Shown here one piece after another: positions 1 through 64,000 of a stretch of DNA of 64,000 bases. The DNA comes from Bolinopsis microptera (lineage: Eukaryota; Ctenophora; Tentaculata; Lobata; Bolinopsidae). The DNA lies in assembly GCF_026151205.1 (NCBI RefSeq), contig NC_087073.1:15519837-15583836 (forward strand). Reading direction: 5' to 3'. A program made the position numbers and the translations under genes. Below the pieces are notes generated by a model. The model saw only the letters and a list, made by a program, of their open reading frames with translations, did no database searches and was not told where the DNA came from. The stretch's first letter is position 1; each line of letters opens with the position of its first letter.

Positions 1-1514
1 CATACTGATTACTGATACCCAAATTTAGAAGTTAAATGTAAGCGTTTCTGTACCGAAGGGCAAATCTTTGGACGGAATTTCTCTTCAGTTATCAATCAGT
101 TAATTATGAATGACATGAGATCCAATACTGAAAGTTAGATAAGGGCCGGAGAAAGCACCACAAAAGCAGGCACGTAGCCAGGAGGTGGGGGGGGGGCCCG
201 GGAAAATTGAACCCCAGAAAAAAAATAGAACCCCAGAAAAAAAATAAGCCCCCTAGTCCCCATGGTCGCCTGGTAACTGGGCTGTGTTTATGACTGCAGT
301 CTGTACTGTTAAAACGGCAGGCAATTGCAGACTTCAGCATTTGACATTTCGTAAATTATTCCCAAATCCCATTATATTTATACATGTACTTATTCCATTC
401 AATGTGGCAAGTACTGACTACTGAGTTCGGTAGGGACTGGTAAGACATTTTGGCATTTTCTTAGAGCTTAATTTCCAGCGAAAAATTAAAGAGCAGTAGT
501 GCCACAGGGCCTAGATCGACCGTAAGAAATGTCAAAATCTTAAGACGATGAGGCCTGAGTAAGTCGTAAAACTAAATTCTGATTGGAGAATGCAGATTGC
601 TGTTGTTCAGTTACCAAATTTACGTGAGTACTTGATTCTTTTCAGTATTAGTTTATTTCTGTCCTCCAAATTTCTTTAATGCCAAATGTCGTCTAATACA
701 CCTTATTTCTCAAACATTTTCCGGGGGCTGCGCCCGCCGCCCCCCTAACCCCCCGCACAGGGGCTCCGCCTCTTGACCCCGCTGGGAGCTGCGCGCCGAG
801 TTGGACTCGTCGACGGAACAAATATTTTACGAGTATCACCCGTTAAGACCCCTGAGCTGCCGGCTGCCGCAGCTTGCTCGCTTCGCTCGCTACGCAGCTG
901 AGTTAATCGCGTCGGCTCGCTTCGCTCGCCGAGGCCCCCCCAAAGAAAAATTCTGGCTACGTGCCTGCACAAAAGGGAAAATCATATTTATATTTGTCCA
1001 ATTATAGTCCTATTTTCAGGGATTGGGATGAAATTTCCTGAACCGAAATTTCATAGTTTTGACTGAATTTTGTCCAGTAACAGACTAGTCAGTTAGCTAT
1101 GATATACTTATATTTATAGATGACATATGACACAATTGAGGTGCCGGAAGTCTGATCATTCCAGTCGGAGGAAGCGGCTACCGGACAACTGAACCCAATT
1201 TGGACTTTTCCTAGACAGGGTAGCTTGGGAAAATAATTATAAACCCAATCAGACTACCTAATTAACTTTGAAACGACAACTGAACCCAATCGTCACTAGA
1301 AATCACTAACAGTTTAACAGGTTTCCAAATACCGTTCTAGTTTAGCTGCTGCATGGTTTCTAGTGCTATAATTTCGGAGACAAAACAGAGACAATATTTC
1401 ATTATGTTAATTTGAAAAGGTAATTCCTTCCACCATGTTACTGGTCCGGGGATATTCAGGATCCACCATAATGGTGCAGAAGTGGTTCCAAAACTCAGTC
1501 GGATACTTGGGGGT

Positions 1515-1663
1515 CAGGGACAAAAGGATTTCGCGATTATTTTGGTCAAAAATCGCGGTACCGCGAAATTTAACAGGCTATACATTAAACTATACATAAA
1601 ATTTGTCACGGAGAATGGGAAATTTCGCGATTTCGTACATGCCGCGAAATCCTTTTGTCTCTG
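1515..1663. mobile_element. hAT-like MITE nested in the MULE element
   Basis: A 149-base element with 21-base terminal inverted repeats differing at one position; they begin CAGGGACAAAAGG on the left and CAGAGACAAAAGG when the right end is read inverted. A perfect 8-base direct duplication, TTGGGGGT, flanks it at 1507-1514 and 1664-1671, which is diagnostic of hAT-type insertion. There is no coding capacity. A related fragment lies at 59235-59339. Confidence 0.88.
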
Positions 1664-1685
1664 TTGGGGGTGGATCTAGGACCAG

Positions 1686-2159
1686 TCAAGTTAGCCAAAC
1701 CAAGATAACTACGTTCAAAGTATAGTGTACCACATCCATGAGCAAAGGATAAGTACTGGCAATGCGAATGGACAGAGCCTCAAACGCGTCATCAATAATG
1801 GACAATGGCACGAATGCCAGAAATGCCACAAGCCTAGAGGCTCGAGCAAATTCCTTGTCACTGCGGTATTGGACCTTCTGAACACTCTGACAAAGGTGAA
1901 AGAAGCAGTTCATCAAGTTGAACTTTTCTAACACCTTCGAAAAAGCGTTCATTGCTGCCTTCTCGAAATTAATCATTATGATACCATCATCAATATTACA
2001 AACAGCACTCTTTATAATATTCAACAAAAATATATACGTCTTCTCCGTCTTGTCAGAAAGTAGAGCGAACACCAAAGGGATGCACTTCTTGTCGATGACA
2101 GCGTGGATGGAGTAACTCTGTTGGAAAATCCTAGGGCAGACATAGACTGTGACCACCAT
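1686..2159 (-). pseudogene. MULE transposase domain fragment
   Basis: An open frame of 157 residues resembling the central part of the MULE transposase domain: a CPRIFQQSYSIHA segment, then PLVFALLSDKTEKTY, then INFEKAAMNAF, then CFFHLCQSVQ. In intact relatives the third block normally reads T-D-F-E; here the catalytic aspartate position appears to be asparagine (INFE). The N-terminal catalytic region and C-terminus are missing. It lies inside the 1176-3038 element and is a decayed, non-functional remnant. The family call rests on motif order recalled from family knowledge. Confidence 0.75.
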
Positions 2160-3365
2160 CTCTCTTCCTATTGTATTGATCCGAACTGTATAACAAGCGT
2201 ACTAATAGATGACAAGGTCTCAGGTGCCTTTCGATCGCGAGATCTGATCTAACAAGCTTACGTGTTCACGAAGCGTGCCGAAAAGGATACGATCCACTGC
2301 TCCTCAAGCATCGAGATCCGACCCAGGGCTCGAGATCTGAACCATGGCAGGCCCTCCCAAAGCATCAGGAGTCACGACATCTGAGTCAAGTAACCTGAGC
2401 CAAGTATCCAGCGTGCTAATGGTGCGTTCCATCAGCTTTGGACGACATGAAACAGTGGAACTATAAGAACGCCCATCAAGGCTAACTTTCAAAGCTAGAC
2501 GGACACGTTGTCAGAATGCCAGAGACACAGTTTCCCAATTTTTACTGGATTAGAAACCAAACTATGGGAAGAGACTGAGAGGACGACTCCGTAAAGGCTG
2601 GATGGCCTGTGTTCTCGAGGATGCGGCTGACAGGTGTCGATAACATCAGCAGAGACGCAGTAAAACAGTTAGAAGAGATGTTTGTGATGCAGGCCACTCC
2701 AAAGACTAGGAGGAGACCTCTTCAATCTTCATGTAGCATGAAGGGTAAGCACAGGGCTCCAATGCTCTAAATTACAGTGGTCATGATCTATCCTATAGTG
2801 ATAATGACCACTGCACAGTCCCCTGCGAAGAAGGAGAACCTGAAAATCCGATCGTTGGGTTCAGTTGTCGTATTTCCTTGGGTTCAGTTGTCGTATTTCC
2901 AATTTGGGTGCAGTTGGGATATGACCTGGGTTCAGTTGTCGTTTTGGGATTTAAGCTGATTGGTCACCCAATTAAGCTGGTTGGGTGCCTGTTAACTGCG
3001 TGGGAACTAGGTTCAATTGGGTTCAGTTGTCTGCCACCCGAGGATGCATACAACAGCTACAACTTTACAAAATGAAAATTCATATTCTTCCATTTCTGTC
3101 CCATTTTCAAGTAATGGAATTTTTGCCGAGTGACCAATTAGTCAGTTAAATATAAATGGTTATGATACAATTGAGTTTTTTGAAATCTTATTCCAGTCGG
3201 AGGAAACTAAGTACAACACTACAAATCTATTAGTATTACATTTATTGAGCCATGTAACGTAATTCAAATTGTAACTTTTCGTCCTTACCTGGGGACCTCA
3301 GGCTATCATGTTCATAAACATAAAGATTAGGCTGAATGACAGGCTGAGCGCGGCCCAGTAAGTCT

Positions 3366-3397
3366 CGTCCATGACAAAGGCGTGGGCCGAAACGTCG
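3366..3397 (+). ncRNA. degenerate Penelope-type hammerhead motif (copy A)
   Basis: The segment shows CGTCC, then a core-like ATGACAA, then a short stem GGC-GTGG-GCC, then GAAACGTCG. This is the layout of the minimal type I hammerhead ribozymes of Penelope-like elements. The core CUGANGA is degraded at two positions normally needed for catalysis (first C, and the G before the last A), so it should be inactive. The same sequence lies at 63468-63499. Confidence 0.4.
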
Positions 3398-4134
3398 ATA
3401 ACTATTTGTTTGAAAAACTGAGTGGAGACTCTCACTTTATTCCAAAACATCAATTATATGATCGACCCACTCAAAAGAGCGAAAACAGATTGTTATAAAT
3501 GGTATATGTTAAAATGAGTATTATGTAATCCGCTATCGTGTCCACTGCCGTAGTGTTTACTGCTGCGGTAGTCGTGCCCGGTGAATAATGAATAAATATA
3601 ATTTGCGGACTCTATAAATTTTTGTAAATCGTGGTCATTGAATTTGAGGGCTAACATTTTTAATACATCCGAGCTAATCATGGTGAAATGAAACAAATCG
3701 ATAGTCACAAATTTTTTTAAAGACCTATTTCATCAGTTAAAGTTTCGCTAAAAAGAGATTTACACTATTTTAAAAGAAATTTACACCATTTTAAAAGAAA
3801 AATTCTTACATTTGATAGTAAAAAGGAGGTCAATCAATATAATAAAAATCAAACACCATGCTTGAAGTAGGTACCCTGTACTGAGGGCTCATCTTGTTTG
3901 TTTAAAAGCATGAATCAGGGATTTAAAATTACCAAGGGAAATACAACACAATTTACAAATGTCATTATAAGACAAGGTGAGTGATCACAAAAAACCCGTA
4001 AAATGTCCTCTTTGGACTTTATATTGTCATTCACTATAATAATCATCTGATTCAGATTACATTTAACCTTGTCAACAGAGGACTTCCCAACTTGAGGCAG
4101 CCTAAGTTAGAGTGGAATCTTTACTAACCCAATT

Positions 4135-6567
4135 TTAAGATGAATGAACAGCCTTAGAATCAGCCCCCGTTTTAGCAACATCTCCATTTGTTGAAGAATC
4201 TTTAGAAGCATCTGCAGTTTGAGAAGCATCTGCAGTTTGAGAAGCATCTGCAGTTTGAGAAGCATCTGCAGTTTGAGAAGCATCTGCAGTTTTAGAAGCA
4301 TCTGCAGTTTTAGAAGCATCTGCAGTTTTAGAAGCATCTGCAGTTTTAGAAGCATCTGCAGTTTTAGAAGCATCTGCAGTTTTAGAAGCATCTGCAGTTT
4401 TAGAAGCATCTGCAGTTTTAGAAGCATCTGCAGTTTTAGAAGCATCTGCAGTTTTAGAAGCATCTGCAGTTTTAGAAGCATCTGCAGTTTTAGAAGCATC
4501 TGCAGTTTTAGAAGCATCTGCAGTTTTAGAAGCATCTGCAGTTTTAGAAGCATCTGCAGTTTTAGAAGCATCTGCAGTTTTAGAAGCATCTGCAGTTTTA
4601 GAAGCATCTGCAGTTTTAGAAGCATCTGCAGTTTTAGAAGCATCTGCAGTTTTAGAAGCATCTGCAGTTTTAGAAGCATCTGCAGTTTTAGAAGCATCTG
4701 CAGTTTTAGAAGCATCTGCAGTTTTATTGGCAGTATCATCAGATTTAACCTCTTTATCTGCAGACGAACCTTTTGAGACATCAAAGTTAACGATTTTGTT
4801 AGAATCTTTGTCATCTGATTCATCTTTGTCTGTTTGCTTTTCAACTGTTTTATCAGCTTCGGTATTCTCGCTCTTATCGGTTGAATTTCCTTCAACGGCC
4901 TTTGTTTCAGATGCTTTATCGGCCGTATTGTCCAGGACTACAACAGGTTCTTCCTTCAGCAACTCAGTTTCAACCTTCTGAAAATGTGAGAACTTGTCAA
5001 CTTGTGTTAAATTCAAATAATTTGCTAAATTAAAACTTCATTTGCACATCGAAAAAGTTTTAAGATTTGGTTGTCGTGAGCTTTATCTTATTACAATCGA
5101 ATGGTGATTTCTAGAATTAATGATACATCCAATTCCACCAAAGACAGGTGCATATATTAAAAAATAATTATGAACCGAAGAGAAACTAAAGTTTTATTTT
5201 CTTTCGACAAGTTTGTTTTAAAAGTTGATCAGATCATCAAAGAAACTTAGTTGTACCTTATGATCGGCGGGTTGGGGAGGAGGTTTTGTTGGAAACAGTT
5301 TGTTGACATCGAATGCTGGATTCTTCTTCAGTTCATCTTCGCTCACGGATACAACTTCACTGTTTTTACCAGCATCTTTCGTTTCCTCGCCGTCACTTGA
5401 TTTCTCTGCATCATCACTAGATTTGTCTTCATCAGAATTTTTGTCGCCAGCACCTGATTTTGCAGCATCATCAGTTTTGACAACACCACTAGTTTTTGCT
5501 GCACCATCAGTTTTTTCACCACCACTAGGTTTTGCTGCACCATCAGATTTGTCACCACCACTCGATTTTGCTGCATCATCAGATTTGTCACCACCACTCG
5601 ATTTTGCTGCATCATCAAATTTGTCACCACCACTCGATTTTGCTGCGTCATCAGTTTTGTCACTGCCACTAGATTTTGCTGCACCATCAGTTTTGACACT
5701 GTCAGATTTCGTTGCACCATCAGTTTTTACACTATCAGATTTTGCTGCACCATCAGTTTTGACACTATCAGATTTTGCAGCATCATCAGTTTTTTCACCG
5801 CCACCAGATTCTGCTGCACCATCAGTTTTGACACTATCAGATTCTGCTGCACCATCAGTTTTGACACTATCAGATTCTGCTGCACCATCAGTTTTGACAC
5901 TATCAGATTTTGCTGCATCATCAGTTTTGTCACCGCCACTAGATTTTGCTGCATCATCAGTTTTGACACTATCAGATTTTGCTACACTATCAGTTTTGTC
6001 ACCATCCGATTTCGCTGCACCATCAGTTTTGTCACTATCAGATTTTGCTGCACCATCAGTTTTGACCACCGTCATCTCTTGAAGGTTCGTCTTGTTGACA
6101 ACCACACTGGGATGAGGTTTATCATCTTCAGGTTCTGTGTCGGGTTCTGGTTTAGCAGAATCTGAGCCCTTTTCATTTTCCTGCGACTTCACTTCCTTTT
6201 TTGAATCAGCGCCGTCTTTAGACTCGGTGTCCGTTTTAAGTTGTTTCTCATCACCAGAACCAGCATTAGCCTCTTTGTTGTTATTGTCACCATTTGGTGT
6301 GGAAGGTTTTTGGGCCGTATCTTTCGCGACATCCGCCTTACTCTGGTCGACAACGGCAGCTTTCTGATTTTCGGGGACAGCAGGTTTCACAACTGCAGGC
6401 ACCGGTTCACCAGCCTGATTTCCATCGACAGCTTTAACATTTGCCGACTGGGTGCGTGGGACCCTCTTGTGAGGAGCAGCAGCTACTAAACAAAACGTGC
6501 ACAACAATATAATCCGTAGTAGCCCCCCGGACAAATCATTTCTTTTGTTCCCCCTTGATAGACGCAT
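4135..6567 (-). CDS. secreted acidic repeat protein, two exons
   Basis: Exon 1 is 6567-5257 and exon 2 is 4977-4135. The join uses donor AAG|GTACAA and acceptor TTTTCAG|AAG, phase 0, giving about 717 residues. I chose the Met at 6567 because it leaves an N-terminus of about 32 residues with a hydrophobic core (RIILLCTFCLVAAAP) typical of a signal peptide; an upstream in-frame Met at 6684 would add 39 residues before it. The mature protein is low complexity: an N-terminal Lys/Asp/Glu-rich part, then 11-12-residue units of the KSDSVKTDGAA and KSSGGDKSDDAA types, then in exon 2 a run of 29 TADAS hexads. It lacks Cys and recognisable folds, and is rich in Ser/Thr that could be O-glycosylated. I infer an extracellular matrix, mucus or cuticle-type role; I do not recognise the family. 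Confidence 0.8.
4207..4732. repeat. 18-base coding minisatellite (TADAS hexads)
   Basis: Twenty-nine tandem 18-base units encode (K/Q)TADAS in exon 2 of the secreted repeat protein. Four units next to the C-terminus carry Gln, the rest Lys. The units are almost identical at the DNA level, pointing to recent expansion or homogenisation. All frames stay open because the period is a multiple of three, which produces spurious ORFs on both strands. Confidence 0.97.
5440..6070. repeat. 33/36-base coding minisatellite
   Basis: Imperfect 33- and 36-base units in exon 1 encode 11- or 12-residue repeats with the core KTDGAA or KSDDAA. They are more diverged than the 18-base array in exon 2, so probably older. 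Confidence 0.92.
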
Positions 6568-6701
6568 TAACTTCTTCTTACCATCCCGCCTCAAAACCGC
6601 GGTAGCGGACTTGGGCACTGAGCACCACAAACTGACAAAGTTTCCACCGACACTGAGCTGAACTCTCCGAACTACAAATATCACGCACTAGAGAGCACTA
6701 C

Positions 6702-6709
6702 ACTTATAC
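6702..6709 (-). promoter_or_regulatory. possible TATA-like box upstream of the repeat-protein gene
   Basis: Read on the minus strand this is GTATAAGT, about 135 bases before the chosen start codon. Spacing allows a leader starting near 6675. There is no other support. Confidence 0.25.
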
Positions 6710-7087
6710 TTATCAGAGAAAAGAAGGTGCTATAAGGGCCGCGGGCGAAGAGGAGTGCAAATATATTACAGAAGGTTATAACGTAACAGTATTAAGATAA
6801 TGTGTACAACAGGTGTGTGCAGCTATGATTGAGAGTTGTTTAACAACAATGAGAGAGAGGGAGGGTGAGCCTCTAAATATGGAATAATTGTCAACATCGT
6901 CTCGCTGCCGCGAGAACAATTGCAAAGATTTAGATCAGTAGTCTACCAAATTTGTAGCATAATTATTATAAAACTCATGGGGCCGGTGTTGAAACAAAAG
7001 ATTTATTCAAAGTTCGCACAGTAAATGCTTTAGTTTTACGGATGATACAGGTAACCGTAAATATTTGTTACAAATATTTGCCCCGGT
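6710..7087. other. no gene seen
   Basis: AT-rich intergenic sequence upstream of the secreted repeat gene. No ORF, RNA gene or repeat was recognised. Confidence 0.6.
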
Positions 7088-7095
7088 ACAGTAGG

Positions 7096-7384
7096 CAGTG
7101 GCGTAACGTTGCCTGTTGGCGCCCCCCTGCCGAAAAAAGCGCCCCCCTGTTGGCGTCCCCTCCCCTTTTGGTGCCCCTCCCTAAAATTGGACAAATTAGG
7201 TGATTTTAGAGAATACGCCGGTAAAATCTCTAAAAAAGTGTGTATCTAGAGCAAAACGCGCAGTTTTGCTAGTACTTTAGTTAAGTTTTCGAAATTTTCC
7301 CACATTCAAACGACGATTTGGCGCCCCCCTAAGACGGCGCCCCCCTGCACAGCGGGGTCAGCAGGGCCTTTCGTTACACCACTG
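7096..7384. mobile_element. hAT-like MITE
   Basis: A 289-base non-coding element. Its ends are CAGTGGCGTAACG and, read inverted, CAGTGGTGTAACG (12 of 13 match). A perfect 8-base target duplication, ACAGTAGG, lies at 7088-7095 and 7385-7392. The inside holds repeated GGCGCCCCCCTG-type blocks near each end. The 8-base duplication and CAG terminus fit the hAT superfamily. Confidence 0.9.
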
Positions 7385-7392
7385 ACAGTAGG

Positions 7393-8190
7393 TACAAGAT
7401 ACCGCTTTGCGCGCGGGTCAGTAGGTTGTATATAAAGTAGCTAAGCCTACGAAGTGGGGGCGGTATATAATACAGCGTTATATTTATAATTATATAGTAG
7501 GGCAAGTCGGCACTGTAATGTAAATCATGATTGGGAGATTGCGCGGCGTGCCATGACACGTACGTATGATTTCGAAGATTTCGCAATATTTTTTATCGTC
7601 ATCAGCTGTTGTAAATGTAAATTCAGGGAATTGAAGAATGAAAAGTTTTCATTGAAAACACGCGTACACACTGAACTACTAAAGCTGAGATGCTAACTTA
7701 TTATTATTAACATGGAACCACTGCAGTGATCATGACTGGATTATGGAGGCCCATGGTGGGGGGGGGGGGGGAGGGGCCGAGGGGGGGAGTGTATGTAGCT
7801 TGTTTGATTCGGAATCAGCGTCCAAAAACACATTGAATGAAGATGTTTTCATACCCTTAGGCCTTAGCTTATAAGGGCCTTTTACGAATATAACTTTTTT
7901 TCAAATGTGGGTGAGAAATTTACTTTTAGCGGGAGCTCATGCAGGCACCTTCATATTGAGTAGCGAAAAGACCTGCTGCTGAGTACTTTGACTATATTAA
8001 GAGCTTCTTTGCTTTAAGTTCTGGTAGTGGTATCCACTCGATCCGAGGCGCTATGAGTATGACCTAGTCCATTTGTTTTGTTCTAGTCTTGTGCGGTGAG
8101 CAAAATATAGATGACTTGATTTCCTTGTCACTTATGGCATAATTACTATGAATATGATGGTAGATAATATCTTAATATAGTTCAAGTTAT
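7393..8190. other. no gene; contains a poly-G tract
   Basis: Intergenic. The only notable feature is a run of 14 G at 7758-7771 followed by further G-rich sequence to about 7798. Such a tract could form G-quadruplex DNA and is prone to assembly error. Confidence 0.6.
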
Positions 8191-9373
8191 TTGACCAAAA
8201 CCCATAATCATGGGTTTCATTCTCGGTATAATTTTGCATTTGATAACGGTCATTCAAATTGATATCATTGCCTTTTGTTCGGGAAAGAGAGACACTGGCA
8301 GCGCTCCACTCTACCCATGATTATGGGTTTTGGTCAAATATCATCTCTTTTTGATTATAATGTCAGGGTACTTTACAAAGCCGAAATGTAAACTCATAAT
8401 TTCATTAATATTAATAGGGAGGTGATTTCAACAATTTCGAAATTTTTCGTTTAAAACCATTTCCTTGTGTTTAGGTAAGTATATCGGTCGATCGGATCAC
8501 TGACTGAATATGCCATTTTATACTCATTCAAGTTGGCATTAAATTCATATATAATGACATTGAACTGTCGTGGCAAAGCAGAATTTGTTCAAAATCACGA
8601 ATGAGCAAAATTTTAACCTTTCGCACGTGCAAACCTTAAGCGGACGTTGCGTCCGCATCTAATATTGAATCACCGTCAATTTTGGCGTGATGGTGTTTTA
8701 TATATAGTTTGATAAGCATGAAAAGTTTCAAAGTATTTCAAGAAGAACTGTTATCACAACGGCACTCCAAAGTTGACAGAAATTGGTGAAAACAGCAATT
8801 TTCAGTGATTTTAGCAATTTTCTATCAATTTGGGCGTGGCCCCACGTGTGCAACTTTTCGATTTTCAACTTTAAAACTAGCCTATGACACAATTTAGATC
8901 TTTAGGAAGCAAAATTGAGCTCCACAACCCAAGGGATGGTGTAACACCAGAGAATACTAGAACGTAAAATTAGCGTTTTTATAAAATTATTCTTTAAAAA
9001 AGCACTAACTTCAATAGCGAATATCTTTATGAAGGAGCAAGCTAGAAACACTTTCCGGTAGATTTTGAGAATGCTTAAACAATTATCTTAGATGAAAATT
9101 TCCTCAAATTTTGAATAAAATTACTCCTCAATGGCGTAAAATCGATTTGAAAAATGACTACTTTGTGAAAAATCAAGTTTTAAAAATGGTTAACTTGATG
9201 ACGTCATCAAGTGGTGATGATGACGTTGAATTACTTTTTAACATAATGTAAACTGAAGTCTAAACAATTATCTTCAAGACCTGTGGTCCGAAATGGCTGT
9301 ATCTTTTATACTTCAGAATTTACGGACACTTAAATACAGGCTATAATTCACTGGCAAAGCGTCTATCCCTGAA
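8191..9373 (+). repeat. palindrome unit 1, left arm mostly deleted
   Basis: The unit begins with the short outer arm ACCAAAACCCATAATCATGGGT and then jumps straight into the right arm, ending TGATTATGGGTTTTGGTCAA at about 8337. The hairpin seen in the other three units has therefore lost most of its left arm and its loop. The 1 kb body that follows (to AAGCGTCTATCCCTGAA) matches the other units, including the 16-base palindrome TTGATGACGTCATCAA at 9195-9210. Confidence 0.85.
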
Positions 9374-9545
9374 TATATATATATATGTATATATGTATAT
9401 ATATATGCTCGCCTAGTTTACTAAGCTTGAGCACTCTAGGGAATGAATAGATCTACCGCTCAGCTTAAATGCAAAGCTCCTAACTTGTAATGAGTTTGTA
9501 GAGCACTCTGGTACCTATGTAATTCCCTCATTATTAAGGCCTTGG

Positions 9546-9556
9546 TGGCCCAGTGG
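9546..9556 (+). promoter_or_regulatory. Pol III A box, HHR repeat copy 1
   Basis: TGGCCCAGTGG matches the A-box consensus TRGYNNANNNG at every position. It lies 33 bases before the B box at 9589-9599 (GGTTCAATACC, full match to GWTCRANNC). The surrounding sequence is tRNA-like but the stems are imperfect, so it is a SINE-type promoter rather than a tRNA gene. Confidence 0.82.
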
Positions 9557-9588
9557 CGCGGCGTTGGGCCAGTAATCGCAAGGTTGCT

Positions 9589-9599
9589 GGTTCAATACC
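9589..9599 (+). promoter_or_regulatory. Pol III B box, HHR repeat copy 1
   Basis: GGTTCAATACC contains GTTCAATAC, which fits the B-box consensus exactly and is correctly spaced from the A box. Confidence 0.82.
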
Positions 9600-9632
9600 C
9601 GCCATCGGCAAAACCAACCTTGATGATTTGAG

Positions 9633-9675
9633 CCATACTGATGAGTCCTAATAGGACGAAACACTGTGTCTATGG
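9633..9675 (+). ncRNA. type I hammerhead ribozyme, copy 1
   Basis: Stem I is CCATA (9633-9637) with TATGG (9671-9675). The core CTGATGA is 9638-9644. Stem II is GTCC (9645-9648) with GGAC (9654-9657) around a TAATA loop. GAAA is 9658-9661. Stem III is three pairs, ACA with TGT, closed by a CTG loop. The cleavage triplet ends in C at 9670. All conserved core bases are present. The very short stem III is typical of animal satellite hammerheads, which often cleave efficiently only as dimers; a tandem partner is present 277 bases on. Confidence 0.93.
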
Positions 9676-9822
9676 ATATATATGCTCGCCTAGTTTACTA
9701 AGCTTGAGCACTCTAGGGAATGAATAGATCTACCGCTCAGCTTAAATGCAAAGCTCCTAACTTGTAATGAGTTTGTAGAGCACTCTGGTACCTATGTAAT
9801 TCCCTCATTATTAAGGCCTTGG

Positions 9823-9876
9823 TGGCCCAGTGGCGCGGCGTTGGGCCAGTAATCGCAAGGTTGCTGGTTCAATACC
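9823..9876 (+). promoter_or_regulatory. Pol III A and B boxes, HHR repeat copy 2
   Basis: Same A box (9823-9833) and B box (9866-9876) as in copy 1, shifted by 277 bases. Confidence 0.8.
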
Positions 9877-9909
9877 CGCCATCGGCAAAACCAACCTTGA
9901 TGATTTGAG

Positions 9910-9952
9910 CCATACTGATGAGTCCTAATAGGACGAAACACTGTGTCTATGG
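9910..9952 (+). ncRNA. type I hammerhead ribozyme, copy 2
   Basis: Identical to copy 1 through core and stems; predicted cleavage after 9947. The base composition after stem I differs slightly (TATGGATATG rather than TATGGATATA) as the repeat runs out into the flanking microsatellite. Confidence 0.92.
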
Positions 9953-9976
9953 ATATGTATATATGTATGTATATAT

Positions 9977-12016
9977 TTGACCAAAACCCATAATCATGGG
10001 TAGAGTGTACCGCTGCCAGTGTCTCTCTTTTCCAAACAAAAGGAAATGATATTAATTTGAGGAACAGTCCGCTAATGCAAATTGATACCGAGAATGAAAT
10101 CGGTCGCTCGCTTTTTCAAATCAATAAGCTTTATTACAATTCGTGAGCCGTGATCGAATGGAAAAAGCGAGCGACCGATTTCATTCTCGGTATCAATTTG
10201 CATTAGCGGACTGTTCCTCAAATTAATATCATTTCCTTTTGTTTGGAAAAGAGAGACACTGGCAGCGGTACACTCTACCCATGATTATGGGTTTTGGTCA
10301 AATATCATCTCTTTTTGATTATAATGTCAGGATAATTTACACAGCTAGTCGAAACTTCATTAACAAGGAGGTAATTTCGACGATTTCGAAATTCTGCCTT
10401 TGAAAACGTTTCCTTGTGTTTAGTTAGGTATATCTGTCGATAACCGACTGAATATGGCACTTTTTACTCATTCAAGTTGGCATTAAATTCATATATAATG
10501 CCATTTAAATATCGTGGAAAGCAGAATATATTCGAAATCACGAATGAGCAAAATTCTCACCTTTCGCACGTGCAAACTTTGAGCGGACGTTACGTGCGCA
10601 TACAATATTGAATCACCGTAAATTTTTGCGTAGTGGTATTTAATATATAGTTTGATAAGCATGCAAAGTTTCAGAAGATTTCAAAAAGAACTTGGATCAC
10701 AACGGGACTCCAAAGTTGATAAAAATCGTGAAAATAACAATTTTTAGTGATTTTAGCTATTTTAAATCAATTTGGGCGTGTCCCCACGTGTGCAACTTTT
10801 CGATTTTTAACTTTAAAACTAGCCTATAACACAATTTACACCTTTAAGAAGCAAAATTGAGCTCCACAACCCAAGGGATAGCCCAACACCAGAGAATACT
10901 AATTCACAACTTTTGTGTTTTTATAAAATTATTCTTCAAAAAAGCACTAACTTCAATAGCAAATATCTTTATGAAGGAGTAAGGTAGGAAACTTTTCCGG
11001 TAGATTTTTTCCTTTTCACCCTTTTGAAAAAAGGCAATAGTGAAAGGTTACGAATGGACGTTTTTGCAGAAAAACGTGGATTTTGGGGATTGCAGTAGGT
11101 GGGTCAAATATATGTCGTGTTGCTTCCGTTCGTTACCATGTCAACTTGCCGCGCGCACGCGCGCGAGGATTGCTTGCGGAGATGTGGTGTATAGCTAGTC
11201 TGTGGTCAATGAATGCGCGGCGCACGAGCGTATTTTAATGTATACTAGTAATGTATAATATTTTGTAATAAGCCCAACTTGAACGTGGCACGCGTAGTGG
11301 AATTAAATTAAACTGGAATTAAACTTGAAATTACCAAGGAGAACACTAACGGACTCGTTTTGGCTATACATCAATTCATAAATAAGTTCATATATAAAAC
11401 AAAAGCCGAATAAAAGTATGAAAATAAAAATCTTAAAATTTAACCGCGTTACAATATCACGAAGTGGAAATAAAATCAAATATAATAATTTAAATGCTAA
11501 TAGAAATACTGGATGTGTGCATAAAAGCAAGTCCAAGGAGATATGTTAAACTACATAAGGTGATGGGACGTTGAAGGAGATGAGTAGGGGACGTGAAGCG
11601 AGGAGTGTATTGATGTTTCAATATTATTATTATAGCTGATTAGAGCTTATATTAATAGTTATAGTGAAATGGAAATCTAGCGTCCGCCAAGACGAAACAA
11701 CGGGCGCAATTCTTGTTAGAATGCTTGAACAATTATCTAAGATGAAAATGTCCTCAGATTTTGAATAAAATTACTCTTTAATGGTGTAAAATCGATTTGA
11801 AAAGTTGTTGTTTTGTCAAAAATCAAGTTTAAAAAACACTTAAATTGATGACGTCATCAAGTGATGATGATGATGATAAATTATTTTTCAATATAAAGTA
11901 AACTAAAGTATAAACGATTATCTTTAAAACCTGTGGTTCGAAATGACTGTATCTTTTATACTTTTGAATCTACGGACACTTAAATGTAGGCTACAATTGA
12001 CTGCAAAAAGCGTCTA
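9977..12016 (+). repeat. palindrome unit 2, intact hairpin, with internal insertion
   Basis: Begins with a large inverted repeat: arms 9977-10117 and 10161-10302, nearly perfect, around a 43-base loop. The 1 kb body follows, interrupted at 11011-11717 by about 0.7 kb absent from units 1, 3 and 4; that insert starts near CCTTTTCACCC, ends near GCAATTCTTGTT, and encodes nothing recognisable. The body resumes at AGAATGCTTGAAC and includes TTGATGACGTCATCAA at 11845-11860. Confidence 0.88.
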
Positions 12017-12026
12017 TATATATCTT

Positions 12027-12989
12027 CACGACAATCTGTTGTAAAACAGGGGTTCCAGAAAACCCACTTCCCGATACTCCTGAAACATGAAATTTTTTTT
12101 ACTGTCGACTTGGACAAGGTCTAGACGCCCTGCAAAGTTTCAGATCTCTAACTCAATTTTAACATGGTTTTTAAGGCACCTGAATATGGCGATTTTGGGT
12201 TTTTTTACCTAATTTCGTATAACATGCTGGCGCGTATTTTGCGCAAATTTCTTAAAAACCTCCATATAACTATTTTTTATTCCTGTCATCTTTAACATTG
12301 AATCAGAATGTTTTGAACTTAAATGTACCTGCTGAATTACTTTCGAAAAAGTCTTAATGCCTGGAAAACAATAAAGGGGATATAATAGTATAGGGGGTAA
12401 ATAGTATTGTGAATATAAGGGCGACGGTAATGCTTGCCAGCATTGTGATCACGACAATCTGTCGTAAAACAGGGGTTCTAGAAAACCCATTTTCCGATGC
12501 TCCTGAAACTTGAAACTTTTTTTGCAGTCGATTTGGTCAACGTCTAGACGCCCTAAAAAATTTCAGATCTCTAACTAAATTTTAACATGGTTTTTAACGC
12601 ACCTGAATATGGCGATTTTGGGTTTTTTACCGAATTTCGTATAACAGTGCTGGCGAGTATTTTATGCAAATTTCTTAAAAATCTCAGCATAACTATTTTT
12701 TATTCCTGTCATCTTTGACATCAAATCAGAATGTTTTGAACTAAAAATAAATCTGCTGAACGACTTCCGATGAGTCTTAATGCCTGAAAAACTCCTGTCG
12801 GAGGCGGCGGCCTTCGGCCGCCGCTTCCGGCCGGAGTGCACGCTTCGCGTGCACGAAAGAGGCTTCCGACGTGTACCAAAGGGGGTGTAAAGTGTAAAGG
12901 GGGTATAATAGTAAAGGGGGTACAATAGTAAAGGGGGTACATAGTATACCCCCAATAAAGACACCGCTCGTGCTTGCCAGCACTGTGAT
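12027..12989 (+). repeat. hairpin units a and b (copy 1)
   Basis: Two related head-to-tail units, 12027-12449 and 12450-12989, each beginning CACGACAATCTG and ending with a small stem-loop around TTGCC followed by TGTGAT. Unit b also holds two strong GC hairpins, GGAGGCGGCGGCC-TTCG-GGCC.. at 12800-12828 and GTGCACG-CTTCG-CGTGCAC at 12836-12854, then short AAAGGGGGTATAATAGT-like tandem repeats at about 12880-12950. Non-coding; apparent ORFs across it are artefacts. Confidence 0.82.
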
Positions 12990-13232
12990 CATATTGAATT
13001 CAACTACCTTTTGATCAAACTTGCCGTATGCTTGATTTTGAGTTACCTAGCTTTTAATGAGTTACCTAGCTAGCTAGTCTATTGCTCGCTTAGTTCTAGC
13101 TCTCTCTCTGTTCAGGAAGCACCCGGTATCACGTGCTAAAGTGTTTAGGTATGTATCCGACCACAATTTGTTTGTTGCGCCCTGTAAGGAAGGATGGTGG
13201 AGATTCTTTGATTAGGGGCTCTCATACAATGG

Positions 13233-13308
13233 GTTGTAGGTTTATAACCTACCAGGACGCGCGCCGAGTTGGACTATGGAACAGATATTTTACGAGTATC
13301 ACCCGTTA
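13233..13308 (+). repeat. fragment of the window-end dispersed repeat
   Basis: About 76 bases closely match 62730-62818 in copy B (GGTTTATAACCTACCAGG, then GCGCGCCGAG, then TTTTACGAGTATCACC). The flanks do not match, so this is a short dispersed piece. Confidence 0.8.
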
Positions 13309-14762
13309 AACAATGGGCGGCAAAATGAGACTGTGATCAAATCAGTAGCAATCGCATGACTACTCAAGAAATTACCTCAGCTGTAACGTATCCCTGATCC
13401 CATTCTTTTTTGTCGTTGCCACAGATTCCCAAGGGCTAGAACATAGAACATAGAATGCGTTACCAAAAACTATTCGTGTGTTCCGGAAACAATTTGTTGT
13501 AGGGCCGTTTAGAAACGCTGACTTTGTCGCGGAGGATAACGTTTTTAGAGTTAGAGTTGTCCGTTTTACTTTACGGACAATAGTAAAACTTTAACCGAGG
13601 CAAATTATACTAGTTTGCCTCATCAAACATTAGACAAATATGTCATTAACTTGATGATTAAGTCAATAGTCACACTATGTAGGGATACCAGAACAAAACT
13701 TTTATCTTTCTATGTAAGTATAAGCAGACGACAGACACGTCCAGCTTATATAAATAGTTGTCACTTTCTTTTCACTTTTGTCATAACGTGGCAAATTAAG
13801 ATTCAATTCATCAATAACGCACAATGATTCCTTAATTACTGTTAAACTTTCAATCTAATTAATTACACTTGCAAGCTGTAAAGTATCCATAACCGTTTCC
13901 ATCCGTTCTGCTTCGTTCCACCCAGTTCGTACATTCATTTATAATGTTAATTTCTACGACGAATAAATCATTATCATGCAAGCTAAATGTATCTGTTTTG
14001 AAACATAAATACTACTACTATAGTAGTATGCCATATCAGGAGCCCTATATAAAGTCAAAGAGTGTGTGTCCGGCTGAAGTCGGAAATGTAGATTATTATT
14101 TTGTGAACATGAATACGTTACCCTTGTTTAAGATGTTGGACGTCCAACAAACGTACGTTTGTTTTGATCTTGTAAGCTGCCAAGTGCCAGTTTCATGTAA
14201 TCAAAACCTCTTGCCTGACTTACCAGGCACTATGTCTTATGAAATTGCTGGGCATACTTTTGGAACTTGCATGCACGTACCGGCTGGTAGTGGTACATTG
14301 TTTTCTAGCATATTCCTTGTCTATCAATATTATCATTGAGCGATCCAATAATGAAGATCAGCCCCAGTTGAGGTTGTTTTTTTCGGCATGTTCCTTGTTT
14401 ATCAATATCATGTGATTTGTCCAATCAATAAGATCACCTTTGTGGAGTTATATAAGCCTCGGTTTAACCACTAAACTTATATTTTGTATTTTTGATGTAG
14501 TTAAGGGGTCGAGGTCAGGGGTGTTCAAATTAAGTTCCTTGTGACAATAAATTAGCGATCCTTTGTCTTTTCGAAATGATAATGATATGTTAATTCACAT
14601 GAAAAAAATTTACAATATTCATTGCTCAATTACGAAGGAACAATCAAGTATCAAGCATCAAGTTTTCAGTAACACTTGAAAATTGAAATATATATAGAAG
14701 AAAAATAAAAATCACTATTTTATCTAAGAACGGTGTGACTCATTTACTGACAGTCACTAAAA
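13309..14762. other. no confident gene; local direct duplication
   Basis: An open frame at 13944-14339 has no recognisable domain and is not supported. A local duplication is visible: the segment around 14306-14360 and that around 14386-14440 share TTCCTTGT.TATCAATAT and AA.AAGATCA blocks about 80 bases apart. Confidence 0.5.
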
Positions 14763-17700
14763 TTACACGGGGGTCTCAATGACCTCTATCATATTTAAAA
14801 TGTCCTGCTTAGCAGTGTTCAGATCTCTCACTAACTCCTCGTGTTCAAGAAGAGATTTCTGAATCCGCTGATCAAGCACTATCCGCTGTTTCTTCTCCTC
14901 TTGGATGAACCTATTTAAATCAAGCAGCTTCACAGCTAGTTTCTGTTCGTAAAATTTAGTATATGCCCGGATATACTTCTTGTGAATGGGAAGGTTGTTA
15001 CCAGTACTGCGGTGATATCCCCGCTTTAACTTTGCCGTCTCCACACACCTGGCACTGGACACCAGAGTTTTTTTAGTTTCCGTAAAGCTATTCTCGCTAT
15101 CGCTATAAGTTTCGTGCAGGTTTGGCACAGATTTCTGATGGATAAAGGATCGCAGTTTCATTACTTTTAGATCGGGATTTAGTTTGTCCGCAGGGTCGGT
15201 AACGCTCGAGGAGGGCTGCTTTTTACTGCTGACATGCGAAGGACTGTGTCCGTAGATCGACTGGAGAACGGCCTTGTCACAGTACACTCTGTCATCCACG
15301 TGGATCGTAGATCGTCTCATTCCTTCCTTGGCCCTGAGAGTGATTGGTTTAATATCAGTGCAATATTCTTATCAGTGCAATATTCTTATTATGATTATAC
15401 AACTATGTGATACCATACAGAAACTGCTGAACTAATGAATAGTATCGATTGAGGTGATATAACATGTTCAATCGGCCATTTAAATTATTCTCGATTGCAT
15501 GCTTTCAGTTTCAAGCATCCTATGAATAGACTAATTTGAAGATACTATTCTATGGAGCGGTCGAATAGCACTTTAACTCTTTAAGTGGTTCTGAGTAATT
15601 GCAGACATAGTTCACTAATGCGTTACCGTGTTTAAATGCCCTTCAGCTGCTAAATTCAGGCTTTTGAAAGTCTTTATAAGAGGTCTGCAACGTTTAAAAA
15701 ATCAGAACCTTGCATTGCAAGTTGCAATAAAATTCTTTCAATTTTGAATTTCTGGTGGTAGTATGTTTGATTTAATGGAGCAATCAAACGGCAAGTTGGT
15801 CGTTTAGCTCCGGACAGTCTATGCACGGTCCCTGCACGGTCCCAGCACAATGAACACTTGATGCACACACGGTTAGTAGCCGGCTAATGACCGCTTTTCA
15901 AGTGCCGGCTAGTAGCCGGTTTGGAACCTCAAGAAAGTAGGTCTGCTTTAGAGCTCAGCTAATAGCCGGCTAGTGACCGCCTAGTAGCCGGTTAGTAGCC
16001 GGCTAGTAGCCGGCTAGTGACCGCTTTTCAAGTGCCGGCTAGTAGCCGGCTAGTAGCCGGTTTGGAACCTCAAGAAAGTAGGTCTGCTTTAGAGCTCAGC
16101 TAATAGCCGGCTAGTGACCGCCTAGTAGCCAGTTAGTAGCCGTTTTGTGGTCACTATCCGGCTAGTAGCCGGTTAGTAGCCGGCTAGTGACCACTTTTTA
16201 AGTGCCGGTTAGTAGCCGGTTTGGTAATGTGAAGTTGAGGAGCTGTTATTACAAAAGTGGCTACTAGCCGGCTAGTAGCCGGTGTTCATATGTTACTGTG
16301 CAGGCACCGTGCATAGACCGTGCATAGACCGTGCAGGGAGTGTGCAGGGACTGACCGTGCAGGGAGTGTGCATCAAGTGTTCATTGTGCAGGGACCGTGC
16401 ATGGAGTGTTCTTTTGTTGTTGCATGGACCGTGCAGGGACCGTGCATAGACTGTCCGGAGCTAAACGACCAACTTCCCCAATCAAACATTGTTAAGTAAT
16501 GTCTCTAAAAGCCTTACAGTGGATAGCTCGGCACTCTGTTATTCGTTCCCACAATTGATACGTTTCATGGTTTATAACCGAACATTAAGATTAAATATTA
16601 TTTTGCGGTAGTTAAGTGGCATGTATACTTTGACTATTGTCATCCTGAAAGACTGTGTCTTCCAGTACCCATAAAAACATTATATTATCGAGTCGTGAAT
16701 AAGACTTAACACAACCCAAGCCAGGTAAGGATTGTATTCGACGTTTGAATTTCGTGTCAGATTTTGATGAGTTTTCTGTTACTCCCAATAGTATAATAAT
16801 GAGCTTTTTGAAGCTAGCAAGAGGAACAGATTTGTTCCAAATATTGCCTCACCTGTCAGACTCAGGTAGCAGTTGGTGCCTCCTCCGTACAACAGCAATG
16901 CCCTCAGGGTTGATCCTTACTTCGATCTCCTTGTAATAGTCATCCTCGGCGGGCTTGATGAAAGTAGTGTTAAACATCTCGTCGTCAGTCTTGTAGAACA
17001 CCTCGTCTGAGTACTTGTTCCGGGTGCCCGCCGTGCTCAGCCTGTCGAAGTATCATTGGTTCAATAGTTCAACTTAATACGACATGACGTCCATCGTCTT
17101 GATATAAATAATCCTATGATACTCAAGCTTAACAGTTTATAGTTGATGGTTTTTTAATATCACATGAGTCCAGATATATCTACGATTTGACAGTTTATTC
17201 GTTGTAGGAGTTTTCCAGAATTTGCTTATTTTAAGAAAATATAATGCAAATTTACGTCGCAGATTTGATAATAATCTGGAGCCAGACATATGGTATACGT
17301 GATATTTAGAAATTAACTTATAGATGCCTAACAGATTAGCTTTATCGTCGCGTTGCATTTGCAGTAGTTATTTAATGGAATATTGGCGAACAAGCGTGTG
17401 CGTGAACTTCAAAGAAATATGTGCGGTTACTGACAGTGATAGTGATACTGTATTTATTCAATCAAAATGTTCGTTTCCATCAATACTCTTCAACAAGGTG
17501 TCTGTTAGAAGGACGTTACATTTGTTACCAGTCACCATGTGCACATTGCATGACACGTTACGCACTAATATAAATCTGGGAGCAGGTTATTCACATAATA
17601 TCTCATTTAAATTATGTTTCACCGGATGGCAACTGAGATAAACGTTTTAAAATAATAAATATTGATCAGAATCGATTCAAATTTGAATCGAACTACCTTA

Positions 17701-20700
17701 AGGCCAATAGATTTAACAAGTTACCATCATTTTAATCACAGATTTCGCAAAGTTTTAGTCTACAACAATTTTAGTCACATTTTTCGACTTTTCGAGACCA
17801 TTTTCCATTCCTTTTATTTTATTTTTCCATAACACAAAGCAGCGGTTTTAACTATCCCATATTCATCCACAGTACTTTTAAATAGTGACCTAACTTGGCT
17901 CGTGACAAATATTTTTTGATGCAGTTTTTGCATTAGGTTAGGAAAGGCTAAATTCTAGAAAGGGGCGTTTCACATAATTACTTCATGAAGTATCTGCATC
18001 TAGTTTAACTCACTGAATTCAATGAATTAAACTAGATGCAGATACTGCCTGATGGAAAATGGAAGTAAGAGAATGTGAAAGCATATAAGCAGTGGATTAC
18101 ACGTGTAATAGTTAAAGTAGTTCAGCAGTAGTTCAGCAGCATAATATTCATGTCATATATGCTCTACCGAAATTTTGGTCTGCTTTTAAATTAGTTGCCG
18201 AAAAATGTAGTCTCAATAAATTTGGTTTACAACAATCAAAATTTTGACTAAATTTATGTCGACTAAATTTGTCATTCTTAAGGTATGTTGATCAATAATG
18301 AGGGTTGATGATACATCATACAATGTTGATAGAATTTTTATAAAATTATGATAAAATTTTGATGCAATAATGATCATCGAAGGATCATTGTTGATCAATA
18401 ATAATGTTGAAATCAAGATTGTGAAGGGTCTTAGTCCCAGGGCTATTCAATACAAGCAGTGTTCACTTTTTTTCGTGTCGTTTTGTGCAGATAATAAAAA
18501 TAATAAATTGAAATTGAATAACACCGCTTTTAAGATAAAACTTATATTCAGCAGTGTTTGAACTATTCATCCCAGAAAATATCATGAATACTGAGCTAAA
18601 AGATAACTTATGCTCGAAAATATATCGTCAATACTAAAGCCCGAAAATGGTACTTAAATATATTATGCAAAGATCGAATTCCAAATACGACCGCAATAGT
18701 TATCCATAAAGTTTTTCAAGTTCATATGGGGACAGTTTGAAAAGGTAAGATTTTATAGAAAAGCTTTAAAAGATTTAAAAGATCAACATCGAATAAAATA
18801 AATTTGATTTCTCAGTCACTAAGTGCCCTTTTCACTTTTTCAGTTCTATTGAATCGATCGTTTGCTTAGGATTGAAAATTAATGAAAGAATTATTTTAGA
18901 TACAGCATTCATTTTATTGGCTTTTTAAAAAAATCGACCCATGATGCTAAAGAGAGTAAGAAATCGCTACTCTTATTTCATCATTACATTGATTTAATTA
19001 TTAAATTAATCTATATTCAAATTAATTGTTTTTTAAATTTTGGTTTTGGGGTTCAAAAAGTGGGCCTTACTTCATTCTTATTCTACACTGGACGAAACAT
19101 TTTCTGGATTTAATCAAGTATTATGGATTATTATTTTGCTCTACAGTCGATACCTCAAATAAATCATTCGAACAAGGCTCACTTAACTTGATAAAGCATT
19201 ATGTTGCTTCATTAAAACCTAAATGATTTGTTCCCGTATGAGTTTTTTTAAAGGGTTCTGTAAATTTTGACATATTGACCACACACTGTAGCTGAATTTT
19301 TACGACATTTGACGTAAGTCACCGTCCGCAAAACTGTTGATTTTACAGCAGGGATGTTTTCTCAATATAATATAAATCACAAATCTTACCTAAGAACGTC
19401 TGAGTTTCGTTTGTCCTTGATTTCTCCGATCTTCTGATTATCCTGAGCAGTGTAATCCTCAAGTTCTTTCTTGATTTCTTTTAACTTTCTTTGAAGTGTT
19501 GCTCCACTGTAGTTTCCTTGTTTTGGTGGACTGTACCGTTTTAACAAGTCCTGCATCTCTGTTCTGAGATGCTGCTTACTTTCTGTTGACTGTTCCACCA
19601 TCGTCGTATCCAAATCGTTATCAAGATCCACGTCACCATTATAGGCAGCTTCAATCGTTATATCTGGAGCCTCAATTGTTATTTCCGGAGATTCCATCCT
19701 TATATTGGACCCCTCCGCGTACACACCTCTAACCTTGAACTCTGGGTTCTCCGTTAACACACTTTTGGTCACTGTGGCCTTGGCCTTGCCATCTGCACTT
19801 AGAGGATTGTTACATTCTGTGCACCTTTTGACCGGGGTGAAAGTTGGGTTTTGGTAGGCTTTAATGGCTTTCGGTTTTACAAGGGTCTGTTTCGCGTGAC
19901 TGATATCGCCACTGAAGTTAACCGTTTGAGAGTTTCCACGAGATGAACAATCTGAATTGGACGACTGTCTCACGTGATCAAAGTTGGGTGTAGACCGTGA
20001 CGACTTTGATTTGCTTTTAACACTCTCAATCGAAGAAGTGCCTGAATCACGTCGCTCTGAGTTGCGATCTTTAGTCGGGGTAGAAGATTTGGGCATGATA
20101 GAACCCCGGGTTACATTCTTAAGCCTGACAGATTCAAGACTTGGTGCTGGCGAGCTGCTCTGACTTGTTTTTGACATACAGGGACTTCCACTCGAAGATA
20201 GGTTAGCCCTTCTCCTGGTCAACTTGCTTTCTCTTTTTGGTGACCCCGAAGACTCCTCAAACAATTTAGAGTTCCTTTGCACTGATGGAAGATGATTAGT
20301 ATTTCTCGGGTGAACCAGAGGACTGACCAGACCTCGAACACAAGCAGATCCATTCATTATAGCGTCCTCCTGTTCCCTGTTAACATCCGAACAAGATGTA
20401 GCGGGAAAGCCTGTTTCCATGACTATAGGGATGCTGTGAACACTGTCTCTGTCAGTTACTTTCTTCATCACTCCCATGGTGTCATCCTCCTGCTTTGTGG
20501 TTTTCTTCTTACGGAATATAAAGGGAGAAAGCGCACGTTTGAGGGATCCAAATGAGCCTCCACTCGGTTTACCTGACTTTGTTTTGTTCATCTGGGCTTC
20601 TGATTGAGTCCTTCGGATGTCTTTGGAGAATAGGTTTTTCCTTTTTCCGCCATGAATGGCTAGGGATTGGTTCTTTCCCAACGATTTACCCCATCCATCA

Positions 20701-21203
20701 TCCATTTCTTTGAACGAGAGCGGTCCCGCGGGAGCTGAAGATTTAGGAGGAAGAGTGCTGCCTCTCTTTTTATCAAGCTGATGAGGGTGTTTATAACTAA
20801 CAGGTGGTTCTGAATGCCTGGAGACTGAAGAGTGATCACTAACACTACTAGGAATACTAGGCTGTGAGTCTGTAGCAACGTTCTGGAGATGATAAGTTCG
20901 GGTCAGATAACGATCCGAACCAAACTTAGCCTGGTGCAGGTCCCTAGTCGCGGAGGAGGTACTATCAAAGATATTACAAGTGTCGTTATTAAAGATACAC
21001 AACGGAGAGGCAGGTGTAGTAACTGAAGAGATTGACGTGCTGTAATTCCCAACTGTGGGAAGTAGTCCAGGAGATGCCCGCTCTGGTGCTGGTGTCTTAT
21101 CTCCTTCCTTCGTCACACGGAGTTTTTGTGCTTCGAGGAATGTGTCCGCAAAGTGGCTACTCACCCTACTCCCTCCGCTCACTGGCTTTCCCTTGTTCTG
21201 CAT
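14763..21203 (-). CDS. Ser-rich coiled-coil protein with possible PDZ ligand, three exons
   Basis: Exons 21203-19390, 17041-16853 and 15333-14763. Joins use AG|GTAAGA and AG|GTGAGG donors and CAG acceptors, all phase 2, giving 857 residues. An in-frame stop lies upstream of the start Met, so the N-terminus looks complete. The first 600 residues are Ser/Thr/Pro/Lys-rich and probably disordered; they include basic stretches (SPFIFRKKKTTK), a lone CTEC, and a repeated SPEITIEA/APDITIEA motif. A short helical segment follows (LQRKLKEIKKELEDY). The last 90 residues are predicted coiled coil (YEQKLAVKLLDLNRFIQEE onward), ending ETPV, a class I PDZ-binding pattern. It resembles a cytoplasmic scaffold or cytoskeletal adaptor. 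I do not recognise a family. Two introns hold a foldback element and a hairpin. Confidence 0.85.
15790..16478. mobile_element. MULE-like foldback element with internal minisatellite
   Basis: A 689-base non-coding element in intron 2 of the coiled-coil gene. Long inverted ends share AAGTTGGTCGTTTAGCTCCG and continue with GCACGGTCCCTGCACGGTCC-like repeats for about 80 bases or more. A perfect 9-base target duplication, CAATCAAAC, is at 15781-15789 and 16479-16487. The interior is a minisatellite of CTAGTAGCCGG-type units, with a block of about 130 bases (GACCGCTTTTCAAGTGCCGG onward) duplicated at 15889 and 16019. Confidence 0.9.
17989..18046. other. intronic hairpin, 20-base perfect stem
   Basis: AGTATCTGCATCTAGTTTAA at 17989-18008 is perfectly complementary to 18027-18046, with an 18-base loop. 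It lies in intron 1 of the coiled-coil gene. Size and loop are compatible with a small-RNA precursor, or with a remnant of a palindromic MITE. Confidence 0.75.
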
Positions 21204-24200
21204 GATCTTATCGGATCTCAGTACAACGTCACCAGAGCTTCATATTACCGCTAGATCTGAATAGTACAAGTGTTTAAGGGGGGCTAATTGGTTTCAGGAG
21301 ATAAACATTGTAATTGGAGGGAGGAATTGGCAAATAATTTAGTGAAATTCGAACCGTGTAATTATATTAAACCAATATACGTAGAGCACTTTTAAGGGTG
21401 TCTCTTACGGTGATGTTATCGCTAAATGATTAACTCGATCACATCATGTAGCCTTGGCGTGATTCGCTCACTCAAAATAAAGACCGGTAGAGACATTCTA
21501 TTGGCTTTCTATGAGGTACACACTAAATTTTTAGTTTTAAAAACCTTTTTATCTTATCACGACTGGTTGGCAGCGGTGGATTATATATGTACGTACAGCA
21601 ACATAATGTATGTATATACCAGCATGACGTTTACAATCACCGATGGAATGCATGTCCAAACCCTGCCTACCTGCCTAGGTCGGTCCAGATGAAACCAAGA
21701 ATACTGTAAAAAACAGCGATGACTGTTTGAAGTAACACAACAATAACTCGTAAACAGAAATATGAACGAAGCTGAAACACCAGACATATCTTAAAATAGA
21801 AACCATCAAAGTCTACCAAATGGTAGTGCAGGGATATCAGGCAAAATATTTTACACGGCAGAAAATTTGCAAGGTCAACTGAACAATCATCCTTCAATTA
21901 TCCTCTTGTTACAAAAACTTAAACGGCATAAAATTGATACGGATGCGTCAGTAAATGTTCTGTGCTAAGGTATAATGGTCACACAAGCAGTAAGTACCAT
22001 CAATTATCATGGACATGTGCTTGCAAGACACGTCCGCATCAAACTAACAAACTGAAGGACAAAATGATTTGAGTTTCGTGAAACGAATAGGAGATAAATA
22101 AATGAAGACAAAGAGAATCAGAAAGATTTAACATCACCTCTATACAGCTATTTAGAAAGTATTTTAGGAGTGGCTACACATGAACTAGCACCGTACCGCA
22201 AAACAACGCAAGTACCACCACTAGGAAGTGGACTGAGGGGCAGTTCTTCCTCAGATATTATAATATGAGGGTGGGTCACTACATATTATAGCTGGACACC
22301 GCACATTTCAGGCAGAAGCTGGCAAATTGCCCGGAGTTAAAGAGAGAAGCCTTGGTAATTACACCTGCCATTCTAGACAGCTCGGTTAGCTCCACTCTGC
22401 CGGGTCGGAGGGAGCAACAACAAACTGATGTGTACTAGTACACGGAGTCATGTCGCTGTATTGTGGCATCTCTGCAAAAAGAGCGATGACTTTATGACAT
22501 TTAACTCTGGAATTAGTCGTTAATTTTTACTACAGTTGTCGAAATATCCGCGTCATATTGTACACTTACCGATATATCGGCACATCCTGAAAACATTATA
22601 CAGAGTACAGACTGATGGCGTGTATCAACTTACTGGTACTCCACCCAGTAGTAATAATTTCTCAGGAGACCAGGACAGAAAGCTGACCAACTGACTAACT
22701 GTGTACAAAGCTTTAAAACTTTTAATACAAACCAAACCATTGATCCTAGCAATTCTGCATAATCTAATTCAATATATGTTAAAGATTTGATGTTAAACCA
22801 TGCTAAACAAAGGTCGGACCAGTCTACGAACCACAGAGCACACGTTCAGACTAGCCAACAAGTCGTCAGGAAGACAGAACACGGACTGAAGATTAGTAAA
22901 ACCGAGGTGGTAGTTCCAGCCTTGCAGACTGATATTGTAAGAGTCATACAACCCGGCCCAGACGATGGCAACAGTATCTGGGGCGGCAGCAGCACCTATT
23001 TTAAAGAGATAGACTGAACAGTGAACAATGCAGACTAGTGTGGCCACGAGAAAACTTCAAGTTAGAGCACCGTTCATTAGAGGGGAGAGCACAATGGAGC
23101 CATTAAGATTAGAGCTGACTACTTGACTAAAGCTCTTCTCCTCTTCTCCGGAATGTACAGGTCATTCAGAGGTTCTTATTAAGCTGGCTTTTATTCGCAA
23201 GGTCACGCCCTACTTATACTGAAAAACTGATGTGAAGTCACGCAAGTTCAAATACATTAAAATCGGCCGGCAGCGAAATATGAACATAATATATGCAATG
23301 TTTTAAGTGATATGTCAAACGAGTTAAAGAAACTACATAGAAGCCACAGTATTAAATTATACTTTTAAACTTCTCGGGGAGCATGTTTTATTGTTTTGGA
23401 CATAATGATAAAAGAATAAAATGTCGCATGTGTAATACATAAGAATAGAATCTTACAGAGCGTACAATAATATCAAAACATGCACTCCCCCGGACTTTAC
23501 TGATAACTCCCGGACAGCTATGAGTAAATAACAGAGGAAATACTGAGGAACAGTTTGCAAGCAAATCATACAACGGGGGATCCTCATAATGTGTACACTG
23601 CGCAAACACTACCTCTGAGAGAACCTATAGAGATGATTGCTTGCCAAGTGCATCCTCTGGTGGCTGGCGAATATATCTTATCACTAGGTGGCACAATCAG
23701 CTGATACAGGCAATATGCTTGATTGTATGATTAGATTATGTGATAATTACTAATTAGAGGTGAGACCTTATTAGAGGAGGAATTGTAATCAGGTGAAGAA
23801 GATTGTCTGACCAAAGGAACCCTGAGAGAAACTGTAAAGTGACAGATAGAGTGTAAATAGAAACTACGGTTGCTAAAGATCTAGGCATACAGCATAATTA
23901 CAAGGTCAGAAGGGCGAAGGCTACACAAAAGTGAATGACAAATTTCAGGGTGGAACCTCAATACACTGTCCAGGGGATATAATATACCTACTACAAATTA
24001 TTATAGCAAGGGAATCTCTAAAAGTACATATCGGCTAATACTTCACTACTGTTGGGAGAAAGCTGTCGAAAAAGGTCCGAGTGCTAACAGCAGCCAACGA
24101 GGGTTCTCCAGCTACGTCAATGACAAAGTAGGACAACTAATTAGACTATTAGAGGATACATATCATCTTTAACTCTATTGGGAAGTGTATAACATGTATC

Positions 24201-24221
24201 TTGAATCTATAGTTTAGATCT
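21204..24221. other. no confident gene
   Basis: Upstream of the coiled-coil gene. Two short open stretches caught my eye: 22308-22437, open on both strands, and 22790-23046, open on both strands with AG/GT edges. Neither shows a known motif or joins by phase to a neighbour. They could be untranslated first exons of the minus-strand gene. Confidence 0.4.
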
Positions 24222-24666
24222 CTGGTATGTGTCTCCGGTATGTCTATGGTATGTTTCTCTGGTATGTTTCTCTGGTATGTTTCTCTGGTATGTTTCTCTG
24301 GTATGTGTTTCTGGTATGTGTCTCCCGTATGTCTCTGGTATGTTTATGTATATGGTTATGTCTATTGTATGTCTATGGTATGTCTATGGTATGTCTATGG
24401 TATGTCTATGGTATGTCTATGGTATGTCTATGGTATGTATATGGTATGTATATGGTATGTCTATGGTATGTCTATGGTATGTCTATGGTATGTCTATGGT
24501 ATGTCTATGGTATGTCTATGGTATGTCTATGGTATGTCTATGATATGTGTATGGTATGTCTATGGTATGTCTATGGTATGTCTATGGTATGTTTATGGTA
24601 TGTCTATGGTATGTTTATGGTATGTCTGGTATATCTGGTATGTCTCTGGTGTGTTTCTGGTATGTC
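24222..24666. repeat. 11-base minisatellite (TATGGTATGTC)
   Basis: Roughly 40 tandem copies of an 11-base unit, degraded to CTCTGGTATGTTT variants at both edges. The period is not a multiple of three but lacks stops in all three plus frames, giving three long meaningless ORFs. Confidence 0.97.
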
Positions 24667-26832
24667 GTCAATAAATTGTCTTCATTATCATAGTTAACAG
24701 AGCCGAGGTACATACAAAACTGTCGCGCACTATAAAGAGCTCTATCACTGCAGACGTATAAAACATAAAATACTAGAAACCCGCTAGTCGAAAGCTTTGT
24801 TCGAGGAAATTTTAAAAATCAGTTATGTTTTAATTTCTCTTCATCAAATAGCTCTGTTATACTGTAGACATAATGGAATTTATCTAACAATGGCGACAGC
24901 GTTGTTAGTATTCGGATTCCCAAAACGATACTTTTTACCGCATCAAAAAATACCAATCACAACCAAAGTTATGAATATAAGTCATAGCGTGAGCGTAAAT
25001 GTGAGCTAGTTTTGAAATTATGACGTAGCATACAGCATCACAACGCGCGTAGTTAAGATGTTATTGCTCGCGCACGTGCATTTTAACGTTGCTACGCAAC
25101 AGCGCAGTAAACCTTTGCTAAAATAACGACATTATTCTAACGGTTATTTTACCTCACTTCCGACGTTAATTATAAAAAATCTAAAGCCTAAATCAAAATT
25201 CTAAGAATGCTATAGCCTATTCCTATCCTTTTTCTACAACCCTGCTAAAAATGGCGAGGTTTCAACTCCATTTGCGAGCTGGGTTTGATTTCACCAGAGG
25301 GTCATTTTGAGGTCGATTTTCGGTGTTTTTTCTTCTATGTCCCCGTTGCCGGGGAAATTTCGTCAAGTTTAAAATATAATATAGATGTAAACAGGAGAAC
25401 AACAAACTGCACAACAAAAACTTTAAAATGGTGGTTATATGCGGCCTGAGAGCGGTACACACAAGTTCCAGAAACACCGTGTCACACTGCGTGAACATCT
25501 GTAGTTACTGACAATGACATATTCTTTAACCCCATGTAATCCAATTGTGTATAATCTAATTTAACCCCTCTTTGTCCAGAGATTGCAACCCGAGCCTACA
25601 ACGGCGGTGGACCCAGAGTTGTCTCGGGGCTCGTGTAACACACAAGTCACAACATTTCTACAAACATCACCGTACTGGCGCCACGCACCACACCTTTTAT
25701 ACCTGATTAAGAGGTGCTGGCGATGGAGTAAATGCAGTGATCTTAAACCCTAATTCTTGTTTTCTAGCTGACTTCTTTTTGAAGAAATTGCACGGAATGT
25801 TGGAAAATTTGTAATTCAGTTGGACGCTGGACTGCCGGACGGCTGATTATTAAAAATACCCATCATTGCTCGTAGAAATTGTAAACAGATTATGAAGATT
25901 GAGGTGATCATTGCTCAAAAATATATATTCATGGTGGCGAATGAACAAATGTAAATTACAGCAGAAACTGATATAATCATAATAGTTATGGGTTATCTCC
26001 ATTATTCATGTAATCTTTAGTAAATCGTGATTGTAATCCACGACAAAGAGTCAGCATATTGATTTGATTAAACAACAGAGGAAATTATGATTTAAACCAC
26101 AGGGAATACGATTATGTTCTATCAGTAACAATTACCCATGACGGTTCAACAGGCCAAACTAATTTTGTGATTGTGAGATGGCAATCCCTCATTAATTATA
26201 CTATTGCTTGTACTTACTAGCTTATTAGATAGCAGGTACCCTCTATTATCTATACATTGTTGTTTGTTTATAGAACCTGTCCCCAATCTCGTATTGGAAA
26301 ACGATCCGACTAAATTCTGAGTGGTACCTGCAAAGGTATTTATTAAGCATTTAGAGTTCTGTAAAACTGCAGTAATTACAATTGATGTGCTAGAGCCTAG
26401 AATATTTAGTTAAATTTATCGATATCAGATATCGACCCCTGGCCCCTACTTCCAAATTTTCAATTTATCCCAAATTTATGCACAAATTGTGCAGAGTGTG
26501 AGAGTGATGTGTTGACTATTTCCTAGATTCCATTTAATAATATTAATGAACGATTTAATCTTGCGAAATGTAAATTTGTTCCCTACGTATTCCTCATGTA
26601 ATATGTAACGTCAATACCAAACTAATTATTGAGGAGTTGATTCCTGGGTTGCAGTATGTCTTCCTGATTTTCCAAAGCTTAGAATTTTTTTTCTATTCTC
26701 ACTTTTTTAATGAATGATACAATTTTAAGGTTAACGTTATCAGTTATATTATGGTTTATCCTGTGGTTATAGTTATAAGGAGGGCTAAAGTCAGGTTATT
26801 GCACAGTATATGCTGGGTTGTGTTATACTGCA
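24667..26832. other. no gene seen
   Basis: Intergenic AT-rich sequence with a moderately GC-rich patch at 25560-25720. No ORF with a recognisable domain, no inverted repeat and no RNA gene found. Confidence 0.5.
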
Positions 26833-26848
26833 TATATAATACTATTAT

Positions 26849-28278
26849 CAAGAGTTTAAATTCCCAAATAGTCAGACTGAGCAGGTTGAGCTGTAGTAAA
26901 ACACAGTACTGAGGTGTTAAAACATTTTCATTACTATCTTCAGTAACATCCTGAATCAGAAACTCGGTTAATATCAGTTCCTACAAAGTGTAACATTGGA
27001 AATGAAATGACACAACTAAAAACGATATGAATATTTTTAAAAAACATAACTCTTGTGCCCCAATGCAATAGAAAACATTTAAGATAAATCCAATAATGGA
27101 ATCCCAAACGGGTCCACGGCATTGAGCCCCAATGGACGTATAGTTCTTAGTTTCTGAATATAACGGTGTTCATCCACTTCTAGAGTTCTTGGGCTGCTAT
27201 TACTGAGAATTGACACTTTATAAGCCTGGTTGAAATTGTCACGTTGTTTCATGTTATGAACTTCTACAAGGTGTTTACCCAAGCTGAATCCGTCGTCGTT
27301 TTCTTCAGGGACAAACGTATTGTCCGAAATGAGTTTGTAGTAATGGGCGCGATGTTCGTTTACTCGTGCCCTGAGGGGCTGCACCGTTCTTCCTACATAA
27401 CACATGTTACAAAGTTGGCAACTGAAGAGGTATACAACATTGTAACTGACACATGTACCAGACACTGCTTTGGCTCGCTGTCCATTGACTGTTATTGATG
27501 GATGTGGAGATATGATGTTACAGGTACCGCAGTGTCTGCCCCCACATGGTCTTGTGTGAGGTTGGGTTAAGTCATCCGCAAACTGTTTTGCTTTGACTAA
27601 CTTCCTTCTAAATGATGTTCCAGTACGTCTGACGAATTTGAAGATAGGGCGTGATGTACCGGCTCTAGATGATATTGGGGAGCCTGGGGTGTTTCCACTT
27701 GTATGGGAACCAGATAATCCTGAGAAGCTCCTGGTTCTACTGAGTTCTGGCTCCAATCTTTGTACCGATTCTACTAACTCTTGATCACTGCCATATGTTG
27801 AAATAACGCGGACTGCTGGTTCTGGAGACTTTGGTACCAGGACATTGCTGTTTGAGTTGTCCAGTGGTTTGAGACATCTTTCAAAGCCTTTGACCTTTTC
27901 ACTGATGTTATCTACCATAGTTTTAGGGTAGTTGGATTGGAAGAAAAAGGTTTTTAATTCATCAATTTGTTTTCGGAGTCTGTCGTTATCATTGATGATT
28001 CGCCGGAGTCTCAGGCATGCACTATAGACTATGCTGCTGAATGTATGGTTCGGGTGGTGGGAACCGAAGTACAGGTAGGAGCGGGCATCAGTCTCTTTAA
28101 CATGGAGGTCTGTCTGAAGATCACCTGCGGTGTCGAAACAAAATTTGATGTCTAAGAACGACACATAAACATTGTTATCTTCTATGATGTTCTCATCAAT
28201 GTGGAGGCCAAGTTCTGCTAGCCTTGAGTTGACAGTCGCGATGAATTTTGAAAACTGTCTTTTCGTACCATGGAATAC
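26849..28278 (-). pseudogene. 5'-truncated Penelope-like element, RT C-terminus plus GIY-YIG
   Basis: An open frame runs on the minus strand from about 28278 to a stop at 27079, roughly 400 residues, with no true start codon at its 5' end. It begins FHGTKRQFSKFI and VSFLDIKF, the end of a Penelope-type reverse transcriptase, then the conserved thumb region (SSIVYSACLRLRRI). A Cys/His cluster (CGGRHCGTCNI) precedes a GIY-YIG endonuclease: VVYLFSC, then MCYVGRT, then RARVNEHRAHYY. About 230 bases of 3' untranslated sequence follow. Similar AT-rich 16-19-base sequences at 26833-26848 and 28279-28297 may be an imperfect target duplication. No catalytic palm is left, so it is a dead copy. Confidence 0.88.
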
Positions 28279-28297
28279 TATATAATAATACTATTAT

Positions 28298-29419
28298 ACT
28301 TATGGCTGGCTGGTGATCATGATTGTAAGTTGGGAGCTGGAGAAATAGTTTACGACTCAATAGCCCCAATGTAATCAGCCGGGGGCGTCCGTTTTATATA
28401 CGTTATTTAATAGCCGTGGTACGTCTGCAAGGTTACTGTTTATTGGAGGGAGCTGACCGTGCTTCATGTGGTTTATAACTACAGCAATCATTGTTGCAAG
28501 ATCAAAGACCATCGAACGAAGACTCCTATAGACATATGTAGAAACTTTCAAAGGAAACTTCATTGGGTGCCCATGAATCAGCTGGACCGGTGTTGTCCTC
28601 TGAAATCACGTTTATGTTCCACACGAGAGCAGGGACTATAGAAATCCCATTACTCATGTGTCAATATTATAGCTAAACTGCGTGCCACCATCAACTATTA
28701 ACAGTTGCATGAATACTGCATTTTAGGTTTGTACTCCACTCGTTCTAACATTGTCATTTCAACTGTTCATGACCCTCATCAGCCGTCTACAAAAACTGTT
28801 CTATAGTGACTCTACATGATTGGAATGGCAAAGGGGATCTTATAGCTTCCAAATGAAACTCTTATCCAATCCAATAAACTTTTCTTCGATTTGAAAGATC
28901 TAGATGTTGATTCGCTCAAAATAATTCTCAAGTCGGATCTTTCTCAACCACTTTTTTTCATTTTCTGTATTGGATTTAGATGAAATTTGATCGAGATTTG
29001 TGAACACCCTCATTTGCAGCAACAAAAATTAGCATGAATGAAGGTGATTGGCTAATTTCATTTTCGATCATCCCACGAATGGTATGCGTGTAAACCGAAT
29101 TGAAGGTCACGCGTATAAGTTAGAATCGAATCATTTCTTTACTATACAAATTACTGATACTGGCTTTAAGTGTTAAACTTTAACGATTATGGCTTCATGT
29201 TAACTTAGCAGTGTATCTATGAACTAAATGGTCACTCAAATTTATTATTAAATAGCTTATCAAACTCTTACTATTGGAACCTTGAAATCATCTATTGATG
29301 CCCGTCAATGTAATCAATACTAGATATAGTTTGACGGTTGTCAATTTCCATATTTTGACATTCAAATTGACTTTCCTGCTTCAAGTCATTAACTGCGACC
29401 CTCTCGAATTTTTTCATAT
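28298..29419. other. no gene seen
   Basis: Intergenic, AT-rich, with no supported coding or structural feature. Confidence 0.5.
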
Positions 29420-29428
29420 CTATTTTGA

Positions 29429-29664
29429 GGTAACACGACTTTTGTCCGACAGTGACTCTTGTCCGACAGCACTATTTTCTTGTGTTTGAAGTGATATCTC
29501 AGATTTGGCACATAGAATATAAATAAATATAACCATCGTACTATCTGGAAAAGTTCAAGAAAATCGTATAGTACTATAGTAGGGTCTGACAGCAACTATT
29601 GTCCGAAAAAAAAACTAATTTCGGATCTGAACAAGAGTTGCTGCCGGACAAGAGTCGCCCAATC
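29429..29664. mobile_element. MULE-like MITE
   Basis: A 236-base non-coding element. Inverted ends share CGACT.TTGTCCG.CAG and repeat the motif CTTGTCCGACAG twice near the left end. A perfect 9-base duplication, CTATTTTGA, flanks it at 29420-29428 and 29665-29673. Both ends begin with G when read inward, as in the other 9-base-duplicating elements of this window. Confidence 0.82.
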
Positions 29665-29673
29665 CTATTTTGA

Positions 29674-30743
29674 CGAATATATCGAAATATCTGGTAGTAA
29701 TAATGAGATATGAAGACGAATTTGGAATAAATAAACTGGAATAGTTGTTAAATTACGTCTTAAATACTCGCATTGAGTGTTACGCTGTTGGTATTGTTGA
29801 CAAACCCCAACACCCAAGGAAAGTGAGTGAGAGCCGGCTAAGGTACCAAACGCTTTTAACTGAAAATGAGTGTTGGACTACATACATTGATCCTGATTTT
29901 AGTCAAAGTAACATTCATTACCCGAAGATCGTACTACGTTTCTTCTCCGTACTACAGCTATACAGGATGGAAAAACTACAGGTTTTTCGAATCCTATACG
30001 GACGTCTGCACTCTGTACCCTGCACTCTAACATTTTAACATTCTACTTTAAGTAGTTTGCCAGATTACACGATTACATTATTTTACGATTATAGTAATAT
30101 AGTAATGCACATATTTGAACAATTTATCTCTAATCTACTGTTTGGCGTTATATTATAATAACTTATAACGATGAAGGATATTTAGACCAACTGAAACCTA
30201 AAATGTACGCTAATTCCTACACTTCCACAGCTCCGACAGCAACACAAACACCGCCACTCTGACTCATTATCTGACCTGGAAGCAGACCCTGGAAGCAGAC
30301 CATTATATTGGCAGGAAACCGTAATAACAGTTTATGTGGCCTCACCCTAAACGCTAAAAACATTCGTTATAAACACACCAGTACCATTAACCCTAGTAGT
30401 CCAGTCAACAAACAATTTTTATACGATAAGCTACAATAAACACGCACACGTCTATTAGTATATTATACACTATAACTAGTAGCAAGGTGATACCTGTTTG
30501 TCGCAAGGTGATACCTGTTTGTTGACGTTATAAAAACAAATAGTCTGTAACAAGGTCCTCATTTCCTGTATTTCATGCGTATTATTTGCAGAAGTTAATA
30601 GGGCTATTTTAAGTTATTTGCTTTGCATAAATTGGCATGCTTAATATTAGTTTCATAATTCTCATGGTTCGAGCTTCGTAAAAAAAATCCGGTTAAAATA
30701 TTGGTTAGGAAATACAATCTGTCGGAAATAATTTTCGCTGGCC
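29674..30743. other. no gene; a short direct repeat
   Basis: The only structure seen is a 20-base sequence GCAAGGTGATACCTGTTTGT occurring twice, at 30482-30501 and 30503-30522. Confidence 0.55.
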
Positions 30744-30927
30744 TGACACGGTTGAACTGGAAACGCGTATAACAGTGTGGTCTGTGACACGGTTGAACTG
30801 GAAACGCGTATAACAGTGTGGTCTGTGTGGTCTGTGACACGGTTGAACTGGAAACGCGTATAACAGTGTGGTCTGTGTGGTCTGTGACACGGTTGAACTG
30901 GAAACGCGTATAAAAGTGTGGTCTGTG
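30744..30927. repeat. 42/50-base minisatellite, four copies
   Basis: Four units begin GACACGGTTGAACTGG at 30744, 30786, 30836 and 30886. The length difference is an extra GTGGTCTGT-type block in the longer units. Short ORFs across it are artefacts. Confidence 0.93.
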
Positions 30928-31630
30928 ATAATAAAGACCGGAATATTTGGGATCCGGAAAATATCTACTCATAGAATTCTCTGTAGCGACCTTCGTAATA
31001 ATTCATTCATGCGACTTAACTTGCATTTCTTGAACAGTTCATTGGACCAAAACGTATGCGTATTCTTTCACCACAGAGTACGATAGATGACTTGAAAGAT
31101 TTTAATTCATTCTACAAAAATACGTGGGCCATAATCTTGAAATTTCGTGTAATGAAAAGGATTCGGTCTCTAATAATTATAACCGATAAGGTGTGCGTTA
31201 CTACAATGGAATCCTTGCAAAGATGAATGAATCGAAGATCGTGCTTCTAGTTTCATTGTGGCATGGATTCTCAATTCGGTATTATTCTTTATATCACCAT
31301 TTTGATATTTTTGATATTTTAGTTGGAGGGAAGTTGACCTAAAAATAATTCTCGCCTTCTCAAAAACAAATGATTGTGCGTCACGAACATATTATAAAGA
31401 TATAGGTCCAAACTTTGTAGAATTTTTATGAGTTACGTTGAATAATGAATATGTATATAAGGCATAATAATTCGCACGCATTGAGTGCCTCTCAGCTCTT
31501 CACATATACTAAAAAGGTACCATTGTTAAACGAGAAGAGAATGATTCATTATTCGTATCTTACTATTTTACTCCATTATTTTGTCGATCGTTCTGTCGTT
31601 GTTGTGGAGTTATGAGACTGTAATTCAAAT
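30928..31630. other. no gene seen
   Basis: Unique AT-rich sequence between the minisatellite and the foldback element. Confidence 0.5.
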
Positions 31631-31638
31631 GAATTTTG

Positions 31639-32701
31639 GGACCTTTACTGATAGTTGAAATTCGACATATGACGTCATCTAGCGTCATCTAGCGTCATCT
31701 AGCGTGAAATATCGCCAGATGATGATAGATGACGCTAGATGACGCTAGATGACGCTAGATGACGCCAATTAGCGACATTGTCGCTAAGTGCACGGCACCT
31801 TTCGAATGTCGCTATCTAGCGCTATCTAGCGCTATCTAGCGCTATCTAGCGCTATATGACGCTATATGACGCTAGATGACGCTAGATGACGCTAGATGAC
31901 GCTAGATGACGCTAAGCACGCAGCACTGACGCCAGGCGCTATTTTCATAAAATTTCCGCCCTTTTTTTTGCGACATCTAGCGGTATCTAGCGCTATCTAA
32001 CGCTATATGTCGCAACGACATCTGACGCAGCGCTATCTAGCGCTATCTAGCGCTATCTGGCGCTATCTAGCGGAGAATGTCGGTTTGTGACAGTTTACGC
32101 TAGATAGCGCTAGATAGCGCTAGATAGCGCTATATGTCGCAACGACATCTGACGCTATATAGCGCTATCTGGCGCTATATAGCGCTAGATAGCGTGAACT
32201 GTCGTTAACTGTCGTTAACTGACTTATCCCGCTATCCAGCGCTTGATGTCGCCTGCGTCAGATGTCGTCGCGACAGATGTCGTCAGATGACGTCAGATAT
32301 CACTAGATGGCGTCAGATAGCGTCAGATGTCGCGGCAACATATGACGCTAGATGACGCTAGATGTCGTCCCTAGAATTTTTATGAAAATAGCGCTATCTG
32401 TCGCCTGGCGTCAGTGCTGCGTGCTTAGCGTCATCTAGCGTCATCTAGCGTCATCTAGCGTCATCTAGCGTCATATAGCGTCATATAGCGCTAGATAGCG
32501 CTAGATAGCGCTAGATAGCGCTAGATAGCGACATTCGAAAGGTGCCGTGCACTTAGCGGCAATGTCGCTAATTGGCGTCATCTAGCGTCATCTAGCGTCA
32601 TCTAGCGTCATCTATCATCATCTGGCGATATTTCACGCTAGATGACGCTAGATGACGCTAGATGACGTCATATGTCGAATTTCAACTATCAGTAAAGGTC
32701 C
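31639..32701. mobile_element. 1.06 kb foldback element built from 10-base TAGCGTCATC units
   Basis: Arms of about 315 bases (31639-31955 and 32385-32701) are nearly perfect inverted copies. The ends are GGACCTTTACTG and its complement, flanked by an 8-base duplication GAATTTTG at 31631-31638 and 32702-32709. Almost the whole element is tandem or degenerate 10-base units, TAGCGTCATC, its complement GATGACGCTA, and TAGCGCTATC variants, including the centre. There is no coding capacity. The end sequence and duplication size are close to MULE-type elements, but no transposase is present. It lies 80 bases upstream of the receptor start codon at 32783. Confidence 0.9.
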
Positions 32702-32782
32702 GAATTTTGCCCGAAAATGATATCCAAAATGCTTGACACATCACTATAGATATATGATTTTTGCTAATATGATTCAGGAAGG

Positions 32783-35700
32783 ATGGAACAAGAAAATGTA
32801 ACTGATTTTTTCACCGAAGAGAACCCTCATCGAGCATCATTGTGAGTAGAGGAATCCGAATTGTGATTAATAACTGTAATACTTTAATTTAAAGGAGGTT
32901 CAATGTTTAGCAACTACCAATCCTATCTATAGGAGTGGTAGTTGCTAAACATTGAACATATTTATAAATAATCGCCGGATTAACTTGTTATCACTGAACA
33001 GAATTATTAAAGTTTCTTTCCACGACGAGCTCATTAGGCACTTCTTCAGTCTTTTTTAACGGTTCAACGAAATTTGTAATGCTAGATGCGTGAGTCCACA
33101 ATACCGAATATTAATAAACATGACATTTTCAGGTATTCGATAGATTGGTTGGATTATATACTCTTTGCTTTTGGAATTGGAGTCTTGACTGTGATTATTT
33201 TTGGCAATTTTCTGGTATGTCAAAATTACCCTTTCAATTCTGTTTAACAATCATTCGCTTCATCTCGGGGGTTTAACTTAAATATCTTTGACACTCAGTA
33301 ACTGATAATATACTTAATTATTCTAATAGAAATCTTCCTAAATCCCCAGATCCTCCTGTCGATGAGAAAGATAATGATCCTGCATGTGCCTACAAACATT
33401 TTAATAGTGAACCTTGCCACCTCAGATTTAGGGGTGGGCCTCTTCGTCATGCCCTTCAGTGTAACCTCCTTCTTCAAGCTTCGGGACCATACCGTATGTT
33501 TAATGAGTCTATTATTTCTAGCTTTATTTGTAAACATTTCAAATCAACATCTGACCAGGGTCCTACTATAATACGTTCAAACCAAATTATCTCTGGAAAA
33601 ATATCACTGAATTAATAAGCATAACCCAGTCTGTTGTCCCAGATCTTGTACGATCAGAGTGAGATGTGTAACATTGTGGGAGTGCTAAGACAGATGTTAC
33701 TCTGTTCCTCTACCTACACTATAGCTGCTATCAGCTACGAGAGATTTCTGGGAGTTAAGAGACCTATGTCTTACAAGTCAGTTAAAAAACTGTCGATTAT
33801 ACGATGTGTAATTTTATTGAGTCTTCTACCAAATCATGTCCACGTATGGCTATTTTCTGGAATCAAATCTATTAACATTTATCTGAATTGCAAGTACCAT
33901 GATTTATGTTAATATCGAGGTTTACACTAAACGAAATTTGTAAACTTCACTAAATTTAACGCTGAGAAAATAATCACTGCATCCGTTTCAGGAGGATTGT
34001 AAACAAGAAGTTTGCTTTGACAACAGTGGCAGCAATTTGGTTTTACTCCACTATTTACTCCCTTGTTACTGTTGCAATGCCAGGTACAGTTTTTGACTAT
34101 CTTAAGTAGTAAATATTTAAGAAGTGGTACTGATATAGAAACCTTCCTTGCTAGAAGCCTCTGATATGAAGCTAAACTGCAAACAGAACTAATTATACCT
34201 GTCATCTACTGCGAAGATTCTAACATTCTGTAGAAATGCGCTTATCAGCAAATTTGCGACGATTAAGTTATAGCAAATGAATACATTTTAAGTAAATGGA
34301 GGATAAAGAAACAGGAGAAAAACAAAAATGACAGTTTTAACTTTTATCACGATATGATATAAAATATTATTAATATTATTGAACCCAAAAACTCTGCTAG
34401 GGAAGTTTTAATATAGACAAGTATGCTTTTAACTGAAAATATTAGAAATGCTAATAACAATGTAAATAGACGACTGGATCACGATCAGCTTGTCGAGAAG
34501 TCATTAAACAATTCGGGCGTTGTACAAGAAGCCTTTATAATTTAGAGACAGTACAAACGAAACTAAAATAATTACTAATTATAGTAGGGTAGTCCGCAAG
34601 TTGAAGTAAGTTGAGTTATTCTTTAGAATAGTTTAAATGCTTCCGTTTAATTACTAGGTACCTACTTAATGTTGAGTATTTAATTAAGCCATCTTTAAGT
34701 CCAGAAGTAGTAATACAGCTTATCTTGCTTGAGGGTTGTAGGGATAATGGTAAAAGCTCATTAAAAATAAAGTTTATTAAACAAATCGCCATGTTCAACA
34801 ACCAAAAACGTGCGAATTGACGCGTGAGTGGTAACGCGTGAGCGGTAACGCAAACCTTTTTACTACATTAAACTATATTTTCATTCTCATAAAAAAATAC
34901 TACACTCCACAGCTCATGTAGGAGCATATGTTTACAACGACTACACGGGTTACTGTATACAACAATGGTGGTTCGGGACCGACGTCGGAGAAACTATTGA
35001 GGTTATCTTTTTTCAATTATACTATTATAGAATTCAGATTGTAATAATTAGAAACTGATCGAATTCAAATTCAGATAACTAAACAGATGTAAGAACTGCT
35101 GTACTAGAGTACCAAGCAAACTGAGAACAGTATTTAGCTGATCAGAAGAGTTTAGACTGATTTCGCATGAGGCATATTCAATATATTAAAGGACCAGTTA
35201 ACTGAAAAATTTGTAGTCTCCAATTTGGCTAAGATTTAAATCAGCTGTGACAAACTGGTAAAGAATCGTATCGCCGAAAGAACCAACTCTCTAGCGTACG
35301 TGTAACGCGTGTTATTGCAATAATAAGCTGTGGCCTCGTGACGTCATAAAGTCCCTCAGTGCGCGCTTGCATAGCGTAATTTACATTACAAATGTTTATC
35401 ATCGTCAATAAAACACGTGTAACTCACTCAAATTTTAGAACTATGACTATTACCCTAGTTCTCCAAAATCCTTATAGTTTTGGCTATCATCCTAACTAAA
35501 GGAATAGCTGATTGGATGTACAGTGCTCACGTCATGATTTTAAACAGTGATATAGGTTCTTGAACAGTGGCGGGTGAATGTACGGTTAGAAAGTTTCTGC
35601 TATTACAACTTATGTCATATGTGATAATTTTGGATTGTTTTCATTGCTTAATTACACAAGCAGGGAGACTGTACCGATTATTTTTCCCCAGTCCATGAAA

Positions 35701-38028
35701 CTCTAACGAATTTAGAAAGAATACAGATAAGTAGGAGTTTGTTCAATTCCGAGAGCAATTATATTTATAGCATAGCGAAATTTCTAAATTTAATCTGCAA
35801 GTGTCTGCCAGTACAGGAGACAAGAAGTCTGGCTACTTTACGGCCGTTCCTCTGGAACCATTAGTAGAAGTAGCTTCTATCAGAACAGTGCCGTGGGAAC
35901 AGAATTCCCGCCAAAATACCCGGTCTACCAAATAGTAAAATTACTGATTGGAGGTGTGTACGGTGTGAGGTGTGTTTTGAATTAGACTTCCGGCTTACCT
36001 AGTTGTTATCCTAATTGCATTATCATCGGTGCATAACATAAATAAACTACTGGTAAGTTTAAATACCCAGTGCAAACGTGTTCAGTCGATCGACCCACTG
36101 AACAACTATAGAATTTCCAAGACCCTATTATTCTCTGGCCATATATTACGGCACGATCGATTGTTAGATGGCTAAATGACCAACGTTAATCTATACAATT
36201 CTAAAACTATGAGCTAGCACTTTAATCTAAAAATACCTTTTTTATATTACTCCTGATTTTTACATTTCACGTAAAACATTGTCGCCAGAGGTTGATCATG
36301 GACACTAACAGCTTAATTTGAGATAAATGACTTATGAGCTTCTCTAAAGTTAACTCTAAAGTTGTGTAGTCCAGTCATTTATGGACATTTATGGAAATGA
36401 ACCTGCAAATGTTCTAATACTCACGAAACTTTGCAAAGACCTTCCCGAAGTTATGATTAAACGATTTTCGTTTGGAGACATTTTTTTGACCGTGGAGAAA
36501 ACCCAGGAGGGCCACGCCCATATTGACCCAATAACGTAACCGACCCCTTGCTTCTGAAGGTCGTAGAGACTTCAAAATAGGCTTGAACGAAGCCGCATAT
36601 GCATGTTTATATAGGAGTTATTGAGCAACACATGGCCTAAAATCCTTACTTATCGATAAATTCGCCAAAAACCATTTTGGGCGTGGTGCTAAGCCCATTT
36701 TCGATATGATCGTGATGGAGTCTTCAGACAGGATGCAAAAGAACCGCAATTAGCATATTAATATATGACTTACGAACAAACATATGCCTTAAAGTGCTTA
36801 CTTTTTCAGTTATTGGCGAAAAACTGATTTTCGGTTCCAGAAATCATGCAAAACTATGGGTATCTGGTTAATTGGGCTATGAAGGCCCTAAAGGTTTTTG
36901 AATGTGTGCAAATTGTGCAGAATGGCCATGTTTATATACAACTTATGAAGCAACATGTACCCTAAATTACTTACTTTTCGAGTTATTCGGGGGAAAAGAT
37001 TGTATTATGTCCATTTTTTACCTGTAAAATACAGTCTCACGAGCTACTCTGCGCGCAAGAGGGACTTTATGACGTCATCGCCAAAATAATACAAACGCTA
37101 TTTACACGCGTTAGAGAGCAGTTAGAGATTTAGGAATTTCGACTCGTTGCTTAGTTTGCTATTTGTCACAATCTGTCAAAATATGAGGATAACTTTTTTT
37201 TCAGTTAACTGGTCCTTTAATTACATTTTAGGACTAAAGATACGCTTTGTATAAACCTGGCTATGTTCGATTAGTCGTGTTATTATTGAACCTGTAATTC
37301 ATCGCTGTATAATAGTGTAGGAATAATTTCATGTGGTCAAAGTGTTAATTTCCCTCGCGATGATTTTTGCAACATGAAATATCAAATGAGAATTAACGAA
37401 ACATAGTACATGCCACACGGGTTATTTTACTTTTAATTAGCACGAACAATCAGAATTACTTATAAAAATCTACACCGATGAAGAAACATCGACATATCAG
37501 AATTACTTAAAATGTTTAACTGGGTACCTTTTTCAGGTTGTCGTCAACACTGTCCTCAACTTCGTCATACCTTTTGCCTCCATGGGATATTACTACTCCA
37601 AAGTGCTGACGGCACTGCACGCAAACCTTCACTTCTGTTTCAAGATGAAAGTTCCCTCATCCTTCCAAGCAAAGTATGTCAGAACTAAAAGGGACCGTGA
37701 AATCAACTCAGCATGGACCATCCTCATAATAATGGTCGCTTTTGTACTTTGTTGGGTGCCTTTCCTCATCCAATTTGCTATGATTATAGCTCACAACTTC
37801 AACATGGAAGATCAGATGCAGTTGTACTTTGTGACGTTCGCCAACATTTCTTACTTTCTGGGGTGCGGAATAAATCCTTTAATCTACATTTTTCGATGCG
37901 CAAGATTCAAGAAGGAGTCGAAGAGACTGATTTTTGTCTTCCTCGAGAAGATTGTGTGCTGTGAATCAAAGTTGAGGAAAATGATAGCTGCCCAAGGTAA
38001 AATGGCAGCTGATCCTAATCAAGCTTAA
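32783..38028 (+). CDS. class A (rhodopsin-like) GPCR, seven exons
   Basis: Exons 32783-32841, 33133-33214, 33350-33493, 33643-33776, 33992-34083, 34922-35001 and 37537-38028 join in phase to 360 residues. Landmarks fall at canonical spacing: N-glycosylation site N5, TM1 GN at N45, NLATSD with D73, disulfide Cys C104 exactly 25 residues before R129 of the ERF motif (replacing DRY), W156, loop Cys C182, P209 with Y217, E252 (ionic-lock partner), CWVP 269-272, and NPLIY 310-314. TM7 lacks the opsin lysine, so it is not a visual pigment. The ligand is unknown; an amine or peptide is possible. Weak points are the donor of exon 4 (AA|GTCAGT) and of exon 6 (GAG|GTTATC). The 2.5 kb last intron holds no gene. 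A foldback element sits immediately upstream. Confidence 0.92.
32898..32957. other. near-perfect 60-base hairpin in receptor intron 1
   Basis: The 22 bases at 32898-32919 (GTTCAATGTTTAGC onward) are perfectly complementary to 32936-32957. The interior continues to pair (TCCTAT with ATAGGA) with one A/G mismatch, leaving a 2-base loop. It could be a miRNA-like or hairpin-RNA precursor, or a tiny palindromic transposon remnant. Confidence 0.8.
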
Positions 38029-39471
38029 TCGCCGTTATGCTGTTTTAAGTTGGGTTGGCTGAATCTTATTTATCTATCTCCTAGTTTATTTCTGGAATGG
38101 CTCACCAACATGATGAAGGGGAGTAGTTTAATAGTTTGATAACCTATTATCATACAGTTATTTGTTTTCTTTACCAAAAGTTTTGAAACGCAATACTTTG
38201 CTCGTTTATTGCGTTTCATTATCAGCTTTTACCTGTTTTAATTCATCAAATAAAACTTTATAGAAGTATGAGTTATTCAGTAATTCAGCTTTCCATGATG
38301 GTTGGTAAAATTTCATGCTGAGCGTTTAAAAATTAACATGCTTTTTGACTGATTAAAGATTACAATTACAAGTTGAAAATATCATAGTCGTGGCCGTTGT
38401 GCCTTAAGTTCAATTGATTGCTGATTTGAAGGAACAATCGCTGGTTTTATTTTTTGTTAACTGCTACTATAACAGAGTTGCACTCCGCTGAAGTTTCGTA
38501 TTTCGCGAAAACCATTAATTGAAGTTATCATGTTTTACCAGCTATAAGACTCTCAAATAAGCTGCCAGGCAACTAAACCCCATCCATTTAACCAGTACAA
38601 TTAATACGTCTGCAAGTAATTGGCATTCTTGCATTATAAACATTGCGATAATTAGAAGTAGCTCCGACATCTAATTATTTAACTTAAAGAACCATTTAAT
38701 ACGAATTATATGTGCAACTAAGAACCATTGATGAAGTAGAAACAATAATAGCTAATAATGCCAATAAATCTACAGTCTTCTCATGATACTATTACTAGGA
38801 AACAACAAATCGCACAAGGAAAAAAGGGAGCGTAGGCGAAGGACAATAAAAAGGAAATATCCTTTAAATATTCGAATTAATACTAATAAATAAACTTTTA
38901 TGAAATATCTGCTAGTCAAGCAGAGGGCACGAGCTAAAGGTGCTGTTATAATTATATCGTTAAATAAGTCCTCCTTGGATTAACAAACTCATCACCAAGG
39001 TGAAATTCGCAGATTAAGTGATAACTTAACATATAATTTGATATTTAAATAGGTAATTAAATGTACTGTTTTGGCAAAGTAAGTAAGTATTGGCATCAAC
39101 GCAACCCATCGAAGCTATCCAATATAAATATGCACAGGCCTTAGAAATTAAAGCTGTATAACTTGTCCAATAACTTGGATGAACCAGAATAGTGCAATTA
39201 GTTAATTAGAAGCTCCCAACCGGACTCACACTTTATGTTCAGTAATCAGTGGAATGTGAATGTTGGAAAACGGGCAAATATAAATCCCTGGAGGTTATTC
39301 AAGCCATAAAAGTTAAAGAAACTACAAAGATTATAAAAAGCCATAAGGATTGGGGAAGGGATCATGAACTTTTTGAATTGGGGCCGCTAATGCAAAGGGA
39401 AATCAATTTTATAATCATTAAACCCTGCTTTGGTAACGCTTATTGTACCAGCGGATCCGACTCGAAAGAAG
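38029..39471. other. 3' flank of receptor; no further exon identified
   Basis: AT-rich; includes likely 3' untranslated sequence of the receptor (AATAAAAC near 38250). I looked for upstream exons of the next gene here and found none that fit by splice phase. Confidence 0.45.
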
Positions 39472-40101
39472 ATGACACCGAATGACTACGCACGCGCAAG
39501 TATAAAGTACTACGCTACCACGCGGGCCAAGAGGTTAGCAGACGCTAAAGTGGGATCTCGTATGGCTGTATTGCGGAGGGAGGATAGCGAGTACAATACT
39601 AGTGCACTTGTCAGTTACAATGTGGAGGATTATTCCAGGTAGGTGCAATGTTAGAGGGGTCAGGCTTGACAGGATTATATAATATGTGAACTTGAAAAGT
39701 AGTTAAAATTAAAAACGAAGCCCAATTCCATAGCCTACTTGTGGACCCTGAAGCAAAAAAGTGAATGGAGTGGCTATGAAAATGTATTATACATTTACAA
39801 TACAATACCTCTAACATATTCTAGATTTATCGAATTTTGATGTTTTACTTAAACAAACTATCGCGAACTGAAAGATAACTGATCGATATATTGTTTTTGT
39901 TAAACATTTGATCGTAATTACTTTCTTCCTCGCAGTCCTCCGTCAATCGAACTTGATGACACTGATGATCTGGGCGGGTACGGTAGATTACGACAGACTG
40001 TAGTGGTTATCCACAACCAGCCAAACCCTAACAGGCTTGATTCCAGCTACCCAAGATCTAAACGCAAAGTCACCCTCAACGCTGCCAAACTTAGAAGTTA
40101 G
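39472..40101 (+). CDS. small basic protein of unknown function, two exons (possibly 3' part of a larger gene)
   Basis: Exon a ends at 39638 (TCCAG|GTAGGT) and exon b is 39936-40101 (CTCGCAG|T), phase 2, ending in TAG. Starting at the Met at 39472 gives 110 residues: MTPNDYARASIKYYATT, then basic and polar sequence with SIELDDTDDLGGYGRL and a basic tail (YPRSKRKVTLNAAKLRS). An acceptor-like site (TTGTACCAG at about 39440-39450) keeps the frame open upstream, so the true start may be in an earlier exon. Codon quality and the clean splice join argue that it is real. No domain is recognised; the tail would suit a cytoplasmic end of a membrane protein. Confidence 0.6.
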
Positions 40102-40462
40102 TAATATGTATATTATGTTTGTGGCTAAGCGGATTTATATTTTAAAAGTTTATTGCAAACTTGTTATGATTATCAAGAATTGGCAACCCGCCAAATTCGT
40201 ACGTCACACACCTGAATGATAGAATATATTTAGGCAGTTGTAAGTAGAGATCTCTATTAGATTTAAATTCTACAGAGACTTGAGAGATGAGTTCGCTGAT
40301 TTTATTTGTACTGGGCTTTGTAGATTTCTGCTCAGTTATGTCTTTGATTAGATTTTTCAAAGAATGAAATTTAACACCTAAACCGGTGGGCAAATGATAA
40401 GTAAAAGTTCCAACGTCCATGATAAGCAGAAAATATGGTATGGTATGACGTTTCCATAACAG

Positions 40463-40474
40463 ATATAATCGAAT
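40463..40474 (+). promoter_or_regulatory. TATA-like element of the arylsulfatase gene
   Basis: ATATAATCGAAT lies 73 bases before the start codon. The same 12 bases occur at 44871-44882, 73 bases before the start of the duplicated copy, inside roughly 100-150 bases of conserved upstream sequence. Shared position after duplication supports a promoter role. Confidence 0.5.
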
Positions 40475-40546
40475 CACGCTTTATTTTCCTTGAGAACAGT
40501 GCCATTAGTCGATTTGCTGTTCATCGGTGAATGATAATCAAAAGCT

Positions 40547-42343
40547 ATGATTTGTTTCGTTGTTCTTTGTGCACTGTCGATAGTGCAGTCTGCAGCATTT
40601 GACGAGAGGCAACCTAATATCATTTACATCCTGAGCGATGACCTGGGACATGCAGACGTCGGTTTTACTGGAGGGAGAATCAAAACACCAAACTTGGATA
40701 AACTGGCAAAGGAAGGTAGGGACTCAGAAAAACATGCACATTCAACCCCAGATCCAATCTCTAACAAATTCAAACAAATCTAATAATATCATGATAAACA
40801 AAAGTGGTTTAAATTTACATCATGTATAAAACGATAGCTCGATTTGACGAGCTGTAAAATTACAGGTGTGCTCCTAAAACAGCACTACGTCCAGCCGATT
40901 TGTTCTCCAACTCGAAGTGCCCTAATGTCAGGCAGGTATCCAATACACACAGGATTTCAACATAGCGTCATCCATCCCGGGGAACCCTGGGGTCTTCATC
41001 TGGACGAGACCATCATCCCTCAGATACTTAAGGAGTATAACTACTCAACTCATGCTGTGGGAAAGTGGCATCTTGGTATGCACACATGGTCCTACACCCC
41101 TGCACATCGTGGGTTCGATGACTTCTTTGGGTACTATCTGGGAAGTCAGGACTACAACACCCACATAAGGGGCGGAGGATATGATCTGAGAGACGATTAC
41201 TGGACTAAGAAAGGCAAGTTCGTTGACGATGTGAGATACGATCTGAAGGGACAGTACAGCACGGAGCTTTACACTCAGCGGATGGTAGATCTGATCTCTG
41301 ACAAGAAGGCTCAAAAGAACCCCTTCTTTATTTATATGGCTTATCAGAACGTACACGCTCCTCATATGGTCCCTCAACGGTACATAGACCAGTATTCGAC
41401 CCATATAAAAGATGGACAGGAAAAAACCTTCGCAGCGATGGTCAGTGCAATGGACGAAGGGATAGGAAACATAACCGCAGCACTGGAAGCAGCAGGTTTG
41501 GCTGATAACACCGTCATCGTATTCAGCTCTGACAATGGAGCAAATGTAGGGTGCGTAAGCCATGTCACTGCTAGTAATTACCCTTACAGAGGCGGCAAAC
41601 GTTCTATCTATGAAGGTGGGATCAGATCACCTTCATTTGTATGGGCTGGAAGTCGACTAGCTCCTGCAACATCTAACGCTCTCATTCACGTTGCTGATTG
41701 GCTGCCCACATTTTGGGGTCTTGCTAGTCTGCAAGGGACGATGAAGCCGAACAACCCCATCAAAACTAAGTCACTAGATGGCGTAAATCAGTGGCAGACT
41801 ATATCAGAGAATAAAGCTTCGGAGAGGACGGAGATCTTACTGAATATTGATCCTTATCCTCTAAGTAATGGTCACAAGGTCCCTAACTATGGGATCAGAT
41901 GGAAAGAGTGGAAACTAATTCTAGGGTCAGGGGGTCCCCCAAGTGGCTGGTACCCAGCTCCAAGACTGAACGATCTCGAGACCGCGGACAGAACTTGCCA
42001 CAAACCTATCGCAGGCCTCGTGGAGCTATACAATATCGAGCTGGATCCTTACGAACGTAGAAATGTGTCCGACCGCTACCCTCACCTTGTAAAGAAGCTA
42101 ACTCACAAGTTGATGGCGTACAATGCAACTGCTGTTCCACCAGGGAACATGGCAACCGACCCAGCTTCCGACCCCATACATTTCAACCACACATGGATGC
42201 CTTGGATGGAAGATGGGGAGGAAGTAGGGGAGAATTTGAGGAAGAACTTGTGGGAGATGGAAGAGTACAACTGGGTCCAAATGGAGGTGGAAGAGCTGCC
42301 GGACCCTTGCTACCAGGTTGTGAATAATGGTGTAGATTTATGA
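40547..42343 (+). CDS. secreted or lysosomal arylsulfatase B-like sulfatase, two exons
   Basis: Exon 1 is 40547-40715 and exon 2 is 40866-42343 (GAAG|GTAGGG and TTACAG|GTG, phase 1), giving 548 residues, close to the usual family length. A signal peptide (MICFVVLCALSIVQSA) is followed by metal ligands D31 and D32 (LSDDLGHADVGF), the sulfatase signature with C69-S-P-T-R, where Cys becomes formylglycine, then K123 and H125 (VGKWHLGM), H220 (NVHAPH), D279-N280 (FSSDNG) and K301 (YRGGK). All residues needed for sulfate ester hydrolysis and calcium binding are present. The best family match is ARSB/ARSI/ARSJ. The substrate would be a sulfated glycan or matrix polysaccharide; the exact one cannot be told. 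A broken tandem copy lies at 44955. Confidence 0.96.
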
Positions 42344-43289
42344 GCTTCAACAAACTAGTTCAGAGTGATCAATATGATTTAACGAACAACTATGAACTGT
42401 GCTTATTTTTTACTTTTCCATGGTTATGTCAATAAATCTAACAAGATTTTAACAAGGTAGAAAAAAATGAAAGGTTTCGCTTATTGTTTGTAAAAAGTAG
42501 GTGCTTGAATTTTGTTGTGTTCTCTGAGCCATTATAGTAATCATTTATTTTTTATTTCTTTTCTAAAATTTTAGAAAATCTGTTAAACAGATAGTTAATT
42601 GGGAATGGAAGCATTCAGTAAAATAAAACTACCAAGTCACAAGCGTTTTTACTTATTTTAGCAAATGTGGAAAAACGTCACCCAAAATTTTTAGAACTGG
42701 TTATTTAATTGAGTGAAATTGGAATTACGGAAAAAGTTATAGTACAGCAACAGAGATCTGAAGAATATTATTTCAATATTTGATAACTTATCTTGGAGCT
42801 GTATTGAATTTATAGTAGAGATTTAGTATATAATAGCCTGGGGTCCCCAGGTAAATAAAGACTTTAAATTATGGGTCCACGTGCATCATAGTCGTTCACT
42901 AAGAGTATAGAACGCGAGCCCTTGCTAATTATAAATATGATTAGAGATGATCTGCACGATCAGTCTATCTAGAATTATAAAACACCATTTATCTTATATT
43001 TCTTATTTTCCACTTAACTCGACTCCAGTTTAATTAATTTTCCAACACGTGCCTTCCAGTATCAATCTATTAGTATTCGTCTTGCAGGTGTTTTTTATCT
43101 TTACGAGCTGATCCAAATAGGTGGCTCCTTAGTGTCTTACAGTCTTACGATAATTGCTGAGAGGTTTCCTTACGTTTGCTCTTTTTTCAGTTTCGTCGGT
43201 TTTTATCAATAATGGTAGTCATTGTATAGATTTGAAAAAATGTAGGACGGTCGCTACAATTAATTTAAAATTCGTACCAGATTTCAAAC
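42344..43289. other. 3' flank of arylsulfatase and 5' flank of the 7TM gene
   Basis: Contains a likely polyadenylation signal (TCAATAAATC near 42430). No other feature recognised. Confidence 0.5.
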
Positions 43290-44312
43290 ATGACGATCTT
43301 TGGAGAGAATTTTATTTGGTACGCTAACGGAACAATCCAAGACGAACCAACGGAAGCCTCATGCAACTACATCTTCTTCATATCACTGTCCCTCAATCTC
43401 CTCATCACCACAATAATAAACCCCGTGGTGCTATCTATCCGACTAAAAACTGCAGCACGGAGCATACCCAGCTTCCTAACATCCTTCCTGATGGTAACAG
43501 ACCTGGTCACCAACACCTACTTCCCCGTACTATGGGGATACAAGCTGCTGAGGGAGAAGGAGGAAGATAAACTGGTCTATCTGACAACCACGCCCTACGA
43601 GGTATTCAACACGTGCCTGCTTGAGATCGTGTCAATTCTCTCGGTCTGGTACGTGGCAGTTTTGAGTAACCTGGCTAAGGACAGTATAATCCATCCACTG
43701 AAGAGGAGATCCGTGAAGAGAATTAAAGGTATCATCGTCGGAGGGACCGGTTCTGTTGTGGTCTTGGTAATCACTGTGGTTGCAGTTTTCGTGGTGGTAC
43801 TGCCCGAGCATTTAACCATGATATTTTCCAGATATAATCAAAAAGTTGGTGATCTTCAAAACATAGCAATCCAAATTTTCTTGGCAATACGAAGTGTTTG
43901 TATTGTCCAGATCATCTCATCGTACCTCCACGTAGCGTACAAGCTGATGATAAAGAAATCAGGGATGGAGGAGACAAGAGTTCAAAACGAGAAAGGAGGT
44001 AGGGCCGCTTTAGCCATGAGCCTCGCTGCTATCGCGGGGTACATATTCGAGCTTACAACAAAATTTACCCCATACTTGGCACAAGGAAACTTAAATTATT
44101 ACAACGGTTTCATTATTAATTGCTTCATACCTTCGATGCTAGCAGCGTACAATTCGTTCATTCAGCTAGCTCTGGTGAAGGAAGTAAAGAAACGGTTCAC
44201 ACCAAATAGAGGAGGAGTTGTTACTCCAGTTCAGCACACAATAGCTTGTGAATGTGAGTTGGATCATGAGGATGATTATATTCAAAATAACAATGCTGGG
44301 ACTGAACTTTGA
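43290..44312 (+). CDS. divergent intronless seven-transmembrane receptor
   Basis: A single open exon of 340 residues. The N-terminus has a glycosylation site at N13 (ANGT). Seven hydrophobic spans are visible: about 26-49, 60-84, 104-130, 143-173, 187-218, 235-255 and 266-294. After TM3 the sequence LAKDSIIHPLKRR aligns with the class A pattern DRYxxIxxPL but the DRY is replaced by AKD. TM7 has YNSFI in place of NPxxY. The C-tail is hydrophilic (CECELDHEDDY). I infer a fast-evolving rhodopsin-family orphan receptor, possibly chemosensory and possibly retroposed, since it is intronless next to intron-containing genes. It lies between the two arylsulfatase copies. Confidence 0.85.
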   Translation: MTIFGENFIWYANGTIQDEPTEASCNYIFFISLSLNLLITTIINPVVLSIRLKTAARSIPSFLTSFLMVTDLVTNTYFPVLWGYKLLREKEEDKLVYLTTTPYEVFNTCLLEIVSILSVWYVAVLSNLAKDSIIHPLKRRSVKRIKGIIVGGTGSVVVLVITVVAVFVVVLPEHLTMIFSRYNQKVGDLQNIAIQIFLAIRSVCIVQIISSYLHVAYKLMIKKSGMEETRVQNEKGGRAALAMSLAAIAGYIFELTTKFTPYLAQGNLNYYNGFIINCFIPSMLAAYNSFIQLALVKEVKKRFTPNRGGVVTPVQHTIACECELDHEDDYIQNNNAGTEL

Positions 44313-44341
44313 AGCACAGGATTTCAGTTCTAACTGACCGG

Positions 44342-44672
44342 CAGAGATGTGCACCGTGTTACTTTTAGGCGGCGGTGGTCTGGACGCCAAAATTGGTCGG
44401 CGGTGGCGGTCTGACCGCGGTCTGACTACTAGATATCCAAACCGCGGTCTACTGTGTACATGGTGGTAATTTGGTTGTTTAACTGATGTATATGAATCGA
44501 TTTCTTAATATCACTCTACATTGAAGAACTAATTAATTTATTGTTAATAGCTGTATTTGTTGATCTGACGGCCAATACATCATAGTCATAGACCGCGGTC
44601 TGGGTCAAAATTTCGCGGCGGCGGTCTGGGTCAACATTACGCGGCGGCGGCGAATCGAGGTGCACGTCTCTG
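44342..44672. mobile_element. probable old hAT-like MITE, GC-rich
   Basis: Inverted ends read CAGAGATGTGCACC and, inverted, CAGAGACGTGCACC. Inside, GGCGGCGGTGGTCTG-type blocks and ACCGCGGTCT palindromes occur near both ends. The flanking 8 bases do not match (CTGACCGG versus GTAAAGAA), so either the insertion is old or the flanks were rearranged. Confidence 0.6.
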
Positions 44673-44870
44673 GTAAAGAACTATATATGGTAATGTGTTA
44701 ACAAGAATGGTTCTTGGTAGAATTGTGTTCCGTTATTTCTCTCAAACTTGTACTTGGTTAATTTATATAGGTTCAGATTGCATCTTTCAAAATATGAAAT
44801 TTAACACCCAAGCCAGTGGGTACTGCCAACGATAAGATTCTAGGTTTATGATAAACAGAAAATATGGTAT

Positions 44871-44882
44871 ATATAATCGAAT
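44871..44882 (+). promoter_or_regulatory. TATA-like element of the duplicated arylsulfatase
   Basis: ATATAATCGAAT, the same 12 bases at the same distance from the start codon as in the intact paralog. Confidence 0.45.
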
Positions 44883-44954
44883 AACCGCTTTACTTTCCTT
44901 CAAGGGGTTTTATTACTCGAGTTGTAATTCATTGGCAATTTATTTGCAAGAATT

Positions 44955-45848
44955 ATGATTTGCTTTGCTTTTTTTGGTACTCTATCGATAGTACAGTCTG
45001 CCAATCCTGAAGAGAAGCAGCCTAATATCATTTACATTCTGAGCGATGACCTGGGCCATGGAGACCTTGGTTTTACTGGAGGGAGAATCAAAACACCAAA
45101 CTTGGATAAACTGGCAAATGAAGGTAGGGACTCAGAAAAACACGGAAATTCAACCCCAAATCAATTATACAACAAGCAGAATGAATAAATAGTCTGTAAG
45201 AAATTAAATGATTATGAAAACGACTTTGGTTTACATCTGATTTGACGAGCTGTAAAATTACAGGTGTGCTCCTAAAACAGCACTACGTCCAGCCGATTTG
45301 CTCTCCCACCCGGAGTGCTCTAATGTCAGGCAGGTATCCAATACACACAGGACTTCAGCATTTCGTCATTCTTCCAGGTCAACCCTGGGGGCTTCCTCTT
45401 GACGAGACTATTATTCCTCAAATACTTAAGGAGTACAACTACTCAACTCATGCTGTGGGAAAGTGGCATCTTGGCATGCACACATGGTCCTACACCCCTG
45501 CACATCGTGGGTTCGATGACTTCTTTGGGTACTATCTGGAAGTCAGGACTAAACACCCACATAAGGGGCGGAGGATATGATCTGAGAGACGATTACTGCG
45601 CCTAAGAAAGGCAAGTTCGTTGGCGATGTGCGATACCGATCTGAAGGGACAGTACAGACGGAGCTTTACCCACTCAGCGGATGGGGTAGATCTGATCTCT
45701 GACAAGAAGGCTCAAAAGAACCACTTTTTATTTCTATGGGCTTATCAGAACGTACACGCTCCTCATATGGTACCTCAACGGAAATAGCACCAGTATTCGA
45801 CCCATATAAAAGATGGACAGGAAAAAACCTTCGCAGCGATGGACGAGA
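44955..45848 (+). pseudogene. broken, truncated arylsulfatase paralog
   Basis: Exon 1 (44955-45123) and the start of exon 2 (from 45264) keep the frame, splice sites, the metal-binding DD and the CSPTR signature of the intact gene. A one-base deletion near 45538 shifts the frame to a stop at 45578-45580. At least five more single-base or short indels follow between 45550 and 45780, although the base identity between them stays high. Similarity stops at about 45848, just after a short deletion between ATGG repeats, so the C-terminal half, including SDNG, is absent. It could only make a 168-residue inactive fragment. Confidence 0.93.
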
Positions 45849-47090
45849 TTTCATTCTTGTATTGTCAAGCCAGGAGTGTTAGGGCTTCTCTTGACCAATT
45901 AACGTTTAATCCGTTTAATCTGTTTAATCATGGTGTTAAAACATTTTTTGTCACATTTAAGAACACTTTTTGTCGCATTTTAGAATATTTGAATCGGACT
46001 TTTTTGATCAATTAAATTATAATTTATATTCATATAATTTATTTTTTTAAATTGGAATTAGAACTCGGTAAACGCACAGTCACTTAACGCACGGTAAACT
46101 CACGGTTAACTCACGGTAAACGCACAGCCTCTTAACTACTTACTTACTTAACATACGTAACGGTATACTCACGTTTAAATGACGCATGGTTGACGAACTG
46201 TCTTAGTAAATGAGTCTTGACCAACAGAAACTACATTTAATTTAGTTCAATATTGACTGCTACTTTATAATCAATTTCTGCAGCTCTGGACCAAGTTTAT
46301 TAATAATTAAGTTCACAGACAAGACACAATATGTCAGGCCAGACAACATAACGTTGGCAGGTATTCGCCTATTTAAAGGCAGTAAGATCAGTATATTAAA
46401 GTCATTATTGTAACGGTATATCAGAACCAGACAGAAACAAAGTGTGATGGGCCTGAGCGGAACCCCTCGGTTTCAGTTCCTTGTTTAACACTACTGCAGT
46501 ATAGCAAGGGCATTCACCGAGTTCTCCACAAGATGCTCTGTCAAATGTTGCTTATATACCGAGAATCTACAGGAAATGTTTCCTTGTAGGTTTAGAGAGT
46601 GATCTGTGAACTGATAATTACCTCATTCAAAACTTAAAGGAATTAGAATTCCTATACTATCCCAACAAGCTACACCAAGCATAGCTTTAGACGAGAACAG
46701 CCGCGATAAATCAGCAGGCTAGCGCTCTTGAATATATATTAAACTCATTATTGTAACGGTATGTGACTCAATCTTTAAAGGAACCTGATGCTTGGTGCAT
46801 CCTCCATAGCTTTGAGATTAAAAGCTTATAAAAGCTTTTAATTTCTAAATACAACTTTTAGTTTCCGTTTTTAGCTTTAAAAATAGTAATTCTAAATTCA
46901 TGGGGCAGATAAAAGCACTAATAGTCTAATAGTAATCGACAATTTTAATAGGCATGCACTCTTTGGATGGCCTTTCTCCGTCTGTTTTACATATGTCGTA
47001 CTATATTTTGCTATCTAGACTAACTTATTTGTACATGATGAGTGATCAAGACTTACTGTGTGGACATTGGAAAATGGAATCGTTACTTAC
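45849..47090. other. no gene seen
   Basis: Contains CACGGTAAACTCACGGTTAA-type short tandem motifs at 46070-46140. A roughly 25-base direct repeat (ATTATTGTAACGGTAT) occurs near 46400 and 46745. I searched here for a second Sushi domain belonging to the upstream minus-strand gene and did not find one. Confidence 0.5.
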
Positions 47091-50000
47091 TGACACAGTT
47101 AATGAAGTCTTCCTTTTTAGGGGACCAGTTCACTTCTTCGGTACTTTTCTTGCACTGCGACTTACTGCTGCCAACGTTACCCGTAGCAATCGTATATCCA
47201 GGCTGGGGGAAATTCGTTGTGACACATTTTACACATTTTACAATTTTACACATTTTACACATTTTACACATTTTACACATTTTACACATTTTACACATTT
47301 TCACATTTTACACATTTTACACATTTACAAATTTTACCCATTTGATTCATGGAATTAATACGGGAACACTTAGCGGGCCCAATTAATAGGTTAACCTTTT
47401 AAGATAATTACAATAGAATAATGCAATGGTGAGGAACTAAGAGTACCTGGCAAGAGAAGGAAATGAAAGAATCTTTAAGGTATGTGATAGGAGGACTACT
47501 GTCCTCAGATGTTACTATAGCTGCAGGATAGGATACCATGTACTTGTCCTCTCTTACTGGAGGACAACCCTCTGAAATTGTGGCGGCTGATTTAATTACC
47601 TTAAACAACAGTATTAATTGTTTCTTCTTTTAAATAAACCAGATTTTCCGGCTGCCATGAAACCTGTGGTGTCAGAATCAGATATACGCCAAACACAGTG
47701 CGAGAGCTGCAGCATGATTATTGTTGTTCATGTTAATTTATCAGACTTGTCACATTTGGGAACCTTAATTACCTCTTCCTCTCAAATGATGACTTCTTCA
47801 TTCGTGAATTTTGTAATAAACTATTTTACCAAAACCCATAATCATGGGTAGAGTGGACCGCTGCCAGTGTCTCTCTTTACCAAACAAAAGGAAATGATAT
47901 TAATTTGATTGACCGTTCTCAAATGCAAAATGATACCGAGAATGAAATCGGTCGCTCGCTTTTCCCCCACAGATGCCTTTGGGTAGTTCTTCTTAATCTA
48001 TTACAATTGTAAATGAATGGGAAAAGCGAGGGACCGATTTCATTCTCGGTATCATTTTGCATTTGAGAACGGTCAATCAAATTAATATCATTTCCTTTTG
48101 TTTGGTAAAGAGAGACACTGGCAGCGGTCCACTCTACCCATGATTATGGGTTTTGGTAAAATATCATCTCTTTTTGATTATAATGTCAGGGTACTTTATA
48201 AAGTCGAAATATAAACTGATATCTTCATTAATATTAATAAGGAGGAAGTTTCAACGATTTCGAAATTTTTCCTTTAAAAACATTTCCTTGTGTTTAGGTA
48301 AGCATATCGGTCGATCACTGACTGAATATGCCACTTTATACTCATTCAAGTTGGCATTAAATTCATACATAATGACATTAAAAAGCAGAATTTGTTGGAA
48401 ATCACGAATGAGCAAAATTCTCACCTTTCGCACGTGCAAACTTTGAGCGGACGTTGCGTGCGCATCCAATATTGAATCGCCGTAAATTTTTGCATGTAAT
48501 TGTTTTATATATAGTTTGATAAGCATGCAAAGTTTCAAAGTATTTCAAGAAGAACTGTAATCACAACGGCACTCTAAAGTTGACAGAAAATGACGAAAAC
48601 AGCAATTTTCAGTGATTTTAGCAATTTTCTATCAATTTGGGCGTGTCCCCACGTGTGCAACTTTTCGATTTTCAACTTTAAAGCTAGCCTAATGCACAAT
48701 TTATACCTATAGGAAGCAGAACTGAGCTCCACGACCCAAGGCATGGCCCAACACCAGAGAATACTAAATCGCAAAATTGACGTTTTTATAAAATAATTCT
48801 TCAAAAAAGCACAAACTTCAATGACGAATATCTTTATGAAGGAGCAAGCTAGAAAAACTTTCCGGTAGATTTTCAGAATGCTTGAACAATTATCTAAGAT
48901 GAAAATTTCCTCAGATTTTGAATACAATTACTTTTTAATGGTTTAAAATCATTTTTTAAAGTTATTACTTTGTCAAAAATCAAGTTTTAAAAACGGTTAA
49001 CTTGATGACGTCATCAAGGGGTGTTCATGACGTCAAATAATTTGTTTATACAATGTAAACTAAAGTATAAACAATTATTTTCAAGACCTGTGGTCGGAAA
49101 TGGCTGTATCTTTTATACTTTTGAATCTATGGACAATTAAATACAGGCTACAATTGACTGGCAAAGCGTCTATCCCTGAATATATGTATATAGGTATTTG
49201 ACCAAAACCCATAATCATGGGTAGAGTGTACCGCTGCCAGTGTCTCTCTTTTCCAAACAAAAGGAAATGATATTAATTTGAATAACCGTCCGAAAATGCA
49301 AATTGATACCGAGAATGAAATCGGTCGCTCGCTTTTTCCAATCAATAAGCTTTATATTATAATTCGTAAGCCGTGATCGAATGGAAAAAGCGAGCGACCG
49401 ATTTCATTCTCGGTATCAATTTGCATTTTCGGACGGTTATTCAAATTAATATCATTTCCTTTTGTTTGGAAAAGAGAGACACTGGCAGCGGTACACTCTA
49501 CCCATGATTATGGGTTTTGGTCAAATATCATCTCTTTTTGATTATAATGTCAGGATAATTTACAAAGCCGAAATGTAAACTCATAACTTCATTAATATTT
49601 ATATTAATAATTAGGAGGTAATTTGTGGCTGTTGGAATACACCGAAGTAAAATAAGTGTCTAGATAAAAAAAAGTTGGCATTAAATTCATATATAATGCC
49701 ATTTAAATATCGTGGGAAAGCAGAATTTATTCGAAATCACGAATGAGCAAAATTCTCACCTTTCGCACGTGCAAACTTTGAGCGGACGTTGCGTGCGGAT
49801 ACAATATTGAATCACCGTAAATTTTTGCATAGCAGTATTTTATATATAGTTTAATAAGCATGCAAAGTTTCAGAAGATTTCATATAGAACTTGGATCACA
49901 ACGGGACTCCAAAGTTGATAAAAATGGTGAAAACAGCAATTTTCAGTAATTTTAGCAATTTTCTATCAAATTGGGCGTGTCCCGACGTGTGCAACTTTTT

Positions 50001-52206
50001 GAATTTCAACTTTAAAACTAGCCTATAACACAATTTAGACCTTTAGAAAGCAAAATTGAGCTCCACAACCCAAGGGATGGCCCAACACCAGAGAATACTA
50101 ATTCACAACTTTTGTGTTTTTATAAAATTATTCTTCAAAAAAGCACTTACTTCAATAGCGAATATCTTTATGAAGGAGCAAAGTAAGAAACTTTTCCGGT
50201 AGATTTTCAGAATGCTTGAACAATTATCTAAGATAAAAATGTCCTCAGATTTTGAATAAAATTACTCCTTAATGGTTTAAAATCGATTTGAAAAGTTGTT
50301 ACTTTGTCAAAAATCAAGTTTTAAAAACACTTAATTTGATGACGTCATCAAGTGATGATGATGAAGATAAATTATTTTTTGATATAATGTAAACTAAAGT
50401 ATAAACAATTATCTTCAAAACCTGTGGTTCGAAATGACTGTATCTTTTATACTTTTGAATCTACGGACACTTAAATGTAGGCTACAATTGACTGCAAATT
50501 GACTGCAAAAGCGTCTATACTATACTTCACGACAATCTGTTGTAAAACAGGGGTTCCAGAAAACCCACTTCCCGATACTCCTGAAACATGAAATTTTTTT
50601 TACAGTCGATTTGGACAAGGTCTAGACGCCCTGCAAAGTTTCAGATCTCTTACTCAATTTTAACATGGTTTTTAAGGCACCTGAATATGGCGATTTTGGG
50701 TTTTTTACCTAATTTCGTATAACATGCTGGCGCGTATTTTGCGCAAATTTCTTAAAAACCTCCACATAACTATTTCTTATTCCTGTCATCTTTAACATTG
50801 AATTAGAATGTTTTGAACTTAAATATAGGTACCTGCTGAACTACTTTCGATGAGTCTTAATGCCTGGAAAACAATAAAGGGGATATACTAGTATAGGGGG
50901 TAAATAGTATTGTGAATATAAGGGCGACGGTAATGCTTGCCAGCATTGTGATGTATGTATCACGACAATCTATCGTAAAACAGGGGTTCTAGAAAACCCA
51001 TTTCCCGATGATCCTGAGACCTGAAACTTTTTTTGCAGTCGATTTGGTCAACGTCTAGACGCCCTGAAAAATTTCAGATCTGTAACTCAATTTTAACATG
51101 GTTTTTAAGGCACCTGAATATGGCGATTTTGGGTTTTTTACCGAATTTCGTATAACAGTGCTGGCGAGTATTTTATGCAAATTTCTTAAAAATCTCAACA
51201 TAACTATTTTTATTCCTGTCATCTTTGACATCAAATTAGAATGTTTTGAACTAAAAATAAATCTGCTGAACGACTTCCGATGAGTCTTAATGCCTGAAAA
51301 ACTCCTGCCGGAGGCGGCGGCCTTCGGCCGCCGCCTCCGGCCGGAGTGCACGCTTCGCGTGCACGAAAGAGACTTGTAACGTGTACCAAAGGGGGTATTA
51401 TAGTAAAGGGGGTTTAATAGTAAAGGGGGTATAATAGTAAAGGGGCTATAATAGTAAATGGGGTACATAGTATACCCACAATAAATGCAACGGTCGTGCT
51501 TGCCAGCACTGTGATTAACGAACTGGTCGACAAATTAATTAATTCCTTTGTAGGATCGCAGTTGTTTATAATCGACTTCCATATATGGGCATTGACATAC
51601 CATCACAAAACAGATACCGATCGTATCCCAAAACGTTCTTGGAGATGTCAGGCTTCATGTTGTTTCCCACTTCGCAACTTATCTTGAGACCTTCATCATG
51701 GTCCAGGCTAAAGGTGTTGACCCCGTCTACTTTTCTTATTCCGTTGACAAATTGCTGAAAACATGTAAAGTGCTATTATTATTTTGATCCCAAAATAAGA
51801 AGACACACCTGAGCTTTGTTTCAACTTCATCACAACTTTTTAATACAATGACACGTTATACCACAAACTTATAATAAATAATAAGCCAAGTTTTAAAACC
51901 AACAAACACAACAAACCAATATAAACTTACGTATCCTTCTACACACTTGACAGTGATAGACCCTCCAACTCCAAACCTTACCGTCAAGTTATTGTCCTCA
52001 TTCGTTAAGTCTAAATCGTGAAAATAGGACACACCTTTCTGGACTATTACTTGAAAGTTGTAGGTGAAAGTACAGTCTGCTCTAGAGGTCGGCATCAAGG
52101 CCCAAATAACAGTTACTGAAATCAGGGATATGGTAATTTGATGTTTGGAAACTCTGGGTATTGCAATTTTAGGCATTTCGAGCGATTGAGTATACTTTCT
52201 CTGCAT
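47091..52206 (-). CDS. secreted Sushi (CCP) protein, paralog X, 3' end not found
   Basis: Exons 52206-51931, 51754-51601, 47571-47447 and 47202-47091 join in phase (0, 1, 0) to 222 residues, then end at a clean donor (GTCA|GTAAGT). Met at 52206 gives an N-terminus with a hydrophobic segment (ISLISVTVIWALMPTSRA), then Cys (ADC). An acceptor-like TTTCAG at 52116 matches the paralog, so a different first exon is possible. Exons 1-2 encode a Cys-containing module (SITVKCVEGY, then GLKISCE, then YLFCD). Exons 3-4 encode a full Sushi domain: EGCPPV, then SFSCQPGYT, then SQCKK, VNWSP, NC. The next exon expected from the paralog is absent from the window, so the gene may be truncated. Intron 2 is 4 kb because it holds compound repeat copy 2; intron 3 holds a microsatellite. 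Confidence 0.82.
47222..47335. repeat. 9-base microsatellite (ACATTTTAC) in an intron
   Basis: About a dozen near-perfect 9-base units immediately beside the acceptor of the last Sushi exon of paralog X. Reads as MCK or HFT repeats in translation, without meaning. Confidence 0.95.
47824..48161. repeat. large palindrome of unit 3
   Basis: Arms 47824-47966 and 48019-48161, nearly perfect, around a loop of about 52 bases. Outer arm sequence is ACCAAAACCCATAATCATGGG. Confidence 0.95.
49198..49524. repeat. large palindrome of unit 4
   Basis: Arms about 49198-49338 and 49382-49524 around a loop of about 43 bases. The loop resembles that of unit 2 (AAGCTTTAT..ATTCGT) and differs from that of unit 3. 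Confidence 0.95.
51310..51364. repeat. tandem GC hairpins in hairpin unit b
   Basis: Two adjacent hairpins with TTCG-type loops: 51310-51338 (GGAGGCGGCGGCC stem) and 51346-51364 (GTGCACGC stem). They match 12800-12854. Short AAAGGGGGTATAATAGT units follow at 51390-51470. Confidence 0.88.
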
Positions 52207-53145
52207 GTTTTTTTAGTTAGTTGTACGTGTTAATTAAGTACTGCATTACCCTGCTGGCGACAAATTGATTTAACCCAGCTTTATCCTTGATTAATTTATA
52301 AAAGAAGAAAGGAAATGTCCTTACATGAAAGAAAGTTGATTGAAGATCCTTGTGTTGTCCTCTGAAGAAAATCCATAGCTGTGGTGTACAAAATGCTCAT
52401 TAATATATATTTTTCTTTCATTTTTTCTTTGTAATTTTGTCTCTCATTAATATCGAGGTTAATGAACATGGACTGTTTTAGATCTCACAGTCGGCGAAGT
52501 TTACTTTACAAGGGGTCGCAAGGTCTAGTACAATATATATTGTATATGTATATGCAATGTACTAGACCATGTGTGTATATGCAGTGTATAATGTATATGC
52601 AGTGTATATGCAATGGTATATCTTTCTCATCACATGGTATCGTTACATTACCGGCTTATTAAGATGTTAAAAAATACTCAAAATTATGCTTAAAGTATCA
52701 TATATAGTAGAAATATTAGAAATACTAAAATATAGATCAGCAGATATTTCATTGGAATAATAATTTAAAGTTTATCAAACATGAACCAAGTTTTTCAGTA
52801 GGTTAAATATGCAGTTATATTTTATTTTAATTTAACACGCTCATATAAATCGAAATGTAGATGTTGTTAAAGTTGTAAATAAGACCACCATAATAACGTT
52901 TTCTCTTGAGATTTCACACAAATCACAATCTCTGTTCCAATTTGTTTTGCGAGTAGTCTCCAAAAATGCCGAACTTGGAGCACCACTCATGCCGTCAACG
53001 TTTAATCGTAATTTTTACATCCGTTCAGCTCATGATTCTCCTTATTCCTCAATTTACTCGAAATTATAAATTAACATGATTTTCGGCTAGTTAAAATGTC
53101 ACCTGCAGTGCACATCTAGGCACCTACAAGTGCATCTCTATCTAT
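52207..53145. other. intergenic between the two Sushi genes; no gene seen
   Basis: Contains short TATATGCAGTGTA-type repeats at 52535-52620. A first exon of paralog X could lie here, but I could not identify one. Confidence 0.45.
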
Positions 53146-56100
53146 CTAGACAGCTGCAATGTATACACACTCCGGTGTATTCTCGTTCCAAATGTTAGCA
53201 CCGGTGCAAGTTAGGTTCTTGTAACCAACCAGGGTGTATCCAGGATCGCAGCTGAAGATGAATTATTATAGTTGCTTATCGTTCCTTATCTATAGTTTCT
53301 ATTACCTTTCTTCTTCTTCTGCTTCTAAAAAAAGTTTCTTGTCACTTCTTATTATATTTTCTTATCATTTTCTTTGTGATGTGCAGTTTTTGTTACGTGT
53401 TGATAATCTAGCTCTCAATTATCTCTATTTTATCGCTACATTATAACTGCCATTGTGCGGGTACTGTGTTTTTACTTTATACAAGTACAAGTACACGATG
53501 GATGATGATGAAATGGATATTCTTCAAAGATTGTCAAATTACTCTTCCTACATTACCGATCACCATCAGGTCTATAACTCTTGGGTCACTGAACTCTCGG
53601 AAGCTATGAACTGTGACCATGAAAATGAGTTTTCAGCTGAAATGTTCAAAAAGCCAGTGAAGGCAGTTTTAGTCAAACATTTGTATAATGCGTATCGGAC
53701 TACCAGTGATCATGTAGATACGTTTCTGGATATCAAGAAAGATATGGAGGAGTTGAAGAGCGATCTTATCCGATCGCAAAGTACTGTTATCAAGCTGCAG
53801 GCTGAACTTCTGGAAAGCAAATCGAAGCAATTGGAATCTTTCACGTATAGTTTTAATTATTCAGATTTGGTACATGATGGTACACGTATTTTTTAAATTT
53901 TATATTTTTGTAGCACGTGTAAATTTTTTAAAAGATAGTTTTTTCGCGTGAGTTGCATCACGGGGATTTTGTTGGTATTTTTATTTTTAGGGTGTTGTTA
54001 AGAGGGAGTTTTAGGATTTTTTGAAGGATTTAGTAGGTAGGGGGGGATTTAGTCGAATTTGTCAATACCTCCTGGAGATATTGACGAAATCGATTAAATT
54101 TTCCCGGGGGATATAGTGTAATATGTAGGCTGGTTGCAGCAGTTTTAGAGTAGTTTTAGCAGTTGTGTAGATTGTAATTTAGTGATTAATATGACCGTTA
54201 GTAATGGGTGTAGATTTAGGTAGTTAAGTGACCACGTGGTACCACGTGGCGCGTGTCGATAACGCATTTCTGGACATGTTAGGATTAGTTCTGGAAAAGC
54301 TCTTTAGGTGACGTGTTTAATCAAAGTGTTAACCGCTGATCTAGAACGCCCAACGTGGCCCGTCTTGCCACAGTTTAAGTTGTGATTGTTGATAATATCT
54401 TTATATTCATCATTCGAACGTTATTACTCGATTCAACTGTTTCCTTTGTTCAACTCTAGCTTAGGACCGAATTGTAGCATTTGAACCGTTTGATTCACAG
54501 TACCGCACTTAGTTGTTTGTTCCGTTATTCTTTTTCCTTCCTCTTTTCCTTGTCATCCCCTTTAGTTTTAAGATTCTTGCTATAAATGGCTACAGCTAAC
54601 ACTATTAATGCTAAGTACCAAACAACAAGTGGGAGGTGGATCGTTGGTATACCGTTAAATCGATTTAACACCGCAATTCCAGTCGCAAGCCTGGGACCAC
54701 TACTAGCATAGTCACAACATCTACAAAGCTGCCATATAGCCTGACTGACAATTTTATCGACTGACTGACAATGTTTCTTCTTTTTCCCCATTTAGAATAC
54801 AAAGATTTGTACATTTTAGCTTATGATTAATATTGTATTTTTACCTATAGTTTACCTAGATTGCATGTATGTAGTAGTCATATCAGAGTAATTGGCAATA
54901 CAAGTTATCGTGATTGTCGTATTAACGTAGAGTTCAATACTTAGTTATTGTGAGTTATTGCGGTTGTCAGTCGCTAAGAACGACTGAGTGAGTAGTGTAT
55001 ATTGTGAGTACACCTTTGTGAGCAGGCACTGTAGACCATCGGTACGCCCCGGGAGGACTGGTCTGGTGCCACCTTGTTTTGCACTCCACTGTCAAGACCA
55101 CCGTCCAGGACACTGTTCAAGCTGGGATAATCACATTCAGTCAAGCTGTTTCGAAACCGCACCTGTACTCACAGAAGAGAGCTTGAAAAAGGTTGTACAG
55201 AATGTTATATCAGAAGAGGATCGAACTAAGAATGTGTTAATATTTGGTTTCGAGGAGACTAGTGAAGAGAATCTGAATCATGAAGTTGGCAAGATGTTTC
55301 AGCAGATTGAAGAAAAGCCACACTTCGAAGCTGTCCGGGTTGGGAAGAAGTCAGCTGAAAAGATTAGATCAGTTAAAGTTTCTTTTGAAAATTCAAGTAC
55401 AGTCCATCAGATATTAGTGAAAGCCAAAGAACTGAGACTGATTTCACGTCATAAAACTGTTTTCATTTCTCCGGACCGATCACCTGAGGAACGAACTATC
55501 CATCAGCAGTTGGTCTTAGAGATGAAACAGATTGCCAAAGAAGACACAGATAAACATTATTATATCAGAAGTGGTAAAATTTGTTGTAAGGACAAGATAG
55601 TGGAGTGAACGATTTATAATAATGTTTAATTATATACATCCTTAAGTTGTTTTTTTACCGTTGCTATGCTAACTTTTAATGTCAATAAGTAATTTAGTTT
55701 TGGATTTTTTATATCATACTCATTAACTGAATATCTTAGTTTGGGGTATATTCATAGGCCAGCCGCTTTGACATCGGCAATCTTTATTTTTATTTGGATT
55801 GTTGATATAAGCGGGATAAAAATGCTTTATTTCATTTCATTTCATTTTCATTTCATTTATTATTACTAAAACTAGCATGAACACTTTTATCCCCAAAACG
55901 GTGCCAAGAGACAGCAATATTTACTTATTTTACGATTTTAATACCACTTAAGGGTCCAAATTTCGGAATCCAAAGTTCTTATTCATTGGCCAATTTTTTA
56001 TTACATCATACTGGTCAAAACTCAAAAGGCAATAAAAGCATTCGACCATCCAAACAAGTTTCAATGGTATATCTTTGTCATTTTCCCTCGATTCAATCTT

Positions 56101-59100
56101 CCCTCATTTGATCATTACCGTAGTTCTGAGCGGCCCACAATTACCTTCGAGTTCGACTACTAGTACTACCCTACGATAACCCTTTCTATGCATCTTTATT
56201 AGTGACTTGCCTCCCTACAAAGATAAAGGTCCATTATCTCTGCGTCAATGTATCCAGGATCCTCCCTGACTAGTTTACCGTACTCTCGAAAGGTTTCCCA
56301 CTATCCAAACATAATTTCCTCTAATAAATCTTTCTGCCTCACTGACTCTCATCATCTAACTCACAGACCCGGGTTAAATATCTCATCTAACTGAAGTCAA
56401 CAAATAATAAATCACACCGTTTACATATAGTCTGGAAATATAGTGGACAGGAATTTTAAATGAAAGTTTATAATTAGTTTATAAATGTTAACTTACAAGA
56501 AGGTTACGGAGTCCCCAGGTCTAAAGGGAGAGGCTCCTTTGGTAGTGCTGGGCTTATCAGTTGTAGCACCATTTGAAACCGCTTGTGTAATGTCTTTACA
56601 ACCGCCTGAGAGGTTTTAGACGGTTTTAAAAACGGTTTTGATTTTCCGAAATAATAATGTTATAATGTGATTCATGGTCACTGGTCCAAAATTCTGTCAA
56701 ACCGCGAAATTTCGATCAAGGAAACGGCAGAAAATCTTTTCTTCAAAAATATCTTTTTACATTCTGATGATTTTCCGTTTATCAAAGCTTTCTTTGGAAG
56801 TATATATAATAACATCTATAAACAAAAGAGCACCTAAAGAGGCTCAGCAAAGTGCTGGCCTATTTACGCTTACGAAGACTCATTCGTTCAATATGTCTCA
56901 AAGTAAATAAACTCCTCCATCCTACTCTATCTCTTGCTAAGTTCACTAAGTTGGTAAAATCATCTTCATTTTTCAAATAAATTTGTCTCTTAAATAGGTC
57001 CTTTTTTACAATAATATCATACAAATTAGTCCTGTGTCTACCCACTCGTCCCTTTAGTGTTTGACATCCTAGTGTAGCAAATAACAGAGACTGGTAGGCA
57101 GGCGTGTCGTTGTCACTGCGTAGAACATGACCTAGCATTGTCCACCGTGCTTTTTCCACTCTCTCGGAAAGGGGCCTGGTCTGGGTACGAGCGTAGAGGG
57201 CCTTGTTAGATATTGAGCTAGGCCAATAGATGTGTAGGATGCGCTTGAGGTGCTTCCTCTGAACAACATCTACAGACTCTAGAACATGCTGAGGTACGGC
57301 CCAGCAGCAGCAGTTGTACAGGAGCACTGATACTACTAGTGAGTCGTAGAGTTTGATCTTTCTCTTCTCAGTTATCTGACTCCTTTCTGATCCCTGGCAC
57401 CACAGCTTGTCAAATGACCAGAAGGCAGAGTTAGCTTTATTTATTCTATTAGTAACATCCTGCTCTGATCCAAGCTTAGTACCAAGAAGCGTCTCGTTTC
57501 TCCACTCCTCTTTTCCTCTTAGTTCATTACCCCACTCGTCACAGGCACCAACTTCTTCCAAATACACTCTGGTAAACTTTGTCTTTGTGTCATTGACAAA
57601 GAGACTCCATTCACTGAGAATATTCTTGGAGATCTGAAAGATATCCTGTAACTCCTCCATATCTTCACCAATTTCCTCTACATCGTCTGAATAGCCGGAC
57701 TCAAGAGGCATGTGGTTATCGGCTATCGGAGGGTTGGGTCTTGAGGGGAGGACTGCTCTTATGTGCACTACAGCTCCAGCTAGATTGAGGGTAAACAATT
57801 TACCAGCTGTGCTGTCTCCTTGGGAGGCTCCTATGTTGAAAGATAACATCTCTGAGTCAGTAGAACACACTCTGACTACTAGAGTGGTGTTAGCCATGAG
57901 GTATTGTACAAGCCTCAGGTCGTCTCTGGAGCATCCTGCAGCTTCTAGTAGTCTGATTGTTGTACCTCTGCGGATGGTATTGAAGGCAGCTGACATGTCG
58001 ATACTCACTTTGTTCCATTCAAACTCCTTCTTCATTACTACTGATATGAGCATGCTCTGTGCCCAAACTAGGTCGGCACAGCTCCTGCCAGCTTTGTAGG
58101 CAGCTTGGAACGGTCCGGTGAAGTTGTCCACAGCTCTCTCTATTCTGTTTAGCACTATCAGTGACAGGATCTTTCTAGAAACATTCAGCAGGGTCAATGG
58201 TCGTATCGACTTAACTGGGCCACGAGTTTTACCAGGCTTAGCCAGTGGTGTGAAGTAGAACTTTGAGTAAATCAATCGTGTCTTGTGCCATCCTCAGTGA
58301 CCTTGTAAGATGGTTATTCAAGAAAAATTCAGTGAAATTTGGGTCGCTGAAAGCTGAAATTCGAATTTATCCTACCGGTAGGACATATTCAAAATATTCA
58401 TCGCATTAAAGTTTTCTCCGGATATACTGCTTTCAGTACCTTGATAGCGATTTTGTGTTTATCAAAGCTTTCTTTGGGAATAGAACGTCAGTCGTGTCTT
58501 GTGCAATCCTCAGTGACCTTGTAAGATGAACGAGATCCGAGCCGGGATATGCCCTCCTCAAGCATCTGAAGACACAATGTTCAAATGCTTTAATGGCCTT
58601 CAAATCAGCATGAAAAAATAAAAAATTGGTCGAGGAATAATAATTATAGTGCCCAAAATTTGGACCCCCATATTATGGTGTCAAAAACGCGAATTAAATA
58701 GGTAATAATTATTTTAGTCTCTTGAGTTTTTTTGGGTTAGACGGGTTTCTGGCCAGGAGTATCTGCTTAACATGCTTTGCTTTATACTCGGACGATGAGC
58801 CCTCGGTCCCCACAAAATCTTTAGAATTATAGTTAAGACTAGTAGTACAGTTTGTGAAAGGAACTCATGGTCAGTCTATAAAACACATGAAAAGCAGTGT
58901 GCTCCATACCCCTTAGTCTCTAGCTTTGTTATCAAAACACGTGATTCGATCACGTGATGTTATCTCATTGTAAACAGGGTTTATTTGTTTGATTACGTGT
59001 TGTATTGTAATGTATTAACACAAGTTAACTAATAATATTATGTATATGAGTACAGATTCGAAGTGGAACATCGAGTTTCGTTTTGGCGAGGTCTGGCGAG

Positions 59101-61493
59101 CTGGGAGCAACTTTCGAGATCATCTGGAAGGGCTGATCTAAAAGCATGCTCTGATCAGTATTTAATCTTACTAGACTAACAGGCTAGTTAACGAATATAT
59201 GACATCTAACTTTGCTCTGCAAATACATTATCTTTCGCCGCGATTTTCGAAATTTTCGCCGTGATTTTGCCTAATTTGGCATGTCACGCGGCGCCGTGAT
59301 TTTTGGCCTAAATAATCGCGATTTTCTTTTGTCCTTGGTTTCTGCTAGTGTAGTATAATTGCCCATGAGGTTTGATCGCATTTCCTCGCTGACAGGCTTA
59401 ACACGTTAACAGTTTGGTAAATCCCACTTCATTACTGGTAAAACATGAACAAAATTAAATGTGAGTTGACATTTTACGCTTTTATGCTCTTATAAGTGGT
59501 TTGGGTGTGGTGACCATCGGGGATCTCAGTGTACGATTGATGTAGACCACAAGGACAGAGGAATTATTTTGGTGCCCAATCTTGCAACATGAACAGGTTT
59601 TTCTCACGGGGCCGGGGTACTGCGATCATTCCACGCCCAATCTCTGTTTGACTAAGTAAGCTGTATAACTATAAGCTGTATTACGTTATTGTAAACTTCA
59701 ATCACTAGTAAAATTACGCAGACTTGTTCAACTTGCTGACATGATATTTTGCTCGTCTTGTACGCGCGAAAGCGTACATATAACATAAGGGTATTATATG
59801 GAACAATATATATAGCGACTATAAGTATAATATAGCGACAAAGTTATTAAGGTGTTACTTACTGATACAGTCGATGATGTTGTCAGTAGACCATGCCACT
59901 GCCCTGGTGTCACTGTCTTTCTTGCACAACACTGAGATCTTTCCAACGTTACCAACTGATCTTGTATACCCTGCGAGGATGTTGCTCGTAGGTATTTTCT
60001 CTGTTATATTCTCTACGCTATAAATCCAACTCTATCAATATCAACCTTTCTCTTTTTATAATTTTCTCTCTCCCACCTCAAAGAGGTAAAAAGCCCTTTC
60101 ACCTGCTAGTTCCGCTTTAGAACTTCCAAAGTTTATACCATAAAATGCTTAACATAAATATCAACGCAACAGACCGCTGAGGTATTGAATATCAACCTTA
60201 TGAGGCTAAACTGGCTGCAAAGTTTAACCGTAAAGACGGCGCGGTATTTATTACAAATATTACGAACCTGGTTGGCAAGCGAGAGACACGCTCATGAAGT
60301 TATTGGAGATAAGTGGCGGACTATTTTCCTCGCTGGTGACTATTGAAGCAGGGTACACCACTTCGTACCTGTCCTCTCTGTATGGTGTGCATCCCTCTGA
60401 AAATAGGACCGGTAGGTATTGCCAGTGATTTTAGGTTTAATCATATCAGTGCTTTGTTTGACTCTCCCAAATGGATACAATTACGTTTAGATCAGTATAT
60501 AACCGGTTCAAGATTTAGGTCTTAGTCTCGACTCTTATATTCGCTGATTGACAATTTTCAGTAACCGATAAGAGTTGATATGGATATGATAATGATAATA
60601 TAATATGTTTACGCATGATTTTTACTGGGTATAAACCGAGGGTTCAACTTGGTTTGTTAACCGTAACTCACCGTCGCAGTACAAGACTCTTTCATCCCCA
60701 TTGAGATCCTCAAATATATTAGGGTGCAAGGCCCCAGTCTCCTCGTTGCAAGTCACCGTGATTCCCAATCCTTGGTCCATTGCAAATACGTTTAAACCTG
60801 TTGTTCGTCTTACACCATTTACAAATTGCTGCGAGCATATTATTGTAATATATATGCTACGTTACCAATCTGTATACTGTATACCGACGTGATTTTTAAT
60901 TATTTCTTAATATTACTATAATTAGCTTTGCTGTAGTAACCGAAAACTTGACCCAACCAGCTCACAAGCAGTTAACAAGGTAACAAGGTAACAAGGAAAG
61001 CAAATTAACTTGCCAGTCAGCTCTCGGCTGTAATTTTCATCGGCCAATATCCAATTATGCGATATCAGCAGTCTTATCTAATTTTATATTTTGTGGGCCA
61101 AAAGAGACTCTTCCACGTCTTTAAATGTATTGCAAGTTAATACAAAGCTCGGTATGGTCCTTAGGACGGGCCTCGCGTGTTGGTATAAATATTCAACATA
61201 ATTTGGTGCATATAATGCAGTAATATATAACGGGGTGTGGATCTAACAAAGCAGATGTTAGTCTAAAACTAGTCTTGACAGTGATGGAACTCCGTTTACT
61301 TAAGGCAAACGTTATAAAAATAGAAGTCAACTTACAAAGCCTTTGACTTGACATTTGATGACTGAAATCAATTCGTTTTCTTCATTTTCTGTAATATTTA
61401 GTTGGCCGGACCCGTAGGTGGTCGTCTTCTTCTCGTTACAATCTTGCATTCCGATCACAGGTATTGACCAAAGCCAAAGTATAGTCGTGACAA
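53146..61493 (-). CDS. secreted two-Sushi protein, paralog Y, six exons seen
   Basis: Exons 61493-61336, 60828-60672, 60396-60268, 59970-59863, 56605-56497 and 53251-53146 join in phase to about 254 residues with a TAG stop. The first listed exon starts at an acceptor (TTGCAG|TT), so the start codon is in an upstream exon I could not find. The N-terminus is hydrophobic (TTILWLWSIPVIG) and then extracellular: a module with Cys in QDCNE, VIKCQ, TVTCNE and LYCD, homologous to paralog X. Sushi 1: EGCTPY, LACQPGYT, VLCKK, VAWS, DC. Sushi 2: SGCKD, TFFCDPGYT, LTCTG, NIWN, PEC, then VYIAAV. Sushi domains bind protein or glycan partners in adhesion, innate defence or matrix; the partner is unknown. 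Two LINE fragments lie in the last two introns. The last exon could instead splice at TGT|GTATAC. Confidence 0.85.
53498..55860 (+). pseudogene. LINE ORF1-only element, interrupted
   Basis: The 5' part (53498-53844, from MDDDEMDIL) ends in a coiled coil (KLQAELLESKSKQLESF). The 3' part resumes at about 55085 (STVKTTVQDTVQ) and, after a one-base frameshift near 55150, reads APVLTEESLKKVV, KNVLIFGFEE, VRVGKKSAEK, VFISPDRSPEERT and HYYIRSGKICC, stopping at 55608. This is the ORF1 type (coiled coil plus RRM-like fold) of invertebrate non-LTR retrotransposons. The element then goes directly to a 3' end with ATTTC repeats at about 55830-55860; no ORF2 (endonuclease/RT) is present. It lies in the last intron of Sushi paralog Y, opposite strand. 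Confidence 0.8.
53845..55084. other. insertion of unknown type splitting the LINE ORF1
   Basis: Coding similarity to ORF1 stops at TCTTTCAC and resumes after TTTTGCAC, so about 1.24 kb is inserted; only CAC is shared at the two joints. It does not end in AG and so is not a normal intron. Inside, a minus-strand frame at 54525-54791 (88 residues) has one hydrophobic span (LPLVVWYLALIVLAVAIY) and basic ends. I cannot name the insert. Confidence 0.55.
56798..58456 (-). mobile_element. 5'-truncated LINE, reverse transcriptase fragment
   Basis: A frame of about 470 residues ends at 56860 on the minus strand. RT motifs: RPLTLLNVSRKILSLIVLNR, SIDMSAAFNTI (palm box A, first Asp kept), GASQGDSTAGKLFTL, and GYSDDVEEI (YxDD box). 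The thumb and the C-terminal YNCCCWAVP and MLGHVLRSDNDTPA regions follow, as in non-LTR elements. The N-terminal endonuclease is missing. An identical 21-base direct repeat (core TTTATCAAAGCTTTCTTTGG) flanks it at 56777-56797 and 58457-58477, a typical LINE target duplication. It sits in an intron of Sushi paralog Y, same strand. Confidence 0.9.
58478..59862. other. remainder of Sushi Y intron; one MITE fragment
   Basis: No exon seen. 58485-58530 partly repeats 58275-58315 (TCGTGTCTTGTGC.ATCCTCAG). A hAT-type MITE fragment is listed separately at 59235-59339. Confidence 0.5.
59235..59339 (-). mobile_element. fragment related to the hAT-like MITE at 1515
   Basis: Read on the minus strand it gives CAAGGACAAAAG, then ATCGCGATTATTT.GG.CAAAAATC, closely following the left half of the 1515-1663 element. 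The other end is not recognisable and no target duplication was found. Confidence 0.6.
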
Positions 61494-61938
61494 CTGCAAT
61501 GCAATATCACACAATTTTATTTTAAATGTTTTCTTTTAAGGGTTTGTTTTTTACAGACGTATTTATATGTAAATTGGAGCGTAACCTGATCAGATTATTG
61601 CCGTATCATATACGGCAGCGAAAATATTGCAGTGACAAATTCGTACGTATTTGTTTATTGATCTGTGCTAAGTGCTTACCAAAAATTGACCTCGACAATA
61701 ATCCAGAATATTTAATACTGGACATAAAGACGTATTATCACACAAACTGATACTGACGATATAAACTACAACAGAAAGGATATTGCAAGTTGAATGTTGT
61801 CTAAAAATACAAGTGTGCAATTGTACTAAAGGAAATGACTGGACCCTAAAGTGAGGTATACCCAAATATTTAAGTTTTAACTAGACACGATTATTATCCG
61901 TATACTTCACAGATAAATTGCTGTCTTATGATTCCATG
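61494..61938. other. upstream of Sushi paralog Y; first exon not identified
   Basis: The missing start exon of paralog Y should be here or beyond the right-hand repeat. A short open stretch near 61740-61865 has no in-frame ATG that splices correctly. Confidence 0.4.
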
Positions 61939-64000
61939 CATACTGATTACTGATACCCAAATTTAGAAGTTAATCGTAAGCGTTTCTGTACCGAAGGGCA
62001 AATCTTTGGACGGAATTTCTCTTCAGTTATCAATCAGTTAATTATGAATGACATGAGATCCAATACTGAAAGTTAGATAAGGGCCGGAGAAAGCACCACA
62101 AAAGCAGGCACGTAGCCAGGGGGGGGTGGGGGGAAATTGAACCCCAGAAAAAAAAATAGAACCCCAGAAGAAAAAAAAGCCCCCTAGTCCCCATGGTCGC
62201 CTGGTAACTGGGCTGTGTTTATGACTGCAGTCTGTACTGTTAAAACGGCAGGCAATTGCAGACTTCACCATTTCGTAAATTATTCCCAAATCCCATTATA
62301 TTTATACATGTACTTATTCCATTCAATGTGGCAAGTACTGAGTTCGGTAGGGACTGGTAAGACATTTTGGCATTTTCTTAGTGCTTAATTTCCAGCGAAA
62401 AATTAAAGAGCAGTAGTACCACAGGGCCTAGACCGTAAGAAATGTCAAAATCTTAAGACGATGAGGCCTGAGCAAGTCGTAAAACTAAATTCTGATTGGA
62501 GAATGCAGATTGCTGTTGTTCAGTTACCAAATTTACGTAAGTACTTGATTCTTTTCAGTATCAGTTTATTGCTGTCCTACAAATTTCTTTAATGCCAAAT
62601 GTCGTCTAATACACCTTTTTTCTCAAACATTTTCCGGGGGCTGCCCCCCGGGCCCCCTAACCCCCCCCCCCCCCCCCCCCCCGCACAGGGGCTCCGCCCC
62701 TTGACCCCGCTGAGAGCTGCGCCCCCAGACCCCTGTTGTAGGTTTACAACCTACCAGGACGCGCGCCGAGCTGGACTCGTCGACGGAACAAATATTTTAC
62801 GAGTATCACCCGTTAAGACCCCTGCCGCAGCTTGCTCGCTTCGCTCGCTGCGCAGCTGAGTTGATCGCGTCGGCTCGCTTCGCTCGCCGAGGCCCCCCCA
62901 AAGAAAAATCCTGGCTACGTGCCTGCACTAAAAGGAAAATCATATTGTATTTGTCTAATTATAATCCTACTTTCAGGGATTGGGATGAAATTTCCTGAAC
63001 CGAAATTTCATAGTTTTGACTGAATTTTGTCCAGTAACCAACTAGTCAATTAGCTATGATATACTTATAGTTATAGATGACATATGACACATTCGAGGTG
63101 CCGGAAGTCTGATCATTCCAGTCGGAGGAAGCATACAACAGCTAAAACTTTACAAAATGAAAATTCATATTCTTCCATTTCTGTCCCATTTTCAAGTAAT
63201 GGAATTTTTGCCGAGTGACCAATTAGTCAGTTAAATATAAATGGTTATGATACGATTGAGTTTTTTGAAGTCTTATTCCACTTCCACTCGGAGGAAACTA
63301 AGTACAACACTACAAATCTATTACTGTATTAGTATTACATTTATTGAGCCATGTAACGTAATTCAAATTGTAACTTTTCGTCCTTATTACCTGGGGACCT
63401 CAGGCTATCATGTTCATAAACATAAAGATTAGGCGGAATGACAGGCTGAGCGCGGCCCAGTAAGTCTCGTCCATGACAAAGGCGTGGGCCGAAACGTCGA
63501 TAACTATTTGTTTGAAAAACTGAGTGGAGACTCTCACTTTATTCCAAAACATCAATTATATGATCGACCCACTCAAAAGAGCGAAAACAAATTGTTATAA
63601 ATGGTATTTGTTAAAATGAGTATTATGTAATCCGCTATCGTGTCCACTGCCGTAGTGTTTACTGCTGCGGTAGTCGTGCCCGGTGAATAATGAATAATTT
63701 GCGGACTCTATAAATTTTTGTAAATCGTGGTCATTGAATTTGAGGGCTAACATTTTTAATACATCCGAGCTAATCATGGTGAAATAAAACTAATCGATAG
63801 TCACAAATTTTTTTAAAGACCTATTTCATCAGTTAAAGTTTCGCTAAAAAAAGATTTACACTATTTTAAAAGAAATTTACACCATTTTAAAAGAAAAATT
63901 CTTACATTTGATAGTAAAAAGGAGGTCAATCAATAAAAATCAAACACCATGCTTGAAGTAGGTACCCTGTACTGAGGGCTCATCTTGTTTGTTTAAAAGC
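61939..64000. repeat. dispersed repeat, copy B (uninterrupted, cut by window end)
   Basis: Colinear with 1-3909 without the MULE insertion. Differences from copy A are mostly single bases, short indels and homopolymer length (a long C-run at 62662-62682). It gives the empty site that defines the MULE insertion in copy A. Continues past the window end. Confidence 0.92.
63468..63499 (+). ncRNA. degenerate Penelope-type hammerhead motif (copy B)
   Basis: Same sequence as 3366-3397, with the same two core defects. The identical decay in both copies means the motif was already lost before the copies spread, or that it never was a ribozyme. Confidence 0.38.

What the first reader, a model, noticed from the sequence alone, without database searches (positions are those of the whole stretch)
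9407..9952. Tandem 277-base element joining a tRNA-like Pol III promoter to a complete hammerhead ribozyme
Two apparently identical head-to-tail copies each carry perfect-consensus A and B boxes and a type I hammerhead with every conserved core base. Cleavage sites after 9670 and 9947 are exactly one period apart, so a transcript would release a unit-length 277-nt RNA that could circularise. The identity of the two copies implies recent insertion or homogenisation. Tandem HHR retrozymes and the Schistosoma Sm-alpha repeat are known; this family, with a 3-bp stem III and tRNA-like module inside the monomer, may be undescribed.
Basis: partly seen in the sequence, partly recalled or inferred. Interest (0 to 1): 0.87.

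Follow-up and report, generated by a model that had tools for sequence, protein, structure and literature searches.

The report
Ribozyme-tRNA hybrid jumping RNA element
A small non-coding mobile element, probably in a comb jelly, joins a tRNA-like promoter module to a self-cutting ribozyme, and its insertion scars suggest that it spreads by being copied round and round from an RNA circle, perhaps by a Penelope-type reverse transcriptase.

Summary
Confirmed: window 9399-9952 is two identical 277-nt units, each with a type I hammerhead (above Rfam's gathering score) and a tRNA-like stretch (full-length tRNA-model alignment, below gathering). A perfect 16-nt direct repeat flanks the pair: it is an insertion. 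The genome, most likely a ctenophore's, gave 66 mapped insertions; 59 end at one base, five nt past the predicted ribozyme cut and just before an AT tract, while 5' ends scatter and arrays reach 6.5 laps. That scar fits reverse transcription primed at a fixed point on RNA continuous across the cleavage site: a religated circle or an uncut multimer. A Penelope-like family ends at the same kind of (AT)n site, and one locus looks like a Penelope-retrozyme chimera, though nested insertion is not excluded. I file it as a metazoan non-LTR retrozyme, new variant: it carries a Pol III-type module that a 2020 review says retrozymes seem to lack; Schistosoma Sm-alpha already pairs A/B boxes with a hammerhead. 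Transcription, cleavage and circles are untested. The boxes are usually intact but not measurably more conserved than their surroundings, and some arrays mix subfamilies.

The parts
9383..9398 (.). Left copy of the 16-nt target-site duplication ATATGTATATATGTAT
   Evidence: Exact repeat of 9953-9968, directly abutting the insert
9399..9675 (+). Retrozyme unit 1 (277 nt)
   Evidence: 100% identical to unit 2
9676..9952 (+). Retrozyme unit 2 (277 nt)
   Evidence: 77 matches in G000
9399..9406 (+). AT tract of unit 1 (unit 1-8; proposed annealing site for the nicked AT target; also lies in the asymmetric loop of hammerhead stem I by my reading)
   Evidence: ATAAATAT in most full units, ATATATAT in a few including this copy (rows); role inferred
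9676..9683 (+). AT tract of unit 2, the inter-unit junction
   Evidence: role inferred
9407..9536 (+). Body of unit 1 (unit 9-138), strongly conserved, no known family
   Evidence: Mean minor-base fraction 0.023 in 28 clean units; predicted hairpins; no Rfam hit other than the hammerhead at gathering
9539..9610 (+). tRNA-like module, unit 1 (A box 9546-9556, B box 9589-9599)
   Evidence: RF00005 full-length alignment, 15.8 bits, below gathering 29; boxes
9816..9887 (+). tRNA-like module, unit 2 (A box 9823-9833, B box 9866-9876)
9631..9677 (+). Type I hammerhead ribozyme 1, predicted cleavage after 9670
   Evidence: RF00163, 35.9 bits, above gathering 34
9908..9954 (+). Type I hammerhead ribozyme 2, predicted cleavage after 9947
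   Evidence: RF00163, 35.9 bits
9952..9952 (+). Fixed 3' end of the insert: unit base 277, five nt 3' of the cleavage site
   Evidence: Same end base in 59 of 66 mapped insertions
9953..9968 (.). Right copy of the 16-nt target-site duplication
10028..10031 (+). First TTTT on the + strand from the start of the array: possible Pol III stop (inferred)
   Evidence: the unit itself has no TTTT

Best explanation
It is a non-autonomous, non-LTR retrozyme with a SINE-like promoter module. Proposed cycle: (1) RNA polymerase III starts near unit position ~137 from the internal A/B boxes (inferred). (2) Any transcript that crosses two hammerheads cuts itself after GUC at 9670 and 9947 and frees a 277-nt RNA, which a host RtcB-type ligase closes into a circle (inferred from published retrozymes). 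(3) A reverse transcriptase, most likely of the canonical Penelope-like family abundant in this genome, nicks (AT)n DNA. The nicked strand anneals to the AU tract that follows UAUGG in the circle, and copying starts at unit base 277. (4) Copying runs round the circle a fractional number of laps and stops at scattered places, leaving insertions with a fixed 3' end, a ragged 5' end and a target duplication of about 12-16 nt. Shown by sequence: the hammerhead and tRNA-like motifs, the fixed 3' end, the scattered 5' ends, the AT target, the duplications (as a group, and perfect in the window), and a Penelope-retrozyme junction at one locus. Inferred: Pol III, cleavage, the circle itself and the identity of the enzyme.
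For: Hammerhead above gathering. 66 insertions mapped; 3' end exactly at unit 277 in 59 of 66, or 53 of 59 after removing seven segmental-duplicate twins. A search with the 5' half alone (unit 1-140), blind to the 3' end, gave 40 scored matches of 54 candidates, all in loci already mapped. 5' ends scatter; 17 of 59 groups exceed 1.05 laps, the longest being 6.53, 5.43 and 4.52. The end lies 5 nt beyond the cleavage site, so the template was continuous across it (inference). The 3' flank starts AT in 51 of 53 and is 91% A+T in its first 20 nt. The match to the AU tract is in phase at the junction (mean run 3.1 nt vs 1.1 at control offsets). Flank repeats average 8.7 nt against 5.9 +- 0.45 for mismatched flank pairs, above all 200 shuffles (largest 7.26); 28 of 53 are 10 nt or longer. 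Penelope-like family: 1,010-aa frame with C-terminal GIY-YIG, two copies 99.3% identical over 3,505 nt; 103 of 119 exact 3' anchors run into 12 A/T. Locus L070: a 173-nt, 97.7% Penelope ORF piece fused to retrozyme 147-277, with a 12-nt, one-mismatch repeat outside both (repeat read by eye). Predicted RNA fold z -4.27, 0 of 200 shuffles as stable.
Against: No RNA data: transcription, cleavage and circles are not shown. Some arrays are not plain copies of one circle: L014 alternates two subfamilies, and in L014, L018 and L027 units are less alike within the array than to some unit elsewhere (3 of 7 multi-unit arrays; WIN, L012, L019 favour within, L011 ties). This needs template switching, later exchange, or an uncut multimer as template. 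14 of 53 insertions show no flank repeat of 4 nt or more, and of the 28 with 10 nt or more only 17 abut the 5' junction within 3 nt (the other 11 lie 7-30 nt off); many are plain AT runs. Box positions are not more conserved than the rest of the tRNA-like stretch (P 0.31); RNAalifold's covariation term gives no support (+0.37), with two-sided changes in 3 of 90 pairs. L070 also has a Penelope-type 3' end downstream of the retrozyme (80.6% over 103 columns), so an insertion into an older Penelope copy followed by deletion is possible; the very different identities (97.7 and 80.6%) argue against one original copy. Adjacency to GIY-YIG hits could follow from the shared AT preference alone. Unit and Penelope loci share no sequence, and no Rfam hammerhead was found in the four Penelope loci. 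LINEs were not surveyed.
Confidence: 0.6

Rival explanations
1. Uncut multimeric transcripts, not circles, are the template: the reverse transcriptase starts at an internal AU tract of a linear multimer read from a genomic array, as the Anolis Penelope enzyme starts internally in vitro on unprocessed RNA.
For: Also predicts a 3' end beyond the cleavage site and scattered 5' ends; explains the mixed-subfamily array L014; the published enzyme starts internally and hammerhead mutants still insert in vitro (PMC11167929, parts 1 and 2 of 4 read).
Against: Only 11 of 59 groups hold two or more hammerheads that match a core pattern, and those would be expected to cut such a transcript. The longest arrays need a source at least as long (inference).
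Confidence: 0.3
2. An ordinary tandem satellite grown by unequal crossing-over, with the hammerhead a passenger.
For: Head-to-tail arrays; L014, L018 and L027 are internally heterogeneous.
Against: 40 of 59 groups are shorter than 0.95 lap (one of them, L029, a full unit with deletions); places on all 13 large contigs; fixed 3' end; target duplications.
Confidence: 0.04
3. Mobilised by a LINE rather than a Penelope-like element.
For: 3' anchoring, 5' truncation and 12-16 nt duplications are also LINE-like (established knowledge); I did not survey LINEs here.
Against: (AT)n terminus shared with the Penelope family; Penelope-retrozyme junction at L070 (with the caveat given); 4 of 65 places within 1.5 kb of a GIY-YIG hit vs 0.11 expected, 6 of 65 within 5 kb vs 0.37, two of these six sharing one hit, though shared AT preference could cause this.
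Confidence: 0.3
4. The tRNA-like stretch is not a promoter but an RNA-structure, ligase or export module, and transcription is read-through from neighbours.
For: It is the most variable region (minor-base fraction 0.100 vs 0.006 for the hammerhead); in the minimum-energy fold it is a long hairpin, not a cloverleaf.
Against: Boxes intact in 25 of 28 (A) and 24 of 28 (B) clean units; no TTTT in 34 of 39 full units.
Confidence: 0.35

Closest known systems
Metazoan non-LTR retrozymes (Acropora, Mytilus, axolotl; PMC7229834, parts 2-4 of 6 read, passages)
   Same: Type I hammerhead, ~150-450 bp tandem units, GC below 50%, target duplications longer than 4 bp, co-existence with Penelope-like elements
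   Different: Here a tRNA-like module with A/B boxes lies inside the unit (the review PMC7761336, section 9, says retrozymes do not seem to harbour promoters); at least 66 insertions mapped here (a lower bound) against thousands of motifs reported there; 40 of 59 groups are under 0.95 lap; a fixed 3' end 5 nt past the cut is documented
Schistosoma Sm-alpha / Sj-alpha SINE-like elements
   Same: Hammerhead plus A and B boxes (PMC2576457, passages); SINE-like, related to tRNA-Gln-derived elements (PMC2770079, passages)
   Different: Other phylum; copy number estimated to exceed 10,000 there. The primary paper (Ferbeyre 1998) is not held and I had no Sm-alpha sequence, so homology, tandem structure and junctions were not compared
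Penelope-like element Poseidon of Anolis (PMC11167929, outline and parts 1-2 of 4)
   Same: AT-rich target, internal start of reverse transcription near a hammerhead, tandem units
   Different: That one is autonomous, and its start site is not homologous to the target; here the end abuts an AU tract that matches the target
tRNA-derived SINEs
   Same: tRNA-like stretch with boxes, non-autonomous, 5' truncation
   Different: The tRNA-like stretch sits in the middle of the unit; there is a ribozyme; multi-lap arrays form. A shared LINE tail was not looked for

Membership tests
Metazoan non-LTR retrozyme | Type I hammerhead in the unit | tested here: met
   RF00163 above gathering in both units; in G000 69 hits of 74 scored candidates (35,411 in the first look), 67 above gathering
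Metazoan non-LTR retrozyme | Short tandem units (150-450 bp) | tested here: met
   277 bp x 2 here; up to 6.5 laps elsewhere
Metazoan non-LTR retrozyme | No protein-coding region | tested here: met
   No frame of 50 aa or more with an ATG/GTG/TTG start overlaps the array
Metazoan non-LTR retrozyme | GC below 50% | tested here: met
   45.8%
Metazoan non-LTR retrozyme | Target duplication longer than 4 bp | tested here: met
   16 nt, perfect, in the window; 28 of 53 at 10 nt or more, 14 of 53 with none
Metazoan non-LTR retrozyme | No LTR, PBS or PPT | not tested
   Not searched for specifically
Metazoan non-LTR retrozyme | Self-cleavage and expression as a circular RNA | not testable with these tools
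   No RNA data or bench work available
Metazoan non-LTR retrozyme | Penelope-like elements in the same genome | tested here: met
   Long GIY-YIG frames with RT-like motifs by my reading; no Pfam or PDB RT hit for L087, a weak NCBIfam RT hit for L090 (23 bits, cut-off 300)
Metazoan non-LTR retrozyme | Those Penelope-like elements carry minimal hammerheads | tested here: inconclusive
   None in L087, L088, L089, L090 by Rfam at E<=2, but minimal hammerheads can score low; one family has a sub-threshold twister-like motif
tRNA-derived SINE | tRNA-related sequence with A and B boxes | tested here: met
   Full-length but sub-gathering RF00005 alignment
tRNA-derived SINE | tRNA-related head at the 5' end | tested here: not met
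   Module aligns at about unit 141-212 of 277; only 5 of 66 insertions begin at unit 132-135
tRNA-derived SINE | Pol III transcription | not testable with these tools
   No RNA or chromatin data
Schistosoma Sm-alpha | Sequence homology to Sm-alpha | not tested
   No Sm-alpha sequence in the collections I used
Penelope-like element | Encodes RT with GIY-YIG endonuclease | tested here: not met
   Retrozyme has no frame of 50 aa and no BLAST match to the four Penelope loci

The most novel reading that the evidence does not exclude
A SINE-retrozyme hybrid in a ctenophore: a Pol III-driven RNA circle that parasitises a Penelope-like enzyme by presenting an AU tract like the one at which the Penelope family's own copies end. 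Rolling-circle target-primed reverse transcription is then legible in the genome as a fixed 3' end with fractional laps.
Probability: 0.4. Interest if true: 0.82.

Novelty: new variant of a known kind. Interest (0 to 1): 0.66.

Why it matters
How animal retrozymes get back into DNA is an open question: the 2020 review states that their sequences show no conserved motif that would reveal the partner element, and that they do not seem to harbour promoters (PMC7761336, section 9). This family offers leads on both: a fixed priming point on a template continuous across the ribozyme cut, fractional-lap arrays, an AT target shared with a Penelope family that has long open frames, one possible chimera, and a candidate internal promoter. 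It makes the circle-to-DNA step directly testable with one purified enzyme and one 277-nt RNA.

Tried and rejected
Satellite grown by crossing-over: rejected; most groups are single, truncated and dispersed. A separate SINE family with the same head: not found; a head-only search gave 40 scored of 58 candidates, all in mapped loci, and a diverged head 21 of 21 candidates, 20 in mapped loci and one decayed copy; diverged SINEs could be missed. Selection on the Pol III boxes: permutation test not significant. Covariation support for the fold: no net support. Homology of unit and Penelope loci: none. Hammerhead in four Penelope loci: none. Prokaryote and viral collections: 0 exact matches of the hammerhead core. 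Literature: 0 papers hold 'hammerhead ribozyme' and 'ctenophore'; 'ctenophor' is absent from the main texts of PMC7229834, PMC3088659 and PMC6155905; one paper holds retrozyme + polymerase III + promoter + hammerhead (listing only; its title concerns LTR retrotransposons). The library holds open-licence papers only.

Rows dropped: seven twins (L027, L028, L042, L049, L052, L057, L064) before the 53 and 59 counts, chosen by shared flanks and 5' points; pairs that share one flank only (L022/L023, the two in L021) were kept. 11 of 39 units (L018, L027, L036) were set aside as noisy before the variability figures. L011 is one array split by another insert and counts twice among the 66. L078, a decayed copy, is not among the 66 but is among the 65 places. 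Lap figures use aligned length only.

Full report
OBSERVATION. Window 9399-9952 is two 277-nt units, 100% identical, head to tail. Each holds a Rfam type I hammerhead at 35.9 bits, above the gathering score of 34, with cleavage triplets ending at 9670 and 9947. Each also holds a stretch that aligns to the whole tRNA model, but at 15.8 bits, below the gathering score of 29. A strict A+B box pair at tRNA-like spacing arises in 3 of 20,000 dinucleotide shuffles of the dimer. No frame of 50 aa overlaps the array, and the unit contains no TTTT.

IT IS AN INSERTION. A perfect 16-nt repeat, ATATGTATATATGTAT, lies immediately on both sides (9383-9398 and 9953-9968). Its two G-bearing interruptions make it more informative than a plain AT run. 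The inserted length, 554, is exactly two laps.

THE FAMILY. The genome (264.65 Mb, 232 contigs, 13 of them chromosome-sized) gave 77 matches to the unit (40 of 76 candidates scored), 69 hammerhead matches (67 above gathering; 74 candidates scored of 35,411) and 87 matches to a 21-mer across the cleavage site, with 0 for the reversed control. I cut out these loci and mapped 66 insertions. The figures are lower bounds, because the searches score only the best candidates.

FIXED 3' END. In 59 of 66 insertions the last element base is unit 277, that is GTC^TATGG, five bases beyond the cut. The other seven end at 269 (array interrupted by another insert), 274, 275, 276, 187, 185 and 133. Two of the searches that supplied loci need the 3' end and so favour it. 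Two do not: the 277-mer search and the 5'-half search, whose 40 scored matches of 54 candidates all fell in loci already mapped. After removing seven twins made by segmental duplication, 53 of 59 end at 277. The 5' end is scattered: 40 of 59 groups are shorter than 0.95 lap (one, L029, being a full unit with deletions), 17 exceed 1.05, and the longest are 6.53, 5.43 and 4.52 laps.

TARGET. Among the 53, the 3' flank begins AT in 51 and is 91% A+T in its first 20 nt (72% in the next 20). Inside arrays the corresponding junction reads mostly ATAAATAT, but only 1 of 53 outer flanks begins so; I infer that the inner junction is element sequence and the outer one target. The outer flank is in phase with the AU tract (mean run 3.1 vs 1.1 at control offsets). 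Flank-to-flank repeats average 8.7 nt, against 5.9 +- 0.45 (largest 7.26 of 200) for mismatched pairs. Case by case the evidence is uneven: 28 of 53 have 10 nt or more, 17 of these abutting the 5' junction within 3 nt and 11 lying 7-30 nt off; 14 of 53 have none of 4 nt.

MEANING. A linear monomer released by the ribozyme would end at GTC. An end five bases further on needs an RNA continuous across the cleavage site: a religated circle or an uncut multimer (inference). Fractional laps fit a circle well. Against a single-circle origin, array L014 alternates two subfamilies, and three of seven multi-unit arrays are less uniform inside than their best outside match (L014, L018, L027); WIN, L012 and L019 favour within, L011 ties. 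L018 and L027 are rich in small indels and may partly be assembly noise.

PARTNER. The genome gave 150 scored GIY-YIG matches of 525 candidates, not all necessarily transposons. Two Penelope-like types were read. L087/L088 is canonical: 1,010 aa, GIY-YIG at residues 883-929, reverse-transcriptase-like motifs (my reading, from memory; Pfam and PDB searches gave no RT hit), 266-bp repeated ends in L088, and 99.3% identity between the two copies. L090 has an N-terminal GIY-YIG and a weak NCBIfam RT hit. A third locus, L089, has a frame that the ORF listing does not list; a six-frame check shows 906 codons without a stop, and it was not studied further. The canonical family's 3' end runs into 12 A/T in 103 of 119 exact anchors. 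Its own tandem junction carries an internal AT tract just after the same end (L088), in parallel with the retrozyme. Of 65 retrozyme places, 4 lie within 1.5 kb of a GIY-YIG hit (0.11 expected on a uniform genome), but a shared taste for AT repeats could explain that.

THE L070 JUNCTION. A 5'-truncated retrozyme (147-277) is fused directly, with about 1 nt overlap, to a 173-nt, 97.7%-identical piece of the Penelope ORF, and a 12-nt, one-mismatch repeat lies outside the pair (repeat read by eye; its last bases could also be Penelope sequence). It looks as if the enzyme had jumped from retrozyme RNA to its own message. But a Penelope-type 3' end, 80.6% identical, lies about 150 nt downstream, so an insertion into an older Penelope copy followed by deletion is not excluded; the unequal identities argue against one original copy. 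It is one case.

tRNA-LIKE MODULE. It is the fastest-changing part: minor-base fraction 0.100, against 0.023 for the body and 0.006 for the hammerhead, in 28 clean units of 39. The A box is intact in 25 of 28 and the B box (A or T at base 3) in 24 of 28, but box positions are not significantly quieter than their neighbours (P 0.31). Over all 39 units the figures are 32 and 29; strict B boxes occur in 5 of 39. As I recall, A at that position is normal in eukaryotic initiator tRNA. In the predicted fold (-96 kcal/mol, z -4.27) the region is a long hairpin. Across 16 units, 3 of 90 pairs show two-sided changes and the covariation term gives no net support. So the promoter reading is plausible, not proven. 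If active, its place upstream of the hammerhead means that one promoter in unit 1 suffices to release a full unit from a dimer.

ORGANISM. That ML032222a is from the ctenophore Mnemiopsis leidyi is recalled. I conclude ctenophore, probably Bolinopsis.

COMPARISON. As far as tested it meets the criteria of metazoan non-LTR retrozymes (PMC7229834, parts read). It differs by the promoter-like module, which the review PMC7761336 says retrozymes do not seem to have (section 9). Schistosoma Sm-alpha already combines boxes and a hammerhead (passages). The Anolis Penelope enzyme starts internally and prefers AT targets, which makes the proposed partner mechanistically reasonable. A review states that all available Penelope sequences display hammerhead motifs (PMC6155905, passage); Rfam found none in the four loci examined here.

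VERDICT. A real mobile element; a new variant of a known kind. Interest lies mainly in the readable record of insertion primed at a fixed point on a circle-like template, and in the candidate Penelope partner.

Noticed in passing
L090 3274-3318; also L092, L094, L096, L097, L100: Twister-P5-like motif (26.8-30.1 bits, gathering 37.6) 5' of the frame of an N-terminal GIY-YIG Penelope-like family, in 6 of 11 loci examined (the ten further loci were taken as family members by their similar GIY-YIG scores only). Sub-threshold and untested, but it lies roughly where the Anolis Penelope element carries its hammerhead.
   Followed up: partly
window 9973-10305: A near-perfect inverted repeat (153-nt arms, 98%, 27 nt apart) beside the array's right target repeat; probably a hairpin-type mobile element.
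   Followed up: no
L014 (C6:1741500-1744100): Array of five full units that alternates two subfamilies (units 1, 2, 5 versus 3, 4), hard to square with copying of one circle.
   Followed up: partly
L051, L052: Retrozyme copies (twins) with an internal piece repeated at the 5' junction, as after a template jump (read by eye).
   Followed up: no
L061, L062, L064: Hammerhead-only 3' ends preceded by a shared ~40-nt non-retrozyme sequence; possibly another RNA joined by template switching.
   Followed up: no
window 31673-32667: Dense 10-bp tandem repeats (CGCTAGATGA-like and its complement) whose array boundaries mirror each other about position 32170, suggesting a ~1-kb palindrome.
   Followed up: no
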